Assembly: GCF_040538665.1 (NCBI RefSeq)
Contig: NZ_JBEWXT010000001.1
Location: forward strand, 3,436,501 to 3,500,500
Length of the DNA stretch: 64,000 nt
Reading direction: 5' to 3'
Origin: Aureibaculum sp. 2308TA14-22
Lineage (GTDB): Bacteria; Bacteroidota; Bacteroidia; Flavobacteriales; Flavobacteriaceae
Part shown: piece after piece, positions 1 through 64,000 of the stretch
Layout: each line of letters begins with the position of its first letter
How positions within the stretch are numbered: the first letter of the stretch is position 1
Notes under the pieces: generated by a model
Databases searched by the model: none
Told to the model about the DNA's origin: nothing
What the model saw: the letters and a program-made list of their open reading frames with translations, nothing else
Translations under genes and position numbers: made by a program

Positions 1-1
1 G

Positions 2-610
2 ATAGAAACCCGTCTATATAAAATACCTGACTTATCAGAGTATTTTATTTATTTTAATGATGATATGTTTTTAATAAATCCAGTAACACCAACTGACTTT
101 TTTATTGATGGTTTTCCTGTTTTAAGAGGAAAATGGAAGAAGCTTGATGAAGATAAAAAGTTTAAAACATTTAAGGAAAAGTATTTAAAGAAAACAAAGC
201 AAGGTAATCACAGAAAGGCACAACAAAAAGGAGCTAAAATTGCAGGTTTTAAAAAATATTATAAATTTCATCACACTCCAAAACCACTTAGAAAATCAAC
301 CTTCGAAAGGTTTTTTGAATCTAACAAAGATATTGAAACTGAAAATATTAGATATAAATTTAGAAACTTACACCAATTTACACCTCAAGGCTTAGTTAAT
401 CATATAGAAATTAAGAATAAAACATGTGTATTAAGCGACAATCTTCAACTTATTTATATGAAGCCGTTTAGATATTTTTTATGGCAACTTAAATATAAGT
501 TGAATAATTCTGATAATAAATTATTCTTATGTTTACAAAGTTTAGATCGGTGCAAACCGAAAAAATTAGAGTACATCTTAAACTGGCTTGCCGTTTTAGT
601 TAAGAAATAA
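2..610 (+). CDS. Stealth-family sugar-phosphate transferase, 5' truncated by window edge
   Basis: The reading frame is open from base 2, so the start lies outside the window. The first visible residues (IPDLSEYFIYFNDDMF) match the second conserved block of Stealth proteins and align with IPDLAEHFVYFNDDF of the next gene. Stealth proteins transfer hexose-1-phosphates during capsule or surface polysaccharide synthesis. About 202 residues remain, ending in a block (LFLCLQSLDR) comparable to the Cys-containing C-terminal block of the neighbour. It is followed after 82 bases by a full-length paralogue, suggesting a tandem pair in a surface-polysaccharide locus extending to the left. The family call is good; the sugar is unknown. 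Confidence 0.75.
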   Translation: METRLYKIPDLSEYFIYFNDDMFLINPVTPTDFFIDGFPVLRGKWKKLDEDKKFKTFKEKYLKKTKQGNHRKAQQKGAKIAGFKKYYKFHHTPKPLRKSTFERFFESNKDIETENIRYKFRNLHQFTPQGLVNHIEIKNKTCVLSDNLQLIYMKPFRYFLWQLKYKLNNSDNKLFLCLQSLDRCKPKKLEYILNWLAVLVKK

Positions 611-692
611 TTTTAATTTGTAAATCAATAGAATTATTTAATAGTTTTTAAAACCATATTTTTGCCTAAAATCATTTTTTAACAATTAAACA

Positions 693-1685
693 ATGGAAAT
701 AGATTTTGTAGTTTCATGGGTTGATATGGACGATCCTAAGTGGAAAGAAGAGTTTTATAAATATTCTGGGAAAATTGACAATACTGTTAATGAAATGTCA
801 GAAGCTCGTTTTAGAGATTACGGGTTTTTAAAATACTGGTTTAGAGGTGTTGATAAATTTGCTCCTTGGGTTAGAAAAATTCACTTTGTTACTTGTGGTC
901 AAAAACCAGAATGGCTTGATGATACCAACCCTAAAATAAATCTAGTTAATCATTCTGACTACATTCCAAACAAATATCTACCTATATTTAATTCCTCTTT
1001 AATTGAAATACATTTGCATCGTATTCCAGATCTTGCTGAGCATTTTGTTTATTTTAATGATGATTTTTATATTATAAATAAATTAAAACCTGAAAGATTT
1101 TTCACGAACGGATTGCCTAATGATATTGCTGCTTTTAGACACAATTTAGGACTTAGCCTTTGGAATAAGTGTTTAAAAAATAATATTAGGGTAATTAATA
1201 GTAAATTTAACAAAAAGGAAGTATTCAAAAGAGATGCCGAAAAATGGTATCATCCAAGTTATGGTAGTAGAGGTAGATTAGCTAAGTTGTTAAAATGGTA
1301 TCCAAAATTTATTACACTTCGCACACCCCATAATGCACAACCTTATTTAAAAGAAACATTTAAAGAAGTTTGGGAGTATGCAGGTGATAAATTATGGGAG
1401 GTTTCTAAAAATAGGTTTAGAAATAAAAAAGATTTTACGCAAGAGTTATTCAGAACTTGGCAAATTTGTCAATCTAATTTCATGCCATATAACACTTATA
1501 AAGACACCAAAATGTTTCCTTTATTAATTAAATCTAAACAAGCTATTAAAGCTGTTAAAGATCAATCATATTCACTTGTGTGTTTAAATGATAACTCAAA
1601 TGTGCGAAATTATGAACAGGTTATAAAAGAACTTGATAATTCATTTAAAACAATATTACCTGAAAAATCATCTTTTGAGTTATAA
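693..1685 (+). CDS. Stealth-family capsular polysaccharide phosphotransferase
   Basis: A 330-residue protein with the Stealth blocks in order. CR1 is at residues 1-20 (IDFVVSWVDMDDPKW). CR2 is at about 40-130 (ARFRDYGFLKYWFRGVDKF, then FVYFNDDF). CR3 is near 205-245 (RTPHNAQPYLKETFKEVWE), and a short CR4 lies near 295 (SLVCLND). The family makes phosphodiester-linked surface glycans by moving sugar-phosphate from a nucleotide sugar. No signal peptide is seen, as expected for a cytoplasmic enzyme. It is a tandem paralogue of the preceding truncated gene. The acceptor and donor sugars cannot be read from sequence. Confidence 0.85.
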   Translation: MEIDFVVSWVDMDDPKWKEEFYKYSGKIDNTVNEMSEARFRDYGFLKYWFRGVDKFAPWVRKIHFVTCGQKPEWLDDTNPKINLVNHSDYIPNKYLPIFNSSLIEIHLHRIPDLAEHFVYFNDDFYIINKLKPERFFTNGLPNDIAAFRHNLGLSLWNKCLKNNIRVINSKFNKKEVFKRDAEKWYHPSYGSRGRLAKLLKWYPKFITLRTPHNAQPYLKETFKEVWEYAGDKLWEVSKNRFRNKKDFTQELFRTWQICQSNFMPYNTYKDTKMFPLLIKSKQAIKAVKDQSYSLVCLNDNSNVRNYEQVIKELDNSFKTILPEKSSFEL

Positions 1686-1821
1686 AATATAAATCTAAAG
1701 CAATAATTTTTTTTCAAATTCGGCTTTTGTAGGAATTGGAGATTATCAGTTGTCAATTGTAAAAACTGCATTTAAGGAGTTTGATTTAACCATTTTGGGC
1801 GTTGTAATATTTAAATTAATT

Positions 1822-2469
1822 ATGAAGAATATACTTTTACGAGAAAAGTTAACATCCTATTTCAACGTAGTTTTTGAAGAAGAATTGATTGACGAAATAA
1901 TCCGTGTAGGTATATATAAAAAAGTTAAGAAAAATGAACTATTGTTGGATTTAGGTGATAAATTCGATAAGATTCCACTTATTCTTTCTGGAGCCATAAA
2001 AATTAGTCGTGAAGATGATAATGGTGATGAAATTGTATTGTATTATTTAGAACATGGCGACACTTGCACCATTACATTTGGTAGTGGCTTGCATGGTGCA
2101 AAAAGCGAGGTACGAGGAGTAGCCGAAATGGATTCTGAAATTATTTTTATACCCGTTGCCAAGATGGACGAATGGTTGGCTAACTATAAATCATGGCGAA
2201 CTTTTGTAATTGATAGCTACAATACACGTCTGTCTGAAATGATTGAAGCGATTGACACTCTAGCGTTTCTAAAAATGGACGAACGCTTGTTTAAGTATTT
2301 ATCTGATAAGGTAAAGGTAATGGGAGATACTATTTTAAAGACTACACATCAAGAAATTGCACAAGATTTAAATACATCAAGAGTAGTAGTTTCAAGATTA
2401 TTAAAACAACTTGAAAACGAACAAAAAATTAAACTTTTTAGGAATAGAATAGAAGTATTAGAGTATTAA
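1822..2469 (+). CDS. Crp/Fnr-family transcriptional regulator
   Basis: A 215-residue cyclic-nucleotide-binding-fold regulator. The beta-roll occupies about residues 25-110 and the C-terminal winged helix about 150-215, with a clear recognition helix (THQEIAQDLNTSRVVVSRLLKQL). I chose the ATG at 1822. The frame stays open to a TTG at 1750, but the added residues do not resemble the family and would give an unusually long N-terminus. No FNR-type Cys cluster is visible, so an oxygen-sensing cluster is unlikely. The stop is 2 bases before the YeeE/YedE gene, implying cotranscription and possible control of sulfur import genes; the effector is unknown. Confidence 0.85.
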   Translation: MKNILLREKLTSYFNVVFEEELIDEIIRVGIYKKVKKNELLLDLGDKFDKIPLILSGAIKISREDDNGDEIVLYYLEHGDTCTITFGSGLHGAKSEVRGVAEMDSEIIFIPVAKMDEWLANYKSWRTFVIDSYNTRLSEMIEAIDTLAFLKMDERLFKYLSDKVKVMGDTILKTTHQEIAQDLNTSRVVVSRLLKQLENEQKIKLFRNRIEVLEY

Positions 2470-2471
2470 CT

Positions 2472-3032
2472 ATGATAGATTATATTTTACAACCTTGGCA
2501 ATGGTATGTTGCCGGCCCAGCAATTGCCTTAGTAATGCTGTTGCTGTTTTATTTTGGAAAAACCTTTGGAGTTTCCTCAAATTTAGAAAGTATATGCACC
2601 ATAGCAGGTGCGGGCAAGTTCAATAGCTATTTTAAGTCTGATTGGACCAAAAACACTTGGAATCTCGTGTTTATTGTTGGAGCCATACTTGGTGGATTTA
2701 TAACCTACCAATGGCTTTCTCCAAACGAAGTAATTGCTATAAACCCGCAAACAGTTCAAGATTTGTCAGAAATTGGATTTCAGAATGCGGGTCAAACCTA
2801 TTTGCCACAAGAACTATTTTCGCTAGATTCAATCTTATCATTTAAAGGGATAGTTATTTTGCTACTTGGCGGATTTCTAGTCGGTTTCGGGGCACGATAC
2901 GCTGGCGGTTGTACGTCAGGCCATGCCATTGTGGGTTTGAGCAATTTAGAAATTCCGTCGTTAATAGCGGTAATCGGATTTTTTATTGGCGGTTTGGTAA
3001 TGACATGGTTATTAATTCCTTTAATTTTTTAA
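2472..3032 (+). CDS. YeeE/YedE family (TsuA-like) sulfur transport membrane protein, first half
   Basis: A 186-residue inner-membrane protein with about five hydrophobic segments. It carries the YeeE/YedE signature GFGARYAGGCTSGHAIVGLSNLE near residues 140-160, with the conserved Cys (GGCTSGH) that in the characterised family member TsuA lines a thiosulfate path. Bacteroidetes often encode the transporter as two half-length proteins, and the next gene is the other half. It is directly downstream of a Crp-type regulator. The substrate (thiosulfate or another reduced sulfur species) is inferred from the family. Confidence 0.85.
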   Translation: MIDYILQPWQWYVAGPAIALVMLLLFYFGKTFGVSSNLESICTIAGAGKFNSYFKSDWTKNTWNLVFIVGAILGGFITYQWLSPNEVIAINPQTVQDLSEIGFQNAGQTYLPQELFSLDSILSFKGIVILLLGGFLVGFGARYAGGCTSGHAIVGLSNLEIPSLIAVIGFFIGGLVMTWLLIPLIF

Positions 3033-3124
3033 AAAATGAAACGCCCGTTAACAATTTTTAAATCAACTAAAATGATAAATATGGGCATTCCATATGACCC
3101 ATTAAAATCAATATAAAAGAGCAT

Positions 3125-3538
3125 ATGAAATTTGTAAAGTTTTTTATAGTTGGCATTCTGTTCGGTATTGTACTTAGCAAGGCCGAAGTTATTTCGTGGT
3201 ACAGAATTTACGAAATGTTTAAATTTCAATCTTTTCACATGTATGGCATTATCGGCTCTGCCGTAATTATCGGCATAGTACTTGTGCAATTGTTTAAAAA
3301 AGGGACAATCAAAAACAAAGACGGAGTGGAAATTATCATTCCCCCTAAAAAGAATGCTTTTAAGGCCAATTTGTTCGGTGGTATTATCTTCGGATTAGGC
3401 TGGGCATTGGTAGGTGCTTGTCCAGGGCCCATGTTTATTTTATTGGGTAGAGGTGCTGTGGCAATTGCCATTGTGATTTTAGGAGCTCTGTTGGGTGCTT
3501 TTGTGTATCACGGTGTTAAGAACAAATTACCCAATTAA
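3125..3538 (+). CDS. YeeE/YedE family half-protein (DUF6691 type)
   Basis: A 137-residue membrane protein with about four hydrophobic segments and the second-half signature GLGWALVGACPGPMFILLGRG near residues 95-118, containing the conserved Cys of GACPGP. It pairs with the preceding half-protein to make one sulfur-permease unit. The 92-base gap before it carries no other gene. moaA begins 47 bases downstream, so the sulfur genes and the molybdopterin genes may be read together. Confidence 0.85.
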   Translation: MKFVKFFIVGILFGIVLSKAEVISWYRIYEMFKFQSFHMYGIIGSAVIIGIVLVQLFKKGTIKNKDGVEIIIPPKKNAFKANLFGGIIFGLGWALVGACPGPMFILLGRGAVAIAIVILGALLGAFVYHGVKNKLPN

Positions 3539-3585
3539 GCCCGTATTTCTTTTGTATCTTTACCGTTAGCTTAAAATATTAAAAC

Positions 3586-4569
3586 ATGTTAACCGATACT
3601 TTTGGCAGACAAATTACCTATTTACGATTGGCGGTAACCGATCGTTGTAACCTGCGTTGCCAATACTGTATGCCCGCACATGGTATTGATATTGTTGATA
3701 GAAAAGAGCTGCTTACTTTTAAAGAAATGTATCGTATCACAAGAGTATTGAGTGAGCTGGGCGTCAATAAAGTCCGCCTTACAGGTGGCGAACCTTTTGT
3801 CCGAAAAGATTTTGTGAAATTTTTAGAAATGCTTTCTTTTAATGATTTATTAGAAGAAGTAAACATTACTACAAACGGTGTGTTGATTGCGAGTCACATT
3901 AAGGAACTAGAAGCTTTAAAAGTCAAAACCATAAACCTGAGTATTGATAGCTTAGACAAAGAAAATTTTGCCAAAATTACTAGGCGTGATGTCTTTGAAG
4001 ATGTTTTTAAAACCTTGGAAGCTTTAGAAGATAGTTCCCTAAAATTAAAACTGAATTGCGTGGTACAATCAGGTGTTAATACGCATGAAATTATAGACTT
4101 TATCGAGTTGAGCAAAAATAAAAATATTGCGATACGCTTTATCGAGGAAATGCCTTTTAACGGAACTGGGCAAAGAACAACCCAAGAAGTTTGGAACTAT
4201 AACAAAATTCTAGACAAGATTAAATCAAATTATAAAGAGATTATTCCTGTAAAATCGGGTAAATCCTCAACATCGCAGAATTTTAAAGTGCCAGATTATT
4301 CAGGTACATTTGGTATAATTCCCGCCTTTACCAGAACTATTTGTGGCGATTGTAATCGCATTAGAATTACCTCAACGGGAATGTTTAAAAATTGCTTGTT
4401 CGATAACGGTGTATTTAACGTTCGAGATTTTATACGACAAGGAGCAAGTAATGACGATCTAAAACAACTTTTTTTAAAAATTGTAAAAGAAAAACCAGAA
4501 AACGGTTTTGTTGCGGAAGCAAATCGTAAAAAAGATGTTTCTGAAAGCATGTCAACTATTGGAGGGTAG
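3586..4569 (+). CDS. moaA: GTP 3',8-cyclase MoaA (molybdenum cofactor step 1)
   Basis: A radical SAM enzyme that turns GTP into 3',8-cyclo-dihydro-GTP with MoaC. The SAM cluster motif is C21-C25-C28 (CNLRCQYC). The glycine motif LTGGEPFVRKDF follows at about 65-76. The second 4Fe-4S cluster uses C253 and C256 (CGDC) and C270 (KNC). The chain ends in Gly-Gly (STIGG), essential in MoaA. The 327-residue length is normal. moeA begins 5 bases after the stop, so the two are probably cotranscribed. A weak -7-like TATCTTTA box lies about 30 bases upstream. Confidence 0.97.
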   Translation: MLTDTFGRQITYLRLAVTDRCNLRCQYCMPAHGIDIVDRKELLTFKEMYRITRVLSELGVNKVRLTGGEPFVRKDFVKFLEMLSFNDLLEEVNITTNGVLIASHIKELEALKVKTINLSIDSLDKENFAKITRRDVFEDVFKTLEALEDSSLKLKLNCVVQSGVNTHEIIDFIELSKNKNIAIRFIEEMPFNGTGQRTTQEVWNYNKILDKIKSNYKEIIPVKSGKSSTSQNFKVPDYSGTFGIIPAFTRTICGDCNRIRITSTGMFKNCLFDNGVFNVRDFIRQGASNDDLKQLFLKIVKEKPENGFVAEANRKKDVSESMSTIGG

Positions 4570-4574
4570 AATCT

Positions 4575-5816
4575 ATGATAACATCAGAAAAGGCATTAGA
4601 AATAATACTATCCCAAACCCAAGATTTTGGCATTGAAGAAGTCCCATTTTTGGAATCTTTAGATCGTGTTTTAAAAGAGGATATTGTTGCCGATAGGGAT
4701 TTTCCGCCGTTCGACCGTGTGAGTATGGACGGAATTGCCATCAATTTTGAGACTTTTGATAAAGGTCAGAATGAATTTTCAATTGAAAATGTCCAAGCCG
4801 CTGGAGCGGAACAGTTAACACTAAATAACTCTCAAAACTGTCTTGAAGTGATGACCGGAGCAGTGTTGCCAAAAAATACTGATACGGTAATTCCCTACGA
4901 ATTGACAGAAATCCGGAGCGGAAAGGTGACTATAGTTACAGAAAAGGTAAAACAAGGTCAAAACGTGCATCCCCAAGGCTTTGATCGTAAACAAAACGAC
5001 GTTTTGGTTAAAAAAAATACGGTAATTTCATCCGCTGAAATAGGTGTGTTGGCAACGGTTGGCAAAGCAACTGTAAAAGTGACCAAAAACCCTTCGGTAA
5101 TCATTATTTCCACGGGCGATGAGCTAGTTGAAGTGGATTCAGAACCTTTAAATCACCAAATCAGGAAAAGCAATGTTTATACCTTGGTTGCATTGTTGCA
5201 GCAATTAAAAATTGAAGCAAAAACGGCTCATGTCGATGATAATAAAACCATTTTAAAACAGAAAATAGCAGATTTTTTAAAAGAATATGATGTGCTTATG
5301 TTCAGCGGAGCGGTAAGCAAAGGTAAATTCGATTTTTTACCTGAAATATTGGAAGAGCTAGGTGTTAAAAAACATTTCCATAAAGTAAAACAACGCCCAG
5401 GAAGACCCTTTTGGTTCGGGGTCAAAGACCCTTTTAGCATGAGTGATTCGGGTGAGGAAACTGGCATGTCAAATAAAACAACAATATTCGCTTTTCCCGG
5501 AAATCCTGTTTCCACGTTTGTGGGCTGTTTAAACTATTTTAATCCGTGGTTTCAAAAATCTATTGGAATTTCTCATAAGAATGAGCATAAGGCCATCCTG
5601 TCAGAAGATTTTATTTTTAAACCAGAATTAACCTATTTTTTACAAGTGAGCCTTAAAAATGAAAATGGAAAACTAATCGCCACACCAAAAAAAGGCAAAG
5701 GTTCAGGAGATTTGGCTAATTTAGCGGATGCAGATGGTTTTTTAGAATTGCCCGCTGATATAACCGAGTTTAAAAAAGGAGGAGTTTTTCCTTTGATTGG
5801 GTATAGAAAAAAATAG
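4575..5816 (+). CDS. moeA: Molybdopterin molybdenumtransferase MoeA
   Basis: MoeA inserts molybdate into adenylylated molybdopterin. The 413-residue length is typical. Visible blocks are FPPFDRVSMDGIAI (about 40-55), VMTGAVLPKNTDTVIPYE (about 91-108), the MPT-binding IISTGDELVEV (about 176-186), MFSGAVSKGKFDFLPE (about 238-253) and FAFPGNPVSTFVGC (about 309-322). A stretch of about 20 residues between the last two blocks (KDPFSMSDSGEETGMSN) looks like a loop extension. It follows moaA by 5 bases. Confidence 0.96.
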   Translation: MITSEKALEIILSQTQDFGIEEVPFLESLDRVLKEDIVADRDFPPFDRVSMDGIAINFETFDKGQNEFSIENVQAAGAEQLTLNNSQNCLEVMTGAVLPKNTDTVIPYELTEIRSGKVTIVTEKVKQGQNVHPQGFDRKQNDVLVKKNTVISSAEIGVLATVGKATVKVTKNPSVIIISTGDELVEVDSEPLNHQIRKSNVYTLVALLQQLKIEAKTAHVDDNKTILKQKIADFLKEYDVLMFSGAVSKGKFDFLPEILEELGVKKHFHKVKQRPGRPFWFGVKDPFSMSDSGEETGMSNKTTIFAFPGNPVSTFVGCLNYFNPWFQKSIGISHKNEHKAILSEDFIFKPELTYFLQVSLKNENGKLIATPKKGKGSGDLANLADADGFLELPADITEFKKGGVFPLIGYRKK

Positions 5817-5825
5817 TAAGCACCT

Positions 5826-5857
5826 GACCTGACAGGTTTTTTTTAACCTGTAAGGTC
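5826..5857. repeat. Palindromic intergenic element, GACCTnACAGGT type, copy 1
   Basis: An inverted repeat with arms ACCTGACAGGTT and AACCTGTAAGGT around a T-run, ending in CTTTTTAG, just after moeA. Nearly the same palindrome occurs at 30622-30654 after holB, so this is a dispersed repeat that may also act as a rho-independent terminator. Confidence 0.65.
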
Positions 5858-5877
5858 TTTTTAGAGGAAATCTTAAA

Positions 5878-6234
5878 ATGAAGATTATCGAGTTATATTT
5901 TATATGTTTTTCAAAACTATATGTAAAATTCTCAAATCAAAAGAACGATTGGTTTTATTTACCGCTGTTGATTATAAGTTTTATCATAAACATGAATATA
6001 CTTACAATCTTATTGTTGTTCTGGGATACAAACCCATTATATCATATTGCCCTAGTTTTTATTTTTTTCTTCGTTTTAATATATTTTTTTAGTAAAAAAA
6101 GATACATTGACAAGGAATATGTAAGACAATTTAAACTGAAGAAGAACGTCTTATTATATCTGATAATTGGTTTATTGTTGGATTTTATAGTCATTTTTAA
6201 GATTTTGAATTACGCCCGAGAAACAAATATTTAG
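5878..6234 (+). CDS. Hypothetical three-helix membrane protein
   Basis: A 118-residue, very hydrophobic protein with predicted membrane segments at about residues 22-46, 50-72 and 88-109, separated by short basic loops (SKKRYIDKEY). No known motif is recognised. It sits between moeA and moaC on the same strand, 5 bases before the moaC start, so it is probably translated with the cofactor genes, but nothing in the sequence shows a Moco role. It is more AT-rich than its neighbours and could be a recent insertion into the cluster. Confidence 0.6.
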   Translation: MKIIELYFICFSKLYVKFSNQKNDWFYLPLLIISFIINMNILTILLLFWDTNPLYHIALVFIFFFVLIYFFSKKRYIDKEYVRQFKLKKNVLLYLIIGLLLDFIVIFKILNYARETNI

Positions 6235-6239
6235 AAAAA

Positions 6240-6716
6240 ATGAAAAAGCAATTCTCACATATCAATAAAAAAAACCAACCTAAAATGGTAAACGTTGGTG
6301 ATAAATCCGTTACCAAACGTAAGGCTATCGCCAAAGCAATTATGTTTTTAGGTAAGGAGATAGTTTCCCATTTTAACACTAACGATATTACTACTAAAAA
6401 AGGACCAGTTTTTCAAACGGCTATTGTCGCCGGAATACAAGCGGTTAAAAAGACATCGGATTTAATACCGATGTGCCACCCGTTGGCTATAAATGGGGTA
6501 GATATTAATATTGAAATCACTGATGATGAGCATGCCCAAGTTTTATGTTCGGTAGAAGTAGATGGCAAGACAGGAGTTGAAATGGAGGCTTTAACAGGAG
6601 CTTCTGTTACGGCTTTGACTATTTACGATATGTGTAAAAGTATTTCCCAAGAAATGATTATTAAGGAAGTAAAGTTGTTGGAGAAAACAGGCGGAAAGTC
6701 AGATTTTAAAAGTTGA
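6240..6716 (+). CDS. moaC: Cyclic pyranopterin monophosphate synthase MoaC
   Basis: MoaC rearranges the MoaA product to cyclic pyranopterin monophosphate. The 158-residue protein has the family motifs MVNVGDKSVTKRKA (about 16-29), MCHPLAINGVDI (about 79-90), VEVDGKTGVEMEALTGASVTALTIYDMCK (about 101-129, with the active-site Asp and Lys) and a C-terminal KTGGKSDF. It starts 5 bases after the membrane protein and ends 4 bases before the mobA fusion, consistent with an operon. Confidence 0.96.
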   Translation: MKKQFSHINKKNQPKMVNVGDKSVTKRKAIAKAIMFLGKEIVSHFNTNDITTKKGPVFQTAIVAGIQAVKKTSDLIPMCHPLAINGVDINIEITDDEHAQVLCSVEVDGKTGVEMEALTGASVTALTIYDMCKSISQEMIIKEVKLLEKTGGKSDFKS

Positions 6717-6720
6717 GAAA

Positions 6721-7836
6721 ATGGAAACTAAACACCAAAAACATACAAAATTAAAAAGGCGTGAAAACGAGAATTTTGCTCCTAATGAAATAGCCATTTT
6801 AGGCACAAAATGCTCAATTATTGCTGATTTTGTTCAAAAAATGAGCAAAAAACTCGAAAAAAGAGCGAGAATTGGCTATTTAGACGCTTCGCATAGTGAT
6901 TCGGTTTTTCAACCGGATTACGATAGTTTTGTAACTCATCATTCGGGAATTTTAAATACAACGGTGAGGACGGATTTAAACGAATACAACGAGCGGATCC
7001 GTTTTTCTCAATACGATCTGGTTTTTATCAATGGTAATCATTTTCAAGGTGAAAAACAGATTTTGATTTTGGACAATGAGAAAGAAGCATCGCTCAAAAA
7101 ACGCTTAGACCAATTAACTCGAATTCAATTTGTCATCAAACTAAATGACGATTCAAAGTATTTCGATTTTTTAATTGAGAAATTCCCGCATATAAAGAAT
7201 ATTAAATGTTACTCAATAAATGATGAAGATGCTATTTCGAGGCATCTCAATAATTTAATACAAGAAAAAATCGCTCCCGTTCAAGGATTGGTGCTTGCGG
7301 GCGGTAAAAGCACCCGAATGGGCAAAGACAAAACGGAATTGGAATACCACGGCAAACCACAACGCGACTATGCTATTCAATTACTTGAAAAGAATTTGTT
7401 GAACACCTATGTTTCCGTTGCTGAAAGTCAGGAGGATGATTTTAAAACGATTTCTGACAAATTTGTAAATTTAGGAGCGTTCGGAGCCATTTGTTCGGCC
7501 TTTCAGCACAATCCTAACAAGGCGTGGTTAGTATTGGCAACAGATTTACCTTTTGTAAATGACGATATTATCCAGTTGTTGTTAAAAAACAGAAATCCCA
7601 AGAAAATAGCCACAGCAATAAAAGGAAAAGGCAAGGCTTTTGTAGAACCTTTAATTACTATTTACGAGCCAAAGGCATATCCCATTTTATTAAGTTATTT
7701 GGCACAGGGCTATTCTTGTCCGCGTAAAGTATTGATTAATTCAGAGGTTGAAATTGTTGAGGTTAATGATGATTTAATACGAAATATCAATACGCCCGAA
7801 GAATATCAACAAGCCATAAAGGAAATTAATGGCTAA
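6721..7836 (+). CDS. mobA: MobA-like molybdenum cofactor guanylyltransferase with N-terminal MobB-like domain
   Basis: A 371-residue two-part protein. Residues about 188-371 are a nucleotidyltransferase of the MobA type, with LVLAGGKSTRMGKDKTELEY (GTP-binding signature) and LATDLPFVNDDII (metal-binding Asp), which adds GMP to Moco. Residues about 20-180 have the size and position of a MobB-like domain (EIAILGTKCSIIADFVQKM, then RIGYLDASHSD), but the GxxxxGKT P-loop is not there, so GTPase activity is doubtful. Its stop overlaps the next gene by 8 bases. Confidence 0.85.
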   Translation: METKHQKHTKLKRRENENFAPNEIAILGTKCSIIADFVQKMSKKLEKRARIGYLDASHSDSVFQPDYDSFVTHHSGILNTTVRTDLNEYNERIRFSQYDLVFINGNHFQGEKQILILDNEKEASLKKRLDQLTRIQFVIKLNDDSKYFDFLIEKFPHIKNIKCYSINDEDAISRHLNNLIQEKIAPVQGLVLAGGKSTRMGKDKTELEYHGKPQRDYAIQLLEKNLLNTYVSVAESQEDDFKTISDKFVNLGAFGAICSAFQHNPNKAWLVLATDLPFVNDDIIQLLLKNRNPKKIATAIKGKGKAFVEPLITIYEPKAYPILLSYLAQGYSCPRKVLINSEVEIVEVNDDLIRNINTPEEYQQAIKEING

Positions 7837-8665
7837 GGTATTACACATATTAAATGGTGATAGCACGGCTGAAATTTTAAAAAAAACTTCAATTGAAGGT
7901 GATATTGTTGTCTGGCGGGAAATGCTTTGCGAAGGCCCGGTTTGTAATGAAGTTGGGAGTGATGAATTTTGGTTGCAACGATATGACTATTTTGAAAATG
8001 AATTAGGAGTTGACAAATTAGAATACTACGACAAAACCATAAAAGAAATTATTAAGTTAGAAGAAGTGTCTAACTATGATGAAGTTGTGCTATGGTATGA
8101 ATATGACTTGTTTTGTCAGATAAATTTAATGGCATTATGTACCTATTTACTGCAGCATTACAGCAAATCGGTAACCTATTATTTAGTTTGTACAGGTAAA
8201 CAAAAGGACAAACAACAATTACAGACCTTAGGGGATTACAGTCCTGATTTGTATCCCAAATTATTGGAAGACAAGATAAAATTAAGTCGGAATAACCTTG
8301 TGTTCGCCAAGCAATGTTGGGAAATGTACGTCGAAAACAATCCTGAAAAGTTAAAAAGTTTTGATTTTGCCCAACAGCCCAAATTCGCTTATTTTAAAAT
8401 AGCTATCGATCAACATTTAAAACGTTTTCCAAAAGCAAACGGACTGAACCAAATCCAACAAAAATTATTGGAACTAATTGATCCTGGAAATTTTACAAAA
8501 AACCAAATCATCAGAGAACTATTGCTGTGGCAAAGAAACGAAACTGTTTATGGTTTTGGCGATTTACAATATGCCCTATATTTGGATAAATTGAAAGATT
8601 ATTATTCGATTAATGGCGAAATTTACCAGTTGAACGAGAAAGGTAAAAAGATAGTTGATTTTTAG
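7829..8665 (+). CDS. DUF1835 domain-containing protein
   Basis: A 278-residue cytoplasmic protein. The N-terminus (HILNGDSTAEILKKTSIEGD, then VVWREMLCEGPV) matches the DUF1835 family, whose molecular function is not established. The C-terminal part ends in a helix-rich region and a possible winged-helix-like segment (QNEKGKKIVDF). Its start overlaps the mobA fusion by 8 bases, implying translational coupling. Whether it serves the Moco pathway is unknown. Confidence 0.75.
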   Translation: MAKVLHILNGDSTAEILKKTSIEGDIVVWREMLCEGPVCNEVGSDEFWLQRYDYFENELGVDKLEYYDKTIKEIIKLEEVSNYDEVVLWYEYDLFCQINLMALCTYLLQHYSKSVTYYLVCTGKQKDKQQLQTLGDYSPDLYPKLLEDKIKLSRNNLVFAKQCWEMYVENNPEKLKSFDFAQQPKFAYFKIAIDQHLKRFPKANGLNQIQQKLLELIDPGNFTKNQIIRELLLWQRNETVYGFGDLQYALYLDKLKDYYSINGEIYQLNEKGKKIVDF

Positions 8666-8681
8666 TGAAATTATGAAATTA

Positions 8682-8712
8682 ACGTCATGCTGTACTCGTT
8701 TCAGCATCTCAT
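8682..8712. repeat. REP-like palindrome, TCATGCTG...CAGCATCT type
   Basis: The sequence contains GTCATGCTG followed by TTTCAGCATCTCAT, which pair to form a hairpin. It is the reverse complement of a unit at 33311-33340 and of the element inside mfd at 61463-61514. It lies in the gap between the DUF1835 gene and the moeB-like gene. Confidence 0.7.
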
Positions 8713-8803
8713 TACCTCAACAGTAAAAACATCCTAACGTGTAATTTTTTTAAAGTTAAATGACAGAAATATTATGCTAAATTGCTAGCTATTAAAAATA
8801 CAA

Positions 8804-9916
8804 ATGAAACCATCACCAAAACAGCTCTTCCTCCGTCAAACCACTTTACCAGAAGTAGGCAAAAGCGGACAACAAAAACTACAACAAACCACTGTGTTGA
8901 TTGTAGGTTGTGGCGGTTTAGGAAATACAGTTGCTACTTCCTTAGCTGGAAGTGGAATTGGCACTATCCATTTGGTGGATTTTGATGTCGTCGATGTCTC
9001 CAATTTGCATCGGCAATTGTTTTTTACACCTGACGATATTGGTAAACCAAAAGTCTTCATTTTAGGGAAATACTTAACCAAAATTGCCCCTTTTACGCAA
9101 GTTATTGAACATAATTTGGTCATTACCAAAGAGAATGTATTTGATCTAATTACCAAAGTTGATTATGTGCTGGATTGCACTGACAGTTTACCCACAAAAT
9201 ATTTATTGAGCGACGCTTGCGTATTGAGAAATAAGCCATTTATCTACGGTTCGCTCTATAAATACGACGGTTATGTGGCAAGTTTTAATATTCCGCAGGA
9301 CGATGGAAGCACAACGGCCAATTTACGAGATGCTTTTCCCGAAATATCCAAAGATGCCATACCAAATTGCTCTGAGATAGGTACGCTCAATACTATTGTA
9401 GGAATTATTGGGCTAATGCAGGCCAACGAAGTGCTAAAGTTGGTGTGCGGTATTGGCAAACCGCTTATTAACCAACTGCTCATTTACAATAGTTTAGAGA
9501 ATTCGCGATTTAAAATGAAGTTAAAAATGACTGATACTTGTCATTCAGAGCGTATACGAAGAATCTCACAACTATTTGAAAACGAAACTTATTTTGATGC
9601 CAATTGTGAACTGCAAGATAAAAGCTTGCTGATTTCTGCAAAAACCTTACGTAAAAAACTATCGCACGGTGAGGCATCTTTGGGGCTAACCATTATTTCT
9701 GTCATTGAAGATCTTGACATAAAATTACCGTTTAGTGTTCATAAAAAAATACCTTTGTCGCGGTTAAAAGTAGAAGAGCTCAATTTGCAAGAGAACAAAG
9801 AATATGTTATCGTATGTATGAGAGGTATTTCTAGCTATATTGCCACTCAAAAAATTAAAGAAACGTCTCCGAAAATTAACGTTTTAAGCTTAACAAACGG
9901 CATAAGTAATTACTAA
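8804..9916 (+). CDS. moeB: MoeB/ThiF-like adenylyltransferase with C-terminal rhodanese-like domain
   Basis: A 370-residue protein that would adenylate the MoaD C-terminus. The ATP-binding signature is GCGGLGNTVATSLAGSGIG (about 36-54), followed by the family block SNLHRQLFF (about 66-74), DCTDSLPTKYLL (about 126-137) and NCSEIGTLNTIVGIIGLMQANE (about 189-210). A rhodanese-like domain occupies about 290-370, with a candidate active-site Cys in VCMRGISSY. The linker carries a repeat-derived peptide (CHSERIRRIS) at about 246-256. The MoeB zinc CxxC pairs are not evident. It abuts the MutS-like gene with no spacer. Confidence 0.87.
   Translation: MKPSPKQLFLRQTTLPEVGKSGQQKLQQTTVLIVGCGGLGNTVATSLAGSGIGTIHLVDFDVVDVSNLHRQLFFTPDDIGKPKVFILGKYLTKIAPFTQVIEHNLVITKENVFDLITKVDYVLDCTDSLPTKYLLSDACVLRNKPFIYGSLYKYDGYVASFNIPQDDGSTTANLRDAFPEISKDAIPNCSEIGTLNTIVGIIGLMQANEVLKLVCGIGKPLINQLLIYNSLENSRFKMKLKMTDTCHSERIRRISQLFENETYFDANCELQDKSLLISAKTLRKKLSHGEASLGLTIISVIEDLDIKLPFSVHKKIPLSRLKVEELNLQENKEYVIVCMRGISSYIATQKIKETSPKINVLSLTNGISNY
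9539..9570. repeat. Intragenic copy of the TGTCATTCAGAGCG-type repeat
   Basis: Bases 9539-9570 read TGTCATTCAGAGCG followed by ACGAAGAATCTCAC. This resembles a repeat I know as common between genes in Bacteroidetes. Here it is inside the moeB-like gene, in frame, between the ThiF and rhodanese domains, and encodes CHSERIRRISQ. Confidence 0.65.
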
Positions 9917-11686
9917 ATGCAACAACCACTAGAATTTTACAAGTCTGAAAAGGCAAAATACGAACTAGAACTCAAGTCATTAAAAAACAAGTTAGCTACA
10001 TCTAGCACCATTAGATTGCTTCTTTTCGTAGCAATAGCATTGGGAGTTTATTTCTTTTTTGGGAACTTTAAACTCGTAGCGGGAATTGTAATGTTGGGAA
10101 TCGCTATGTTTTTATATTTGGTGCTAAGACATGGGCACCTGCAATATAAACGTGACTTTGTGAAGCAACTAATTTCCATTAACACCACTGAAATTGAAGT
10201 GCTTTATGGCAATTATCTCGATTTGGATGAAGGTTTAACTTATGAAAACCCCAAACATTTTTACAGTTACGATATTGATCTTTTTGGAAAAGGGTCGTTC
10301 TTTCAATACGTCAACCGAACGGTAACCAAAGAAGGCGAAAAGGAGTTTGCAAACCAATTGACACTAAATGCTATTGATGTCATTGAGCAAAAGCAAAATG
10401 GTATTAAAGAATTAGCAAAAATGCCCAAATGGCGACAAGAATTTTCGGCCATTGCCAGTTTGGTCAATGTGCAACATCCGGCAAAGCATATCATAAAATG
10501 GATTCACAATTATCAATCGGTTTTGCCAAAATTTATGGCAGTTTTACCAAGAATATTTTCTGTTATTTCATTGATTTTAATGGTTTTAACAAGTTTGGAG
10601 GTGATTACCTATCACCTTTTACTACTTTGGTTTTTTATTGGATTGGGCGTAGCTGGAGCCTATCTAAAAAAAGTAAATGCTATTTATGAAGATGCGGGAA
10701 AAGCAAAGGATACGTTTAAACAGTATCACAAACTGTTAGATAAGATCGAAACCACCACTTTTTCATCAGAAATATTGATTGCACAACAAAATGCCATCAA
10801 AACCGAAAGTGAAAAAGCCTCTGTTATTTTTAAGAAATTCTCAAAAATATTAGATGCTCTGGACCAACGTAATAATATGATAATGGCGGTAGTGGGTAAC
10901 GGGTTTCTGTTGTGGGATGTATACCAAGCTTTTAAAATTGAAAACTGGATAACTACTTACAAAGACAAGGTTGAAAATTGGTTTAAAGTCATTGCTTTTT
11001 TTGACGCCCAGAACAGTCTAGCTAATTTTGCTTTTAATCATCAAAATTATGTGTATCCTAAATTAAATGTAGAGAAAAACGTAATTCATGCAGAGCAACT
11101 GGGGCATCCATTATTGAAAACTACTAATCGTGTGGATAACGATTTTACTATTGAAAATCAGCAATTTTTTATTATTACCGGAGCGAATATGGCCGGTAAA
11201 AGTACTTTTTTACGTACCGTTTCTTTGGCAATTGTCATGGCAAATATAGGATTACCTGTTTGTGCCAAGTCATTTACATATTCTCCGATAAAATTAATTA
11301 CCAGTATGCGGACATCCGATTCATTGGCCGATGATGAATCCTACTTCTTTTCGGAATTAAAACGTTTAAAGTTCATTGTAGAAGAAATAAAAAACGACAA
11401 TTATTTTATTATTCTCGATGAAATTTTAAAGGGTACTAACAGCACCGATAAAGCCATTGGCTCTAAAAAGTTTGTGCAGAAATTAGTTGCTTCTAATTCC
11501 ACCGGAATTATCGCCACACATGACCTTAGTCTTTGCGAAATAGAAAAAGAACTCACTGCTATCAAAAACTACTACTTTGATGCCGAAATTATCAACGACG
11601 AGCTTCATTTTGATTACCAACTCAAAACAGGGGTCTGTAAAAATATGAACGCGTCGTTTCTGTTAAAGAAGATGGAGATAGTTTAA
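9917..11686 (+). CDS. MutS-family ATPase with membrane segments
   Basis: A 589-residue protein whose C-terminal 200 residues are a MutS-type ABC ATPase: Walker A GANMAGKSTFLRT (about 421-433), signature-like DDESYFFSELKRL (about 475-487), Walker B YFIILDEILKGTNS (about 496-509) and an ATHDLSL switch His. There is no mismatch-recognition domain. Instead, hydrophobic segments lie at about 33-72 and 208-250, so the protein is probably membrane-bound. It is one of the divergent MutS relatives of unknown role, not classical MutS or MutS2 (no Smr domain). It starts right after the moeB-like stop. Confidence 0.8.
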   Translation: MQQPLEFYKSEKAKYELELKSLKNKLATSSTIRLLLFVAIALGVYFFFGNFKLVAGIVMLGIAMFLYLVLRHGHLQYKRDFVKQLISINTTEIEVLYGNYLDLDEGLTYENPKHFYSYDIDLFGKGSFFQYVNRTVTKEGEKEFANQLTLNAIDVIEQKQNGIKELAKMPKWRQEFSAIASLVNVQHPAKHIIKWIHNYQSVLPKFMAVLPRIFSVISLILMVLTSLEVITYHLLLLWFFIGLGVAGAYLKKVNAIYEDAGKAKDTFKQYHKLLDKIETTTFSSEILIAQQNAIKTESEKASVIFKKFSKILDALDQRNNMIMAVVGNGFLLWDVYQAFKIENWITTYKDKVENWFKVIAFFDAQNSLANFAFNHQNYVYPKLNVEKNVIHAEQLGHPLLKTTNRVDNDFTIENQQFFIITGANMAGKSTFLRTVSLAIVMANIGLPVCAKSFTYSPIKLITSMRTSDSLADDESYFFSELKRLKFIVEEIKNDNYFIILDEILKGTNSTDKAIGSKKFVQKLVASNSTGIIATHDLSLCEIEKELTAIKNYYFDAEIINDELHFDYQLKTGVCKNMNASFLLKKMEIV

Positions 11687-11715
11687 AGTTAGATGTGAGG
11701 TCTGAAAACGTTGAA

Positions 11716-12354
11716 TTATTCTTTAAACGAATAAAACAACACTTTTTCGTTCTTTTTTAGAATAGCATCCAGTTGATCTAAAAAGTCAATGGTTACAGTT
11801 GGGCAGCCCCAACTTGTGGCTATTGGTTTTGGATAGGTTTCTTTTTCAGGCATTTCTTTCCAGCCATGTAAAACCACAATTCTTTTTCTCATATTGCTGT
11901 TGGTTTCTTCAAGTCCATCTATCCAATATTTGTAGTTTTTACCCCAACGGCTATATGCCCTTTTGCCCATTACTGCCATTCCTAATGAAGAACAATGGCT
12001 TTCACTTACATTGCTAAAAACCGTAGGAATTGCTTTGGTGTTTTTTCCTTTTCCGCTACCATGACAGACCAATGCTTTTTTGATAATGCTGTCCTTTTTT
12101 AAATCGACCACAAAAAGCCTGTTTTTACCGCTGTGCAAGCCGTAATTAATCATTATTGCAAATTTTTGGTTGTAATCGCCTTTCTTGGCAAAGCTTTTAA
12201 TATGTTCAATTTCTTTTGCGTAATCCAATTCTTTAGGTTCAGTATTTACTGTTTCTTCAACCAAATTCTGTTTTAGGTTAATTAAACCTTGTTTTTCTTT
12301 TTTGCAAGAGCAAAAAGATAGGATTAGTACTAAAATTGTAAACTTGTTAATCAT
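11716..12354 (-). CDS. L,D-transpeptidase-like (YkuD_2) lipoprotein
   Basis: A 212-residue lipoprotein with a signal peptide ending at C17 (LSFCSCKK). The catalytic fold shows KNRLFVVDLKKDSIIKKALVCHGSG, then the motif HGW about 35 residues before SWGCPTV, whose Cys is the expected nucleophile and whose His is the general base. This corresponds to the murein L,D-transpeptidase family with a YkuD_2-type domain. It would act on peptidoglycan in the periplasm. It is convergent with the MutS-like gene (29-base gap). Confidence 0.8.
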   Translation of the reverse strand: MINKFTILVLILSFCSCKKEKQGLINLKQNLVEETVNTEPKELDYAKEIEHIKSFAKKGDYNQKFAIMINYGLHSGKNRLFVVDLKKDSIIKKALVCHGSGKGKNTKAIPTVFSNVSESHCSSLGMAVMGKRAYSRWGKNYKYWIDGLEETNSNMRKRIVVLHGWKEMPEKETYPKPIATSWGCPTVTIDFLDQLDAILKKNEKVLFYSFKE

Positions 12355-12436
12355 ATTTGTTAGTTGTAATAATACCCCTCAAAGGGATAATTCCAACGAT
12401 TATTCACATTTGGATAATGATTTTACGCATTCCAAT

Positions 12437-12490
12437 TTACGCATAGCAACGTTCCCTTCCCTTAGGGAAGGGCTAGGGATGGGCTTTTTT
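12437..12490. repeat. Stop-codon-proximal palindromic repeat, copy 1 (after moaE)
   Basis: Read along the moaE strand, it begins AGCCCATCCCTAGCCCTTCC, one to seven bases after the moaE stop. It contains CCCTTCCC paired with GGGAAGGG and continues into a tail whose plus-strand form is TTACGCATAGCAACG. The same tail recurs in the copy at 13303-13352. Related elements are at 13253-13285, 21250-21298 and 51810-51860. Confidence 0.7.
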
Positions 12491-12491
12491 C

Positions 12492-12914
12492 TTACGGATG
12501 TGCGTTTACCCAAACCTCGCCATCCACAAAATGTTCTTTTTTCCAAATAGGTACGGTTTCTTTTAACGTATCAATGGCAAATTGACAAGCTGCAAACGCT
12601 GCTTTTCTATGTGCTGCCGAAATTGCAATAATTACCGGAATAGCACCAATTTTCAATTCGCCTTCTGCATGGTGAATGGCAATTCTTAAAATGTCAAAAT
12701 TCGCTAGAGCGGTGTCAGCTATTTTTTGCATTTCCTTTATAGCCATGGGTTTGTAAGTGGAAAAATCTAACAAGGTAACTTCCTTATCTTGAGTTTGGTT
12801 TCTAACAGTGCCGACAAATAATGCAATTCCACCACAAGAAGGATCCTGAACAAAATCATAACACGCTTGGATGTTGAGTTTATCAGCCGTTATTTTAATG
12901 GAACTATTAGACAT
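12492..12914 (-). CDS. moaE: Molybdopterin synthase catalytic subunit MoaE
   Basis: The 140-residue large subunit of molybdopterin synthase, which uses MoaD thiocarboxylate to put the dithiolene sulfurs on precursor Z. Family blocks seen are GGIALFVGTVRNQTQDKEV (about 30-48), LDFSTYKPMA (about 50-59), RIAIHHAEGELKIGA (about 78-92) and the C-terminal PIWKKEHFVDGEVWV (about 123-137) with the conserved Lys pair. It is on the opposite strand from moaA-moeB but the same strand as moaD, which lies beyond DUF3817. A -7-like box is at 12935-12942. Confidence 0.96.
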   Translation of the reverse strand: MSNSSIKITADKLNIQACYDFVQDPSCGGIALFVGTVRNQTQDKEVTLLDFSTYKPMAIKEMQKIADTALANFDILRIAIHHAEGELKIGAIPVIIAISAAHRKAAFAACQFAIDTLKETVPIWKKEHFVDGEVWVNAHP

Positions 12915-12981
12915 TTATTTTGTTTGAATTACTACAAATTTAATGAATCAAAGCGTATTTTTGCATTCAAATTTTAAACAC

Positions 12982-13263
12982 ATGAAAACCACCTTTAGAG
13001 TTGTATCCATATTAGAAGGGTTATCGTATTTAATATTACTATTTATTGCTGTGCCCATAAAGTATTTGGGCAATGACGAATCTTGGGTAAAAATGTTCGG
13101 TATGCCACATGGTTTGTTGTTTGTGGCTTATATTGTATTGGCTTATCTTATAAAATCCGAAATGAAATGGGGCACCAAAACCTTTTTAATAGTATTGGTA
13201 GCCTCAGTAATTCCGTTTGGAACATTTTATATTGATAGGAAATACTTGAGAAGCCCATCCTAA
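12982..13263 (+). CDS. DUF3817 family small membrane protein
   Basis: A 93-residue protein with three hydrophobic segments and the family pattern FRVVSILEGLSYLILLFIAVPIKY then MFGMPHGLLFVAYIVL. I chose the ATG at 12982 because a TAnnTTTG box at 12956-12963 lies between it and the upstream in-frame start at 12943. Its last codons (SPS) and stop are supplied by a dispersed palindromic repeat. Function unknown; it sits between moaE and moaD. Confidence 0.8.
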   Translation: MKTTFRVVSILEGLSYLILLFIAVPIKYLGNDESWVKMFGMPHGLLFVAYIVLAYLIKSEMKWGTKTFLIVLVASVIPFGTFYIDRKYLRSPS

Positions 13264-13285
13264 ATCCTTCCCGGAGGGAAGGATT
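13253..13285. repeat. Stop-codon-proximal palindromic repeat, copy 2 (end of DUF3817)
   Basis: AGCCCATCCTAAATCCTTCC is followed by GGAGGGAAGGAT. The TAA inside it is the DUF3817 stop codon. It has the same orientation relative to its gene as the other copies and faces the moaD copy 18 bases away, so the pair could form a large cruciform between convergent genes. Confidence 0.65.
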
Positions 13286-13302
13286 TTCATTTTGACAGAA
13301 AA

Positions 13303-13352
13303 TTACGCGTAGCCATATTCCCTTCCCTTTGGGAAGAGCTAGGGTTGGGTTT
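13303..13352. repeat. Stop-codon-proximal palindromic repeat, copy 3 (after moaD)
   Basis: Reading the moaD strand, AAACCCAACCCTAGCTCTTC is followed by CCAAAGGGAAGGG directly after the TAG stop. The far end carries the tail also seen at 12437-12451. Confidence 0.7.
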
Positions 13353-13595
13353 CTATCCTCCACTAACTGGTGGAATTAAAGCCACAACATCATTTTCTTT
13401 TAGTTGATGATTGTCATCAACATATGCTTCATTTACTGCAATAGAAAAGCTTTTGTAAGCTGCTAGTTTAGGGTATTCCTCAAGTAAAAAAGCTCTAAAA
13501 TTTACTATTGTTGTATTTTCTAGGGTTTGTAATTGCATCGAACTTTTTCCAATAACATCTTTAACAATCCCAAAAAGCAATAGTTCTATTTGCAT
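13353..13595 (-). CDS. moaD: Molybdopterin synthase sulfur carrier subunit MoaD
   Basis: An 80-residue ubiquitin-fold sulfur carrier ending in PPVSGG. The terminal Gly-Gly is adenylated by the MoeB-like protein and then thiocarboxylated. Conserved features are the N-terminal strand IELLLFGIVKDVIG and NDVVALIPPVSGG. It is divergent from the SulP gene with a very short shared upstream region, and is the partner of moaE about 440 bases away on the same strand. Confidence 0.93.
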   Translation of the reverse strand: MQIELLLFGIVKDVIGKSSMQLQTLENTTIVNFRAFLLEEYPKLAAYKSFSIAVNEAYVDDNHQLKENDVVALIPPVSGG

Positions 13596-13615
13596 ATCGT
13601 TTTATTTAATTACAT

Positions 13616-13623
13616 TACTTTTG
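13616..13623 (+). promoter_or_regulatory. Candidate -7 box for the SulP gene
   Basis: TACTTTTG matches the Bacteroidetes -7 consensus TAnnTTTG. Its position implies transcription starting near 13630, which favours the TTG at 13648 as the translation start. A TTG at 13590-13592 is a possible -33 element, but the spacing is longer than usual. Confidence 0.45.
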
Positions 13624-13647
13624 TTAAAAGTAAAGATAATAAATATC

Positions 13648-15375
13648 TTGAGTAAAATCTTTCCAATATTAGACTGGCTTCCCAATTATAAAACATCTTT
13701 TTTAAGAGGAGATATTTTTGCTGGGTTAACTATTGGTATTATTTTGATTCCACAAGGTATTGCTTACGCCATAATTGCTGGTTTGCCACCTATTTATGGT
13801 TTGTACACAGCGTTAATTCCACAATTAATCTATACTGTTTTTGGTACATCAAGGCAACTTTCGACAGGACCAACGGCGTTAGACTCCTTAATAATAGCTT
13901 CGGGTGTATCAACATTAGCCGTTTTGGGATCGGATAATTATGTAACCATTGTTTTGCTCTTAACATTAATGGTGGGTTGTGTGCAATTTATTGTAGGGAC
14001 ATTTAGATTAGGTTTTATCGTTAATTTTATATCAAGGCCAGTCTTAACAGGTTTTGTAACCGCAGCTGCATTAATAATTGCCTTAAGTCAGTTTAAAGAT
14101 TTATTGGGCTTGGATGTTTCACGTAGTAATCACATTCAAACTATCGTTTCAAATCTTTTTGAAAAAATAAACGAAATAAATTTTAATACTTTAATAGTAG
14201 GCTTAGTTTCCATTCTAATAATTTATGGATTAAGAGCAATTCACAAAAAAATACCAGGTCATTTATTAATTGTTATTATTGGCATTTTAATAATGAAATG
14301 GTTTGGTAATTATTTTACAGATGTAGAAATTGTAAAGGAAATCCCGAAAGGGTTTCCGCCATTTGCTATTCATGATTTTGACATTACATTAATTCAAAAA
14401 TTAATGCCTATTGCGTTAACGTTGGCCTTTACTGGATTTTTACAAGGAATATCAATAGCTAAGGCCTTGGACGAAGATGCTATTGAATCTAGCTTAAAGC
14501 CTAATAAAGAACTAATTGCATTAGGTCTAGGAAATGTTGTAGGTTCTTTTTTTGGGTCATATACATTTACAGGAAGTTTTTCAAGATCTGCCATTAACAA
14601 AGAAGCTGGTGCCAATACTGCTATGGCTAATATAGTAGCAGCATTGTTTATCCTAGTAACCATTTTGTTTTTAACTCCCGTTTTTTATTATTTACCAAAA
14701 ACAGTTTTAGCTGCAATAATAATCACAGCTGTGTTAGGGATGATAAAAATAAAAGACATCAAATTTTTATGGAAAACCAATAAGAAAGATTTTATAATGA
14801 TGTTGGTTACTTTAATTATTACACTTACTATTGGTATAAAAGAGGGAATTATGGTCGGTGTAATGGTTTCCATTTTTGCAGTAATTTTTGAAACTTCAAG
14901 ACCTCATATGGCGGTTTTAGGCAAAGTACCTAACACCACGCATTTTTATAGAAATAAAGAGCGTTTTAATGATGTAGAAATACATAACGAATTTCTAATT
15001 ATCAGGTTCGATTCACAATTGTATTTTGCCAATACCAACTATTTTAAAGAAAAACTAGATGAATTTGTATTGGAAAAAGGTGATGATTTAAAATTAATTA
15101 TTATTGATGCCGAGGTAATTAATAATATTGATAGTAGTGGTATTGCTGCACTAAATGACCTTTTAAGAAAGTATAATGGTAGAGGTATTAAAATATACTT
15201 TACCAGTATTAAAGGGCCCGTACGAGACGCCTTTACCAAAAGTGGATTGGTGAACAGAATTGGTGCAGAAAATTGTTTTATGAGCATTCAAGAAGCGGTC
15301 GATTGTTATCTTAATAAAGATAATACAGAACGGCAAAGAAAATATACCCAATATATAGATCAAGCAAATAAATAA
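13648..15375 (+). CDS. SulP-family anion permease with STAS domain
   Basis: A 575-residue transporter. SulP signature blocks are DIFAGLTIGIILIPQGIAYAIIAGLPPIYGLY (about 20-51) and FSRSAINKEAGANTAMANI (about 310-328), within 10-12 membrane segments to about 425. A cytoplasmic STAS domain follows at about 440-560 with the IDSSG motif. The frame is open to a TTG at 13621, but the TTG at 13648 gives MSKIFPILDWLPNYK, matching family N-termini, and lies after a promoter-like box. Sulfate is the usual substrate; its position beside moaD makes molybdate worth considering. Confidence 0.88.
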   Translation: MSKIFPILDWLPNYKTSFLRGDIFAGLTIGIILIPQGIAYAIIAGLPPIYGLYTALIPQLIYTVFGTSRQLSTGPTALDSLIIASGVSTLAVLGSDNYVTIVLLLTLMVGCVQFIVGTFRLGFIVNFISRPVLTGFVTAAALIIALSQFKDLLGLDVSRSNHIQTIVSNLFEKINEINFNTLIVGLVSILIIYGLRAIHKKIPGHLLIVIIGILIMKWFGNYFTDVEIVKEIPKGFPPFAIHDFDITLIQKLMPIALTLAFTGFLQGISIAKALDEDAIESSLKPNKELIALGLGNVVGSFFGSYTFTGSFSRSAINKEAGANTAMANIVAALFILVTILFLTPVFYYLPKTVLAAIIITAVLGMIKIKDIKFLWKTNKKDFIMMLVTLIITLTIGIKEGIMVGVMVSIFAVIFETSRPHMAVLGKVPNTTHFYRNKERFNDVEIHNEFLIIRFDSQLYFANTNYFKEKLDEFVLEKGDDLKLIIIDAEVINNIDSSGIAALNDLLRKYNGRGIKIYFTSIKGPVRDAFTKSGLVNRIGAENCFMSIQEAVDCYLNKDNTERQRKYTQYIDQANK

Positions 15376-15420
15376 AATACACTTTTTTAAACCCCTGACG
15401 TAATCTGTCAAAATCACCAC

Positions 15421-15428
15421 TACATTTG
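15421..15428 (+). promoter_or_regulatory. Candidate -7 box for the VOC gene
   Basis: TACATTTG matches TAnnTTTG and lies 53 bases before the VOC start. A small inverted repeat (TGACGTAATCTGTCA) lies just upstream near 15398-15412. Confidence 0.45.
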
Positions 15429-15480
15429 CACTATGTTTAACCAAACTTGTTACTATAACAAGCTATAAAAATTTACAATT

Positions 15481-15858
15481 ATGAAAAGTGCAGTTAGTTG
15501 GTTTGAAATTCCAGTAACGGATTTTAACAGAGCAAAAAAGTTTTACACTACAGTATTGGGTATTGGAATTAAAGACCACCCAATGCCAGACCCTACAATG
15601 GAATATGGTGTGTTTGACTACAAACCTGAAGAAGATGGAATTAGTGGAGCCATTTTTAAGGGCGAAGGGCAACATCCATCAATGGACGGTACAACCGTGT
15701 ATTTGAATGGAGGCAATGATTTAAACCTTCCATTAAGTAGAGTGGAACGTGCTGGTGGTAAAGTTTTAATGCCCAAAACGGATATCGGCGAAAATGGCTT
15801 CTTTGCTTTATTGGCGGATACTGAAGGCAATAAAGTAGCATTGCACTCTATGTCTTAA
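15481..15858 (+). CDS. VOC-family (glyoxalase/bleomycin-resistance fold) protein
   Basis: A 125-residue single-domain protein with two beta-alpha-beta modules: SWFEIPVTDFNRAKKFYTTVLGI at the start and FALLADTEGNKVALHSMS at the end, the usual VOC bookends. Substrate unknown; many relatives are annotated only as VOC or glyoxalase-like. A WYL-type regulator follows on the same strand, so the pair might be a sensor/enzyme unit, but this is not shown by the sequence. Confidence 0.82.
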   Translation: MKSAVSWFEIPVTDFNRAKKFYTTVLGIGIKDHPMPDPTMEYGVFDYKPEEDGISGAIFKGEGQHPSMDGTTVYLNGGNDLNLPLSRVERAGGKVLMPKTDIGENGFFALLADTEGNKVALHSMS

Positions 15859-15968
15859 TTAAAAAAGACACAAGCCTTATAGAATCAAGAGTCAAGACAA
15901 AAAGCTTTAAAAAATAAAGTCTTGGTTCTTGATTCTAACCGTCCTGATTTTTGCCTCTTTTCTTTTAC

Positions 15969-15976
15969 TACCTTTG
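15969..15976 (+). promoter_or_regulatory. Candidate -7 box for the WYL regulator
   Basis: TACCTTTG, a full match to TAnnTTTG, ends 6 bases before the ATG at 15983. A TTG at 15951-15953 could be the -33 element with a short spacer. The transcript would have almost no leader. Confidence 0.45.
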
Positions 15977-15982
15977 CAAAGC

Positions 15983-16672
15983 ATGCAACAACTATCACGA
16001 CTAATAGCTATATTAACGCTGTTAAAATCAAAGCGAATTTTAACCGCAACTGAACTTTCTAAAAAGTTTGAAGTTAGTGTTAGAACCATTTATAGAGATA
16101 TTAGAAAATTGGAAGTTGCGGGAGTTCCTATTATAACTTTAGAAGGTCGGGGATATAGTTTAATGGATGGTTATGTTGTTGCACCCGTTCAGTTTACCGA
16201 AAAACAAGCCAATGCGTTAATCACGGCTCAACATATTGTAAACAAGTCTAACGATGCTTCTTTTGTAAATGATTTTGAAGAAGCCATGACTAAAATAAAG
16301 TCGGTATTTAGAACCTCTATCCAGCAAAAAAGCGAATTGCTACACAGTAAAATTCACGTTTTTAACTTTAAACAGGAAAAGGTGCCCAGCAATGCCCTTT
16401 CCGAATTGCAATTGGCAATAACCAATTTTAATTTAACTGAAATTAATTATCGCAAAGCTGATCAAATAGATACTACTTTTAGGGTTATTGAACCTTGTGC
16501 TATCTTTGCTACGGATAACAAATGGATCTTAATTGCTTGGTGTCATTTAAGAAAAGATTACAGGGCTTTTAGAGTAGATCGTATTCAGCATTTTAAGATA
16601 CTACCGACGCAATTTGAAGATAGAAAATTTGATTTGCAAACTTTTTATAAGTCAAGACCTTATAATCCTTAA
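15983..16672 (+). CDS. YafY-type HTH/WYL-domain transcriptional regulator
   Basis: A 229-residue regulator with a DeoR-like helix-turn-helix at residues 1-60 (RLIAILTLLKSKRILTATELSKKFEVSVRTIYRDIRKL) and a WYL-type ligand-binding domain at about 140-229 (PCAIFATDNKWILIAWCHLRKDYRAFRVDRI). I chose the ATG at 15983; the frame is open to 15929, but that start precedes the promoter-like box. WYL regulators sense nucleic-acid-like or other small ligands. Target genes are unknown; the VOC gene upstream is a candidate. Confidence 0.85.
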   Translation: MQQLSRLIAILTLLKSKRILTATELSKKFEVSVRTIYRDIRKLEVAGVPIITLEGRGYSLMDGYVVAPVQFTEKQANALITAQHIVNKSNDASFVNDFEEAMTKIKSVFRTSIQQKSELLHSKIHVFNFKQEKVPSNALSELQLAITNFNLTEINYRKADQIDTTFRVIEPCAIFATDNKWILIAWCHLRKDYRAFRVDRIQHFKILPTQFEDRKFDLQTFYKSRPYNP

Positions 16673-16793
16673 CCCAGATTATGCATTGGAGATTTGTTAT
16701 GAGGGTTTGGAGTCGCAATAGATTTTTTAATACATAATCTGTGTTTAACATTTCTTTGTAATTATTGTTACCTAAGTTTCTTATATTAGTCAG

Positions 16794-16801
16794 TATCTTT
16801 G
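16794..16801 (+). promoter_or_regulatory. Candidate -7 box for the MBL-rhodanese gene
   Basis: TATCTTTG matches TAnnTTTG, 18 bases before the start codon at 16820. No clear TTG is seen at the ideal -33 distance. Confidence 0.45.
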
Positions 16802-16819
16802 TAATCTAAATTTTGAATT

Positions 16820-18226
16820 ATGAACATTGAACAGATTTATACAGGATGCTTAGCTCAGGGGGCTTATTATATAGAAAGTAATGGCGAAGTAGCTATTATA
16901 GATCCATTACGTGAGGTACAACCTTATATAGATAGAGCGATTAAAGACGAGGCAAAAATCAAATATATTTTTGAAACTCATTTTCATGCCGATTTTGTAA
17001 GTGGTCATGTTACCTTGGCGGATAAAACTGGTGCAAAAATCGTTTTTGGACCGACTGCGGAAACCAATTTCGATTCGCACATCGCTATGGACGGTGAGGT
17101 TTTTGAATTAGGTGATATTACCATCACCGCTTTACACACGCCAGGGCATACTATGGAGAGTACAACCTATCTGTTAAAGGATAAAAACGGAAAAGACCAT
17201 GCTATTTTTAGTGGTGATACGTTGTTTTTGGGCGATGTTGGTCGTCCTGATTTAGCTCAAAAAGCTGCTAATATGACCCAAGACGAGCTAGCAGGCTTAT
17301 TATATGATAGTTTACGGACAAAGGTAATGACCTTGGCGGATGATGTGATTGTATATCCTGCACACGGAGCAGGTTCGGCTTGTGGTAAAAATTTGAGCAA
17401 AGAAACCGTTGGGACTATTGGCGATCAGAAAAAAACAAATTATGCTCTTAGAGCGAATATGACCAAAGAAGAATTTGTAAAAGAAGTAACCGATGGTTTG
17501 CTACCTCCGCCACAATATTTCCCTTTGAACGTAAAGTTGAACAAAGAGGGTTATGAAAGTATTGATGCTGTATTAGATAAAGGTACTAAAGCCTTATCAG
17601 CTGATGAGTTTGAAAAAATTGCTAATGATACTGATGCTTTAATTTTAGATGTAAGACATCAATCAGAATTTATAAAAGGTTTTATTCCCAGATCAATTTT
17701 TATTGGACTAGATGGTGGATTTGCACCTTGGGTAGGAGCTTTGATACAAGACATTAAACAACCAATTTTATTAGTGACACCGGAAGGTAAGGAAGAAGAA
17801 ACTGTTACCAGATTATCTAGAGTGGGTTTTGATAATACCTTAGGCTACCTTGACGGAAGTTTTAAAACTTGGTTAGCATCAGGTAAAGAAATTGACACGT
17901 TGGAATCGGTATCTGCTGAAACATTAGAAAGTAAAATGGCTGTAGAAATGGCTATTTTTGATGTTAGAAAGCCTAGTGAATATGCTAGTGAGCATATCGT
18001 TGATGTACCCAATACACCTTTGGATTTTATTAATGACCATATTTCTGAGTTCCCAAAAGATAAGGATTTTTATGTACATTGTGCTGGTGGTTATCGCTCG
18101 GTTATTGCTGCTTCCATTTTAAAAGCAAGAGGCTATCATAATGTTATTGATATAGCAGGTGGCTACGGAGCAATTAAAAAGACTGATATTAAAAAAACAG
18201 ATTATGTCTGTCCAACTGCACTATAA
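16820..18226 (+). CDS. Metallo-beta-lactamase / double rhodanese fusion (persulfide dioxygenase-like)
   Basis: A 468-residue cytoplasmic protein. Residues 1-240 form an ETHE1-like metallo-beta-lactamase domain with H54-F-H56-A-D58 (THFHADF), TPGHTMES, FSGDTLFLGDVGRPDL and YPAHGAG. The second His of the usual HxHxDH motif is Phe, a variant I recall from related Bacteroidetes proteins. A first rhodanese domain (about 255-355) lacks the catalytic Cys loop, and a second (about 365-460) has VHCAGGYRS with the Cys. The family oxidises glutathione or protein persulfides. It heads a module with rhodanese, HMA-like and DUF2892 genes. Confidence 0.88.
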   Translation: MNIEQIYTGCLAQGAYYIESNGEVAIIDPLREVQPYIDRAIKDEAKIKYIFETHFHADFVSGHVTLADKTGAKIVFGPTAETNFDSHIAMDGEVFELGDITITALHTPGHTMESTTYLLKDKNGKDHAIFSGDTLFLGDVGRPDLAQKAANMTQDELAGLLYDSLRTKVMTLADDVIVYPAHGAGSACGKNLSKETVGTIGDQKKTNYALRANMTKEEFVKEVTDGLLPPPQYFPLNVKLNKEGYESIDAVLDKGTKALSADEFEKIANDTDALILDVRHQSEFIKGFIPRSIFIGLDGGFAPWVGALIQDIKQPILLVTPEGKEEETVTRLSRVGFDNTLGYLDGSFKTWLASGKEIDTLESVSAETLESKMAVEMAIFDVRKPSEYASEHIVDVPNTPLDFINDHISEFPKDKDFYVHCAGGYRSVIAASILKARGYHNVIDIAGGYGAIKKTDIKKTDYVCPTAL

Positions 18227-18239
18227 AGAATTTATACTT

Positions 18240-18689
18240 ATGAAAAATTCAAAAATAATTATGTTCTTATTAGGATTACTTCTAGTGTCTTGTCAAGAAA
18301 AAACGAAGCAAGAGAAAATAGATGAAACTACGGATTCTGAGAAAATAGTTGAAGTACAAAAAGAACCAATCGTGAAGGTGATTTCTCCAGAAGATTTTAA
18401 AAACAAAGTAGATAAAAAAACTGTGCAATTAATTGATGTACGCAGACCAAAGGAATTTGCGGAAGGACATTTAAAAAATTCAAAAAACATTAACGTTTTA
18501 GGAGCAGATTTTGTAAAAAACATGGAAAATGCTTTTGACAAAAACAAACCAATTTATGTTTATTGTAAAGGCGGTACTAGAAGTGCCAGAGCTTCAACAG
18601 CTTTAAAAGAAGCTGGTTTTACGGAAATATATGATTTAAAAGGTGGTTTTTTAGCATGGTCTAAAAAAAATTTAGAAATAGAAAAATAG
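18240..18689 (+). CDS. Rhodanese-domain lipoprotein
   Basis: A 149-residue lipoprotein: signal peptide ending at C18 (LLLVSCQEK), a charged linker, then one rhodanese domain from about residue 50 with LIDVRRPKEFAEGHL and the active loop YCKGGTRSARAS. It would carry or transfer sulfane sulfur on the outer side of the inner membrane or in the outer membrane. The ATG at 18240 follows the MBL-rhodanese stop by 13 bases; the longer frame from 18159 overlaps that gene and hides the lipobox. Confidence 0.88.
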   Translation: MKNSKIIMFLLGLLLVSCQEKTKQEKIDETTDSEKIVEVQKEPIVKVISPEDFKNKVDKKTVQLIDVRRPKEFAEGHLKNSKNINVLGADFVKNMENAFDKNKPIYVYCKGGTRSARASTALKEAGFTEIYDLKGGFLAWSKKNLEIEK

Positions 18690-18697
18690 AACAAAAA

Positions 18698-18970
18698 ATG
18701 GCAACAATAGAAATACTGAACCTTAAATGCGGAGGTTGTGGAAATACTATAAAAAAAGGAATACTATCTGTTGATGGTGTTTCAGAAGTAAATATAGATT
18801 TAGAAACTTCAAAAGTTACTGTTAATTCGGAAAATGAATCCATTCTAAAATCCGTTAAGGAGAAACTCTCTAAAATGGGTTACCCAGAAGCCGGTGATGC
18901 CAATACCTTAATTCATAAAGCAAAGTCATTTGTAAGTTGTGCAACGGGTAGAATGGGGGAGAAGGTATAA
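18698..18970 (+). CDS. Heavy-metal-associated (HMA) domain small protein
   Basis: A 90-residue protein with a ferredoxin-like HMA fold: the metal motif KCGGCGNTIKKG (C11, C14), then GVSEVNIDLETSKVTV. A C-terminal extension has another Cys (FVSCATGR). Such proteins normally bind Cu(I). Here it sits between rhodanese and DUF2892 genes, so the Cys pair might instead meet sulfur species, which is inference only. It starts 8 bases after the rhodanese lipoprotein. Confidence 0.82.
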   Translation: MATIEILNLKCGGCGNTIKKGILSVDGVSEVNIDLETSKVTVNSENESILKSVKEKLSKMGYPEAGDANTLIHKAKSFVSCATGRMGEKV

Positions 18971-19016
18971 ATTATATTGCTTCTTAAAAATAAGCTTTTA
19001 ACTAAAACTCATAATC

Positions 19017-19223
19017 ATGAAAAAAAATGTAGGAAGTATCGATAAAATAGTTAGAATTATAATTGCTGTAGTTGCCGCTTATTTTGCATATCAAGGTAAT
19101 TTTGGAGCTACAATAAGTTACGTTCTGTATGCGGTTGCTGGCATTATGTTATTAACATCTTTTATGGGTTCATGTCCAATCTATTCTGTATTAGGACAAA
19201 GCACTTGCAAAGTAAAAGAATAG
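19017..19223 (+). CDS. DUF2892 (YgaP-type transmembrane) protein
   Basis: A 68-residue inner-membrane protein with two hydrophobic segments (IVRIIIAVVAAYFAYQG and ISYVLYAVAGIMLLTSFMG) and the family ending CPIYSVLGQSTCKVKE with two Cys. In other bacteria this domain is fused to a rhodanese (YgaP), in line with its place after two rhodanese-type genes. It is the last gene of the sulfur module and converges on the ABC ATPase gene. Confidence 0.85.
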   Translation: MKKNVGSIDKIVRIIIAVVAAYFAYQGNFGATISYVLYAVAGIMLLTSFMGSCPIYSVLGQSTCKVKE

Positions 19224-19259
19224 TTCAAATCTTTTAAAGAGAACTCTGAAAGTTGTTAA

Positions 19260-19928
19260 TCACAACATTCCTTCGTTCAAATAACCGTACTGGATTAACT
19301 CCTTTTCGTTTTTTAGTTTTTTCGTGGAACAGTCTTTTATAAGATAGATTTGAGTTGAAATCTTTAATACGTTAATGTAATTGTGGTCGGTAAGTATGAT
19401 TCCTTTATGTTTTGCACGTTCTACGATAAGTTTGTTCGTTATATTTATCATTACAGGAGATAATCCATTGTAAGGTTCGTCCAACAATGCAAATTTTGAA
19501 TCTGAACAAAGAATCAGCTTAATTTCTAAGTATCTCAATTCACCGCCTGAAAGGTTTTTTACTTTTTGGTTTTTAATACTTTCAATATAAGAATCATCAT
19601 AAAACTCTGATAATTTATCTTTTGATAAAAACAAGCTGATAGCCTTTGAAACGTTAAAATGTTTAGGTATGAAGTTATCTTGTGGCAAATAAGAGATTTC
19701 GTTTGCATATTTATAAGCCTTATGCCTAAGTTGATAATCAATTCTTACAAATTTATGTTCAGCAGAAATAACACCATAAATAATTTTAAGTAAGGTAGAT
19801 TTACCACATCCATTCCTGCCTAAAATTCCGATAATATCGCCAGTTTCACATTTTAAATAAACATCAGATAAAATGGTGTTATGACCATACGATTTTTCTA
19901 TACTGTCGGCTTCTAATACACTTTTCAT
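19260..19928 (-). CDS. ABC transporter ATP-binding protein
   Basis: A 222-residue ATPase with Walker A GRNGCGKST (about 36-44), Q-loop SYLPQDN (about 84-90), signature LSGGELRYLEIKL (about 125-137), Walker B FALLDEPYNGLSP (about 145-157) and switch His in LTDHNY. It overlaps the 94-residue membrane protein by 4 bases, so the two are translationally coupled and probably form one complex. The membrane partner is much smaller than a normal permease. Substrate unknown. Confidence 0.88.
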   Translation of the reverse strand: MKSVLEADSIEKSYGHNTILSDVYLKCETGDIIGILGRNGCGKSTLLKIIYGVISAEHKFVRIDYQLRHKAYKYANEISYLPQDNFIPKHFNVSKAISLFLSKDKLSEFYDDSYIESIKNQKVKNLSGGELRYLEIKLILCSDSKFALLDEPYNGLSPVMINITNKLIVERAKHKGIILTDHNYINVLKISTQIYLIKDCSTKKLKNEKELIQYGYLNEGML

Positions 19929-20209
19929 CTAAATAATATTAGTAAGATGAACGTAATAATTAGATTTAACAATAGACTAAAACCATAAAGTTGTACTTTG
20001 GTTATGCCACAATTCAAATAAAACAGATAGTCTTTGTATTTATTGGTTTCTTTTAAAAATAGGACTAATGAAAGACCAAACACACTTCCCAAAACAAAGG
20101 CTATGATGGGATTAGAAAAAGTCAAAAACAAGATAAAAAAACTTAAACTAAAAACTAAAGTGCTTTTATAAAATTCAAATACTACTTTTATCTTCCGTAG
20201 ACTAAACAT
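19925..20209 (-). CDS. Small membrane protein, putative ABC partner
   Basis: A 94-residue protein with about three hydrophobic segments (residues 15-33, 34-50 and 74-93) joined by short basic loops. It starts 2 bases after the OmpA lipoprotein stop, with GAGGAG from the end of that gene acting as a possible ribosome binding site, and overlaps the ATPase gene by 4 bases. No family recognised. The operon suggests it anchors the ATPase or is a reduced permease. Confidence 0.7.
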   Translation of the reverse strand: MFSLRKIKVVFEFYKSTLVFSLSFFILFLTFSNPIIAFVLGSVFGLSLVLFLKETNKYKDYLFYLNCGITKVQLYGFSLLLNLIITFILLILFR

Positions 20210-20211
20210 TT

Positions 20212-21162
20212 CTACTCCTCCAACAGACTATTAATAGCATCTAAATTAGGTGCTAAAATAATTTCAATACGTCTGTTTTTAGCTTTTCCTGTTGATGTAG
20301 CATTACTAGCTACTGGCATAAATTCACCACGGCCCGCGGCAGTAACTTGTTTTTGGGGCACGTTGTTATTTACCAAAATACGTACAATGGCAGTGGCACG
20401 TTTAGTAGATAAATCCCAGTTATCAATGAGTACTCCTTTTCCGCCGTAAGGTACATTATCAGTATGGCCTTCGATGAGTACATCAATATCAGGATTTTGA
20501 GTTAAGACTTCTGCCAAATTGTTAACTGCTCTCTGGCCCTCACTATTTACCGCCCAGCTACCAGAGCTGAACAATAACTTGTTTTCCATGGAAACATATA
20601 CTTTACCATTTTTTCGTTCTACAGTTAACCCTTTGCCTTCAAAACCTTGTAGGGCAGCTGAAACCGCATCTTTTAAACGCTGCATAGCAGCTTCTTTGGC
20701 GGCAATTAAGCCTTCTAATTGATCTACTCTGGCAGAACGTTCGCTAAGTTCACTTTGCAATTCGGCCAAACGATCACTTTCTGCTGCCAATTTAGCTTCC
20801 TTTTCTTGTAACTGTACCAATAATTTTCTGTTTTCTTCGGCTTTTGCTGAAAGTTGCTGTTCACTATCATTCGCAAGATTTTCATACTCAGCCTCTAATT
20901 TATTCTTTTTAGCTTCCAATTGATTTACCGCATTGGTAATTCGCTCTTTTTCTTCTGCCAAATTATCCAATTCAGATTGCAATTTTAACCTAGCTTCTTC
21001 TAACTCCTTTTTTTGGTCAATTAGGTCCTGATTTTCACTAAATAAAGCTTCGTTATTACCACGTAACTTATCGTACTTTTCTTCAAGTTCAGTATATACT
21101 TTCTTTGAAACGCATGAACTCACCAAGGTTATAGTTAAGATTAATAATGTTACTTTTTTCAT
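20212..21162 (-). CDS. OmpA-family peptidoglycan-binding lipoprotein with long coiled coil
   Basis: A 316-residue lipoprotein. The signal peptide ends at C17 (LVSSCVSKK), and a heptad-rich, Glu/Lys/Leu-rich coiled coil spans about 22-155. The OmpA-like domain at about 185-305 has the peptidoglycan motif VLIEGHTDNVPYGG and LSTKRATAIVRILV, ending with the NRRIEIIL block. It probably bridges the outer membrane and the cell wall. It is first in a run with the 94-residue protein and the ABC ATPase. Confidence 0.88.
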   Translation of the reverse strand: MKKVTLLILTITLVSSCVSKKVYTELEEKYDKLRGNNEALFSENQDLIDQKKELEEARLKLQSELDNLAEEKERITNAVNQLEAKKNKLEAEYENLANDSEQQLSAKAEENRKLLVQLQEKEAKLAAESDRLAELQSELSERSARVDQLEGLIAAKEAAMQRLKDAVSAALQGFEGKGLTVERKNGKVYVSMENKLLFSSGSWAVNSEGQRAVNNLAEVLTQNPDIDVLIEGHTDNVPYGGKGVLIDNWDLSTKRATAIVRILVNNNVPQKQVTAAGRGEFMPVASNATSTGKAKNRRIEIILAPNLDAINSLLEE

Positions 21163-21187
21163 AATTTCTATTTTTAATGTATTTTAA

Positions 21188-21220
21188 AACACCCCTAATG
21201 TCCACTCAAGGGGACAATCT
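21188..21220. repeat. Short ACCCCT...AAGGGG repeat
   Basis: CACCCCTAATG followed by CACTCAAGGGGACAAT forms a small inverted repeat upstream of the OmpA gene. A related fragment (ACCCCTCAAAGGG) is at about 12374-12388, upstream of the L,D-transpeptidase-like gene. Confidence 0.45.
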
Positions 21221-21249
21221 ATAAAGTGCTAATTTTTAATTCCTTTTTT

Positions 21250-21298
21250 ACTCCCTTCCCTTTGTGAAGGGCTAGTCCCGATAGCTATTGGGAGGGCT
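21250..21298. repeat. Stop-codon-proximal palindromic repeat, copy 4 (end of xth)
   Basis: Two adjacent palindromes: CCCTTCCC/GAAGGG and CCCGATAGCTATTGGG. The xth stop codon TAG overlaps the first bases of the element (TAGCCCTCCC on the gene strand). The copy at 51810-51860 after metG has the same two-palindrome structure. Confidence 0.7.
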
Positions 21299-22055
21299 AT
21301 TCAATTTCTACACCAATCGGACAATGATCAGAATGTCTGGCTTCTGGTAAAATATAAGCTCTTTTTAACCTTCTTTTTAAAGGTTCTGAAGCCATACAAT
21401 AATCAATCCGCCATCCTTTATTATTATTTCTCGCATTTGCTCTATAACTCCACCAACTATAATTATGCGGCTCTTTGTTAAAATGCCTAAAAGTATCTAT
21501 AAAACCACTATCAATAAACTTGCCAATCCACATGCGTTCCACAGGTAAAAATCCTGAAACTCCTTTCATTTTAGGGTTATGAATATCAATTTCTTTATGA
21601 CAAATATTATAATCTCCGCAAATAATCAAATTTGGGATCTCTTTTTTAAGCTGATTGACATATTCTTGAAATTCAGCCATATAATTCAACTTAAAGTTTA
21701 GCCTCGCATCATTGGTGCCCGAAGGTAAATACAAACTCATAACGGAAACCGTATCAAAATCCAATCGTAAGTTTCTACCTTCAAAATCCATGGTTTCGAT
21801 ACCTGTTCCGTATTCAACATGGTTTGGTTTTATTTTTGACAACACGGCAACACTACTATACCCCTTCTTTTGGGCAGAAAACCAATAGTGATAAGGGTAA
21901 CCTGCCTGTTCAAAAATTTCCAGATCCAACTGTTCTTTATGGGCTTTGGTCTCTTGAATACAAATTACATCGGGGTTGGCAGCCTGCAACCATGTCATAA
22001 ATCCTTTTTTTAAGGCGGCTCGTATGCCGTTAACATTGTAAGAAATTATATTCAC
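21297..22055 (-). CDS. xth: Exodeoxyribonuclease III
   Basis: A 252-residue AP endonuclease / 3'-5' exonuclease of base excision repair. Motifs are NIISYNVNGIRAAL at the start, DVICIQETKA (metal-binding Glu), LIICGDYNICHKEID (about 143-157), SWWSYR, GWRIDYCMAS and the catalytic HSDHCPIGVEIE at the end. The length is normal. Its stop codon is part of a dispersed palindromic repeat. Confidence 0.96.
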   Translation of the reverse strand: MNIISYNVNGIRAALKKGFMTWLQAANPDVICIQETKAHKEQLDLEIFEQAGYPYHYWFSAQKKGYSSVAVLSKIKPNHVEYGTGIETMDFEGRNLRLDFDTVSVMSLYLPSGTNDARLNFKLNYMAEFQEYVNQLKKEIPNLIICGDYNICHKEIDIHNPKMKGVSGFLPVERMWIGKFIDSGFIDTFRHFNKEPHNYSWWSYRANARNNNKGWRIDYCMASEPLKRRLKRAYILPEARHSDHCPIGVEIE

Positions 22056-22116
22056 CTTGTTGATTTTTTAGTAATAGTTTAAAGCTCAAAAATAATTAAT
22101 TATCAATAGCTATTTG

Positions 22117-23928
22117 TTAATCATTTCCTAAATACAGACCCCTCAATTTCCGCCGCATCACTTTTCCAGAAGCTGTTCTTGGTAATGTATCAATTTTTAT
22201 AAGCTCCTTAGCTCTAAAAAGAGGATTTAGTTCCGATTTTATCAATGAATTCGTAATTCCGAGATACGAATCATCTACATTATCACTAGTATTATTTTCA
22301 ACATAATAAATAACCAACACGCTAGGCCCACCATCTTCTGGAGAAACAGCAATAGCCGCTGATTCCTTAATAAAATCTAATCGATTTACTACAGCTTCTA
22401 TTTGGACGGAACTTACTTTTATTCCGCCTAAATTCATAGCATCGTCAACACGACCCAGAGCTTTGTAATAGCCATTTTCTAGTCTAACCAACTGATCACC
22501 ATGACGACGTAATTTCTGCCCTTTAAAAGATGGAGTATTCTTAAAATAAACCTCGTGATGGTTTCTGTTCAATAGTTTTTCAGATAATCCCATTATGGGC
22601 GGAATCAAAAACAGCTCTCCTTTATCGGTTGGTTTATTTTCATCATCTAGTAACACAAATTCACCACCTAAAGCTTGGGTAGAAAACGTACTGGGAATAT
22701 TTTCCTGAACCATCGTACTCGTAACATAACCTCCACCGATTTCCGTTCCGCCACAATATTCGATAACTGGTTTATTATTGGCCAAATGCATTAAATATTC
22801 CATCTCTTTCGGATTGGAAGCTTCCCCCGTTGAACTAAAGCATTTAATACTACTCCAATTTAAATTTTCGTTGCATTTGGTTTTAATCCAATGTTTTACA
22901 ATACTTGGCACTAGACCCAGCATGGTTACGTTAGCATTTTGCACAAATTCGCCAAAATTACGATCAATAGGTGCTCCGTAATACAATGCAATACTTGCTT
23001 TGTTGATGAGTGCGGCAAAAATGAGCCACGGCCCCATCATCCATCCTAAATTTGTAGGCCAACAAACCACATCGTTTTTTTGGATGTTATGATGGTAATA
23101 CCCATCTGAGGCTCCTTTTATCGGAGTAGTGTGTGTCCATGGAATTGCTTTAGGCTCTCCGGTTGTACCCGAAGAAAATAAAATGGTCATCACATCCTCA
23201 GGATTTTGAATTATACTTTCAAAAACGGTATCATCCAATAAAAAATCATCCCAAAAAATATCATACTCTCGTAAATTTATATTGTCTTTCGTTGCTTTGA
23301 TTACAATAGCTTTTGGAGCGTCCGCTTCCAATACTTTTTTATATAGTGGGAATTTTTTTCCTGCTCGCAACAAAAAATCTTGCGTAAAAATCAATTTGGG
23401 TTTGGTAATTTTTAACCGAACTGCAATTTCGTTTGAGGTAAAACTATCCGCAACCGTTGCAACCAGAATACCAGCTTTAATGCTGGCTAGATAAATGGCT
23501 ACTGCCTCCAATGTCATTGGCATATCAATGGCAATAACATCACCTTTTACCAATCCAGAACTGTATAAACTATTAGCAATTCTGTTGACTAGTTTTTCTA
23601 ATTTTTGCTGTGATATTTTTTGAAGTTGCCCATTTTCTTCTTGATAGATTATAGCTGTAGCGTCATCATCATTTTGAAAACAACTATCAACAATATTTAA
23701 TTTGGCACCTTTTAGCCATTGCGGATTTTCAATTGCTGTACTATCAAATAATGTAGAAAATGGTTTTGAAAGTTTAATACCTAGATTAGAAATAGTTTCT
23801 GACCAAAATGCCGTTTTATTGGAAACCGACCATTGCCAAAACTTTTCATAATCCGTAAAATGATGTTGTTGCATCATTTTATGAATATTACTTTCTTTGA
23901 TTATCTCTTCACTAGGTTTCCAAGACAT
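22117..23928 (-). CDS. AMP-forming acyl-CoA synthetase (acetyl/acetoacetyl-CoA synthetase-like)
   Basis: A 603-residue ANL-superfamily enzyme with the AMP-binding P-loop ILFSSGTTGEPKAIPWTH (about 249-266), CWPTNLGWMMGPWLIF (about 288-303), YCGGTEIGGGYV (about 388-399), LGRVDDAMNLGGIKVS (about 498-513) and the catalytic Lys in ASGKVMRRKLR near the end. The IPWTH and NLGWMMGP blocks resemble plant AAE17/18-type enzymes more than standard Acs, so the acid substrate is uncertain. It lies 11 bases upstream of where the PBP1a gene ends on the same strand. Confidence 0.87.
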   Translation of the reverse strand: MSWKPSEEIIKESNIHKMMQQHHFTDYEKFWQWSVSNKTAFWSETISNLGIKLSKPFSTLFDSTAIENPQWLKGAKLNIVDSCFQNDDDATAIIYQEENGQLQKISQQKLEKLVNRIANSLYSSGLVKGDVIAIDMPMTLEAVAIYLASIKAGILVATVADSFTSNEIAVRLKITKPKLIFTQDFLLRAGKKFPLYKKVLEADAPKAIVIKATKDNINLREYDIFWDDFLLDDTVFESIIQNPEDVMTILFSSGTTGEPKAIPWTHTTPIKGASDGYYHHNIQKNDVVCWPTNLGWMMGPWLIFAALINKASIALYYGAPIDRNFGEFVQNANVTMLGLVPSIVKHWIKTKCNENLNWSSIKCFSSTGEASNPKEMEYLMHLANNKPVIEYCGGTEIGGGYVTSTMVQENIPSTFSTQALGGEFVLLDDENKPTDKGELFLIPPIMGLSEKLLNRNHHEVYFKNTPSFKGQKLRRHGDQLVRLENGYYKALGRVDDAMNLGGIKVSSVQIEAVVNRLDFIKESAAIAVSPEDGGPSVLVIYYVENNTSDNVDDSYLGITNSLIKSELNPLFRAKELIKIDTLPRTASGKVMRRKLRGLYLGND

Positions 23929-23939
23929 TTAGAGTAGAT

Positions 23940-26237
23940 TTAAAATTCAGGATCTTCAATTAAACCATTATTAGTGCTGTCTTGTACTTTTTTGTATTTC
24001 TCACAATCCAATTCAATGTCTAAGTTAGCAGGTTTCTTAAAAGCTTTATCACTAATATTAAGTTCCGTGTTGGTATAGCACTTTTTCATATATAACGCCC
24101 AGATAGGTAGTGCCATTGATGCCCCTTGACCTCTGCCTATGTCTGCAAAATGGATTGACCTTTCTTCGCCCCCAACCCATACACCTGTAGTTAAGTTAGG
24201 CACAAAACCCATAAACCATCCATCAGATTGGTTTTGCGTAGTACCTGTTTTTCCTGCAATAGGATTTGTAAATTTATACGGGTAGCCAGATACAATACTA
24301 TCGGGATACTTACTCCAAGATGAACGCAAACGAGCACCAGAGCCAAACTGTGTTACACCTTCCAATAAATTAACAACGGTATAGGCAGATTCTTCACTCA
24401 TAGCCTCCTTGGTTTCTGGCGTAAAGTTGTCTATAACAGTTCCATTTTTATCTTCTATACGTAAAATCATCATTGGTTTTACGTACATACCTTTATTGGG
24501 GAACGTATTATATGCTCCAGTCATTTCGAATAATGAAAGATCTACAGTACCTAATGCAATTGAAGGGACTTCTAGAATCTCACTTTCAATACCTAAATTT
24601 TTAGCCAATTTAACCACATTTTGAGGTGTAGTTTTATCTATTAATTGTGCAGTAACAACGTTTGTAGAGGTTGCCAAAGCATTTTTTAAGGTTTTAAATC
24701 CTCCATATTTAAGGTCAGAATTTTTAGGAGCCCAATCCTTATCCAATCCGTATTTTCCTTTCGGGATAGTCCAAATTGTATTTGACAGTTCTTCGCAAGG
24801 CGATAATTGTAATTGATTAATGGCTGTAGCATATACAAATGGTTTAAAAGTAGAGCCTATTTGACGCTTACCTTGTTTTACCATATCGTATTGAAAATGC
24901 TTATAATTGATACCACCTACCCAAGCTTTTACATGTCCGGTCTGTGGCTCCATAGACATTAGTCCAGCACGCATAAAATGTTTGTAATATTTAATGGAAT
25001 CCATCGGGGTCATTACCGTGTCTATTTCACCTTTCCAAGAAAACACACGCATTTCGGTTTTTTCAGTAAAGGACTTTTTTATATCCGCCTCAGAAACACC
25101 TGCCTTTTTCATGCGTTTGTATCGGTTAGAACGTTTGATGGAAGATTCCATATTACGTTCTATTTGCTTTTTGGTCAAATCGTAATAAGGGGCATTTTTA
25201 TTCTTTTTTTGCTGCTTGTTAAATACACGTTGTAAGTTTGCCATATGTTCTTCCATAGCTTCCTCGGCATAGTGCTGCATGCGAGAATCTAAGGTCACAT
25301 AAATTTTTAATCCGTCACGGTAAATATTATATTCCGTACCGTCAGGTTTTTTATTGTCTTTTACCCAGTCTTTTAAAAACCCTCGTAAATATTCTCTGAA
25401 ATAAGTAGCTACACCATAGCCAGTATCTTCAGGAGTAAAATCGAGCACCATGGGTAATTTTTGTAAAGAATCTTTTTGTGCAAGCGTAATTACATCATTT
25501 TTCTCCATTTGCATCAGCACTACATTTCTTCTTTGTAATGATTTTGCTTTGGATATCTCCCTGTGCGGATTGTATTGACGTGGGTTCTTAAGCATAGCTA
25601 CCAAAACTGCAGCTTCTTCAATTTTTAAGTCTTTAGGTTCTTTACCAAAATAAATACGAGCAGCAGAACGCAAACCAACAGCATTAAACAAGAAACCTTG
25701 TTTGTTAAAATACATGGCTATGATTTCTTCTTTGGTATATTGACGTTCTAGTCTAAGAGCGATAATCCATTCTTTTACTTTTTGCAAAAGCCGCTCTGGA
25801 AGACTTTTTGACCCTTCACCATGAAATAACAATTTAGCCAATTGTTGGGTAACGGTACTAGCCCCACCATCTTTACCCAATTTTATAAAAGCCCTAGCGG
25901 TTCCATAAAAATCGATACCAGAGTGTTCGTAAAAACGTACATCTTCGGTAGCAATTAAAGCTTTAACTATATTATCAGGAATGTCTTTATACTTTATGGG
26001 AGTTCTATTTTCATTAAAATATTTACCCAATGTTTTATTGTCAATAGAAATTACTTCAGTGGCCAAATTACTTTCAGGATTTTCCAGTTCTTCAAAAGTG
26101 GGCAAAGGGCCAAAAACACCTAATGAGCCCAGAAAAAATAACAAAGCTATAACTCCGAAACCACTTAGAAAAAGTATCCAAAGCCATTTGGTGTATTTTT
26201 TAAATGCTGCTGTATTATCTGATTTTTTCTTATTCAT
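23940..26237 (-). CDS. Class A penicillin-binding protein (PBP1a type)
   Basis: A 765-residue bifunctional peptidoglycan synthase. It has an N-terminal membrane anchor at about 17-40. The GT51 glycosyltransferase domain follows, with ATEDVRFYEHSGIDFYGTARA (about 91-111), GGASTVTQQLAKLLF (about 118-132) and EWIIALRLERQYTKEEIIAMYFN. The transpeptidase domain has GSTFKPF (nucleophile Ser near 460), a TSTNVV block (SxN) and GKTGTTQNQSDGWFMG (KTG, near 660). Its start overlaps the end of gldH by 8 bases, so it is coupled to gldH and the ricT-like gene. Confidence 0.95.
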   Translation of the reverse strand: MNKKKSDNTAAFKKYTKWLWILFLSGFGVIALLFFLGSLGVFGPLPTFEELENPESNLATEVISIDNKTLGKYFNENRTPIKYKDIPDNIVKALIATEDVRFYEHSGIDFYGTARAFIKLGKDGGASTVTQQLAKLLFHGEGSKSLPERLLQKVKEWIIALRLERQYTKEEIIAMYFNKQGFLFNAVGLRSAARIYFGKEPKDLKIEEAAVLVAMLKNPRQYNPHREISKAKSLQRRNVVLMQMEKNDVITLAQKDSLQKLPMVLDFTPEDTGYGVATYFREYLRGFLKDWVKDNKKPDGTEYNIYRDGLKIYVTLDSRMQHYAEEAMEEHMANLQRVFNKQQKKNKNAPYYDLTKKQIERNMESSIKRSNRYKRMKKAGVSEADIKKSFTEKTEMRVFSWKGEIDTVMTPMDSIKYYKHFMRAGLMSMEPQTGHVKAWVGGINYKHFQYDMVKQGKRQIGSTFKPFVYATAINQLQLSPCEELSNTIWTIPKGKYGLDKDWAPKNSDLKYGGFKTLKNALATSTNVVTAQLIDKTTPQNVVKLAKNLGIESEILEVPSIALGTVDLSLFEMTGAYNTFPNKGMYVKPMMILRIEDKNGTVIDNFTPETKEAMSEESAYTVVNLLEGVTQFGSGARLRSSWSKYPDSIVSGYPYKFTNPIAGKTGTTQNQSDGWFMGFVPNLTTGVWVGGEERSIHFADIGRGQGASMALPIWALYMKKCYTNTELNISDKAFKKPANLDIELDCEKYKKVQDSTNNGLIEDPEF

Positions 26238-26721
26238 TCTTATTCATTTTTTCAATTTGTATGCCCACATCTGTAACTCCTTTTAGGCTGGTTATACCAT
26301 CGGTTTCGCCACTTTTACGCATAGCTTGTTCAATAGAAATGGTATAAGTTCCAGTAGTTGGAAAAATTACATTGGTTTTAAATTCCAATACATTTTCTTT
26401 GAGATCGGTCAAACCTTCTCCTAAAAATTTACCTTCTGCATCAGCCATTTCATATTCTAGCGTATCAACAACTTTATAGTTGTTAGGAAAGTCTATGCCT
26501 ACAATCAAAAATAAATTACTGTAAGCATAAGCATCATTGTTCCTAAGATTTATATAAACGTTATTTCTAGAAACAGTATCTATAGGATTAAATTGAAATT
26601 TAACAATTGAGTCTTTATGCCATTCAGCACTAGGCATAGATTTAAACTGGTTAAAAACGGAATTATTATTACACGAAACCAGTACTACTATAACGACAAT
26701 GAAACCTAAAATATTACGCAT
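26230..26721 (-). CDS. gldH: Gliding motility lipoprotein GldH
   Basis: A 163-residue lipoprotein with the signal peptide ending at C17 (VVLVSCNNN). The GldH pattern is visible: EWHKDSIVKFQFNPIDT, YINLRNNDAYAYSNLFLIV, DTLEYEMADAEGKFLGEGL, FPTTGTYTISIEQAMR and VGIQIEKM. GldH is part of the Bacteroidetes gliding / type IX secretion associated set. I chose the ATG at 26721; the longer frame to 26799 lies inside the ricT-like gene and hides the lipobox. It overlaps the ricT-like gene by 8 bases and the PBP1a gene by 8 bases. Confidence 0.9.
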   Translation of the reverse strand: MRNILGFIVVIVVLVSCNNNSVFNQFKSMPSAEWHKDSIVKFQFNPIDTVSRNNVYINLRNNDAYAYSNLFLIVGIDFPNNYKVVDTLEYEMADAEGKFLGEGLTDLKENVLEFKTNVIFPTTGTYTISIEQAMRKSGETDGITSLKGVTDVGIQIEKMNKNE

Positions 26722-27886
26722 TTTTGCGGGATGATTTTCTTCTTTTATTATTTCTGTTTTTTCTCCTTTTGTTGCTCTTTTTTCCTTTGTTTTTATCAAA
26801 TCTGGTTAAACTATCTTGGCCAACAACATTGGTAAAAACCTTTTCATCAATAGGAGCTAGATTAGTTTTTGCAGCGTAAATTTCTAAACTAGCTACTTTT
26901 TTACCTTCTTTGTTTAGTTCGATAATTTCGTTTACTTTTTCCACTTCCATATCCACCCATTGCATGGGGTTATCTTTGTAAGCATACCAAAGTAAACCCT
27001 TAAAAATATCCATTTTTTGAAAAACCGCTGTTCCTTTTTCGGTTTTTAACCAAGTGTCCGTTTTTGGGAAGTTTTTTAAGGCATCTAAATAAGAATCCAA
27101 TTCGTAATTTAGGCAGCATTTTAATTTACCGCATTGCCCTGCCAATTTTTGAGGGTTTAAGGATAATTGTTGGTACCTTGCTGCCGATGTGCTGACTGAT
27201 CTAAAATCGGTCAACCAAGTAGAACAGCACAATTCTCTACCACAAGAACCTATTCCGCCTAATCGTGCAGCTTCTTGGCGTAAACCGACCTGTTTCATTT
27301 CAACCCTGATTTTAAAAGTAGAGGCCAGTTCTTTAATTAACATTCTAAAATCTACTCTATCATCAGCGGTATAGTAAAATGTAGCTTTATTACCGTCACC
27401 TTGAAATTCAATATCAGAAAGTTTCATTTTTAGACCTAATCGTGTAACGATCAATCTAGATTTGCGTTGTACTTCTTGTTCTTTATCTCTAGCGGACTGC
27501 CAAACATCAATATCGCGTTGCGAAGCTTTTCTATAAATTTGTTTTACCTCTTCACTATCAAAACCAACATCTTTTTTTCGCATTTGAATTTTAACAAGTT
27601 CGCCAGTTAACGAAACCGTTCCTATATCATGCCCTGGAGAAGATTCAACGGCAACAATATCACCAATTGCAATAGGTAAGTTTTTGGTGTTTTTGTAAAA
27701 ATGTTTTCTACCATTTTTAAAACGGACTTCCGCTATGTTAAAAGTAGATTGCCCATTGGGCAAATTCATATTAGAGAGCCAATCAAAAACCGTTAATTTA
27801 TCACAACTCCCTGTACCACAATTTCCATTACTTTTGCACCCTTTAGGGACGCCATTTGTATCTGTAGAGCAACTATTACAGCTCAT
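26714..27886 (-). CDS. ricT: PSP1-domain protein (RicT/YaaT-like)
   Basis: A 390-residue cytoplasmic protein. The N-terminus is Cys-rich (about six Cys in the first 30 residues). The PSP1 region follows (EVRFKNGRKHFYKN, GDIVAVESSPGHDIGTVSLTG), with the family core GGIGSCGRELCCSTWL and GQCGKLKCCLNYE (about 212-262). The C-terminal tail is strongly basic (KKSNKRRKNRNNKRRK). In Bacillus the homologue RicT works with RicA/RicF on RNA processing; the role in Bacteroidetes is unclear. The basic tail hints at nucleic-acid contact. Confidence 0.85.
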   Translation of the reverse strand: MSCNSCSTDTNGVPKGCKSNGNCGTGSCDKLTVFDWLSNMNLPNGQSTFNIAEVRFKNGRKHFYKNTKNLPIAIGDIVAVESSPGHDIGTVSLTGELVKIQMRKKDVGFDSEEVKQIYRKASQRDIDVWQSARDKEQEVQRKSRLIVTRLGLKMKLSDIEFQGDGNKATFYYTADDRVDFRMLIKELASTFKIRVEMKQVGLRQEAARLGGIGSCGRELCCSTWLTDFRSVSTSAARYQQLSLNPQKLAGQCGKLKCCLNYELDSYLDALKNFPKTDTWLKTEKGTAVFQKMDIFKGLLWYAYKDNPMQWVDMEVEKVNEIIELNKEGKKVASLEIYAAKTNLAPIDEKVFTNVVGQDSLTRFDKNKGKKSNKRRKNRNNKRRKSSRKNA

Positions 27887-28057
27887 AGTTTTATGTTATA
27901 TTTAAAATTATACTTACTAAATAAGCATAATGTAAATTCATATTCAATCAAAAAACAAAAGATATTCTATACCTATAGTTTAGAGGTTTATTCAATTTGT
28001 AAATATAAAGATATTTCATAACATTAAAAGTTAATAAAATTATATTTAAAAATTCGG

Positions 28058-28065
28058 TACATTTG
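28058..28065 (+). promoter_or_regulatory. Candidate -7 box for the M23 peptidase gene
   Basis: TACATTTG, a full TAnnTTTG match, lies 20 bases before the start codon. The rest of the 199-base divergent gap (27887-28085) is AT-rich with no other clear feature. Confidence 0.45.
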
Positions 28066-28085
28066 TTCTTGAAACTAAGTTAAAC

Positions 28086-29462
28086 GTGAAGAAATTATTG
28101 ATTGTAATACTATTGTTACCGATTACTTGTTTTTCGCAAATAATTGGTGAAGCTAAGGGTGGAGAATTCAAATTTAATCAAGAAAATATACCCTGTATTA
28201 CAGAAGAGGCAAAGGCAAAAATCAATGCCGAAGTTGAGGTTAATGTTGCCAATTTAATCAAACAGGGAAAATTATCGATAAAAAAATCAGGTTTGGCTCC
28301 ACCCACTTTTATTTGGCCTGTTCAAAAATCTGCTGCAACGGAATTTAACGATGTTTGGGCCATTTCTAATTATGTAGATCATGATGCTGCATTTCCTAAT
28401 AAATTGCAAGACTATAACTGTGGCACCAAAACATACGATACCAATTCGGGTTACAATCATCAGGGAACAGACATATTTACATGGCCTTTTTCTTGGTATC
28501 AACAAGAAAATGATATCGCTGAGGTAGTTGCCGCGGCTTCTGGAAAAATAGTTTATAAAAACGATGGCCAATTTGATATGAGTTGCGATTTCAATAATAA
28601 TAATTGGAACGCTGTTTATTTAGAGCACAGTGATGGTAGCAGAACTTGGTACGGACATTTAAAAAAGAATAGTTTAACTACAAAAAATGTTGGAGACAAT
28701 GTTGTTGCGGGTGAATATTTAGGTGTTGTAGGCAGTTCGGGCAATTCAACCGGACCTCATTTACATTTAGAAGTGTATGACAGTACTAATAAATTAGTTG
28801 ATCCATTTAGTGGCAATTGTAATGATATAAGTACATGGTGGCAAAACCAACCAGGTTATTCAGACCCTAATATCAATGCTGTGTTAACACATAATATTGC
28901 ACCAAATTTTGATAACCCTTGCCCTCAAGTAGAGAATACAAATTTGGCCAATAAGTTTTTACCAAATACAGAGGTTTTTTTGGCTGGTTATTTTAAAGAC
29001 CAACAGGTTGGCACTACAGTTTTTTTAAGATTGTACTATCCTAACGGAAGTAATATTCAGTGGTCTCAAGCTATGGCAAGTAATTTTACCACTTCTTACT
29101 GGTATTGGAGCGTTAACAATCTTTCTGCTTTAGGCACTTATAAATTTGAGGTAAACTATCAGGGGCAAACGGTTAGCCATGAGTTTGAAGTAGCTTCCAC
29201 TTTAAGTGTTGAAGACGAAAAACTAGCGAAAATTTCAATAGCCCCAAACCCCTTTGACGGACAGTTAAAAATTTCAGGATTTACTTTTGATGCTGCAGAT
29301 TATTACATTTCCGTATATAATCAATTGGGTCAAAAAGTGGTTGAAAAGGATAGTTTTTCTGAACAATTAGACTTACAATTTTTAGCTAAAGGAATGTACT
29401 TTTTGAATTTAGACGATAAAACCACGGGAAGTTCAAAAACATTTAAAATCGTAAAAAAATAA
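28086..29462 (+). CDS. Secreted M23 metallopeptidase with type IX C-terminal sorting domain
   Basis: A 458-residue secreted protein: signal peptide (residues 1-18, cleaved after CFSQ), then an M23/LytM domain at about 115-245 with the zinc ligands in NHQGTD and HLHLEVYD and the GNSTGPHLHLE motif. A beta-sandwich-like region follows at about 285-370, and a T9SS type A sorting domain at about 380-458 (ISIAPNPFDGQLKISG ... KTFKIVKK). It likely cleaves peptidoglycan or peptide bridges outside the cell. The GTG start follows a promoter-like box. holB begins directly after its stop. Confidence 0.9.
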   Translation: MKKLLIVILLLPITCFSQIIGEAKGGEFKFNQENIPCITEEAKAKINAEVEVNVANLIKQGKLSIKKSGLAPPTFIWPVQKSAATEFNDVWAISNYVDHDAAFPNKLQDYNCGTKTYDTNSGYNHQGTDIFTWPFSWYQQENDIAEVVAAASGKIVYKNDGQFDMSCDFNNNNWNAVYLEHSDGSRTWYGHLKKNSLTTKNVGDNVVAGEYLGVVGSSGNSTGPHLHLEVYDSTNKLVDPFSGNCNDISTWWQNQPGYSDPNINAVLTHNIAPNFDNPCPQVENTNLANKFLPNTEVFLAGYFKDQQVGTTVFLRLYYPNGSNIQWSQAMASNFTTSYWYWSVNNLSALGTYKFEVNYQGQTVSHEFEVASTLSVEDEKLAKISIAPNPFDGQLKISGFTFDAADYYISVYNQLGQKVVEKDSFSEQLDLQFLAKGMYFLNLDDKTTGSSKTFKIVKK

Positions 29463-30620
29463 ATGCTTTTTTCGGACATCATAGGTCAAGAAACGGTCAA
29501 GAAACAGCTTATTTATAGTGTTGAAAGTGGTCGGATTCCTCACGCTCAATTATTTGTTGCTTCAAAAGGGACTGGTGCTTTACCATTGGCCATTGCCTAT
29601 GCCCAATATATTTTATGTAGTAATACTGATAGCGAAAACAATACGGGTAACCAAGCTTGTAATATTAAAGTTAACAATTTAAGTCACCCCGATTTACATT
29701 TTGCCTTTCCCGTAGCTACTAACGATAAGGTAAAGCGACATCCAGTAAGCGATTTGTTTTTAGAAGAGTGGCGTCAGTTTTTAAAAGACAATCCTTATGG
29801 CGACCTATTAAGTTGGTATGCCCATTTAGGGATTGAAAACAAACAAGGTCAAATGGGTGTTGACGAAGCCGAGTCCATAGTAAAAAAATTGATTTTAAAA
29901 TCGTATGAAGGCGGTTATAAAGTAATGTTGATTTGGATGGCAGAAAAATTGAATACCGCTGCAGCCAACAAATTACTAAAGCTTATAGAAGAACCACCAA
30001 AGGATACTATTTTAATTTTGATAACCGAAAATCAAGAACAAATTATAGGTACAATTTTGTCGCGTTGTCAAGTAATAAAACTAAATCCATTAAGCGAGAA
30101 TGACATAAAAGAAGCGTTAATAGTTCGTGAAATAGTTACAGAAAACGAAGCCATAAAAATTGCACATCAAGCAGATGGAAATTGGAACAATGCTTTGCAC
30201 ATACTCAACAATTCTACTAAAGACGAACAATTTGAACAATGGTTTATTACTTGGGTACGTACCGCTTTTAAAGCGAAGGGGAATGCTACTGTAATTCAGG
30301 ATTTAATAGCTTGGAGCGATGCTATTGCTTCTAATGGTAGAGAAGTTCAAAAAAGTTTTTTAAACTATTGTTTACAATTTTTTAGACAAGCCATGCTTCG
30401 CAATTATGCTGCTGATTCGTTGGTATTTTTAGAACCATATACCGAAAATTTTGACTTGGATAAATTTGCACCATTTGTACATAGTGGTAATATTATGGAA
30501 ATCTCAAACGAATTGAACGATGCTATTTATCATATTGAACGTAACGGTAACGCTAAAATTATTTTGTTGGATTTATCCATTAAATTAACACGATTGTTAC
30601 ATCAAAAAGAGATTGTTTAG
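29463..30620 (+). CDS. holB: DNA polymerase III subunit delta' (HolB)
   Basis: A 385-residue clamp-loader subunit. Features are IIGQETVKKQLIYSVESGRIPHAQLF at the start, WMAEKLNTAAANKLLKLIEEPP (about 161-182), the SRC motif in TILSRCQVIKL (about 198-208) and a helical C-terminal collar domain. The Walker A Lys is not conserved (SKGTGALPLA), usual for delta', which does not hydrolyse ATP. It starts immediately after the M23 stop codon. Confidence 0.92.
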   Translation: MLFSDIIGQETVKKQLIYSVESGRIPHAQLFVASKGTGALPLAIAYAQYILCSNTDSENNTGNQACNIKVNNLSHPDLHFAFPVATNDKVKRHPVSDLFLEEWRQFLKDNPYGDLLSWYAHLGIENKQGQMGVDEAESIVKKLILKSYEGGYKVMLIWMAEKLNTAAANKLLKLIEEPPKDTILILITENQEQIIGTILSRCQVIKLNPLSENDIKEALIVREIVTENEAIKIAHQADGNWNNALHILNNSTKDEQFEQWFITWVRTAFKAKGNATVIQDLIAWSDAIASNGREVQKSFLNYCLQFFRQAMLRNYAADSLVFLEPYTENFDLDKFAPFVHSGNIMEISNELNDAIYHIERNGNAKIILLDLSIKLTRLLHQKEIV

Positions 30621-30621
30621 A

Positions 30622-30654
30622 AGACCTCACAGGTTTTTAAAACATGTGAGGTCT
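30622..30654. repeat. Palindromic intergenic element, GACCTnACAGGT type, copy 2
   Basis: Arms AGACCTCACAGGT and ACATGTGAGGTCT around TTTTAA, one base after the holB stop and between convergent genes. It matches the element at 5826-5857 and could terminate transcription from both sides. Confidence 0.65.
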
Positions 30655-30694
30655 AGGTTTGTTTGGTATCTAAAGAACCCCTTCTTATTTGTCC

Positions 30695-31342
30695 TTACTC
30701 CAAGACATAAAAATACACCGCCATAAAATGTGAAAAACTCCCCAACAATACAAATACATGGAAAATAGTATGGTTGTATTTTATACGGGGAATACTGTAT
30801 AAAATGGCACCAACAGTGTAGAATATTCCGCCGACCAATATCCAATACAAGCCGTTTATATGTAAATTTTCCAGTAGTGGTTTTACGGCAACAATAATAA
30901 TCCAACCCATAGCAACATAGGCTGCAGTTGAAATTTTATCAAACCTGCCTGTATAAAATAACTTAAAGAAAATGCCAACAAGAGCAATTCCCCATGTAAT
31001 GCCGAAAATAGTCCAACCCAAAGCTCCTTTTAATGTAACTAAAGTAAAGGGCGTATAAGTACCTGCAATAAGGACGTAAATGGCAGCGTGGTCTAGAATA
31101 TTTAATTTCTTACGTAGTTTGGGTTGTTGAGCGTAGTGATAGAAAGTTGATGCGGAATACAACAGTATTAAACTAGCCCCAAAAATGGTGAAACTTACGA
31201 TATGTCTAGCCGTTCCATGCTTATTAGCATGAATAATCAAAAGTACCAACGCAACAATACTCAAAACTAAACCGATAGCATGGGTAATTACGTTAAGTTT
31301 TTCTTCTTTAGAATTGTAATAGGTTAGGTGTTCATTTTTCAT
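30695..31342 (-). CDS. trhA: Hemolysin III / PAQR-family membrane protein
   Basis: A 215-residue protein with seven membrane segments. PAQR-type signatures: EEKLNVITHAIGLVLSIVAL near the start, LLYSASTFYHYAQ (conserved Ser/His), ILDHAAIYVLIAGTYTPFTL and a C-terminal HTIFHVFVLLGSFSHF with the zinc-type His residues. Relatives have been tied to lipid or membrane homeostasis rather than true hemolysis. I chose the ATG at 31342, overlapping the plsC-like stop by 11 bases; an ATG at 31354 is also in frame. Confidence 0.88.
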   Translation of the reverse strand: MKNEHLTYYNSKEEKLNVITHAIGLVLSIVALVLLIIHANKHGTARHIVSFTIFGASLILLYSASTFYHYAQQPKLRKKLNILDHAAIYVLIAGTYTPFTLVTLKGALGWTIFGITWGIALVGIFFKLFYTGRFDKISTAAYVAMGWIIIVAVKPLLENLHINGLYWILVGGIFYTVGAILYSIPRIKYNHTIFHVFVLLGSFSHFMAVYFYVLE

Positions 31343-32078
31343 CACCGTTATCATTAATCAACTCATTATAAATAGTGTCAAAAGCCTGTTGCTTTACGGT
31401 TTCCATATCATCCAAAGTCAAGCCTTCGGTTTGTATAAATTTATGGATTTTCACTCGTAATTTTCCGGGCCATCCGCTAAAAAATGTCCATGAAAAACGC
31501 TTTTTAACATCGTAAAAGGTCATCGGCACAATCGGTATTTGATGTTCAATGGCCAAGCGGAACGCCCCATTTTTAAATGGAGCTAAGGTTACGCTTTCTT
31601 CCGGAACTAATCCTTCGGGGAAAATGGCAATACTTAACCCTTGGTTTAATTTTTTTTGTGCCAAAATATATACTTTTTTTCGGCTTTCGGCACTGCTTCT
31701 ATCCACCCAAATACTTGTTTTTCTAAATACATAACCAAATAGCGGTAGTTTTACTAATTCTTTTTTGCCAACAAAAACTGCAGGGTTTTTCATCACCGAA
31801 AGCATCAACATCACGTCAATTAATGAGGCATGATTGGCAATAAACAAATAGCTTTTACCTGGCAAAATTTCTTCTTCCGTTTCAACAACAGGCTTAAATC
31901 CCATCACAAATAGTATCGTTTTACCCCAAGCCGTGGCAATTTTAAAAAATGCTGGGTAAAAACGGTCAAATGAAATTACGATAATTAAAACGGGTAAAGC
32001 AAAAAGTATGGAAAAAAATACCCAGCCATAAAACCAAGCACGCCAAAAAAGCCGGAAAATGTTTTTTAGAAGATTCAT
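31332..32078 (-). CDS. 1-acyl-sn-glycerol-3-phosphate acyltransferase (PlsC family)
   Basis: A 248-residue membrane-associated enzyme of phosphatidic acid synthesis. The PlsC motifs are NHASLIDVMLML (HX4D, about 81-92), WVDRSSAESR (about 121-130), IAIFPEGLVPEES (about 145-157) and IVPMTFYDVKKR (about 178-189). An N-terminal hydrophobic stretch lies at about 8-40. The ATG at 32078 gives a normal N-terminus; the longer frame from 32120 adds an unlikely extension. Cotranscribed with trhA. Confidence 0.9.
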   Translation of the reverse strand: MNLLKNIFRLFWRAWFYGWVFFSILFALPVLIIVISFDRFYPAFFKIATAWGKTILFVMGFKPVVETEEEILPGKSYLFIANHASLIDVMLMLSVMKNPAVFVGKKELVKLPLFGYVFRKTSIWVDRSSAESRKKVYILAQKKLNQGLSIAIFPEGLVPEESVTLAPFKNGAFRLAIEHQIPIVPMTFYDVKKRFSWTFFSGWPGKLRVKIHKFIQTEGLTLDDMETVKQQAFDTIYNELINDNGDEK

Positions 32079-32171
32079 TGACGGTAAATGTAGGAAATCT
32101 AAATAAATTCCAATGCTCAAATTCCAAATTCCAACTTTTAAAATGAATAGATTTTTTACTGCGACTGCTTA

Positions 32172-32198
32172 CCCGTCCGCAGCTTTAGCGAAGGCGGG
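32172..32198. repeat. CCCGTCCGC...GCGAAGGCGGG palindrome
   Basis: A GC-rich palindrome with CCCGTCCGC and GCGAAGGCGGG arms around AGCTTTA in the divergent gap between the plsC-like gene and trpS. It stands out against the AT-rich surroundings and looks like another dispersed repeat family. Confidence 0.55.
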
Positions 32199-32281
32199 AA
32201 TACTGCCAACTTTTTTATTTGTGTTTTGGAATTTGTTTTTTCTAGTTTGCGATTTGTATTTTTGTGCAACAAAAATAGTTT

Positions 32282-33250
32282 ATGTCTAGAATACTAACAG
32301 GAGTACAAAGTACTGGGACGCCGCATTTGGGCAATTTATTGGGTGCGATTATACCGGCAATACAAATGTCCAACGACCCTACAAATGAGTCATTTCTCTT
32401 TATTGCCGATATGCACACGCTTACGCAGATAAAGGATGGCAATACCATAAAACAAAATACTTACAGTACAGCCGCTACATGGCTGGCTTTTGGGTTAAAT
32501 ATTGACAAAACCGTTTTTTATCGCCAAAGTGATGTGCCTGAAGTCACGGAGCTTTCTTGGTACTTAAGTTGTTTTTACCCTTACCAACGCTTGACATTAG
32601 CTCACAGTTTTAAGGATAAGGCCGACCGTTTAGAAGATGTAAATGCAGGTTTGTTTACTTACCCTATGCTGATGGCCGCAGATATTTTGCTGTACGATGC
32701 TGAGGTTGTTCCTGTTGGAAAAGACCAATTGCAGCATTTGGAAATGAGTAGGGACGTTGCCAACCGTTTTAACCATAAAATGGGAGATACCTTGGTGCCG
32801 CCCGAAGCTAAAATTCAAGAAAATGTAATGATAGTGCCGGGCATTGATGGTCAAAAGATGAGCAAATCACGTAATAACGAGATCAATTTATTTTTGGAAG
32901 ACAAAAAATTACGTAAGGTAATTATGAAAATCCAAACGGATAGCACCCCGTTGGAAGAACCCAAAGACCCTGATACATGTAATTTGTTTGCTTTGTATAA
33001 ATTGATAGCTGATGAAAACCAAATTGCCGAGATGCGGGCCAATTATTTAGGTGGAAATTATGGTTATGGACATGCCAAACAAGCCTTTTTCGAATTGCTG
33101 ATTACCAAATTTGCCAAAGAACGCGAGTTATATCATCATTATATGAACAATTTGCAAGAAATAGACGATGCTTTAGCTATTGGAGCTGAAAAAGCGAGAA
33201 AAGTAGCGAGTGAAGTGTTGGGAAGAGTTAGGAAGAAATTAGGTTATTAA
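32282..33250 (+). CDS. trpS: Tryptophan--tRNA ligase
   Basis: A 322-residue class I aminoacyl-tRNA synthetase. The HIGH-like motif is TPHLGNLLGA (about 12-21) and the KMSKS motif is GQKMSKSRNNEI (about 193-204). Other family blocks are FIADMHTLTQ, YPMLMAADILLYDAEVVPVGKDQLQHLEM and DPDTCNLFALYKL. The length matches bacterial TrpRS. Confidence 0.97.
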   Translation: MSRILTGVQSTGTPHLGNLLGAIIPAIQMSNDPTNESFLFIADMHTLTQIKDGNTIKQNTYSTAATWLAFGLNIDKTVFYRQSDVPEVTELSWYLSCFYPYQRLTLAHSFKDKADRLEDVNAGLFTYPMLMAADILLYDAEVVPVGKDQLQHLEMSRDVANRFNHKMGDTLVPPEAKIQENVMIVPGIDGQKMSKSRNNEINLFLEDKKLRKVIMKIQTDSTPLEEPKDPDTCNLFALYKLIADENQIAEMRANYLGGNYGYGHAKQAFFELLITKFAKERELYHHYMNNLQEIDDALAIGAEKARKVASEVLGRVRKKLGY

Positions 33251-33263
33251 ACCTCCCGTCACC

Positions 33264-33340
33264 CTGTCCCAAAAGCTTTCGGGATTGATTCAGGGTCTCA
33301 TATTGTGGTGCGATGCTGAAACGAGTTCAGCATGACGCAT
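33264..33340. repeat. REP-like composite after trpS
   Basis: The first unit has CCTGTCCC...CAGGGTCTCA with an internal AAAGCTTTCGGGA. The second (33311-33340) is CGATGCTGAAACGAGTTCAG followed by CATGACGCAT. Both modules reappear merged inside mfd at 61463-61514, and the second also at 8682-8712. The element fills the gap between convergent trpS and the aldo/keto reductase. Confidence 0.7.
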
Positions 33341-33344
33341 CTAT

Positions 33345-34385
33345 TTAAGCCGCTGGATTCGGTATTTTACCATGCACGGCATTAATCTCATCAATAATTT
33401 CAGCAGACAGCTCTACATTTATGCTATCAATATTCTCTTTGAGCTGTGTCATTTTTGTAGCTCCTATAATATTAGTGGTAACAAACGGCAATTGATTTAC
33501 AAAAGCAAGTGATAACTGTGTTAAGCTTAAACCGTGTTTTTTGGCAATTTCTAAATAATTACTAACTGCCATTTCAGAACCTTCGTTTCTATAGCGAGCG
33601 ATAAATCTTGGATAAAGTGTACCTCTTGCTCCTTCAGGTTGATTTCCTTGTAAATATTTACCAGAAAGTACACCTTGAGCTAATGGAGAATAGACAAGTA
33701 GTCCAATATTTTCACGGAGCGAAACCTCAGACATTCCATACTCATAAGAACGATGAATTAATGAATACGAATTTTGAATAGTTATCATTCTAGGTAAACT
33801 AAGTTGTTTGGCAGTTTGTAAATATTTCATAGTACCCCAAGGCGTCTCATTTGAAAGACCAATATGTTTAATCTTACCTTGTTTTATAAATCCATTGAGA
33901 GTTTCTAAAGTTTCAGCGAAATTATCTTTCCATTCAGTTTTCGTAGCATAAGGAAAATCTCTAACTCCAAAAGAATTTACAGGTCTTCCCGGCCAATGTA
34001 ATTGATATAAATCTATATAATCTGTTTGTAAACGCTTTAAACTATTCTCAATAGCTTCGCTAATCGCTCTTTTGCTAAATCCATCTTTTCTAATGTGAGC
34101 AGTATAGTCACCTCCACCAGCAATTTTAGTTGCTAAAACAATTTTATCCCTATTTCCTGTCTTATTGAACCAAGTACCTATAATTTCTTCGGTTCGGCCA
34201 TAAGTTTCTTTACGTGCCGGAACAGGGTAAAGTTCCGCCACATCAAAAAAGTTGACCCCTTGTTCAAGGGCATAATCCATTTGTTCATGTCCTTCGGCTT
34301 CAGTATTCTGTTCTCCCCAAGTCATGGTACCAAGACAGATTTTACTTACTTTTATATCGGTATGTGGTAATGTAGTGTATTTCAT
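33345..34385 (-). CDS. Aldo/keto reductase (Tas-like)
   Basis: A 346-residue NADP(H)-dependent oxidoreductase. Visible features are ICLGTMTWGEQNTEAEGHEQMDYALEQGVNFFDVAELYPVP (Asp and Tyr of the catalytic set), a Lys in VLATKIAGGG, DLYQLHWPGRP (catalytic His), IGLSNETPWG, LVYSPLAQGVLSGKYL and IIGATKMTQL near the end. The pattern closely resembles E. coli Tas. It overlaps the DUF4349 gene by 4 bases. Confidence 0.9.
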   Translation of the reverse strand: MKYTTLPHTDIKVSKICLGTMTWGEQNTEAEGHEQMDYALEQGVNFFDVAELYPVPARKETYGRTEEIIGTWFNKTGNRDKIVLATKIAGGGDYTAHIRKDGFSKRAISEAIENSLKRLQTDYIDLYQLHWPGRPVNSFGVRDFPYATKTEWKDNFAETLETLNGFIKQGKIKHIGLSNETPWGTMKYLQTAKQLSLPRMITIQNSYSLIHRSYEYGMSEVSLRENIGLLVYSPLAQGVLSGKYLQGNQPEGARGTLYPRFIARYRNEGSEMAVSNYLEIAKKHGLSLTQLSLAFVNQLPFVTTNIIGATKMTQLKENIDSINVELSAEIIDEINAVHGKIPNPAA

Positions 34386-35176
34386 TGTTGTTTTTTTCTC
34401 TTTCTTAAGTATTTAATAAGAAAAATAATTGCTATAAATAATATTATAAAAGGCCAAATGTTAGTAAGAAAAACAAAAAACCAAATTAAATTGTCCCACC
34501 CATTTTTAAAACCGTCTTTAAATTTTCTGCCAAATTCATTTCCTAATGTTGTGGTCTCATAAAAGGTCAAGGTCAAAGTTGATAAGGACACCTGATTTTT
34601 TAAATAATTAAGCCTACCTTCAATAGATTCAATATCGGTACGTAGTTGCCCAATTTCTTTTTCAACTTCCAATACTTCATTTACGGTATTTGCTTTTTTT
34701 AATAATTCTAGATACCTAGTTTCAAGCTCTTTTTTAGTTTTTAATCTAGCTTCTACATCTAAAAACTCTTCGGTAACATCTTTGACACGAATTTCCTTAT
34801 TATCAAATTGTGTTACTCCTTTGGTAATTTCATTTAACAACGTATCAAAATTATCAGCAGGGACTCTTATGATTATAGTATTGCTTAATTCAGTGGTTGA
34901 CTTATATTCTTGGTCCGAAGAGACATAAGCATTATATTTTTGAACCACAGCTAAAGTATTTGCTTTTGTGGCTTTTAAATCATCCGTTTCAAACCTAACA
35001 TTTCCCTCTTTTATGAGCTTTCTTTGAACTTGAATAGGTTGATCGTTTTTGACCGACACTTCTTCAGCTGTATCGTACTTCCCCTGAATTTCAAAAGATT
35101 CACTGCTTTCATCTGATTTACAACCAACCAATAAACCAATAAAAAACAGAAATGTGGGGATGTATTTTAACTTCAT
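34382..35176 (-). CDS. DUF4349 lipoprotein
   Basis: A 264-residue lipoprotein with a signal peptide ending at C19 (LLVGCKS). The DUF4349 domain covers about 55-220 (KEGNVRFETDDLKATKANTLAVVQKYNAYVSSD, IIIRVPADNFDTLLNEI) with a coiled-coil stretch at about 135-185. One membrane helix at about 228-252 and a basic tail (RKRKKQQ) end the protein. Its function is not established. Confidence 0.85.
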   Translation of the reverse strand: MKLKYIPTFLFFIGLLVGCKSDESSESFEIQGKYDTAEEVSVKNDQPIQVQRKLIKEGNVRFETDDLKATKANTLAVVQKYNAYVSSDQEYKSTTELSNTIIIRVPADNFDTLLNEITKGVTQFDNKEIRVKDVTEEFLDVEARLKTKKELETRYLELLKKANTVNEVLEVEKEIGQLRTDIESIEGRLNYLKNQVSLSTLTLTFYETTTLGNEFGRKFKDGFKNGWDNLIWFFVFLTNIWPFIILFIAIIFLIKYLRKRKKQQ

Positions 35177-35231
35177 ATGATTTGGTTTAATAGTTTACAG
35201 TACTTTTTGTTATTTATCCATCTCGGATTCA

Positions 35232-35239
35232 CAAAAGTA
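35232..35239 (-). promoter_or_regulatory. Candidate -7 box for the DUF4349 gene
   Basis: On the minus strand this reads TACTTTTG, a full TAnnTTTG match, 56 bases upstream of the ATG at 35176. Confidence 0.4.
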
Positions 35240-35263
35240 ATTTCTGCCTGTACTTAGTTTCTT

Positions 35264-35300
35264 CCCCGAGCCCGTGCTGAGCGAAGTCGAGGTAGGGATA
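35264..35300. repeat. GTGCTGAGCGAAGTCGAGG-type repeat
   Basis: A GC-rich repeat between pgk and the DUF4349 gene. Its core GAGCGAAGTCGAGGT is the same as the element embedded in metG at 52371-52410 (GAGCGGAGTCGAGGT). I recognise this family as common between genes in Bacteroidetes. Confidence 0.65.
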
Positions 35301-35309
35301 CAGAGAGGC

Positions 35310-36491
35310 TTATATCGCCGCTATCCCCGGTAATTCTTTACCTTCCAACATTTCTAGCATAGCACCGCCTCCTGTAGAGACATAACTTACTTTATCTTCA
35401 AACCCAAATTGTTTTACCGCAGCTACGGAATCGCCTCCGCCAACAAGTGAAAACGCTCCATCAGCAGTTGCATCTGCTATGGCATTGCCCAACTCAATAG
35501 TGCCATTGGCAAATTTTGGCATTTCAAAAACTCCGACAGGTCCGTTCCATAAAATGGTTTTAGATTGGGCGATTACAAAAGAAAATCCAACATTGGTCTT
35601 TGGCCCAGCATCAACACCTTGCCAACCATCGGGGATTTGGTTAATGTCAACTACCTGCGTGTTTGCATCGTTACTAAAAGCATCAGCGGCTACAACATCA
35701 ACGGGTAAATGTACTTTTACACCTTTTGCTTTGGCCTGTTCTAAAATTTCCAATGCCAGTTCTTGTTTGTCATCCTCACAAATGGAATCGCCTATTTGAC
35801 CACCTTGTGCTTTTATAAACGTAAAGCTCATCCCGCCACCGATGATTAGATGGTCAACTTTGTCCAATATATTTTCTATTACCGTAATTTTAGAGGACAC
35901 TTTTGCACCGCCTAAAATTGCCGTAACGGGTTTTTCACTATCTTTAAAAACTTTGTTGATACTGGTAATTTCTTTTGCCAGCAAGTCGCCAAAACATCTT
36001 TTACCCTCAAAAAATTGAGCAACAACCGTAGTTGACGCATGTGCTCTATGAGCAGTTCCAAAAGCATCGTTGACATAAATATCACCTAGTTTGGAAAGTT
36101 TTTCTGCAAAAGCAACGTCTCCGGCTTTTTCTTCATTGTGAAAACGCAGATTTTCCAATAACAAAACTTCTCCAGCTTCTAGTTCAGCGGCAGCTTTTTC
36201 TACGTTATCCCCAACGCAGTCATCAACAAACTTTACTTGAACCCCAATAATTTCACTGACGGTATCCACAATATGCGATAACGAAAATTCAGGGCTAACC
36301 CCTTTTGGGCGGCCCAGATGCGACATTAAAACACAGCTTCCGCCATCTTCCAGCACTTTTATAATGGTTGGTTTTGCCGCTTCTATTCTTGTGGTGTCCG
36401 TAACCTTGTATTCTTCGTTCAGAGGTACGTTAAAATCTACACGTATTAACGCTTTTTTATTTTCGAAATTAAAATCGTTGATTGTTATCAT
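35310..36491 (-). CDS. pgk: Phosphoglycerate kinase
   Basis: A 393-residue glycolytic kinase converting 1,3-bisphosphoglycerate and ADP to 3-phosphoglycerate and ATP. Blocks seen: [30 protein letters not shown] at the start, [58 protein letters not shown] and C-terminal [17 protein letters not shown] and [13 protein letters not shown]. Length and motifs are complete. Minus-strand TACTTTTA lies a short way upstream as a near -7 match. Confidence 0.97.
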
Positions 36492-36542
36492 TGCTTAATA
36501 AATTTAGACCGTAAAAGTAACGTTTCTGATGCTTTTTATCAA

Positions 36543-38846
36543 TTATAACGCAAGTTGTTTTTTAATAATTATGGCATCGTTAATGACAAAGGGCATGGGC
36601 ATCATGGTTTCGCTTCGTGGCGTAATGTTAAAATACATACTTTCAAAAAGATCGTAAGACGTTTCATAAATAATGAACGAAGGCTTTTGTTCTTTAGGAA
36701 TGGAGAATTCAAGATTCAAATATTCATCAACTGTTGAAAAGTAATAGCTTAACACCTGATTTTTGGTTTGGAAAACAAATTCAGAATCATCAGGTCTACG
36801 GAGCTTTTCTCCGTTTACGGAAAAGGTTTTAAAGGAAATAGAGTCTTTTGAAAGGATTTCTACCCTATTGATTTTCCGCTGAGGTATAATTTTTAGATTA
36901 ATATGCCTAAAACCATCAACCAAGGTGTCTTTTAGAATTTTTAATTGTGGTTCAATTATTCTTTTTACTTCTGCTTTTTTATGCAGTTTAATCTTTGTGC
37001 CGTATTTACTTGCCGTGGTGGAATTATCAAAACCTCCTTTGGTAGGGCTGTCTCCTAAAAACTGTGCTGTAAACTCATCGGTTGTGTTGTTATAACTTGC
37101 CCAAAAAGCTTCGTTTTTATCGGCATCCAATACGTAATTTATACTGTTGGGCTGTTTTCTATCCATAGTGTAGCCCGATTTGAAAGTAGCAGCGATGAAC
37201 AGCAACAACGAAAGGGCTAAAAATAAGTTGCCCATTTTTTTTATGTTTTTATATGATGAAAAAACAGGCACTAGCAATCCGAAAAGCAACACGATAAAAA
37301 TACTGCTTACGGCTAACATTTTTAAACCCAACCCAACAGGAAACATTTGCACCAAAGGAGCGAAAATGAACAGTACGGGAATGGACAATACACTTAATAA
37401 AACGGATTGATTTTCTTTTTTTGAAAACAACAATAAGGTTAATGCTACCAACCCATAAACTACAGCTATGATAAAATACCCGGCACCTTTCAGATAAACG
37501 GCAATTCCGATATTGATAAGTATCCATATAAAAAGCGGTGCAATAATTAAATTTACCGCTTTGATCGTTTTAAAGTACTTTTTAAAGATAATGATACAAA
37601 TAGCCAAAGTTAATGCAGAGAAAGCGGCAATATACCAATGGCCATTATAGGTAAATCCGTGCAGAATATCTTGATACTGCGGATGGATTTGCTGTAATAA
37701 TTTCCATCCGAAAAAGGAAATTAAACCACTGATAATTAGCGAAAGTAAAAACGGAATGAAACTTTTGAACAATCCCCAAAGGCTAATTTTTTGCTTAAAC
37801 ACCCCCAAAATGACAAGCCCAAAAAATACAATTGCCAAAATTATTGTCAGCGGAAGAACCCAAGAAAAAGGGTAATATACTATCCCTATATAAGGTAAAT
37901 TAAAATAGACATTATCCTTGTCTGAATTGAGATTTGTCAAATCAGCGTCGGAATAATAATTGAGCAAGGGCATTAAATAACTCGCTTGGTGTTCAAGCGT
38001 ATTTCTATCCAATCTTTCATAACTATCTTGTTCAGTATGATAATCGAAATGGCCATCGATAAACGCAAAATTATAGCCTTGAATGTCGCCGTCTTCTCGG
38101 AATACTGTTAAATCAGTATCGTTAGGCAGCATTTTATAAATGCTGTACATTAAAGAGCTGGCGACTGGGTATTTTGGATTTGCCTCAGCAAATTGTTCAA
38201 TCAACTTTTTATTACCGCCATCGGTTTCCATGAGCATATAGCTCGGGCCACCGCTACCTCTAGCTTCAAAATTTAACACCAAACCAATATTTTTTGCCCA
38301 TGGGTGATGATTTACAAAAGCATTTGCACCTAAAAGACCCAGTTCTTCAGCATCGGAGATAAGAATGATAATATCATTTTTCGGAGTTTTATTATTCGCT
38401 AAAAACGTTCGTACTCCCTCTAAAATAGTCACAACACCACTGCCTGCGTCGCTTGCTCCAAGGGAAGAGTGTACGGCACTATCGTAATGTGTTAACAACA
38501 ATAGTGCTTTTGAACTGGACGTGCCTTTAATTTTAGAAATTATATTTTGAGCAGTGGTTCCTGCACGCCATTTTTTATTTAGGGCTACTTGTTGTTGAAT
38601 TTGAGTTGTTAGACCTAATTTTTCAAGTTCACTAATTATATATTGTTGTACTTTTTTATGCTCATCGGTACCTACAAAGTGAGGTTTTTTGGTTATTTTT
38701 TTCAAATGAACTAAAGCTCTTTCGTTCGAAAATTCTGTAAGCGGAGTGTCAGTACTAGTTATTTTCTGAGGCATTAAACTGCTGAATGACAAATAAATAG
38801 CTAGAATTAATATTAAAAAGGATATAGCTGAGGCGTATTTTTTCAT
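36543..38846 (-). CDS. M28-family membrane aminopeptidase
   Basis: A 767-residue protein with an N-terminal membrane anchor (about 5-25). An M28 peptidase domain at about 40-290 has LLLTHYDSAVHSSLGASDAGSGV (His and Asp zinc ligands), IILISDAEELGLLGANAF (catalytic Glu pair), NFEARGSGGPSYMLMET and FIDGHFDYHTEQDSYE. Then come about eight membrane segments (about 325-570) and a soluble C-terminal domain. The multi-membrane M28 layout resembles Fxna/ERMP1-type peptidases. The C-terminal domain probably faces the periplasm. Substrate unknown. Confidence 0.87.
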   Translation of the reverse strand: MKKYASAISFLILILAIYLSFSSLMPQKITSTDTPLTEFSNERALVHLKKITKKPHFVGTDEHKKVQQYIISELEKLGLTTQIQQQVALNKKWRAGTTAQNIISKIKGTSSSKALLLLTHYDSAVHSSLGASDAGSGVVTILEGVRTFLANNKTPKNDIIILISDAEELGLLGANAFVNHHPWAKNIGLVLNFEARGSGGPSYMLMETDGGNKKLIEQFAEANPKYPVASSLMYSIYKMLPNDTDLTVFREDGDIQGYNFAFIDGHFDYHTEQDSYERLDRNTLEHQASYLMPLLNYYSDADLTNLNSDKDNVYFNLPYIGIVYYPFSWVLPLTIILAIVFFGLVILGVFKQKISLWGLFKSFIPFLLSLIISGLISFFGWKLLQQIHPQYQDILHGFTYNGHWYIAAFSALTLAICIIIFKKYFKTIKAVNLIIAPLFIWILINIGIAVYLKGAGYFIIAVVYGLVALTLLLFSKKENQSVLLSVLSIPVLFIFAPLVQMFPVGLGLKMLAVSSIFIVLLFGLLVPVFSSYKNIKKMGNLFLALSLLLFIAATFKSGYTMDRKQPNSINYVLDADKNEAFWASYNNTTDEFTAQFLGDSPTKGGFDNSTTASKYGTKIKLHKKAEVKRIIEPQLKILKDTLVDGFRHINLKIIPQRKINRVEILSKDSISFKTFSVNGEKLRRPDDSEFVFQTKNQVLSYYFSTVDEYLNLEFSIPKEQKPSFIIYETSYDLFESMYFNITPRSETMMPMPFVINDAIIIKKQLAL

Positions 38847-38942
38847 TTAAATTTGGCTCTTGATTGCTAGTTGAATTTTGACTAAATTAAGTATTTTTAA
38901 AGAATTTATTATATATTTATACAAACCTAAAAAAATAAAGTT

Positions 38943-39407
38943 ATGGCAGTCAAAAGTTTTCAAGGCAAAAGATCTCAACCGCAAAAAGATGAATTAAAAC
39001 CAGCTTTAGTATCTGATTATATGACTACAAAGTTGATTACTTTTAGACCGGAACAACCTGTATCTGAAGTAGTGGAGTCATTAATTAAGAATAGAATATC
39101 TGGTGGGCCAGTAGTTGATGAAAATAACGAATTACTCGGTATTATTTCTGAAGGAGATTGTATAAAACATATTTCAGAAAGCAGATATTACAATATGCCA
39201 ATGAATAATAATACTGTCGATAAGCACATGGTTAAAAATGTAGATACAATTGATGGTAATCTGAATATTTTTGAAGCTGCGGATATGTTTTTAAAAGCCA
39301 AGCACAGACGTTTTCCTATTGTTGAAAATGGCAAGTTAGTAGGTCAAATAAGTCAAAAAGACATTCTAATTGCTGCGTTAAAGCAAAAAGGGCAAAACTG
39401 GAAGTAA
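38943..39407 (+). CDS. CBS-domain pair protein
   Basis: A 154-residue protein consisting of two CBS motifs: residues about 25-80 (VSDYMTTKLITFRPEQPVSEVVESL ... GGPVVDENNELLGIISEGD) and about 95-150 (VDKHMVKNVDTIDGNLNIFEAADMFL ... RRFPIVENGKLVGQISQKDIL). CBS pairs bind adenosyl compounds and act as energy sensors. No attached catalytic domain, so its client is unknown. It is followed by the small-RNA-like region, whose first hairpin lies 25 bases after the stop. Confidence 0.88.
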   Translation: MAVKSFQGKRSQPQKDELKPALVSDYMTTKLITFRPEQPVSEVVESLIKNRISGGPVVDENNELLGIISEGDCIKHISESRYYNMPMNNNTVDKHMVKNVDTIDGNLNIFEAADMFLKAKHRRFPIVENGKLVGQISQKDILIAALKQKGQNWK

Positions 39408-39425
39408 TTCTACAAAAATCTACAT

Positions 39426-39452
39426 AAAAAAAGCCCCGCTCTTCAGCGGGGC
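39426..39452 (-). terminator. Rho-independent terminator of small RNA copy A
   Basis: Arms GCCCCGCT (39433-39440) and AGCGGGGC (39445-39452) with a 4-base loop. On the minus strand the hairpin is followed by seven U. It may also stop the CBS gene transcript from the other side, though the plus-strand U-run is weak. Confidence 0.8.
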
Positions 39453-39680
39453 AATTTTCTCTAACTAAACTATCAACTTAAACTAATTCTTATTATTTTT
39501 TATGATTAAAATTTCTCTTAATCCCTCTAATGAGGATTCCTTAATTTGGGGAGAAAGGAGATAAAGTTTTAATGGTATTAACTTTTCATTTTTATAATTA
39601 AATTTCCACTTATTACGACTGAAGTAATGTTTGTTTCGCTACTTCAATTATAAAACAATTTGCTAGATAAAGTTCCCCCT
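39426..39680 (-). ncRNA. Candidate structured small RNA, copy A
   Basis: This is one of two tandem related units in a 786-base stretch without protein genes. Read on the minus strand it starts at GGGGGAAC just after a TATCTTTT box (39683-39690). It folds into a stem (plus-strand arms TTTTATAATT 39590-39599 and AATTATAAAA 39646-39655) with an inner hairpin TGAAGTA/TACTTCA (39620-39626, 39640-39646). It continues through CTCCTTTCTCCCC and a conserved block (39455-39490), and ends in a hairpin with seven U. Copy B shares all these parts. Relative to copy B, an extra 50-60 bases near 39491-39545 contain a small inverted repeat (AATCC/GGATT). No coding frame is conserved between the copies. Confidence 0.6.
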
Positions 39681-39682
39681 AA

Positions 39683-39690
39683 AAAAGATA
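39683..39690 (-). promoter_or_regulatory. Candidate -7 box of small RNA copy A
   Basis: Minus-strand TATCTTTT differs from TAnnTTTG only at the last base and is followed by TTAGGGGGA. Copy B has TACTTTTT followed by the same TAGGGGGA. Confidence 0.4.
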
Positions 39691-39910
39691 AATTTTTTCA
39701 ATAAATTTTTTAAAATACTGATTATCAATTAAATATATTTTAAAATAATTTTATAACTGAAGTGTATTATGTAGTATAGATTATTTTTTGAGGGTTAAAA
39801 TAGAAACCAAAGAAAGATAAATGGAGCTGAATATATTCTTAACTTAATTATTAAGTAATAGTAAGAAAAATGATTTTTTAGAATTAGATATTTTAAATCT
39901 TTTTTTAAAC

Positions 39911-39937
39911 AAAAAAAGTCCTGCTTTTCGGCAGGAC
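39911..39937 (-). terminator. Rho-independent terminator of small RNA copy B
   Basis: Arms GTCCTGC (39918-39924) and GCAGGAC (39931-39937), loop TTTTCG, followed by seven U on the minus strand. The stem differs almost entirely from that of copy A yet stays paired. Confidence 0.8.
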
Positions 39938-40118
39938 ATTTTTCTCTAACTAAACTATCAACTTAAACTAATTCTGTCTTTTTTCTGGGGAGAAAGGAGA
40001 TCAGATTTTAACGGTATGATTGTTTTCTTTTTTCATAGCAATTTTCCCGTTTTCGACTGAAGCATTGTTTGTAATTGTGCTTCGAATATGAAACAATTTG
40101 CTATGAAAAACTCCCCCT
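39911..40118 (-). ncRNA. Candidate structured small RNA, copy B
   Basis: A second unit with the same order of parts. The predicted 5' end is GGGGGAG. A perfect 13-base stem pairs TTTTTCATAGCAA (40029-40041) with TTGCTATGAAAAA (40098-40110). The inner hairpin TGAAGCA (40058-40064) / TGCTTC (40078-40083) differs from copy A by a paired T-A to C-G change. The closing pair is GGGGAG (39987-39992) with CTCCCC (40111-40116). The conserved block CTCTAACTAAACTATCAACT and onward lies before a U7 terminator. An 11-codon ATG frame exists in this copy only, so coding is unlikely. It might be a known flavobacterial RNA class (for example 6S-Flavo or flavo-1); I cannot tell. Confidence 0.6.
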
Positions 40119-40119
40119 A

Positions 40120-40127
40120 AAAAAGTA
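40120..40127 (-). promoter_or_regulatory. Candidate -7 box of small RNA copy B
   Basis: Minus-strand TACTTTTT, a near match to TAnnTTTG, directly before TAGGGGGAG. Confidence 0.4.
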
Positions 40128-40193
40128 AAGTATTTATTAAATTATTTATAGATAACTGATAATCAAAATTTTAACAAGGAATTAAATTTAAAA

Positions 40194-40541
40194 TTATTCA
40201 TTTTTAACTAATAAGTAAAAATCATTATCAAGAGGAAGATAACCTTGATCGTAAACGTAATAATAAGTATTACCTGTTTTTGTAGTATAAATAGAAGTAA
40301 AGAAATTAAAATCAAAATTATGGTCTAACAATTTGGCTCGCGTCACTTTTGTTTTTCCGGTGGTGTTAAGGTCTGATAATGTTTTATAATTTCTGCGTAA
40401 GCGATTATTGGTGTTTCTAATTAGGTTTTTACTATCTCTGTTCACTTTGTTGTTAAAAGCGTTACGGCAGTAATCAGAACAGAACTTTTTATCTTGTCTC
40501 CCTATTATTTTTGCTCCACATTCAGGGCATAGTTTTTCCAT
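40194..40541 (-). CDS. Zinc-ribbon protein of unknown function
   Basis: A 115-residue protein with an N-terminal zinc ribbon C5-P-E-C8 and C21-SDY-C25 (CPECGAK...KFCSDYCRNAFNNK). The middle is basic (RRNYKTLSDL), and the C-terminal half is aromatic-rich (FDFNFFTSIYTTKTGNTYYYVYDQGY). The zinc ribbon resembles the small DUF2116-type zinc-binding motif. The basic segment might bind nucleic acid. It is the nearest gene upstream of the tandem small RNAs on the same strand. No precise function can be given. Confidence 0.75.
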   Translation of the reverse strand: MEKLCPECGAKIIGRQDKKFCSDYCRNAFNNKVNRDSKNLIRNTNNRLRRNYKTLSDLNTTGKTKVTRAKLLDHNFDFNFFTSIYTTKTGNTYYYVYDQGYLPLDNDFYLLVKNE

Positions 40542-40594
40542 GAAAAAATATTATTTATGCAATATACAAATTATCCGTTTACATTCGGATAAGA

Positions 40595-41233
40595 CTAATC
40601 AGAAGTCTTAGCAATCAATAAATTATTTGTACCATTTACTTTGTCATAATTTTCTACATTAAAATTATTCTTTTTTAAAAACTGACGGATGTTTTTAAGT
40701 TTATTATCATTATTCAATTCTAATGAGGCATTGCATAAAATAACTTGGGTGGCATTTATAAGGTTTTGCCAAAAAGGAGTTTCTAAAAAAGGACTTGGCA
40801 CTTTGGTATCAATATACAGATCAACAATAATCAAATCGAATTTTTTGGTATTTACTTGCATAAAGAGCTGAGCATCATCGCAAATAACATTAAGTTTTTC
40901 ATTTGACCTAACACCAAACTCCTCGTCTGCAATTTTAATGATAACGGAATCAATTTCTACCGCAGTAATATGCTTCTGAAATTTAAAATCGTTTCGCAAG
41001 GTTTTGATTACACTACCACCGCCCATACCTAAAATCAGGATTTTTTGACAATCTGTAAGGTCAATTTTTTGCAATCCTATTTTTAATATTTTTTGTAAAG
41101 AACCGTATGAATAATTAGCATTTTTCGAATTGAGGTGTTTTTTGCCATTATACCAAGTAATTTCCAACTCGCCGTTATATTTAGAAGTAATTTTTTTAGT
41201 AACTGGATAAATATAACTGAAGAATTTTTTCAT
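40595..41233 (-). CDS. Spermidine-synthase-like methyltransferase
   Basis: A 212-residue SAM-dependent-fold protein. The nucleotide-binding loop is ILILGMGGGSVIKTL (about 64-78), followed by ITAVEIDSVIIKIA (acidic residue binding the ribose) and FDLIIVDLYIDTKVP. It belongs to the spermidine-synthase-like group but lacks an obvious full polyamine-binding domain, so true spermidine synthase activity is doubtful. Separated from the hmu operon by a strong terminator. Confidence 0.78.
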   Translation of the reverse strand: MKKFFSYIYPVTKKITSKYNGELEITWYNGKKHLNSKNANYSYGSLQKILKIGLQKIDLTDCQKILILGMGGGSVIKTLRNDFKFQKHITAVEIDSVIIKIADEEFGVRSNEKLNVICDDAQLFMQVNTKKFDLIIVDLYIDTKVPSPFLETPFWQNLINATQVILCNASLELNNDNKLKNIRQFLKKNNFNVENYDKVNGTNNLLIAKTSD

Positions 41234-41259
41234 ACGGGTAAATTTAAGGTTATTAAAAA

Positions 41260-41290
41260 GAAAACCAGATGTTTTTAATATCTGGTTTTC
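41260..41290 (-). terminator. Rho-independent terminator of the heme-uptake operon
   Basis: A perfect 11-base stem GAAAACCAGAT (41260-41270) / ATCTGGTTTTC (41280-41290). On the minus strand it is followed by TTTTTAATA. It lies 14 bases beyond the DoxX stop, marking the end of the TonB receptor-HmuY-DoxX transcript. Confidence 0.8.
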
Positions 41291-41303
41291 TAAAACTCAA
41301 AAA

Positions 41304-41753
41304 TTATAGTGGTTTTATCCAAAGTAAATGTTTCCATTTTTCCTTTTCCCTTAGTACTAGGGCAATATTTATAGCAAACAACCCGCCAGTTTTTATAAGT
41401 TCGCCAACCTCGTCGGCTTCTAAAAACAAGTGGAAAAGGAAAATGTGCAGCGTTATAGGAAGTAGAAATAAAGCTGCGATAAATCCAGTTCCTTGAATAA
41501 TTAAAAGTAAACCGAATAGCAATTCACAAATACCCAGCACTTGCCAAAAGTATCCCGTTTGTTTGGACCCGCTTATATACAATATTTTTTGCAACGTATT
41601 TTCCTTTTCAGGAGAATTGAACTTATTAGCTTTTTCTACAACTTCAATAGGTGTTGGGATAGGTTTTTGAAATTTTTGAATACCTCCATAAATCATAAAA
41701 CCACCTAAAAAAAGACGAAAAACAATAAAGATTATGTTGATTGATTTTTTCAT
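41304..41753 (-). CDS. DoxX-like membrane protein
   Basis: A 149-residue protein with four hydrophobic segments and the DoxX-type pattern FRLFLGGFMIYGGIQKFQKP at the start and FWQVLGICELLFGLLLIIQG in the middle. It ends at a strong terminator and starts 1 base after the hmuY-like stop, so it is the last gene of the heme-uptake operon. Its role there is not known; a quinone- or redox-linked step is only a guess. Confidence 0.78.
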   Translation of the reverse strand: MKKSINIIFIVFRLFLGGFMIYGGIQKFQKPIPTPIEVVEKANKFNSPEKENTLQKILYISGSKQTGYFWQVLGICELLFGLLLIIQGTGFIAALFLLPITLHIFLFHLFLEADEVGELIKTGGLFAINIALVLREKEKWKHLLWIKPL

Positions 41754-41754
41754 C

Positions 41755-42363
41755 TTAAAAACTGGTTACGCCATTATTAGGTTGATATACATAGTCAAAA
41801 GTGTAATAAGGGGTTTCATCTTCAAAAGCGTTTGGCTCAGCTGGAGCGTCTTTGTAATAGCTCAAAATTTCCAGTTTTGCATAATTTCCAGTTCGTGTTT
41901 TAACCACCAATATTTTTCCTGGTGTCGGATTAATTAAATGGGTAGGCTCACCTGCATAGGTGTACCAGTCACTTAAAACATAACCACTATCAGAATCTTG
42001 TTTTAATTCTGCCGTGTTAACTTCTTTTAAAGAAGCCATTGTGCCATTAGCAATGTATGCCCCGACTTCCTTGGTTCTTGCCGGCTCATCTTGCGTACCC
42101 ATAGAAGCACCACCGTTTACGATGATAGAAGTACCTCTAAAAGCAATATCCCATTCGGTTTCACTTGTTGTGGTTGTACCTGTTGCAAAATCAAATTTGA
42201 TAAATGCACCAGAAACAGGCTCACCTCTACCGCCCAGCTGCGGAGCATGTAAATTGGTTACAGATTCAGATTTGACTTCTAGTAATGGCTTTGGGTTATC
42301 ATCATCACATGAGGTAAATCCTATAAATAATGCGAGTACTGTTAAAAATTTAATTGTGTTCAT
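41755..42363 (-). CDS. hmuY: HmuY-family heme-binding lipoprotein
   Basis: A 202-residue lipoprotein: signal peptide ending at C19 followed by DDD (FTSCDDDNP), an acidic start that in flavobacteria often marks surface export. The HmuY pattern is visible in FIKFDFATGTTTTSETEWDIAFRGTSIIVNGG, GYVLSDWYTYAGEPTHLINPTPGKILVVKTRTGNYAKLEILSYYKD and a terminal YYTFDYVYQ strand. HmuY relatives take heme from host or environmental hemoproteins and pass it to a TonB receptor, here encoded just upstream. Confidence 0.87.
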   Translation of the reverse strand: MNTIKFLTVLALFIGFTSCDDDNPKPLLEVKSESVTNLHAPQLGGRGEPVSGAFIKFDFATGTTTTSETEWDIAFRGTSIIVNGGASMGTQDEPARTKEVGAYIANGTMASLKEVNTAELKQDSDSGYVLSDWYTYAGEPTHLINPTPGKILVVKTRTGNYAKLEILSYYKDAPAEPNAFEDETPYYTFDYVYQPNNGVTSF

Positions 42364-42382
42364 TTTGATTTATATTTAAGTA

Positions 42383-44467
42383 TTAAAATTGAATATTAAG
42401 TTTTGCGTATAGTATTCTTCCAGCTATATTGCTGATGTTTTGAGGGTCGGTAAAATCGAAGACATTGTCCATACCCACACCCAGTTGATAGTTTTTATAG
42501 AAGGTTTTATTAACGGCAACATCTATGATGGCGTAGCCATCCACAAAGTAGTCATAGCTGTCTAAATAATCATTGCCGTTGGTATCGAATAGACCATATT
42601 TGCTTCGGTAAGTACCTCTAATATTGGTATCTAAATTCCACTCGGGAATAGAATAAAATACTTTTAGATTGGCCATGTGGCGAGATCGGTTATACAACCC
42701 AAAGTAATCGTCTTTTTGCAGTTGAAAGGAGGGAGAACTAGCACTTTCTCTTGCAAATACTTCCCCATTTTTAAAAGCTTTTTCAACATCTTTGTCCTTA
42801 GCAAACAGCAATTGGTAACCTCCTGAAATTTTCAACTGGTTATCTGGTTTCCAAACGGTATTGAATTCTAAGCCCTGCGTATAAACCTTATTGACATTAA
42901 AATAACTGAACACGCTCTGTCCGTTTGTTCTTGTTGCAATAGCTCGAGTATCTATAAGGTCGTTTATATTATTCCTAAAAAAGTTGAGGTCAAGCTTAAG
43001 GCTAGTAGTAACATCGTAATCAAACCCTAAGTCTATACTGATGGAATTTTCTGGTTTTAATTCACTATTGAATTCGGTATTGGGAATAATGATATTCGAA
43101 ATCTCCCCATTGTCTTCCAATGTTTTAATAGCATCTGGTACGGCATTATATCCTAAAATAGTATAACCAACGGAATTGTTGGTAAAATCGAAATACAGTT
43201 GTCTAAAATCCGGGGCTTTAAACCCATAACCAACAGAGCCTTTTATGGCCAATTTGTCATTGAGCGTATATCGTAATGCCGCTTTAGGACTAAATTGTGA
43301 TTTGTATTTATTATGGCTATCAAATCTAGCTCCCAAAATTATATTTAGTTTTTCCGTGGGATTGCCATCGTATTGTAAATAGATGTATGGCGAGTTATAA
43401 ATTGGCTTTTCAGTAAAATCCGTTCTGTCCAAAGTTTCATGGTTAAAACCGGCACCACCGATAAACGAAGCTTTTTCGTTAGGATTGTAAGTTGCTCTAA
43501 CTTCAGGGCGAATCAATAATTGTTTGTAATAGGCATCGCTAACCGAAACTGCATTTTCATCATCCAAATTTTCATTGGCGTTGTATTGGGTCGTATAGAA
43601 CTCAAAATAACTGCTCCATTTTTTACTGTAAGTATGGTTTAATTTTATGTGCGTGTTCCAATCGTCTATCTCGGTCTCACCTTTTAAAAGAGAAGACGCT
43701 ATATTATCTTGCTTTTGATTGTAATATTTCCCTGAAATAAGCATATCGGTATCCTCCGAAAAATCATAGGTAACTTTTGCATTAACATTATAATTGCGAA
43801 AAGGATCTACGGTATTTAAATCGGTATTTTCCGTCAAATCATAACCATCGCTACTGTACCTGTTAAAAAAAGTACTGATGCTCAATTTTTCTTTTTTATA
43901 ACTAAGTGTAGTACTTAAATCGTGTGTGTTAAAAGACCCTAATCTGTAATTTATATCTCCCTTAAACCCATTTTTAGGAGTTGCTGTAATAATATTGATA
44001 ACACCGCCCAAGGCTTCACTACCGTATAAACTAGAAGAAGCACCCCTAACTACCTCAATTTGTTTAATATTTCCCACGGTAATTCTGCTAATGTCCAATG
44101 TACCCGCTAAACGTCCAACCAGAGGAACACCATCCACTAAAATCAATGTGTATTCAGCATCTAAACCTTGCATTTGAATACCTTCTCCGCCACCAAAGTC
44201 GGGTACGGTAATCAACCCCGTTTGTTCATTCAAAATCTCATTTAACCTGACGGAATTAGAACGCTTTATATCTTTTTGTGAAATAATTTGAGCAGGTAAG
44301 GGTAAAGATGATAGTTGTCTTATGGTTCTTGTAGCTGTAACAATTACTTCATCTAAATTTTGAACTTTTACAGAATCCTTTGTAACCGCTTTGTTTTCTT
44401 GAGAAAAAGCGATGATACTAAAAAAAACAAAAAAATAAACGTAAAAATATTTGTTATTTAGAACCAT
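42383..44467 (-). CDS. hmuR: TonB-dependent outer-membrane receptor (heme/HmuR type)
   Basis: A 694-residue receptor with a signal peptide (ending FSQE near 23), a TonB box (DEVIVTATRT at about 38-47), a plug domain at about 50-160 (LNEILNEQTGLITVPDFGGGEGIQMQGLDAEYTLILVDGVPLVGR ... GSEALGGVINIIT), and a 22-strand-type barrel to the end (NIAGRILYAKLNIQF). It is the first gene of an operon with hmuY and doxX. A -7 box and a palindromic operator-like site lie directly upstream. Heme is the likely substrate because of the HmuY partner; a siderophore is less likely. Confidence 0.87.
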   Translation of the reverse strand: MVLNNKYFYVYFFVFFSIIAFSQENKAVTKDSVKVQNLDEVIVTATRTIRQLSSLPLPAQIISQKDIKRSNSVRLNEILNEQTGLITVPDFGGGEGIQMQGLDAEYTLILVDGVPLVGRLAGTLDISRITVGNIKQIEVVRGASSSLYGSEALGGVINIITATPKNGFKGDINYRLGSFNTHDLSTTLSYKKEKLSISTFFNRYSSDGYDLTENTDLNTVDPFRNYNVNAKVTYDFSEDTDMLISGKYYNQKQDNIASSLLKGETEIDDWNTHIKLNHTYSKKWSSYFEFYTTQYNANENLDDENAVSVSDAYYKQLLIRPEVRATYNPNEKASFIGGAGFNHETLDRTDFTEKPIYNSPYIYLQYDGNPTEKLNIILGARFDSHNKYKSQFSPKAALRYTLNDKLAIKGSVGYGFKAPDFRQLYFDFTNNSVGYTILGYNAVPDAIKTLEDNGEISNIIIPNTEFNSELKPENSISIDLGFDYDVTTSLKLDLNFFRNNINDLIDTRAIATRTNGQSVFSYFNVNKVYTQGLEFNTVWKPDNQLKISGGYQLLFAKDKDVEKAFKNGEVFARESASSPSFQLQKDDYFGLYNRSRHMANLKVFYSIPEWNLDTNIRGTYRSKYGLFDTNGNDYLDSYDYFVDGYAIIDVAVNKTFYKNYQLGVGMDNVFDFTDPQNISNIAGRILYAKLNIQF

Positions 44468-44485
44468 TCTTAATTAAATTTGCTG

Positions 44486-44493
44486 CAAATATA
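44486..44493 (-). promoter_or_regulatory. -7 promoter box of the heme-uptake operon
   Basis: Minus-strand TATATTTG, a full TAnnTTTG match, 19 bases before the receptor ATG and 3 bases from the operator-like site, which would cover the -33 region. Confidence 0.55.
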
Positions 44494-44496
44494 TAA

Positions 44497-44524
44497 GTTA
44501 TTTTTATTTAATCTAAATAAGAAT
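44497..44524. promoter_or_regulatory. Palindromic operator-like site, copy 1 (probable iron regulator box)
   Basis: The core TTATTTAATCTAAATAA (44504-44520) is a perfect 7-3-7 inverted repeat. The surrounding 28 bases recur with one change at 50944-50971. Its place over the -33 region of a heme receptor promoter suggests a repressor such as Fur; the regulator itself is not in the window. The site could act on both the receptor and the divergent DUF6607 gene. Confidence 0.6.
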
Positions 44525-44570
44525 AATTAAATTTTAATTTTTTTAAAGAACAAAAAACAAATCATTAAAA

Positions 44571-45479
44571 ATGAAACAAGTAGCACTTTTATTAGTATCA
44601 ATTTTAACATTTTCATTCAATGTAAATGCACAAAACAAAAAAGAACAGGATCAAAAAGCCATAAAAGATATGTGCGGCTGTTATGAGGTTAGCTTTAATT
44701 TTGCTGAAACTTTTCAGTATTCCGAAGACAGCACTTATGTTCCTTCAAAGGTAAAACATGACAAAGGTCTAGAGTGGGTAGAGCTAGTTGAGGATAGCAA
44801 CGATAAAATCGTAATGCAACATTTATTATTGGTGGGCAGACCATCAAGCCCTAAAATAATTAAGCATTGGCGTCAAGATTGGTTGTACGAAAACACAGAT
44901 CTTTATACTTACAACGGCGACAATGAATGGAATTACGTTAGCCTTCCAAAAAATGAAGTAAAAGGGCAATGGACGCAAAAAGTTTTTCAAGTTGATGATA
45001 GTCCACGTTACGAAGGCTCAGCAACTTGGGTGCATGTGGATGGAAAAAGTACTTGGGAAAATACTACTGATGCACCATTACCAAGAAGAGAATACACGAA
45101 GCGTAATGATTATAATATAACTATCCGTACCAACAAACATGCTATTACGAAAGAGGGCTGGATACACGATCAGGATAATGATAAAGTAATTCGAAAAGAA
45201 GGTGAAAAAGATATACTGTTAGCTCAAGAAAAAGGATTGAACACCTATAAGAAAGTTGATGATAGCAAATGCAAAGCAGCAAAAGAGTGGTGGAAAGAGA
45301 ATTACAAGGCTTGGTCTTTAGTTAGGGCCAAATGGGATGATGTATTTGCCAGAAATAAGAATCTTAAATTGAAAGATAAGGCAGATGGAAAACATTTATA
45401 TGAACACTTATTTTCTGAAGACTTCTCTAATACTAAAGAAGATATTAATAAAACCATACAATCGTTTGTAGCTGAATAA
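44571..45479 (+). CDS. DUF6607 secreted protein
   Basis: A 302-residue secreted protein with a signal peptide cleaved after NVNAQ (residues 1-21). The family pattern is visible in MCGCYEVSFNFAETFQYSED, WVELVEDSNDKIVMQHLLLVG, IIKHWRQDWLYENTDLYTYNGDNEW and GSATWVHVDGKSTWENTTDAPLPRREYTKR. It is divergent from the heme receptor operon and shares its upstream region, so it may belong to the same iron response. Molecular role unknown. Confidence 0.82.
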   Translation: MKQVALLLVSILTFSFNVNAQNKKEQDQKAIKDMCGCYEVSFNFAETFQYSEDSTYVPSKVKHDKGLEWVELVEDSNDKIVMQHLLLVGRPSSPKIIKHWRQDWLYENTDLYTYNGDNEWNYVSLPKNEVKGQWTQKVFQVDDSPRYEGSATWVHVDGKSTWENTTDAPLPRREYTKRNDYNITIRTNKHAITKEGWIHDQDNDKVIRKEGEKDILLAQEKGLNTYKKVDDSKCKAAKEWWKENYKAWSLVRAKWDDVFARNKNLKLKDKADGKHLYEHLFSEDFSNTKEDINKTIQSFVAE

Positions 45480-45584
45480 ATTTTTAGCAAGATAAATGCT
45501 ATTGTAAAAAATATATTTCCGTAATAAGCGTTATAATGCTACAAAATGCTAGAGGCGGAAAATCGCTTTGAGCGAGAAAAAGTG

Positions 45585-45612
45585 AAAGATCGTCTGAAAA
45601 GGCGGTCTTTTT
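45585..45612 (+). terminator. Rho-independent terminator after DUF6607
   Basis: AAAGATCGTCT (45585-45595), loop GAAA, AGGCGGTCTTT (45600-45610), with two G-U pairs, then TTAG. It lies 106 bases after the stop, leaving a long 3' untranslated region with a second small hairpin (TCGCTTTGAGCGA near 45563). Confidence 0.7.
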
Positions 45613-45638
45613 AGTTTTAACAATATAAAATTACTACT

Positions 45639-45646
45639 TAACTTTG
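45639..45646 (+). promoter_or_regulatory. -7 promoter box of the 48-residue membrane protein gene
   Basis: TAACTTTG, a full TAnnTTTG match, 20 bases before the ATG at 45667. Confidence 0.5.
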
Positions 45647-45666
45647 TAACAAAGTTTTTTTGAATC

Positions 45667-45813
45667 ATGGCTACGTCCAATTTTTGGCTTTACTTTATAA
45701 TGGTAATTGTAATTCTACATTTTGCGGTTGGTTTTGGCTATATAATTTATAAATTATCTCCAAGAAAAAACGATAAAAAGAAAAAGGAAACTTCCGAATC
45801 AGAAAATAATTAG
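45667..45813 (+). CDS. Small single-helix membrane protein (48 residues)
   Basis: A short gene in the gap between DUF6607 and ppc. It encodes MATSNFWLYFIMVIVILHF, then a helix continuation with AVGFGYIIYKLSP and a strongly charged tail (RKNDKKKKETSESENN). One membrane segment covers about 6-30 with the charged tail probably in the cytoplasm. It has its own promoter-like box and lies between two independent transcripts. No family name known to me. Confidence 0.65.
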   Translation: MATSNFWLYFIMVIVILHFAVGFGYIIYKLSPRKNDKKKKETSESENN

Positions 45814-45987
45814 TCTTAATTATTTTTTTATTAAATACCTATATTATATATTCCATTGTTATTGTTCATTTATCTAATGAAAATACAATTTCAATTTTAA
45901 TAAATTAAAGATTCCGTAAAAATTATCATTGCACTTTTGCTTTCGCCAAGGCTTTAGTATTTTTACGAAAATAACTTAAACTATTTT

Positions 45988-48570
45988 ATGTCTGTACAGC
46001 CAAGATTACAACGATTTAACCAAAATGTATTGTCTAAATACCAGATTTACAACAGTATTTTTATGACCCTGCCTTTTGATTCAATCACCAAGACAGGAGT
46101 ATTGCTACCATTATTCCATGAAACCTGTAAAAAGGGCTTTAAAAATGGAGATGACCCAACCACAATAGTTGAAACTTTCTTTAAAAAATATCAAGCAAGG
46201 CGAAATCAACAAAGTCAATTTAATTTATTGTTTCGTTTTATTCAATATATTGAAAGACAAGTAGTTTTGTTTGATGCCATTGAAGATGCTGCTTTTCCCG
46301 TAGTAAATAATATGGATGGTATCGGTACTATGCGAAGCCTAAAAGAATCAGCTACTTCAGATAATAAGTTGGAGGTATTGAGACAATATTTGGAGGAGTT
46401 TAAGGTGCGGATTGTACTAACCGCACATCCAACCCAGTTTTATCCAGGTAGTGTGCTGGGAATTATTACCGATTTAACAAAAGCCATTAGAGAAAATAAC
46501 CTATTAGAGATTAATCAGTTATTGGCACAACTAGGTAAAACACCTTTTTTTAAAAAGAATAAACCAACACCTTATGATGAAGCAGTGAGTTTAGTTTGGT
46601 ATTTAGAAAATGTATTTTACTACTCTTTTGGTTCAATTTTCGATTATATCCAGCAGAATATTTTTGATAATAAAGACATTGACAACAACATCATTAATGT
46701 TGGTTTTTGGCCTGGAGGTGATAGAGATGGAAACCCTTTTGTTACTCCAGAAATTACATTTAAAGTTGCTAATAAATTAAAACAAGCTATTCTAAAAAAT
46801 TATTATAGAGATGTTAGACGATTAAAAAGAAAATTAACTTTTAACGGATTAGAAGAACGAGTAGGAAAACTAGAAAGTCAACTGTATAGAAGTTTTATTG
46901 ATGAAGGTGATGTTCCTGTAATTAGTTTGCAAGATTTTGAAACAGAACTAAAAGCAATTAGAAGTCTGGTCATTAAAGAACATCAATCGCTGTATTTAAC
47001 GGAAATTAATAGTTTGTTAAATAAAATATGTTTGTTTGGGTATCACTTTGCCATTTTAGATATAAGGCAAGATAGTCGTGTGCACGAAAGCGTTTTTAAC
47101 AGTCTTGCTGAAGAATTGATAACATCTAAAAACGGTATTTTCCCTGATAACTACTTTGAATTATCAGCAAAAGAGCAGGTAAAACTTCTATCAGAAGTAA
47201 AAGGCAAGGTTGACTTATCATTATTAAAAGATGAAGAGTTGTTAAAAACCTTTAAAACTATCAAAACGGTGAAGCAAATTCAACAAAATAATGGAGAAAG
47301 AGCTTGCCATAGATATATTATTAGCAATACGCAAAGCACCTTGCATGTCATGCAACTGTTTGCCATGTTAAAGTTGGCCGCTTTTCAAGATGATTTAACC
47401 ATAGACATAGGCCCTTTATTTGAAACGGTTCCAGATTTAGAAGTTGCTCATATTGTTATGGAGGAATTATACACGAACCCTGCCTATGCAAAACACCTAA
47501 AAAAGCGTCAGAACAAACAACTTATTATGCTCGGTTTTTCTGATGGAACTAAAGATGGTGGTTATTTAATGGCAAATTGGGCCATTTTTAAAGCTAAAGA
47601 GCGATTGACTGAAGTTTCTAGAAAATATAATGTTGATGTTATTTTCTTTGATGGTAGAGGCGGGCCTCCTGCCAGAGGTGGTGGGAAAACACATCAGTTT
47701 TACGCATCCTTAGGGCCAACTATTGAAGCAAAACAAGTGCAATTGACTATACAAGGGCAGACAATAAGCTCAAATTTTGGCACATTGGATTCATCCCAAT
47801 ATAATCTAGAACAATTAATTAGTTCGGGAATTTACAATAAACTAGAAATGAATTCACCAATGACAGATGCAGAACGTGAAGTGATGGAAGGCTTGGCAAA
47901 CATAAGTTATAAAACCTATTCTGATTTTAAAAACCATCCTATGTTTGTGCCGTATTTAGAACGTATGAGTACCTTAAAATACTATGCAAAAACAAATATT
48001 GGTAGTCGGCCAAGTAAAAGGGGTAAATCGGACAGTTTAAAATTTGAAGATTTAAGAGCCATTCCATTTGTAGGGTCCTGGAGTTTGTTAAAACAAAATG
48101 TACCAGGATTTTATGGAGTAGGTACAGCCCTTAAACAATATGAAGACAGAGGAGAATTTGATAAAGTAGAAGCACTTTATAAAAACTCAAAGTTCTTTAA
48201 AACTCTGGTTGGTAATAGTATGATGTCGTTGTCAAAATCCTTCTTTGATTTGACAAAGTATATGTCAGAAGATGCTGAATTTGGTCCGTTTTGGGATATT
48301 ATTCACAATGAGTATCAAATTACAAAAACGCTACTGTTGAAGCTGACAGGTTTTAGTACATTAATGGAAAACCACCCAGCCAGTAAGGCCTCTGTTGATA
48401 TTAGAGAAACCATAGTATTGCCTTTATTAACTATACAACAATATGCTTTGAAGAAGATCCAGCAACTGGAAAAAGAGCAACCAAAAGATGAAGAATTGAT
48501 AAAAATTTATGAAAAGTTAGTGACCCGTTCTTTATTTGGCAATATTAATGCAAGTAGAAATTCGGCGTAA
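45988..48570 (+). CDS. ppc: Phosphoenolpyruvate carboxylase
   Basis: An 860-residue enzyme that makes oxaloacetate from PEP and bicarbonate. Key blocks: VRIVLTAHPTQFYPG (catalytic His, about 140-154), FWPGGDRDGNPFVT (about 245-258), FAILDIRQDSRVHE (about 356-369), LGFSDGTKDGGYLMANW (about 512-528) and the glycine loop FFDGRGGPPARGGGKT (about 551-566). In the classical enzyme this loop reads FHGRGGTVGRGGGP; the variant here seems to be the Bacteroidetes form. It is convergent with tex with a single base between the stop codons. Confidence 0.94.
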   Translation: MSVQPRLQRFNQNVLSKYQIYNSIFMTLPFDSITKTGVLLPLFHETCKKGFKNGDDPTTIVETFFKKYQARRNQQSQFNLLFRFIQYIERQVVLFDAIEDAAFPVVNNMDGIGTMRSLKESATSDNKLEVLRQYLEEFKVRIVLTAHPTQFYPGSVLGIITDLTKAIRENNLLEINQLLAQLGKTPFFKKNKPTPYDEAVSLVWYLENVFYYSFGSIFDYIQQNIFDNKDIDNNIINVGFWPGGDRDGNPFVTPEITFKVANKLKQAILKNYYRDVRRLKRKLTFNGLEERVGKLESQLYRSFIDEGDVPVISLQDFETELKAIRSLVIKEHQSLYLTEINSLLNKICLFGYHFAILDIRQDSRVHESVFNSLAEELITSKNGIFPDNYFELSAKEQVKLLSEVKGKVDLSLLKDEELLKTFKTIKTVKQIQQNNGERACHRYIISNTQSTLHVMQLFAMLKLAAFQDDLTIDIGPLFETVPDLEVAHIVMEELYTNPAYAKHLKKRQNKQLIMLGFSDGTKDGGYLMANWAIFKAKERLTEVSRKYNVDVIFFDGRGGPPARGGGKTHQFYASLGPTIEAKQVQLTIQGQTISSNFGTLDSSQYNLEQLISSGIYNKLEMNSPMTDAEREVMEGLANISYKTYSDFKNHPMFVPYLERMSTLKYYAKTNIGSRPSKRGKSDSLKFEDLRAIPFVGSWSLLKQNVPGFYGVGTALKQYEDRGEFDKVEALYKNSKFFKTLVGNSMMSLSKSFFDLTKYMSEDAEFGPFWDIIHNEYQITKTLLLKLTGFSTLMENHPASKASVDIRETIVLPLLTIQQYALKKIQQLEKEQPKDEELIKIYEKLVTRSLFGNINASRNSA

Positions 48571-48571
48571 A

Positions 48572-50689
48572 CTATTGGTGCAGTTTTAATTGAATTCGTT
48601 TTCTTACCACATCAACTTCCAATACTTTTACAATGATTTGTTTGTGAAGATTTACATGTTCACTTACATCTTTTACAAAAGTATCAGATAAGTTGGAAAC
48701 GTGTATTAAACCACTTTCTTTGATGCCAATATCTACAAAACATCCAAAATTGGTAATGTTATTTACAATTCCGGGCAGTAATTGACCAGCTTTTACATCG
48801 TTAATCGTTTTTATATTTTGATTGAATGTGAAAACTTTGGCTTTTTCACGAGGATCTAATCCAGGCTTCTCCAGTTCGGAAATAATGTGGGTTAATGTGG
48901 GTAAACCTACGGTGTCAGATACATATTGTTGCAAATCTATCTTTTGAAGTAAATCGGAATTTCCAATCAAGTCTTCAACATTCTTTGTTACTTCTTTTGC
49001 CATTTTTGTAACAATACCATAACTTTCAGGATGAACTGCTGAATCATCCAAAGGGTTTTTAGCATTTTTAATGCGTAGAAACCCTGCTCCTTGTTCAAAG
49101 GCTTTATCCCCTAATCGAGAAACTTTTTTAATTTCGTTTCGTGATTTAAATGCACCATTTTCATCGCGATAAGCGACAATGTTTTCTGCCAATTTTGGAC
49201 CGATTCCTGAAACATAGCTTAGCAAAGGTTCACTTGCGGTGTTTATGTTTACACCAATGGTATTTACACAACTTTCTACGACGGTATCTAAACTGTTTTT
49301 TAGTTTGGTCTGATCCACATCATGTTGGTATTGACCTACACCTATGGATTTCGCATCAATTTTTACCAATTCTGCCAAAGGGTCGGCCAATCTTCTACCA
49401 ATAGAAACCGCACCACGCACGGTAACATCATAATTCGGAAATTCATCACGGGCAATTTTAGAGGCTGAATAGATAGAAGCACCCGCTTCACTTACCACAA
49501 AGACCTGAATGTCTTTGTTGAATCTTATTTTACGAATCAATCGCTCCGTTTCTCTTGAGGCGGTTCCATTTCCTATGGCAATGGCTTCTATCTTATAAGC
49601 ATCAACCAACGAACTTATCTTTTTAATAGCACCAATGCTGTCGTTTTGGGGAGCATGCGGATAAATGGTTTCGTTGTGCACCAATCCGCCTTGAGCGTTT
49701 AAACACACAACTTTACAACCCGTTCTAAAGCCTGGGTCAATGGCTAAAATATTCTTTTCACCTAACGGTGCACCTAATAATAATTGTTTTAGGTTTTTAG
49801 CAAAAACCTGTATGGCATTATCATCTGCTTTTTCTTTGGCGATGTTTAGAATTTCATTGGACAAGGTTGGAAAAAGCAAACGCTTATAACTATCTTGAAT
49901 GGCTAATTGTATTTGTTCTGCAGATTCACCATCAGAACGAACAATTCTGTTTTCAATGTTAGACAATACTTTATCATTGTCAATTTCAATTTTTACACGG
50001 ATAAAACCTTCTTTTTCAGCTCTTAAAATTGCTAATAAACGATGTGAAGGGCATCGACTCAAACTCTCTGACCAATCAAAATAATCTCTAAATTTTTGAG
50101 CTTTTTCATCCTCTTTTTTGGCTGAAATTACTTTGGTCGAAAGCTGGGCGTGACGCTCCAGTTGACGACGGAGGTTGTTCCGTATATCCGTACGTTCGTT
50201 GATCCATTCGGCAATGATATGCCGTGCTCCCCTCAAAGCATCTTCAACTGATGACACTTCATTATTTAGGTAGTTGCGGGCGATGGATTCAATATCTGTT
50301 GCCCGCTGGCCCATGATGATTTTTGCCAAAGGTTCCAGTCCATTTTTTCTGGCGGTTTCCGCTTTGGTTTTTCGTTTCTTTTTAAAAGGTAAATAGAGGT
50401 CTTCTAAAGTAGTTAAGTCCTTGGCGGATTCAATTTTTTGTTTGAGTTCGTCGGTCAAAACCTCTTGTTCTTCTAACGACTTTAGTATGGAAAGTTTACG
50501 TTTTTCAAGCGTTTCGAACTGTTCTTTATACTTGACAATTTCGCCTATTTGAACTTCGTCCAAATTGCCCGTGGCTTCTTTTCTGTAACGCGAAATAAAC
50601 GGGATGGTGCAATCTTGATTTAGTAATTCAATCGTGTTTTTAATGCCTTTTTCAGGAAGATTAATGTGAGATTCTATATACGTTAACAT
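48572..50689 (-). CDS. tex: Tex-family S1 RNA-binding transcription accessory protein
   Basis: A 705-residue protein with the Tex order of domains: N-terminal helical HTH-like region (PFISRYRKEATGNLDEVQIGEI), YqgF-like domain at about 310-430 (LAIDPGFRTGCKVVCLN, AIAIGNGTASRETERLIRK), helix-hairpin-helix motifs (SYVSGIGPKLAENIVAYRDENGAFKSRNEIKKVSRLG, about 480-520) and a C-terminal S1 domain (LLPGIVNNITNFGCFVDIGIKESGLIHVSNLSD). It acts on RNA and transcription in the cytoplasm. Its 3' end faces ppc. Confidence 0.95.
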   Translation of the reverse strand: MLTYIESHINLPEKGIKNTIELLNQDCTIPFISRYRKEATGNLDEVQIGEIVKYKEQFETLEKRKLSILKSLEEQEVLTDELKQKIESAKDLTTLEDLYLPFKKKRKTKAETARKNGLEPLAKIIMGQRATDIESIARNYLNNEVSSVEDALRGARHIIAEWINERTDIRNNLRRQLERHAQLSTKVISAKKEDEKAQKFRDYFDWSESLSRCPSHRLLAILRAEKEGFIRVKIEIDNDKVLSNIENRIVRSDGESAEQIQLAIQDSYKRLLFPTLSNEILNIAKEKADDNAIQVFAKNLKQLLLGAPLGEKNILAIDPGFRTGCKVVCLNAQGGLVHNETIYPHAPQNDSIGAIKKISSLVDAYKIEAIAIGNGTASRETERLIRKIRFNKDIQVFVVSEAGASIYSASKIARDEFPNYDVTVRGAVSIGRRLADPLAELVKIDAKSIGVGQYQHDVDQTKLKNSLDTVVESCVNTIGVNINTASEPLLSYVSGIGPKLAENIVAYRDENGAFKSRNEIKKVSRLGDKAFEQGAGFLRIKNAKNPLDDSAVHPESYGIVTKMAKEVTKNVEDLIGNSDLLQKIDLQQYVSDTVGLPTLTHIISELEKPGLDPREKAKVFTFNQNIKTINDVKAGQLLPGIVNNITNFGCFVDIGIKESGLIHVSNLSDTFVKDVSEHVNLHKQIIVKVLEVDVVRKRIQLKLHQ

Positions 50690-50751
50690 TGAATAGTTTA
50701 AGGACGTGCAATATAAAAACTATCTAGCAGAAAAGTGGTTATTCGTAGAAG

Positions 50752-50910
50752 TTATGCCACTTCTTTGAGCAAATCAAAACAAGGACATTTTTTGCAACGC
50801 TTCTGCTCTCCTTTTTTATATTTTTTACAGCAATCATTTTTTACTTTTTCAGGAATCAACCCTAACTTTTGTAATTTTTTAATTGCTTTCTTTTTCTTCT
50901 TTTTACCCAA
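50752..50910 (-). CDS. Small Cys- and Lys-rich protein (52 residues), TTG start
   Basis: An open frame of 52 codons from a TTG at 50910. The N-terminus is a Lys run (GKKKKKKAIKKLQKLG), followed by IPEKVKNDCCKKYKKGEQKR and CKKCPCFDLLKEVA. Five Cys (27, 28, 39, 42, 44) suggest metal binding. No in-frame ATG exists before an upstream stop. A palindromic site almost identical to the one at the heme receptor promoter lies 34 bases upstream, and TAAATTTA at 50936-50943 could be the -7 box. The function is not known; iron-linked expression is an inference. Confidence 0.6.
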   Translation of the reverse strand: MGKKKKKKAIKKLQKLGLIPEKVKNDCCKKYKKGEQKRCKKCPCFDLLKEVA

Positions 50911-50943
50911 AACGTTAGATGATAAAATAACGGGATAAATTTA

Positions 50944-50971
50944 GTTATTTTTATTCAATCTAAATAAGAAT
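50944..50971. promoter_or_regulatory. Palindromic operator-like site, copy 2
   Basis: 27 of 28 bases match the site at 44497-44524, with the core TTATTCAATCTAAATAA. It sits upstream of the small Cys-rich gene and downstream of the NlpE-META gene, so it most likely controls the small gene. Confidence 0.55.
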
Positions 50972-51000
50972 TGATGCAATTTTTTTTGATAATTAATACT

Positions 51001-51789
51001 TCATTCAAAATAAGCTACCTCAAACTTAGCCAAAGGTGCCATTTTCGCTTTATTCAACATCAAGGTTTCACCATCCAAAGAATAATTATCAGCTTTACTG
51101 AGAACTTCTAAAAATTGTTTTTCGGTTTCCATGTTTGAGCAATACATTTTGGTAGCACCTAGTTGCGAAAAAGTAATTTGATTACCTTCTTTAAGTTCAA
51201 AAGTACCGAAGAAGCGATTACAACCCGCATTCCCATAAACCTTGTTTTCTTCATCGGGTCTTAGTATAAGATAAGGTTGATTACCCTTTTTCTTATCGTA
51301 CGCTACTTTTTTACCATTTAGTTCTACCAATTTCCAATGGCGGTCGGTGAGTTGAATTTGTTGTTTATTAAAAATATAGTTTTGGGCTAAATCACCAGTA
51401 ATTTTATAGCCATCTTTATCCAATTTCCAAATCCTATTTTCCCCGATAAAATATTGTTGTGATTTATCGTTATTAAGCATTATCACTTGCCCATTACCCG
51501 CCCAAGCAAATTTTCCTTCAATTTTAAAAACAGTATCTTTTTTTTCTAAGTGTTTCGATTTTTTAGTAAATGTTAAATCGTCATTAATCTTAAGAATTGT
51601 TTTAATACCCTCACAGTCTGAGCAGGGTAAAGTAGCTTGATACGTACCGTTCCAATCCAACGCATTCATACTGTTATGCATATCAACTACTGTTTCATTG
51701 GCTTTTTCAGCATTATTGTTATTTTTTTTCTTTGTTTTACAGCTAAATAGAACAATAGCAAGTAAGATTATTAGATGTGTTGATTTCAT
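51001..51789 (-). CDS. NlpE-META (HslJ) domain fusion lipoprotein
   Basis: A 262-residue lipoprotein with signal peptide ending at C17 (VLFSCKTKK). The NlpE-type domain at about 45-145 has WNGTYQATLPCSDCEGIKTIL with the CxxC motif. A META/HslJ domain at about 155-255 has HWKLVELNGKKVAY, YLILRPDEENKVYGNAGCNRFFGTF and FSQLGATKMYC. NlpE relatives sense envelope or copper stress, and META domains occur in stress proteins. The fusion suggests an outer-membrane stress role, which is inference. Confidence 0.85.
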   Translation of the reverse strand: MKSTHLIILLAIVLFSCKTKKKNNNNAEKANETVVDMHNSMNALDWNGTYQATLPCSDCEGIKTILKINDDLTFTKKSKHLEKKDTVFKIEGKFAWAGNGQVIMLNNDKSQQYFIGENRIWKLDKDGYKITGDLAQNYIFNKQQIQLTDRHWKLVELNGKKVAYDKKKGNQPYLILRPDEENKVYGNAGCNRFFGTFELKEGNQITFSQLGATKMYCSNMETEKQFLEVLSKADNYSLDGETLMLNKAKMAPLAKFEVAYFE

Positions 51790-51809
51790 ATTTTTTTTAT
51801 TAATAATAA

Positions 51810-51860
51810 ATCCCCTTCCCTTTGGGAAGGGCTAGTCCTGATAGCTATCGGGAGGGCTTT
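51810..51860. repeat. Stop-codon-proximal palindromic repeat, copy 5 (after metG)
   Basis: CCCTTCCCTTTGGGAAGGGC is followed by TAGTCCTGATAGCTATCGGG and AGGGC. It starts within two bases of the metG stop and has the same two-palindrome build as the copy at the end of xth. Confidence 0.7.
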
Positions 51861-51861
51861 C

Positions 51862-53949
51862 CTAACTAACTTTCCCACCATTCTCAACCTCTCCATCATG
51901 CTCGATAAAACTTAACTTTCCATCAGGTGTATCGCACATTAAAATCATACCTTGACTTTCTACACCACGAATGGTTCTTGGAGCTAAATTGGTCAATACC
52001 GTAACTTTCTGTCCAATAACTTCCTCGGGGCTAAAACTCTCTGCAATGCCCGAAACTATGGTACGCACATCTATGCCAACATCTACTTTTAATTTTAACA
52101 GTTTTTTTGTTTTCGGGACTTTTACAGCTTCTAAAATTGTGCCAATTCTAATGTCTAATTTGGTAAAATCCTCAAAGGCTATCGTATCTTTTTGAGGTTC
52201 AACGGCTTTATTTTCTTGTTCATTAGCTTTTTTGGAAGCAGCTAGTTTGTCCAACTGTTTTTGAATTTCAGCATCTTCAACTTTGTTGAATAATAATTCC
52301 GCTTTGCCTATTTGGTGACCCGTTGGAAGAAGAACTTCTTTTTTAGAAACATCTTTCCAAAACATCTCTTCGGAGCCTGTGCCGAGCGGAGTCGAGGTGC
52401 TCGATGTGACATTCAGTATAGCTTTCAATCTATTGGAAGTAAAAGGCAAAAACGGTTCAGATAGAACGGCCAATCCTGTTGCAATTTGAAGTGCAACAAA
52501 CATAATCGTTTTTACACGTTCTTCATCTTGTTTGATGACTTTCCAAGGTTCTTCATCCGCCAAATATTTATTACCCAAACGAGCCAAATTCATCAATTCC
52601 ATTTGAGCTTCACGAAAGCGGTATCTTTCAATTGATTTTGATATGATTTGCGGATATTTTTTTAGCATCATTAGCGTATCCTCATCAACTTCCGAGAATT
52701 TTCCTGCCGCTGGTACTTGTCCATCATAATATTTATGGGTTAACACCACAACACGGTTTATAAAATTTCCAAAAATGGCAACCAGTTCATTGTTGTTCCT
52801 TGCTTGAAAATCTTTCCAAGTAAAGTCATTATCTTTAGTTTCTGGGGCATTTGCGGTTAATGTATAACGCAATACATCTTGCTTGTCAGGAAACTCTTCT
52901 AAATATTCGTGTAACCAAACCGCCCAATTTTTTGAGGTAGAAAGTTTATTTCCTTCTAAGTTTAAAAACTCATTTGCTGGGACATTTTCAGGTAAAATAT
53001 AAGAACCTTCCGCCTTGAGCATGCTCGGAAAAATAATACAGTGAAACACAATATTATCCTTGCCAATAAAATGTAATAATTTAGTGTCTTTATCTTTCCA
53101 ATACGGTTGCCAATCCTTGCCTGTTCGTTCTGCCCATTCTTTGGTGGATGAGATATATCCAATAGGGGCATCAAACCAAACATAAAGCACTTTACCTTCG
53201 CCACCATCAACTGGTACGGGAATTCCCCAATCCAAATCACGGGTAACCGCTCTGGGTCGCAATCCGTCATCTAACCATGATTTTACTTGCCCTAATACAT
53301 TAGGTTTCCAGTCCTGGGCATGTCCTTCAACAATCCAGCTTCGTAACCAATCTTGATAGTCGTCCAACGGCAAAAACCAATGTTTGGTTTCCTTTAACGT
53401 AGGCGTATTTCCGGTAATTGCCGATTTTGGATTTATCAAATCTGTCGCATTATGGCTTGTTCCACAATTTTCGCATTGGTCTCCATAACTCTCTTCAAAT
53501 CCACATTTTGGGCATGTACCTATAACAAATCTATCCGCCAAAAAATGGTTGGCATCGGCATCATACAATTGAGCATTGGTTTCCTCTATGAATTTTCCGT
53601 CTTTATATAATTTTTTAAAAAATTCAGAAGCCATATCATGATGTACTTTAGCAGAAGTACGTGAATAGTTATCGAATGAAATTCCAAATTCCGCGAATGA
53701 TTTTTTAATCATCTCATGGTATTTATCAACCACTTTTTGCGGCGTTATGCCTTCTTTTTTTGCTTTTATGGTAATGGGTACACCGTGCTCATCTGATCCA
53801 CAAATGTAAAGCACATCATGACCTAGCAAACGTTGGTAACGTGCATAAATATCTGCTGGTACATAAACACCCGCCAAATGACCAATATGGACAGGGCCGT
53901 TTGTGTAAGGTAATGCTGCGGTAATGGTGTATCTTTTGCGTGTGCTCAT
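51862..53949 (-). CDS. metG: Methionine--tRNA ligase
   Basis: A 695-residue MetRS. The HIGH motif is in [17 protein letters not shown] (about 16-32). The zinc knuckle is [18 protein letters not shown] (about 146-163), and the KMSKS-type loop reads GNKLSTSKN (about 336-344). The anticodon-binding helical domain follows, then a C-terminal EMAPII-like tRNA-binding domain (about 590-695, [31 protein letters not shown]). Residues 514-526 ([13 protein letters not shown]), between the helical domain and the tail, are encoded by a dispersed repeat. A -7 box lies at 53968-53975. Confidence 0.96.
52371..52410. repeat. Intragenic copy of the GCGAAGTCGAGG-type repeat in metG
   Basis: The core GAGCGGAGTCGAGGT matches the intergenic copy at 35264-35300. 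It is in frame and adds about 13 residues to MetG in a linker position. Confidence 0.7.
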
Positions 53950-53967
53950 TGCTGATTTTTAGTGTCA

Positions 53968-53975
53968 CAAAAATA
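53968..53975 (-). promoter_or_regulatory. Candidate -7 box of metG
   Basis: Minus-strand TATTTTTG, a full TAnnTTTG match, 18 bases before the metG start codon. Confidence 0.45.
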
Positions 53976-53999
53976 AGAAAAACGCCTTATAAGACTAGT

Positions 54000-54007
54000 T
54001 ATATTTG
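54000..54007 (+). promoter_or_regulatory. Candidate -7 box of the LD-carboxypeptidase gene
   Basis: TATATTTG, a full TAnnTTTG match, 33 bases before the ATG at 54041 and back to back with the metG promoter box. Confidence 0.45.
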
Positions 54008-54040
54008 GCATTTTATCTATTTTTACGAAAATCCTTAGTA

Positions 54041-55042
54041 ATGAAAACTATAATGAGTAAAATTTTTAGCATTTTTTTTCTTTTTTTGATGTCAATCACC
54101 GCATTAGCTCAGAACGATAGCAATAGATCATTGATTAAACCTCCAAGTCTGCAAAAAGGAGATACGGTGATGATTTTAGCACCAGCTGGAATAGTGAGAG
54201 ATTCTACGGGCGTTAACAATGGAATAACCTTGCTAAAAAAATGGGGATTAAATGTGAAATTGGGAAAAAATTTATTCAGCCAACATTTCAAGTTTGCAGG
54301 GACAGATGCCGAACGTTTAGCAGATTTTCAAAAAGCTTTGGATGATGATAATATAAAAGCCATTTGGTGTGCAAGGGGTGGATATGGAGCAATCAGAATT
54401 TTAGATGACCTTAATTTTACTAAGTTTAAGCAAAGCCCAAAATGGATTATTGGTTTTTCGGATATTACTGCTTTTCATAACGAAGTCCATAATATGGGTA
54501 TTGAAACCATGCATGGTATAATGCCTTTGACTTATAAACCAGATAATAAAGAACAGAGATACGCCATAAAATCATTAAAAAAAGCCTTTTTTGGAAAGCG
54601 AGTAAGATACAGGGTTGCGGAGTCTGATTATAATCGAGAAGGGAATGCAGAAGCTGTTGTTGTTGGAGGAAATTTATCATTAGTATATAGTATGTTAGGA
54701 TCTAAATCGCAAATTGATGTTAGCGGAAAGATCTTGTATTTAGAAGAGGTTGGCGAGGCATTATATCATATTGACAGAATGTTAATTAGCCTTAAAAGAG
54801 CTGGTTATTTTGAGAATTGCAAAGGTTTAATAATTGGTGGAATGTCGGGCATAAAAACGGAGCCTTCCGAATTTGGTATGACCTATGAAGAAATAATTTT
54901 AGATGCAGTTAAGGATTATGATTTTCCTGTAGCATTTGATTTCCCCGCTGGGCATATTACAGATAATAGAACATTGATTTTAGGAAGAGAGATTAAAATG
55001 AAAGTGAAAGGAAGTAAAACCGTGGTTAAGTTTGAACGATAG
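54041..55042 (+). CDS. LD-carboxypeptidase (S66 family)
   Basis: A 333-residue secreted enzyme that trims the terminal D-Ala from murein tetrapeptides. It has a signal peptide (residues 1-25, ending TALAQ), GDTVMILAPAGIVRD, CARGGYGAIRILDDLNF (with the region preceding the catalytic Ser), WIIGFSDITAFHNEVH (nucleophile Ser), YLEEVGEALYHIDRML (catalytic Glu) and DFPAGHITDNRTLILG (catalytic His). The ATG at 54041 is used because upstream residues would precede the signal peptide; an ATG at 54053 is also possible. yraN follows with no gap. Confidence 0.92.
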   Translation: MKTIMSKIFSIFFLFLMSITALAQNDSNRSLIKPPSLQKGDTVMILAPAGIVRDSTGVNNGITLLKKWGLNVKLGKNLFSQHFKFAGTDAERLADFQKALDDDNIKAIWCARGGYGAIRILDDLNFTKFKQSPKWIIGFSDITAFHNEVHNMGIETMHGIMPLTYKPDNKEQRYAIKSLKKAFFGKRVRYRVAESDYNREGNAEAVVVGGNLSLVYSMLGSKSQIDVSGKILYLEEVGEALYHIDRMLISLKRAGYFENCKGLIIGGMSGIKTEPSEFGMTYEEIILDAVKDYDFPVAFDFPAGHITDNRTLILGREIKMKVKGSKTVVKFER

Positions 55043-55402
55043 ATGGCTAATCACAACGAATTAGGAAGGAAAGGAGAAGAGTTAGCGATTGCTTACTTAA
55101 AGAAAAATGGTTATAAAATTCGTGATATTAATTACAGGTATTTAAAAGCAGAAATAGACATAGTTGCACAAAAAGAGGATGTCTTAGCTATTGTTGAGGT
55201 AAAAACACGTTCTACTCGAGATTTTGGATTACCGCAAGATTTTGTAAGTAATAAGAAAATTAAATTATTGGTTATGGCAGCAGACCATTATGTAATTTCT
55301 AAAGATTTAGACGTAAATGTGCGGTTTGATATCATTGCTATTGTAAATAACAACAACAAATTTGAAATTGAGCACTTAGAAAATGCTTTTTATCATTTTT
55401 GA
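55043..55402 (+). CDS. YraN/UPF0102 family endonuclease-like protein
   Basis: A 119-residue protein of the UPF0102 group with a restriction-endonuclease-like core: ELGRKGEELAIAYLKKNGYKIRDINYRYLKAEIDIVAQKEDVLAIVEVKTR, where E-x-D and E-V-K form the nuclease-type motif. The second half has FVSNKKIKLLVMAADHYV. The cellular role is not settled. The start codon directly follows the LD-carboxypeptidase stop. Confidence 0.9.
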   Translation: MANHNELGRKGEELAIAYLKKNGYKIRDINYRYLKAEIDIVAQKEDVLAIVEVKTRSTRDFGLPQDFVSNKKIKLLVMAADHYVISKDLDVNVRFDIIAIVNNNNKFEIEHLENAFYHF

Positions 55403-55412
55403 ATAATGAAAT

Positions 55413-56744
55413 TTATTTTTCCTCAAAAAATACTTTCACTTCCTCAACATCATTGGGTTTTCCAATAATTTTTTTATCAGCATCTAATATAAAATAAGTG
55501 GGTGTAGAGTTAATACCAAATTCTTGTGCAACTTTATTTTGCCATTTATTAGCTCCGTAAACATTAATAAAAGCAGGATAGTTTAAAATTAATTTTTCCC
55601 AAATAGGTTTGCTAACTTCTTCTTCCATCCCAAATGCAATAACTTTTGTATTCGTTTTATCTTTTAAAGATTCATATAAAACAGGGATTTCTTTAAGGCA
55701 ATGCCCACATTGCGAACTCCAAAACACGATTACATAATTGTCGAAACCCGATAGGTTGTAAAGGTTGTCATCTGCCCATTTAATATTTGGAACTTTGTTA
55801 CCCAAAGCGGTTTTTATTTTAGCTTCAACATCTTTTTTAAAATCTAAATCTTGATATTGAGGTGGTAATTTGGAATAGTAGTTCTCTAAAATAAATTTTA
55901 CAACAGGTACATTTTGTTGTTGGGTAAAATTGTACAGCAATACTTCTTGAATATCTTTTGCCAAATTGTAATTATTACCAATTTTTATCATTACGGTTGT
56001 AATGGCTTCTTTTTTAAGTTGCGTATTAACATTTGTATCTTCAGAGGCATTAAGGTAAAAAATATAGTCGTTTATTTTATCGGTAATAAAGGTAGAATTT
56101 AATAGTGTTTCATTGTTAAAATCTATAGTATCAAAAAAATGGGTTTTTGTACTTTTTAGATAATCTGCGGGTTTTTCAATGGGCTTTTCGGCATTAAACC
56201 TGCTACTGGCTTTTATAAAATGATTAGCAAGTTTTCCTTTTGATTTTTCCTCAAATTGCTGTTGGATGTTGGATAGGTCAGTCTGTTTTTTTTGATAGAG
56301 CGAACTGATTTTAACCTTATCGGATGCGTTAAAATATGCCACTTGCAAGGAATCCAATTGATATTGCGGAACGGCGGTGCTATTTAAATAGTTGTAATAC
56401 AACTTGTTTTCTTCAGAAGTTGTAAATTCAATTTCCCGATTGGGGTTATTGGGATTAAACGTAAAAGATATATCCTCGTTATTGTAAATTACATCCACAA
56501 AAAGCTGGTTTTGCAAATCGTAAACGAGACGATAAACCCCAACATCCAAACTATCTGCCAAGTTAAAAGAAAACTCACCCGCAGTAATATCCGCATTGGC
56601 GATATAATTTTGTTTTGCTCCCTGCATATGGTATAAAATCATCCACTCATAATCTCCTTTGGGGTGCATTTTACCGTTAAGGGTATGTTGGGCATTTATA
56701 AAAGTGGTTGTCAGTAAAATTAAAAGTAGGAATTTCTTTAGCAT
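55413..56744 (-). CDS. Secreted thioredoxin-like (TlpA/ResA type) protein with DUF4369-like domain
   Basis: A 443-residue protein with a signal peptide (residues 1-19, FINAQ). A DUF4369-like beta domain lies at about 20-110 (LNGKMHPKGDYEWMILYHM), a long helical middle at about 110-300, and a C-terminal thioredoxin fold at about 315-443 with FWSSQCGHCLKEIPVLYE (redox CGHC near 345) and INSTPTYFILDADKKIIG (cis-Pro). It is likely a periplasmic disulfide or cytochrome-maturation-type reductase; the partner is not known. Confidence 0.85.
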   Translation of the reverse strand: MLKKFLLLILLTTTFINAQHTLNGKMHPKGDYEWMILYHMQGAKQNYIANADITAGEFSFNLADSLDVGVYRLVYDLQNQLFVDVIYNNEDISFTFNPNNPNREIEFTTSEENKLYYNYLNSTAVPQYQLDSLQVAYFNASDKVKISSLYQKKQTDLSNIQQQFEEKSKGKLANHFIKASSRFNAEKPIEKPADYLKSTKTHFFDTIDFNNETLLNSTFITDKINDYIFYLNASEDTNVNTQLKKEAITTVMIKIGNNYNLAKDIQEVLLYNFTQQQNVPVVKFILENYYSKLPPQYQDLDFKKDVEAKIKTALGNKVPNIKWADDNLYNLSGFDNYVIVFWSSQCGHCLKEIPVLYESLKDKTNTKVIAFGMEEEVSKPIWEKLILNYPAFINVYGANKWQNKVAQEFGINSTPTYFILDADKKIIGKPNDVEEVKVFFEEK

Positions 56745-56791
56745 TGTGAAATCATTTGATATAATCCTGTCAAAAACTGAACCAAAGGTAG

Positions 56792-57658
56792 TTAATCTAT
56801 TATAAACGTTATGGGTACAGTGTACATAACATTTACGGGTTTGTTTCTTTGGGTACCGGGAATAAAATCTGGCAAATCGGCAAATAATTTATTGATTTCA
56901 GTTTTTATTATCGGATATTTTGCTCTTGTTTTTATGTCAGTTACTCTTCCTAAACTATCTATTTTAAATGATGCATAATTCTTATATTTCCCCGCTGGAA
57001 CGGTTTTTCGGATATTTTTCAAATCTAAGTTGGAATTGATAAATTCGACCATTTTTTCGTTAAATTCTTTTTTTATTTCGGAATTGGTTTTAGCGGTTGA
57101 TTCTTTATACCTAGGGGGAGTTTCTATAACAATACCAAAAGCCACTTCACCATTTGTCACTGGCGGAGTAGGTGGAATTTGTATAGTTTCTTTAATTAGT
57201 GAATCGTTTTTAATTTCAAAAATACTATCAGTTGTTTCTTCTTTTGTTATTGCATCCGTTTTTCTTTCTCCAAAATTTTCAGGATTGGTAGCACTATCCA
57301 ACACAATCACTTGATTAATTTTCTGTTTTTTGCCATTGCTATTGCAACTCATTAAGGTTGCTCCCATAGCTATGATTAAAGCGAGTAAAAACATTCTAGA
57401 AAATGAAACTTGCTGTAACAAAACTTGTTCAGGAATTTCAATAGTAATGGAGTCTAATTGGTTCTGTTGAAAACGTCCACAAACTTTTTGTCCTTGATTT
57501 TCAATAAAGAACGCTTGTATTTCTTTTACCGATTTTTTGGTGAAATCGACCACGGTCTTTGCACAAGTATTACAAAATTTACCTTGTTGGTTGGGTGTCA
57601 TTTTCTGCCAATCTTCATGACAAGGTTTGGGAATAGAAATGTTGTGCTTATTTTTCAT
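56792..57658 (-). CDS. TonB-like protein with N-terminal Cys motif
   Basis: A 288-residue protein. The cytoplasmic N-terminus has CHEDWQKMTPNQQGKFCNTCAKTVVDFTKKS with four Cys including CNTC. One membrane helix lies at about 87-105 (SRMFLLALIIAMGATLMSC), then a Pro-containing linker (IPPTPPVTNG near 160) and a TonB-like C-terminal domain (about 190-288) with KTVPAGKYKNYASFKIDSLGRVTDIKTRAKYPI and a terminal YTVPITFIID strand. It would pass energy or bind envelope partners; the metal or redox role of the Cys motif is unknown. Confidence 0.75.
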   Translation of the reverse strand: MKNKHNISIPKPCHEDWQKMTPNQQGKFCNTCAKTVVDFTKKSVKEIQAFFIENQGQKVCGRFQQNQLDSITIEIPEQVLLQQVSFSRMFLLALIIAMGATLMSCNSNGKKQKINQVIVLDSATNPENFGERKTDAITKEETTDSIFEIKNDSLIKETIQIPPTPPVTNGEVAFGIVIETPPRYKESTAKTNSEIKKEFNEKMVEFINSNLDLKNIRKTVPAGKYKNYASFKIDSLGRVTDIKTRAKYPIIKTEINKLFADLPDFIPGTQRNKPVNVMYTVPITFIID

Positions 57659-57714
57659 GGTTGATGCTTTTTAAAAAAGCATCAAACTTTGTACCGAAAA
57701 ACTGTAGCTTACTT

Positions 57715-58563
57715 TTAATACCGCATCCAACCACATTCGCCATCATTGCATATACTATTTGCAAGTTTTGGATTGTCCAACACATCTTTTACAAAATAAA
57801 CTTTGTTGTTAATGAGCATTTTTTCATAAACCAACCGTATACCGTGGCTGTAATCTACATACCAATCCACATGGCCAGTATATAAAGGCTGTATGGGTTT
57901 TCCATTTAGTTTATGCCAACCATAAATTGCAACTCTATTTGGTTTCGGATTCTTTAGAACTGCCTTAGATTGCACTACATCTTTTTTTATTCCCGCAACA
58001 ATGTCCGAAGGTATTTTTCCGTCAAGCTGCTCTTGAACTAAATGATGATGTTTTACAAATGTTGGTTGGGAATCTCTATGTTCTGTTAATGGGATGGGAG
58101 GTAGTTTTATGTGGGCTGCTTCGTATATTTCATCTACCATCTTTGTAGTGGGCAAAACACAACCAAACTGATCTGCTAATAATTGTGCCGATTGAGGCGT
58201 AAGCGGCATTCTCACAAAATCTTCATTCGTTCCTATAGACAAATAATCTGGTGAGGTCCAAAAACTGATTTTATATTTTTCACCTTTAGCATTTTTGTGT
58301 TCATATGTAACCCTTTTAAATTGAAAATTATAAGAAGGCATAAAGCCGTTGGACATATACTTAATAAGTGAATCTTCCCGTTGTCTTACATTTAAGTGCG
58401 ATAAATTTTTTAGCAATGAATCAACCGAGCTTGAATTAAAATTGAAATTTTCTGTAAAGGAGTCAACTTGTTGTTTTATTTCTTCCTCAATTATTTTTGA
58501 AGAGCTACAGGAGATTAGCACAACACTAAAAACCATGTGAAGAAAAATTCGACTAAACTTCAT
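57715..58563 (-). CDS. Lipoprotein of unknown function (282 residues)
   Basis: A lipoprotein with signal peptide ending at C19 (VVLISCSSSK). The body has conserved-looking blocks such as ISFWTSPDYLSIGTNEDFVRMPLTPQSAQLLADQFGCVLPTTKMVDEIYEAAHIKLPPIPL, GWHKLNGKPIQPLYTGHVDWYVDYSHGIRLV and a Cys-containing end (SICNDGECGWMRY). I recall similar hypothetical proteins but no function. The HVDWYVDYSHG segment could include catalytic or metal residues. I chose the ATG at 58563; the frame continues to 58614. Confidence 0.7.
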   Translation of the reverse strand: MKFSRIFLHMVFSVVLISCSSSKIIEEEIKQQVDSFTENFNFNSSSVDSLLKNLSHLNVRQREDSLIKYMSNGFMPSYNFQFKRVTYEHKNAKGEKYKISFWTSPDYLSIGTNEDFVRMPLTPQSAQLLADQFGCVLPTTKMVDEIYEAAHIKLPPIPLTEHRDSQPTFVKHHHLVQEQLDGKIPSDIVAGIKKDVVQSKAVLKNPKPNRVAIYGWHKLNGKPIQPLYTGHVDWYVDYSHGIRLVYEKMLINNKVYFVKDVLDNPKLANSICNDGECGWMRY

Positions 58564-58601
58564 TTTTAATTTAAAGCTAATAGTAATATAGGGAAAGTGA
58601 C

Positions 58602-59054
58602 TTAATACTTCCAATTATCATTTAAAAAATAAATTTTTGCTGATTCCTCTAGTTCGCTCCCCAAACTATCATCAAACTTAAAATTTTGGACCTGCCATAT
58701 ATCCTTTGGTTTATAAAGAATTAATGTAAATCGTAGAGGCTGTCTATCGTACTTTGCGAGGTAACTGATAAGTTTAAGGCTTTGCCCAACTGATTTCTCA
58801 GTTATTTTTTCAAATTCGTTAAACTCACCAATAAGTTCTAACGAATTTTCTAATTGATTTTTTAAATTATCAAGACCATCTTGATTTCTACTCATCCATT
58901 TATTGGTAGAAAACACATAATTTATACCCTCAATAGGATCTTTCTTGTATTCCTCTAAAAATTTATCAATTATCTCATGATACTCTTTTTGAGCAAATGT
59001 AAAATTTAGTGATGTAACAAGAAGTAATAGAGAAATAATTATTTTAAGCTTCAT
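58602..59054 (-). CDS. Small secreted protein of unknown function (150 residues)
   Basis: A signal peptide (residues 1-21, NFTFAQ) is followed by a charged alpha/beta protein: EIIDKFLEEYKKDPIEGINYVFSTNKWM, LENSLELIGEFNEFEKITEKSVGQSLKLISYLAKYD and LRFTLILYKPKDIWQVQNFKFDD. No family name recognised; the pattern recalls small periplasmic proteins of Bacteroidetes. It lies upstream of the 282-residue lipoprotein gene on the same strand, 38 bases apart, so both may be one transcript. Confidence 0.72.
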   Translation of the reverse strand: MKLKIIISLLLLVTSLNFTFAQKEYHEIIDKFLEEYKKDPIEGINYVFSTNKWMSRNQDGLDNLKNQLENSLELIGEFNEFEKITEKSVGQSLKLISYLAKYDRQPLRFTLILYKPKDIWQVQNFKFDDSLGSELEESAKIYFLNDNWKY

Positions 59055-59075
59055 GTGTATAGTTTTAAGTTAATA

Positions 59076-62000
59076 TTATATTTTTGATAATGATTCCAAC
59101 GCCTTTTCAATGGAATTGATTTTAGGAAATGTCAACAACAAACGCAATCCACTTCGGGTTTCTTTTTCTTTCATGGTGCAACTAGCTGTATTTTGCTGTA
59201 CAAATTGTAACACCTTAGTGAACGTTTCTGTTTGGTAATAGCTAGACTGGTTGTCAGAAATAAAATAACCAATCATTTTTCCTTTCTTTAAAATAAGACG
59301 TTCAAAACCAATATTTTTTGCCAACCATTTAACGCGAATACTATTTAATAAATCTTCTGCTTGAACTGGCAATTCGCCAAAACGGTCAATGAGCTGTTTT
59401 TCAAAAGTTTTTAATTCTTCTTCCGTCTTCAGTTCGTTCAACTCTTTATACAAGTTCAGCCTTTCGGTAATGGAATTGATATAATCGTCAGGGAAAAGTA
59501 GTTCAAAGTCGGTATCAATTTGGATGTCTTTTACAAATGTTTTTGGTTTATCGGAAGAGTCTTTATACAATTCCTTAAATTCATTTTCTTTAAGTTCTTC
59601 AATGGCTTCGTTTAAGATTTTTTGATAGGTGTCAAAACCAATATCGTTTATAAATCCACTTTGTTCACCTCCTAATAAATCTCCTGCACCACGGATTTCC
59701 AAATCCTTCATGGCAATGTTTAATCCGCTTCCTAGGTCTGAAAAAACCTCTAAGGCCTGAATTCGTTTTCTGGCATCATCGGTCATCATATGGTAAGGTG
59801 GTGTAATAAAATAACAGAATGCTTTTTTATTAGATCGCCCCACGCGACCTCGCATTTGATGTAAGTCCGATAAGCCAAAATTATTAGCGTTATTTATAAA
59901 GATGGTATTCGCATTGGGTACGTCTAATCCACTTTCCACAATGGTGGTAGAAACCAATACATCAAACTCATTATTTATAAAGGAAAGCATCAATTGCTCT
60001 AATTTTTTACCATCCATTTGTCCGTGACCAATCGCAACTTTTGCATCGGGTAACAAACGCTGAATAAGCCCAGCCACTTCTTTAATATTTTCAATTCGGT
60101 TATGAATAAAAAATACCTGTCCGCCTCTAGAAATTTCATATTGAATGGCATCTCTAATAGTTTCTTCACTAAAGCGGATAACATGTGTTTCTATAGGATG
60201 CCTGTTGGGAGGCGGAGTACTAATAACCGATAAATCGCGAGCCGCCATCAACGAAAATTGCAAAGTTCGTGGAATAGGCGTGGCGGTCAAAGTCAATGTA
60301 TCTACATTTGCTTTTATAGTTTTGAGTTTATCTTTTACGCCAACACCAAATTTTTGTTCTTCATCAACAATCAATAAACCTAAATCGTTGAATTTTACCT
60401 TTTTATTGACCAATTGGTGCGTGCCAATTACGATGTCTATTTTACCAGCTTCCAAACCTTTAATAATTTCGTTCCGTTGTTTGGTGGTTCTAAAGCGGTT
60501 CATATAATCGATGACCACGGGAAAATCTATTAACCGTTCGGTAAAGGTCCTAAAATGTTGGAATGCCAAAATGGTTGTGGGTACTAAAACGGCGACTTGT
60601 TTACCATTATCTACTGCTTTAAAGGCCGCACGTATGGCGACTTCCGTTTTACCAAAACCAACATCACCACATACCAATCTATCCATTGGTTGTTTACTTT
60701 CCATATCAGATTTTACATCTTGTGTAGCCGTTAATTGGTCAGGTGTATCTTCATACATAAAACTCGATTCTAGTTCTAATTGGATGTAACTATCGGGTTT
60801 GGATTGAAACCCTTTTTGTAATTTTCGTTTGGCGTATAATTGAATAAGGTCATACGCAATTTGCTTAACGCGGGTTTTAGTTTTCTGCTTGAGTTTTTTC
60901 CAAGCACCAGAGCCTAACTTATATATTTTGGGTGCTTTACCTTCCTTACCATTAAACTTATTGATTTTATGCAACGAATGAATGCTGATATACAGCACAT
61001 CTCTATCACCATAAACCAATTTAATGGCTTCTTGTTTTTTGCCCTCAACATCAATTTTTTGGAGTCCACCAAACTTGCCGATACCATGATCCATGTGGGT
61101 AACGTAATCGCCAATTTCAAGATTGGTTAGTTCTTTAAGCGTAATCGCTTGTTTTTTAGAAAAACCGCTTTTAAGTCTAAATTTATGGTAACGTTCAAAA
61201 ATTTGGTGATCGGTATAACAGGCAATTTTCAGATCACTATCTACAAAACCTTGATAGATGGGAAAAACTAAGGTTTCATATTTCACATTTTCATCAATAT
61301 CTTTAAAGATATCATGAAAACGTTGAGCCTGTTTTTCGTTGGCACAAAACAAGTAGTTTGTGAAGCCATTTTTCGTGTTTTGGTTGAGATTGTCGATTAG
61401 CAGATTGAACTGTTTGTTAAAGGATGGTTGGTGTTTGACTTGAAATGAAATTTCAACATCGTTATGAGATGCTGAAACAATCCCGAAAGCTTTCGGGACA
61501 GCATGACGCTTTTTGTCAAAAGCAACCAAACTAAAACCCTCAAGTTGATTTTTTATCAAATCACCATCACAAAACAGTTCTTTAGGTTCAGCTAATTTTA
61601 GGGTCTGTTTTTGTTCAGAAAATTCTGTTTTTGCTTTTTCAAATAATCCGTTTAAGGTGTCAAAAATTAAGTCTGTGTTTTTCGCAAAAACAATAGTTTT
61701 ACTAGAAATATATTTTAGAAAACTTTCACGTTTTTCTTGAAGTTTTTTGTTTTCAACATTGGGCAGAATGCTTATTTTTTTTAACCTTTCTAGGGATAAT
61801 TGTGTTTCAACATCAAAAGTTCTAATGCTATCTACTTCATCTCCAAAAAATTCTATCCGATAAGGTTCATCATTGGAAAAAGAAAAAACATCCACAATAC
61901 CGCCCCTTACTGCAAATTCTCCGGGTTCAGTTACAAAATCAACACGATTAAAATGATATTCAAAGAGCATTTCGTTTACAAAATCGAGTGAAATTGACAT

Positions 62001-62444
62001 CCCGACACTCAATTTTAACGTATTTCTGTCCAACTCGCTTTTGGTAACCACTTTTTCAAAAAGAGCATTAGGATAGGTTACAATTACAGCTGGTTTTTTC
62101 CGAGAATTAATGCGGTTTAGCACTTCCGAACGCAATAAAATATTTGCATTATCAGTTTCCTCTATTTGATATGGTCTTCGGTAAGAACCCGGATAAAAAA
62201 GTACATTTTTATCACCCAAAAGTTGTTCTAAATCATTTAAGTAATAAGCAGCTTCTTCTTTATCATTAAAAATGAGCAAATAAGGTTTTTCAACAACAGA
62301 AAACGAGTTCGAGATAACAAAAGACAATGAAGATCCAGCCAAATGCGATAAAAATAGCTTTTGGTTTTCTTGCTGAAGTAGTGTTGCAATCTGCTTTACG
62401 TTATCGGATTGCTCATAAAGTTTAACAATGGCTTGTTTGCTCAA
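59076..62444 (-). CDS. mfd: Transcription-repair coupling factor Mfd, TTG start
   Basis: A 1122-residue ATP-dependent translocase that removes stalled RNA polymerase and recruits UvrA. It has an N-terminal UvrB-like part (about 1-350) and an RNA-polymerase-interaction domain (about 440-510, EIGDYVTHMDHGIGKFGG). The helicase motifs are GDVGFGKTEVAIRAAF (Walker A), LLIVDEEQKFGV, TATPIPRTLQFSL and VSTTIVESGLDVPNANTIF. A C-terminal TRCF domain follows. The start is TTG at 62444, 17 bases from a TATCTTTG box at 62461-62468. A repeat element encodes part of residues 311-327. Confidence 0.96.
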   Translation of the reverse strand: MSKQAIVKLYEQSDNVKQIATLLQQENQKLFLSHLAGSSLSFVISNSFSVVEKPYLLIFNDKEEAAYYLNDLEQLLGDKNVLFYPGSYRRPYQIEETDNANILLRSEVLNRINSRKKPAVIVTYPNALFEKVVTKSELDRNTLKLSVGMSISLDFVNEMLFEYHFNRVDFVTEPGEFAVRGGIVDVFSFSNDEPYRIEFFGDEVDSIRTFDVETQLSLERLKKISILPNVENKKLQEKRESFLKYISSKTIVFAKNTDLIFDTLNGLFEKAKTEFSEQKQTLKLAEPKELFCDGDLIKNQLEGFSLVAFDKKRHAVPKAFGIVSASHNDVEISFQVKHQPSFNKQFNLLIDNLNQNTKNGFTNYLFCANEKQAQRFHDIFKDIDENVKYETLVFPIYQGFVDSDLKIACYTDHQIFERYHKFRLKSGFSKKQAITLKELTNLEIGDYVTHMDHGIGKFGGLQKIDVEGKKQEAIKLVYGDRDVLYISIHSLHKINKFNGKEGKAPKIYKLGSGAWKKLKQKTKTRVKQIAYDLIQLYAKRKLQKGFQSKPDSYIQLELESSFMYEDTPDQLTATQDVKSDMESKQPMDRLVCGDVGFGKTEVAIRAAFKAVDNGKQVAVLVPTTILAFQHFRTFTERLIDFPVVIDYMNRFRTTKQRNEIIKGLEAGKIDIVIGTHQLVNKKVKFNDLGLLIVDEEQKFGVGVKDKLKTIKANVDTLTLTATPIPRTLQFSLMAARDLSVISTPPPNRHPIETHVIRFSEETIRDAIQYEISRGGQVFFIHNRIENIKEVAGLIQRLLPDAKVAIGHGQMDGKKLEQLMLSFINNEFDVLVSTTIVESGLDVPNANTIFINNANNFGLSDLHQMRGRVGRSNKKAFCYFITPPYHMMTDDARKRIQALEVFSDLGSGLNIAMKDLEIRGAGDLLGGEQSGFINDIGFDTYQKILNEAIEELKENEFKELYKDSSDKPKTFVKDIQIDTDFELLFPDDYINSITERLNLYKELNELKTEEELKTFEKQLIDRFGELPVQAEDLLNSIRVKWLAKNIGFERLILKKGKMIGYFISDNQSSYYQTETFTKVLQFVQQNTASCTMKEKETRSGLRLLLTFPKINSIEKALESLSKI
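61463..61514. repeat. Intragenic REP-like element in mfd
   Basis: TGAGATGCTGAAACAATCCC, then GAAAGCTTTCGGGACAGCAT and GACGC. It combines both modules seen after trpS at 33264-33340. It is in frame inside the N-terminal part of Mfd and encodes RHAVPKAFGIVSASHN. Confidence 0.75.
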
Positions 62445-62460
62445 TTGTTTTAATTTTATG

Positions 62461-62468
62461 CAAAGATA
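62461..62468 (-). promoter_or_regulatory. Candidate -7 box of mfd
   Basis: Minus-strand TATCTTTG, a full TAnnTTTG match, 16 bases before the TTG start of mfd. Confidence 0.45.
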
Positions 62469-62507
62469 AAATTATAAATAACCCTATAATAACATCACTA
62501 GTTTTTT

Positions 62508-62515
62508 TATATTTG
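62508..62515 (+). promoter_or_regulatory. Candidate -7 box of the TerB-like gene
   Basis: TATATTTG, a full TAnnTTTG match, 18 bases before the ATG at 62534. It overlaps the alternative TTG start at 62513, which argues against that start. Confidence 0.45.
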
Positions 62516-62533
62516 GCAATTCAAAAATTAGTT

Positions 62534-62971
62534 ATGTCGATATCAAATTTATACTCTAGTGAAGCTCATAAAAACAACCTAAGTCATTTTGCAAATATTG
62601 TTAAATTGGCCTTAGCAGATGAAAAATTAGATGATTCAGAAAAGGAGTTACTAAATAAATTAGCAAAAAGATTTCAAATAGGAGAAGAGAAATTTCAAGA
62701 TATTTTAAATAATGCTGACAACTATACTATTCGCCCTCCTAATAGTTATGATGAGCGGATCGAACGCTTATTTAAATTAACTCAAATGATTTTTGCTGAC
62801 GATGAAGTTACAGGTTCTGAAATGATTGTATTGCGTCGTGTGGCCATTGGTTTAGGATTTTCAACAACTAATGCAGAGAAAATTTGTGATGAAGCGGTAC
62901 ATTTAGTGCTTAACGAAAATGATTTGGAAGAATTTACAGAAGCTATTAAAAACGTAAATAAAAGCGAGTAG
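62534..62971 (+). CDS. TerB-like (tellurite-resistance family) protein
   Basis: A 145-residue all-helical protein with the two acidic repeats of the TerB fold: KLALADEKLDDSEKELLNKLAKRF and QMIFADDEVTGSEMIVLRRVAIGLG. The Asp-rich loops could bind metal. Despite the family name, tellurite resistance need not be the role, and no other ter genes are nearby. I chose the ATG at 62534 over a TTG at 62513 because a promoter-like box covers the latter. Confidence 0.82.
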   Translation: MSISNLYSSEAHKNNLSHFANIVKLALADEKLDDSEKELLNKLAKRFQIGEEKFQDILNNADNYTIRPPNSYDERIERLFKLTQMIFADDEVTGSEMIVLRRVAIGLGFSTTNAEKICDEAVHLVLNENDLEEFTEAIKNVNKSE

Positions 62972-62976
62972 ATTAG

Positions 62977-63999
62977 TTAAAAGCAACTTACAAACTTCTT
63001 AAAATCTTCTTCAGAATTATAAACATTTGGAGAAACTCTAATGGCATCTCCACGATAAGAAACATAAATTTGTTGTTCTTTAAACTTGGGTTTTAAGTCT
63101 TGTAAATCAATATGTTTTGGTAAATATACACCAAATAAATGTTTGCTTCTGAACGGATCATCTTCAATAAAACAACCTAGAGTTCGCAGTTCTTCAATAT
63201 GTTTTTTAGAAATGACATCACAATAATTTTGAATACGCTTTGGTTGCCATTTTAATATCTGATTAATACTTTCAGTTAGCATAGCTACTTGAATAAAATT
63301 ACTGCACTCACCCATATTATATCGACCTGCTTTGGGTTGATAGTCTTCATTATAATTTACCAACTGGGTAAAATCTTCACTTTTGTCTCTGCTGATCCAG
63401 TTATTTTCTATGGGTTCGCCATCGTTAAAAGCATCAGAATAATATGCCATTCCCAATCCATATGCACCCATTAACCATTTATATCCAACGGTGATTACCG
63501 CTTCAGGTTGAATTTCTTTAACTGAAAAGGGAGCGGCACCAATAAATTGGGAGGCATCAATAATCAACGCAGCATCATTAAGTTTCGATTTTTCTCTTAT
63601 CGCTTTTAAATAAAATAAAGTGCCATCTGCCCAGTGTGTAGGACCTAAAGTTACTACAGCAGTTTTACTATTAATCGCGTCTAAAATGTTTTTGTTCCAT
63701 TGTTGCCCTCGATTTTTAAATTCTGAAGGAGGTGAAATAATCTTGATTTTAGCTTTTTTCTGTTCCGCAACTTTCTGCCAAGCATACACATTACTTGGAA
63801 ATTGTGCATCTACAATAATAATTTCATCTCCAGCCTCCAGTTTTACATTATTGGCAGCATTGGCTAAGCCATATGAGGCAGAAGGAATTATAGCCGTATT
63901 GTTAAAATCAGGAGCATCAATTAGTTTGGCAAATGTCTTTTTTAATTTTTCTGGACCACTAAAAAAGTCAGCAGCACCAATTTCATGTGGAAAACATTT
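62977..63999 (-). CDS. Class V aminotransferase-fold PLP enzyme, 5' truncated by window edge
   Basis: The frame runs open from the window end, giving about 340 visible residues. The outermost part (IIPSASYGLANAANNVKLEAGDEIIIVDAQFPSNVYAWQ) holds the cofactor-binding region. ALIIDASQFIGAAPFSVKEIQPEAVITVGYKWLMGAYGLG follows, with the PLP-binding Lys in GYKWL and the Asp that contacts the pyridine ring. The fold matches class V (cysteine desulfurase / isopenicillin epimerase-like) enzymes, but there is no desulfurase Cys loop, so the substrate is unknown. It converges on the TerB-like gene (5-base gap). Confidence 0.85.
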   Translation of the reverse strand, partial: KCFPHEIGAADFFSGPEKLKKTFAKLIDAPDFNNTAIIPSASYGLANAANNVKLEAGDEIIIVDAQFPSNVYAWQKVAEQKKAKIKIISPPSEFKNRGQQWNKNILDAINSKTAVVTLGPTHWADGTLFYLKAIREKSKLNDAALIIDASQFIGAAPFSVKEIQPEAVITVGYKWLMGAYGLGMAYYSDAFNDGEPIENNWISRDKSEDFTQLVNYNEDYQPKAGRYNMGECSNFIQVAMLTESINQILKWQPKRIQNYCDVISKKHIEELRTLGCFIEDDPFRSKHLFGVYLPKHIDLQDLKPKFKEQQIYVSYRGDAIRVSPNVYNSEEDFKKFVSCF

Positions 64000-64000
64000 T

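Follow-up and report, generated by a model that had tools for sequence, protein, structure and literature searches.

The window, that is, the whole stretch of 64,000 nucleotides analysed here, holds two units in tandem on its minus strand, where the first-pass annotation had placed them. A 154-codon gene on the plus strand (38943-39407), CBS-domain-like by eye, lies on one side of the pair and a 115-codon gene on the minus strand (40194-40541) on the other, and no reading frame of at least 60 codons overlaps the units. Unit 1, designated B-type, is a candidate small RNA of about 255 nt (39426-39680), and unit 2, designated M-type, is a candidate of about 210 nt that extends from its 5' AGGGGGA to the U-run of a terminator (39909-40118, with the 3' end at about 39909). 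Both units contain, as had been described, AGGGGGA, an inner hairpin, CTCCTTTCTCCCC, a 30-base block that is identical in the two, and a U7 terminator, and all the parts located below are on the minus strand. The inner hairpin spans 40052-40086 in unit 2 (TTCGAAGC ... GCTTCAGTCGAA) and 39614-39649 in unit 1 (TGAAGTA/TACTTC), and the swap from TGAAGTA/TACTTC to TGAAGCA/TGCTTC, a compensated change of T-A to C-G, proved to be real. A stretch named M (GGGAAAATTGCTATGAAAAA) is found at 40029-40048 in unit 2 (G000:C1:3476529-3476548, G000 being the window's own genome), and a stretch named B (GTAATAAGTGGAAATTTA) at 39599-39616 in unit 1. The ATCTCCTTTCTCCCC strand, whose CCCC is the proposed partner of the 5' GGGG, is placed at 39987-40001 in unit 2 and at 39548-39562 in unit 1. 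The 30-base block, named T, occupies 39940-39969 in unit 2 (AGTTTAAGTTGATAGTTTAGTTAGAGAAAA, with a conserved 21-mer core) and 39455-39484 in unit 1, and the terminator stem with its U7 lies at 39911-39937 and 39426-39452, respectively. The two terminator stems had been reported to differ almost fully, but by eye only two compensated pairs (C-G to T-A) distinguish them, GCCCCGC/GCGGGGC against GTCCTGC/GCAGGAC.

Four terminator-like sites were found where 0.2 were expected, and two of these, both minus-strand, fall where the units end. The fold of each unit was better than all of its 200 dinucleotide shuffles, with z of -3.7 for unit 1 and -3.2 for unit 2. Judged by the terminators and the spacing, the units would be transcribed as separate small RNAs. 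Since two copies alone prove little, the case rests on the wider family.

The wider family and its consensus fold

A BLAST search with unit 2 found relatives in the genus Aureibaculum, and the M block was present in contigs of Aureibaculum marinum, A. luteum, and A. flavum, among others. A covariance model built from 20 copies, R1, matched the core of unit 2 (39974-40118) with 153.5 bits and that of unit 1 (39535-39680) with 124 bits. Across the genus, it gave 36 matches in 14 of 17 genomes, including all 11 of good quality (completeness of 90% or more, contamination of 5% or less). The 36th match (G015:C142) is identical to the copy in G015:C135 and both are at contig ends, so they are probably one copy, and there would be about 35 copies in all. 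Between two and five matches were found in 12 of the 14 genomes, and a single one in G011 and in G014; array copies are adjacent to one another wherever contigs allow, and at L034 and L040 the array is flanked by genes resembling those on both sides in the window. The mark of multi-copy siblings was taken to be at least two homologous small RNA genes per genome, and such genes were found. When 299 Flavobacteriaceae genomes, two of them from the genus, were searched with R1 under stricter filters that may lose weak matches, those two genomes were recovered together with one weak match in the remaining 297. The latter, in G028 (38.7 bits, E of 7.7e-4 for one genome), coincides with a protein gene start; it has no significance once all 299 genomes are counted, and it was discarded. 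We regard it as moderately probable, jointly with the sponge explanation given below, that the array family is limited to the genus Aureibaculum and tandemly multiplied, with the two units as paralogous members.

In the consensus fold that we propose, the 5' GGGG would pair with CCCC, and an inner hairpin and a short stem around a large loop would be followed by block T and the terminator. The statistics on this fold were computed on 35 of the 36 R1 matches (34 of them distinct), in an alignment that was fitted to the structure and is biased in its favour. Standard pairs filled 83.5% of the cells, against 43-57% for slid partners. Change on both sides was observed in 8 of the 17 pairs, a number that 2 of 500 shuffles reached, and the slid versions gave up to 5. 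The covariation score of 0.149 compares with an average of 0.113 in the shuffles (sd 0.008); none of the 500 shuffles scored as high, and the slid versions remained at or below 0.081. The core of the inner hairpin (helix 4) was paired in 100% of the cells over the 34 distinct rows, with both-side change in two of its five pairs, and the loop-closing helix 5 was paired in 68.3% of the cells, with both-side change in four of five. Helix 1 (GGGG/CCCC) was paired in 94.9% of the cells with no both-side change, and helix 2 in just 51.5%. The GGGG/CCCC pairing was predicted by RNAalifold on 29 copies and is absent from the single-sequence folds of both units; the loop-closing stem is present in the single fold of unit 1 and absent both in that of unit 2 and in the default RNAalifold consensus. 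The genus-wide family and the fold statistics support what the annotation had proposed from the two copies, namely a conserved structured RNA with tandem paralogues.

In the single-sequence fold of unit 2, M is base-paired to the 5' strand of that same unit. The segment 40098-40110 of this strand reads TTTTTCATAGCAA, which is the core of the X small RNAs described below, and folds onto M in cis; by eye, it is mostly unconserved in the other copies.

Complements of M and B at other loci

The place of the large loop is taken by M (GGGAAAATTGCTATGAAAAA) or a close form of it in 25 of 35 copies, and by B in the other ten. When reverse-complemented, the M of unit 2 (GGGAAAAUUGCUAUGAAAAA) is identical to the linker in two predicted small RNAs of about 75-80 nt, here called X. 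In the window's own genome, the X pair (L057, G000:C1:1738200-1738421) is situated between a gene that is dnaJ-like by eye and rnpB, and at each X site the anti-M linker stands between a 5' hairpin and a terminator, with a TAnnTTTG box upstream. A tandem X pair adjoining rnpB-like sequence was detected in 15 of the 17 genus genomes, and none was detected in G014 and G016 (79% and 86% complete) within the stretches and mismatches searched. With at most two mismatches on either strand, the M/X 21-mer occurred in 130 of the 299 Flavobacteriaceae genomes, a count that takes in M sites and some places other than X genes, and the control pattern, read backwards, gave 4 hits. X resembles a small RNA gene: among 40 M/X-type sites in the 30 loci listed, 36 have TAnnTTTG 20-75 nt upstream (no chance rate was computed), 36 sites of the same set have a hairpin and a T-run downstream, and 10 are near rnpB-like sequence. 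The presence of a 5' hairpin, as scored in all 40, was too lax to discriminate. In the six loci scanned, no Rfam family covering X was found. In four loci, three of them from Polaribacter, X-like genes have a different terminator stem by eye.

TAnnTTTG is given as the sigma-A -7 box in PMC9723704. The promoter-like box ascribed to the array units by the first-pass annotation did not hold up as a consensus, with TAnnTTTG within 35 nt upstream in none of 34 units. Unlike the X sites (36 of 40), the array units are without the sigma-A box, and so they would have a promoter of another kind or be tightly controlled. CAG at -42 to -40 was seen upstream of 19 of 33 array units in a post hoc count (the preset window gave 1 of 33), and, with the missing TAnnTTTG, it hints at a different or regulated promoter.

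When M units were compared with the X linker of their own genome, the longest exact complement had a median of 20 nt and was at least 14 nt in 22 of the 25; the other three, one L047 copy and both G009 copies, match X over just 9-12 nt. Changes in M that break the pairing are found in one L047 copy and in the L037 and G009 copies; in four M copies, A has changed to G and the pairing persists as G-U. Both X linkers of the window's own genome are unpaired in the predicted folds. With RNAduplex, unit 2 and the first X gave -35.0 kcal/mol, an energy that none of 200 shuffles equalled; for unit 2 and the second X, 2 of 200 shuffles matched the real pair. Unit 1 with either X was no better than shuffles (120/200 and 100/200). 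Complementarity as extended as that looked for in an RNA sponge was found in this genome, with partner RNAs that are themselves predicted.

Searched genome-wide with at most one mismatch, TTGCTATGAAAAA showed no enrichment, and mRNA targets of X through start-site complements were rejected for want of an excess (42 places, against 38 for the reversed pattern). Among the 30 of these 42 places that were listed, two are in X, two in unit 2, and 26 elsewhere. A near match to TTGCTATGAAAAA lies at an apparent gene start in L162. The motif CUCCUUUCU, which we take to resemble the 3' end of the Bacteroidota 16S rRNA, was considered as an anti-Shine-Dalgarno mimic, and this reading was dropped because the corresponding place reads CUUC in L048 and CUCA in one L034 copy.

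The alternative stretch, B (GTAATAAGTGGAAATTT), is carried by ten copies in five genomes. Its exact 16-base complement was found at one unlinked place in each of these five genomes and at none in the other 12, of which nine have M-type copies only and three (G001, G006, and G016) gave no array match. At one mismatch, six further places in unrelated contexts were found; with up to one mismatch allowed, the reversed control gave ten hits, and the B/anti-B signal therefore lies in the exact matches. The anti-B locus of the window's own genome is L181 (G000:C1:2215435-2215680), and a BLAST search with it gave matches in those five genomes only. By eye, the locus has a TAnnTTTG box, a hairpin with the anti-B loop, a second hairpin, and a terminator, and the loop of the second hairpin contains TTCATAGCAA, the core of anti-M; the single-sequence fold of the anti-B RNA shows these hairpins in part only. 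RNAduplex gave -51.6 kcal/mol for unit 1 with anti-B, and 3 of 200 shuffles were as good, while unit 2 with anti-B was no better than shuffles (111/200). Complements between B units and X did not exceed 8 nt.

The exact complement of B with anti-B measures 18 nt in the window's own genome, 20 nt in G007, G008, and G010, and 17 nt in A. marinum. Against the foreign anti-B of G007, G008, and G010, our B unit matches over 19 nt, one more than against its own, and the match of the A. marinum unit is 20 nt, three more than with its own. Foreign matches being as long or longer, there is no sign of co-adaptation of B with anti-B, and interlocus covariation between them was sought and not found. The five genomes may form one clade sharing one ancestor, and the co-occurrence of B and anti-B may then be a single shared gain.

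Block T also occurs outside the array. In the window's own genome, the exact 21-mer core of T was found at three places: in unit 1, in unit 2, and in another terminator-ended RNA, L004 (G000:C1:2882294-2882446). The latter is a predicted small RNA that has both block T and GGGAAAATTGCTAT, and the gene from which it diverges resembles an ECF sigma factor by eye. Six loci of this block-T RNA were fetched, and GGGAAAATTGCTA is carried in five of them (L004 and L049-L052, not L053). A T-like place was also found in L043 outside the units, and GGGAAAATTGCTA was not found in that locus. RNAduplex of the block-T RNA with either X was no better than shuffles (44/200 and 89/200). Beyond the three known places, the complement of T was found once, with 3 mismatches, and since this place is inside a 452-codon reading frame, no partner of T was found. 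We infer that T is bound by a protein or acts as a short seed for a target.

Proposed pairing partners and alternative readings

Computation thus yielded an apparently undescribed family of structured small RNAs, with the two array units as neighbouring genes, much of the family's fold, and long matching complements to two classes of predicted small RNAs. We favour, with moderate confidence, the reading that the tandem siblings would be transcribed and would act as specific partners, probably sponges, of other predicted small RNAs, pairing with them in the cell in the direction from sponge to X. Against this reading stand the lack of a TAnnTTTG box upstream of the array units, the missing co-adaptation between B and anti-B, the three M units with short matches to X, and the proposed stems that the single-sequence folds do not contain. 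The large loop would serve for pairing, and each copy would have either of two specificities: the counterpart of M-type copies would be the exposed linker in the short X RNAs, and that of B-type copies the loop of the separate anti-B RNA. Several copies of the complement could hold X and anti-B, lifting their effect on other transcripts, and block T may bind a protein or a target. X looks older, since it is present in genomes without any array match to R1, and this favours the array as the sponge; with many genomes of this kind, X would presumably act on other targets, and the array would have been added later.

A broader proposal, which we offer tentatively, is that of a lock-and-key network, in which duplication would have split the array into paralogues with mutually exclusive M or B, each matched by X or anti-B. 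Anti-B, with its second loop against the M core, could bridge both, and an older, family-wide X would have acquired a genus-specific sponge system tuned by copy number.

The direction may instead be the reverse, the array RNAs being regulators with M or B as their seed, and X and anti-B being their sponges or antisense inhibitors. We judge this rather unlikely, even though the array RNA has a conserved body of its own and block T, and a second RNA shares T plus M in most of the loci read. X-like sites are also seen before terminators 3' of genes and in a multi-site locus, and anti-B was found only alongside B, as expected of an inhibitor made for B. The presence of X across the family in R1-negative genomes, as determined by the stricter-filter search, argues against a reversed direction, since X would have another role there.

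Less probable still is that M is a protein site or a structural element, and that its complementarity to X reflects the common descent of a sequence block and not pairing. M and X are nearly invariant, so that most positions are uninformative on covariation, and the equal or better fit of B to foreign anti-B RNAs is compatible with descent. However, B, which differs from M, is matched by a complement of its own in the genomes that carry it, and both the unpaired X linkers in the predicted folds and the retention of G-U pairs after A-to-G changes speak for pairing.

It is very improbable that the array units are a 6S-type RNA or belong to another family already in Rfam. The annotation had suggested 6S-Flavo or flavo-1, the latter presumably the name of an Rfam family, and the closed 5'-3' architecture and the length of about 210-255 nt would fit a 6S-type RNA. 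Nevertheless, a scan of the whole window with all 4227 families of Rfam 15 gave nothing at the gathering score, and 6S-Flavo and flavo-1 were absent among the 23 matches of a lax scan of 39300-40300 (E up to 10). The best of these sub-threshold matches (E of 0.037) covers the 3' block and terminator of unit 2; STnc370, STnc480, and the other weak matches are below gathering, the best ones being at terminators, and were taken as chance. The genome has its own 6S-Flavo (RF01685), above cut-off, at G000:C1:795701-795824. This is likewise a structured RNA, but it lies at a separate locus and the array units do not match RF01685; with no match in the window and the genome's own 6S-Flavo elsewhere, the units are not 6S-Flavo. 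In the open-licence literature, we found no paper on Aureibaculum small RNAs or containing the string CATAGCAATTTT, and a description elsewhere is possible. Finally, a type I toxin-antitoxin array, in which the AUG in M (within AUGAAAAA) would start a small toxin and be covered by X as the antitoxin, is almost certainly wrong, as the 25 M units give 18 different frame outcomes, many of 5-18 codons and with no common sequence, one M copy has no AUG, and B units have no M.

Related systems and further M- and X-like loci

Small RNA biology in the Bacteroidota is described as less charted than in Proteobacteria or Firmicutes in PMC11697453, which also treats FopS/GibS of Bacteroides, small RNAs marked by an R1 seed sequence of their own, and reports that FopS has 14 copies and represses susC-like mRNAs near the start codon. 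The likeness to the array lies in the same phylum, in multi-copy paralogous small RNAs, and in their being part of an RNA network; the array copies differ from FopS in being tandem, genus-limited, and matched to predicted small RNAs, a distinction made by description and not by sequence. The Caulobacter sponge (PMC12559287) is similarly proposed to sequester a small RNA through complementary sequence, whereas here two specificities are found on paralogues of one tandem array and the activity is a predicted one. Among the Flavobacteriaceae, 85 newly described Rfp RNAs of Flavobacterium psychrophilum are reported in PMC9723704, and these, e.g., Rfp18, which is marked by its sequence and by pairing of its third stem-loop with protease mRNAs, are likewise without a known family. 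X could correspond to an Rfp RNA. If the sponge reading is true, the Flavobacteriaceae gain a widespread small RNA, X, and one genus provides a natural experiment in which the copies of one array took on two orthogonal specificities of pairing, with a partner for each, so that the birth of a new RNA-RNA specificity becomes directly testable.

L055, L064-L066, L262, L263, L267, and L271 have multiple CATAGCAA-type sites, which are X-like when read in the same sense as the upstream reading frame. L055 had been considered as an M-type sponge, and this was rejected because its relatives show the X-like strand continuing from the upstream reading frame; it is more likely an X-like RNA with several sites. 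In L252 and L253, an M-like GGGAAAATTACTATGAAAAGG is followed, by eye, by a hairpin with a T-run whose loop holds TTGCTAT or TGCTAT. An exact M was seen in another genus (L129, in G253); it lies between two reading frames, the gene downstream of it is lipoprotein-like by eye, and this may be an mRNA partner of X. In four genomes (L254-L256 and L265), an X-like sequence with a terminator lies shortly 3' of what appears by eye to be the same protein gene, and these are possible X RNAs derived from 3' ends. Also in another genus, L123 and L124 (G297 and G072) contain two to four adjacent X genes sharing a GGTAGGAGCCCTCCTACC-like 5' hairpin.
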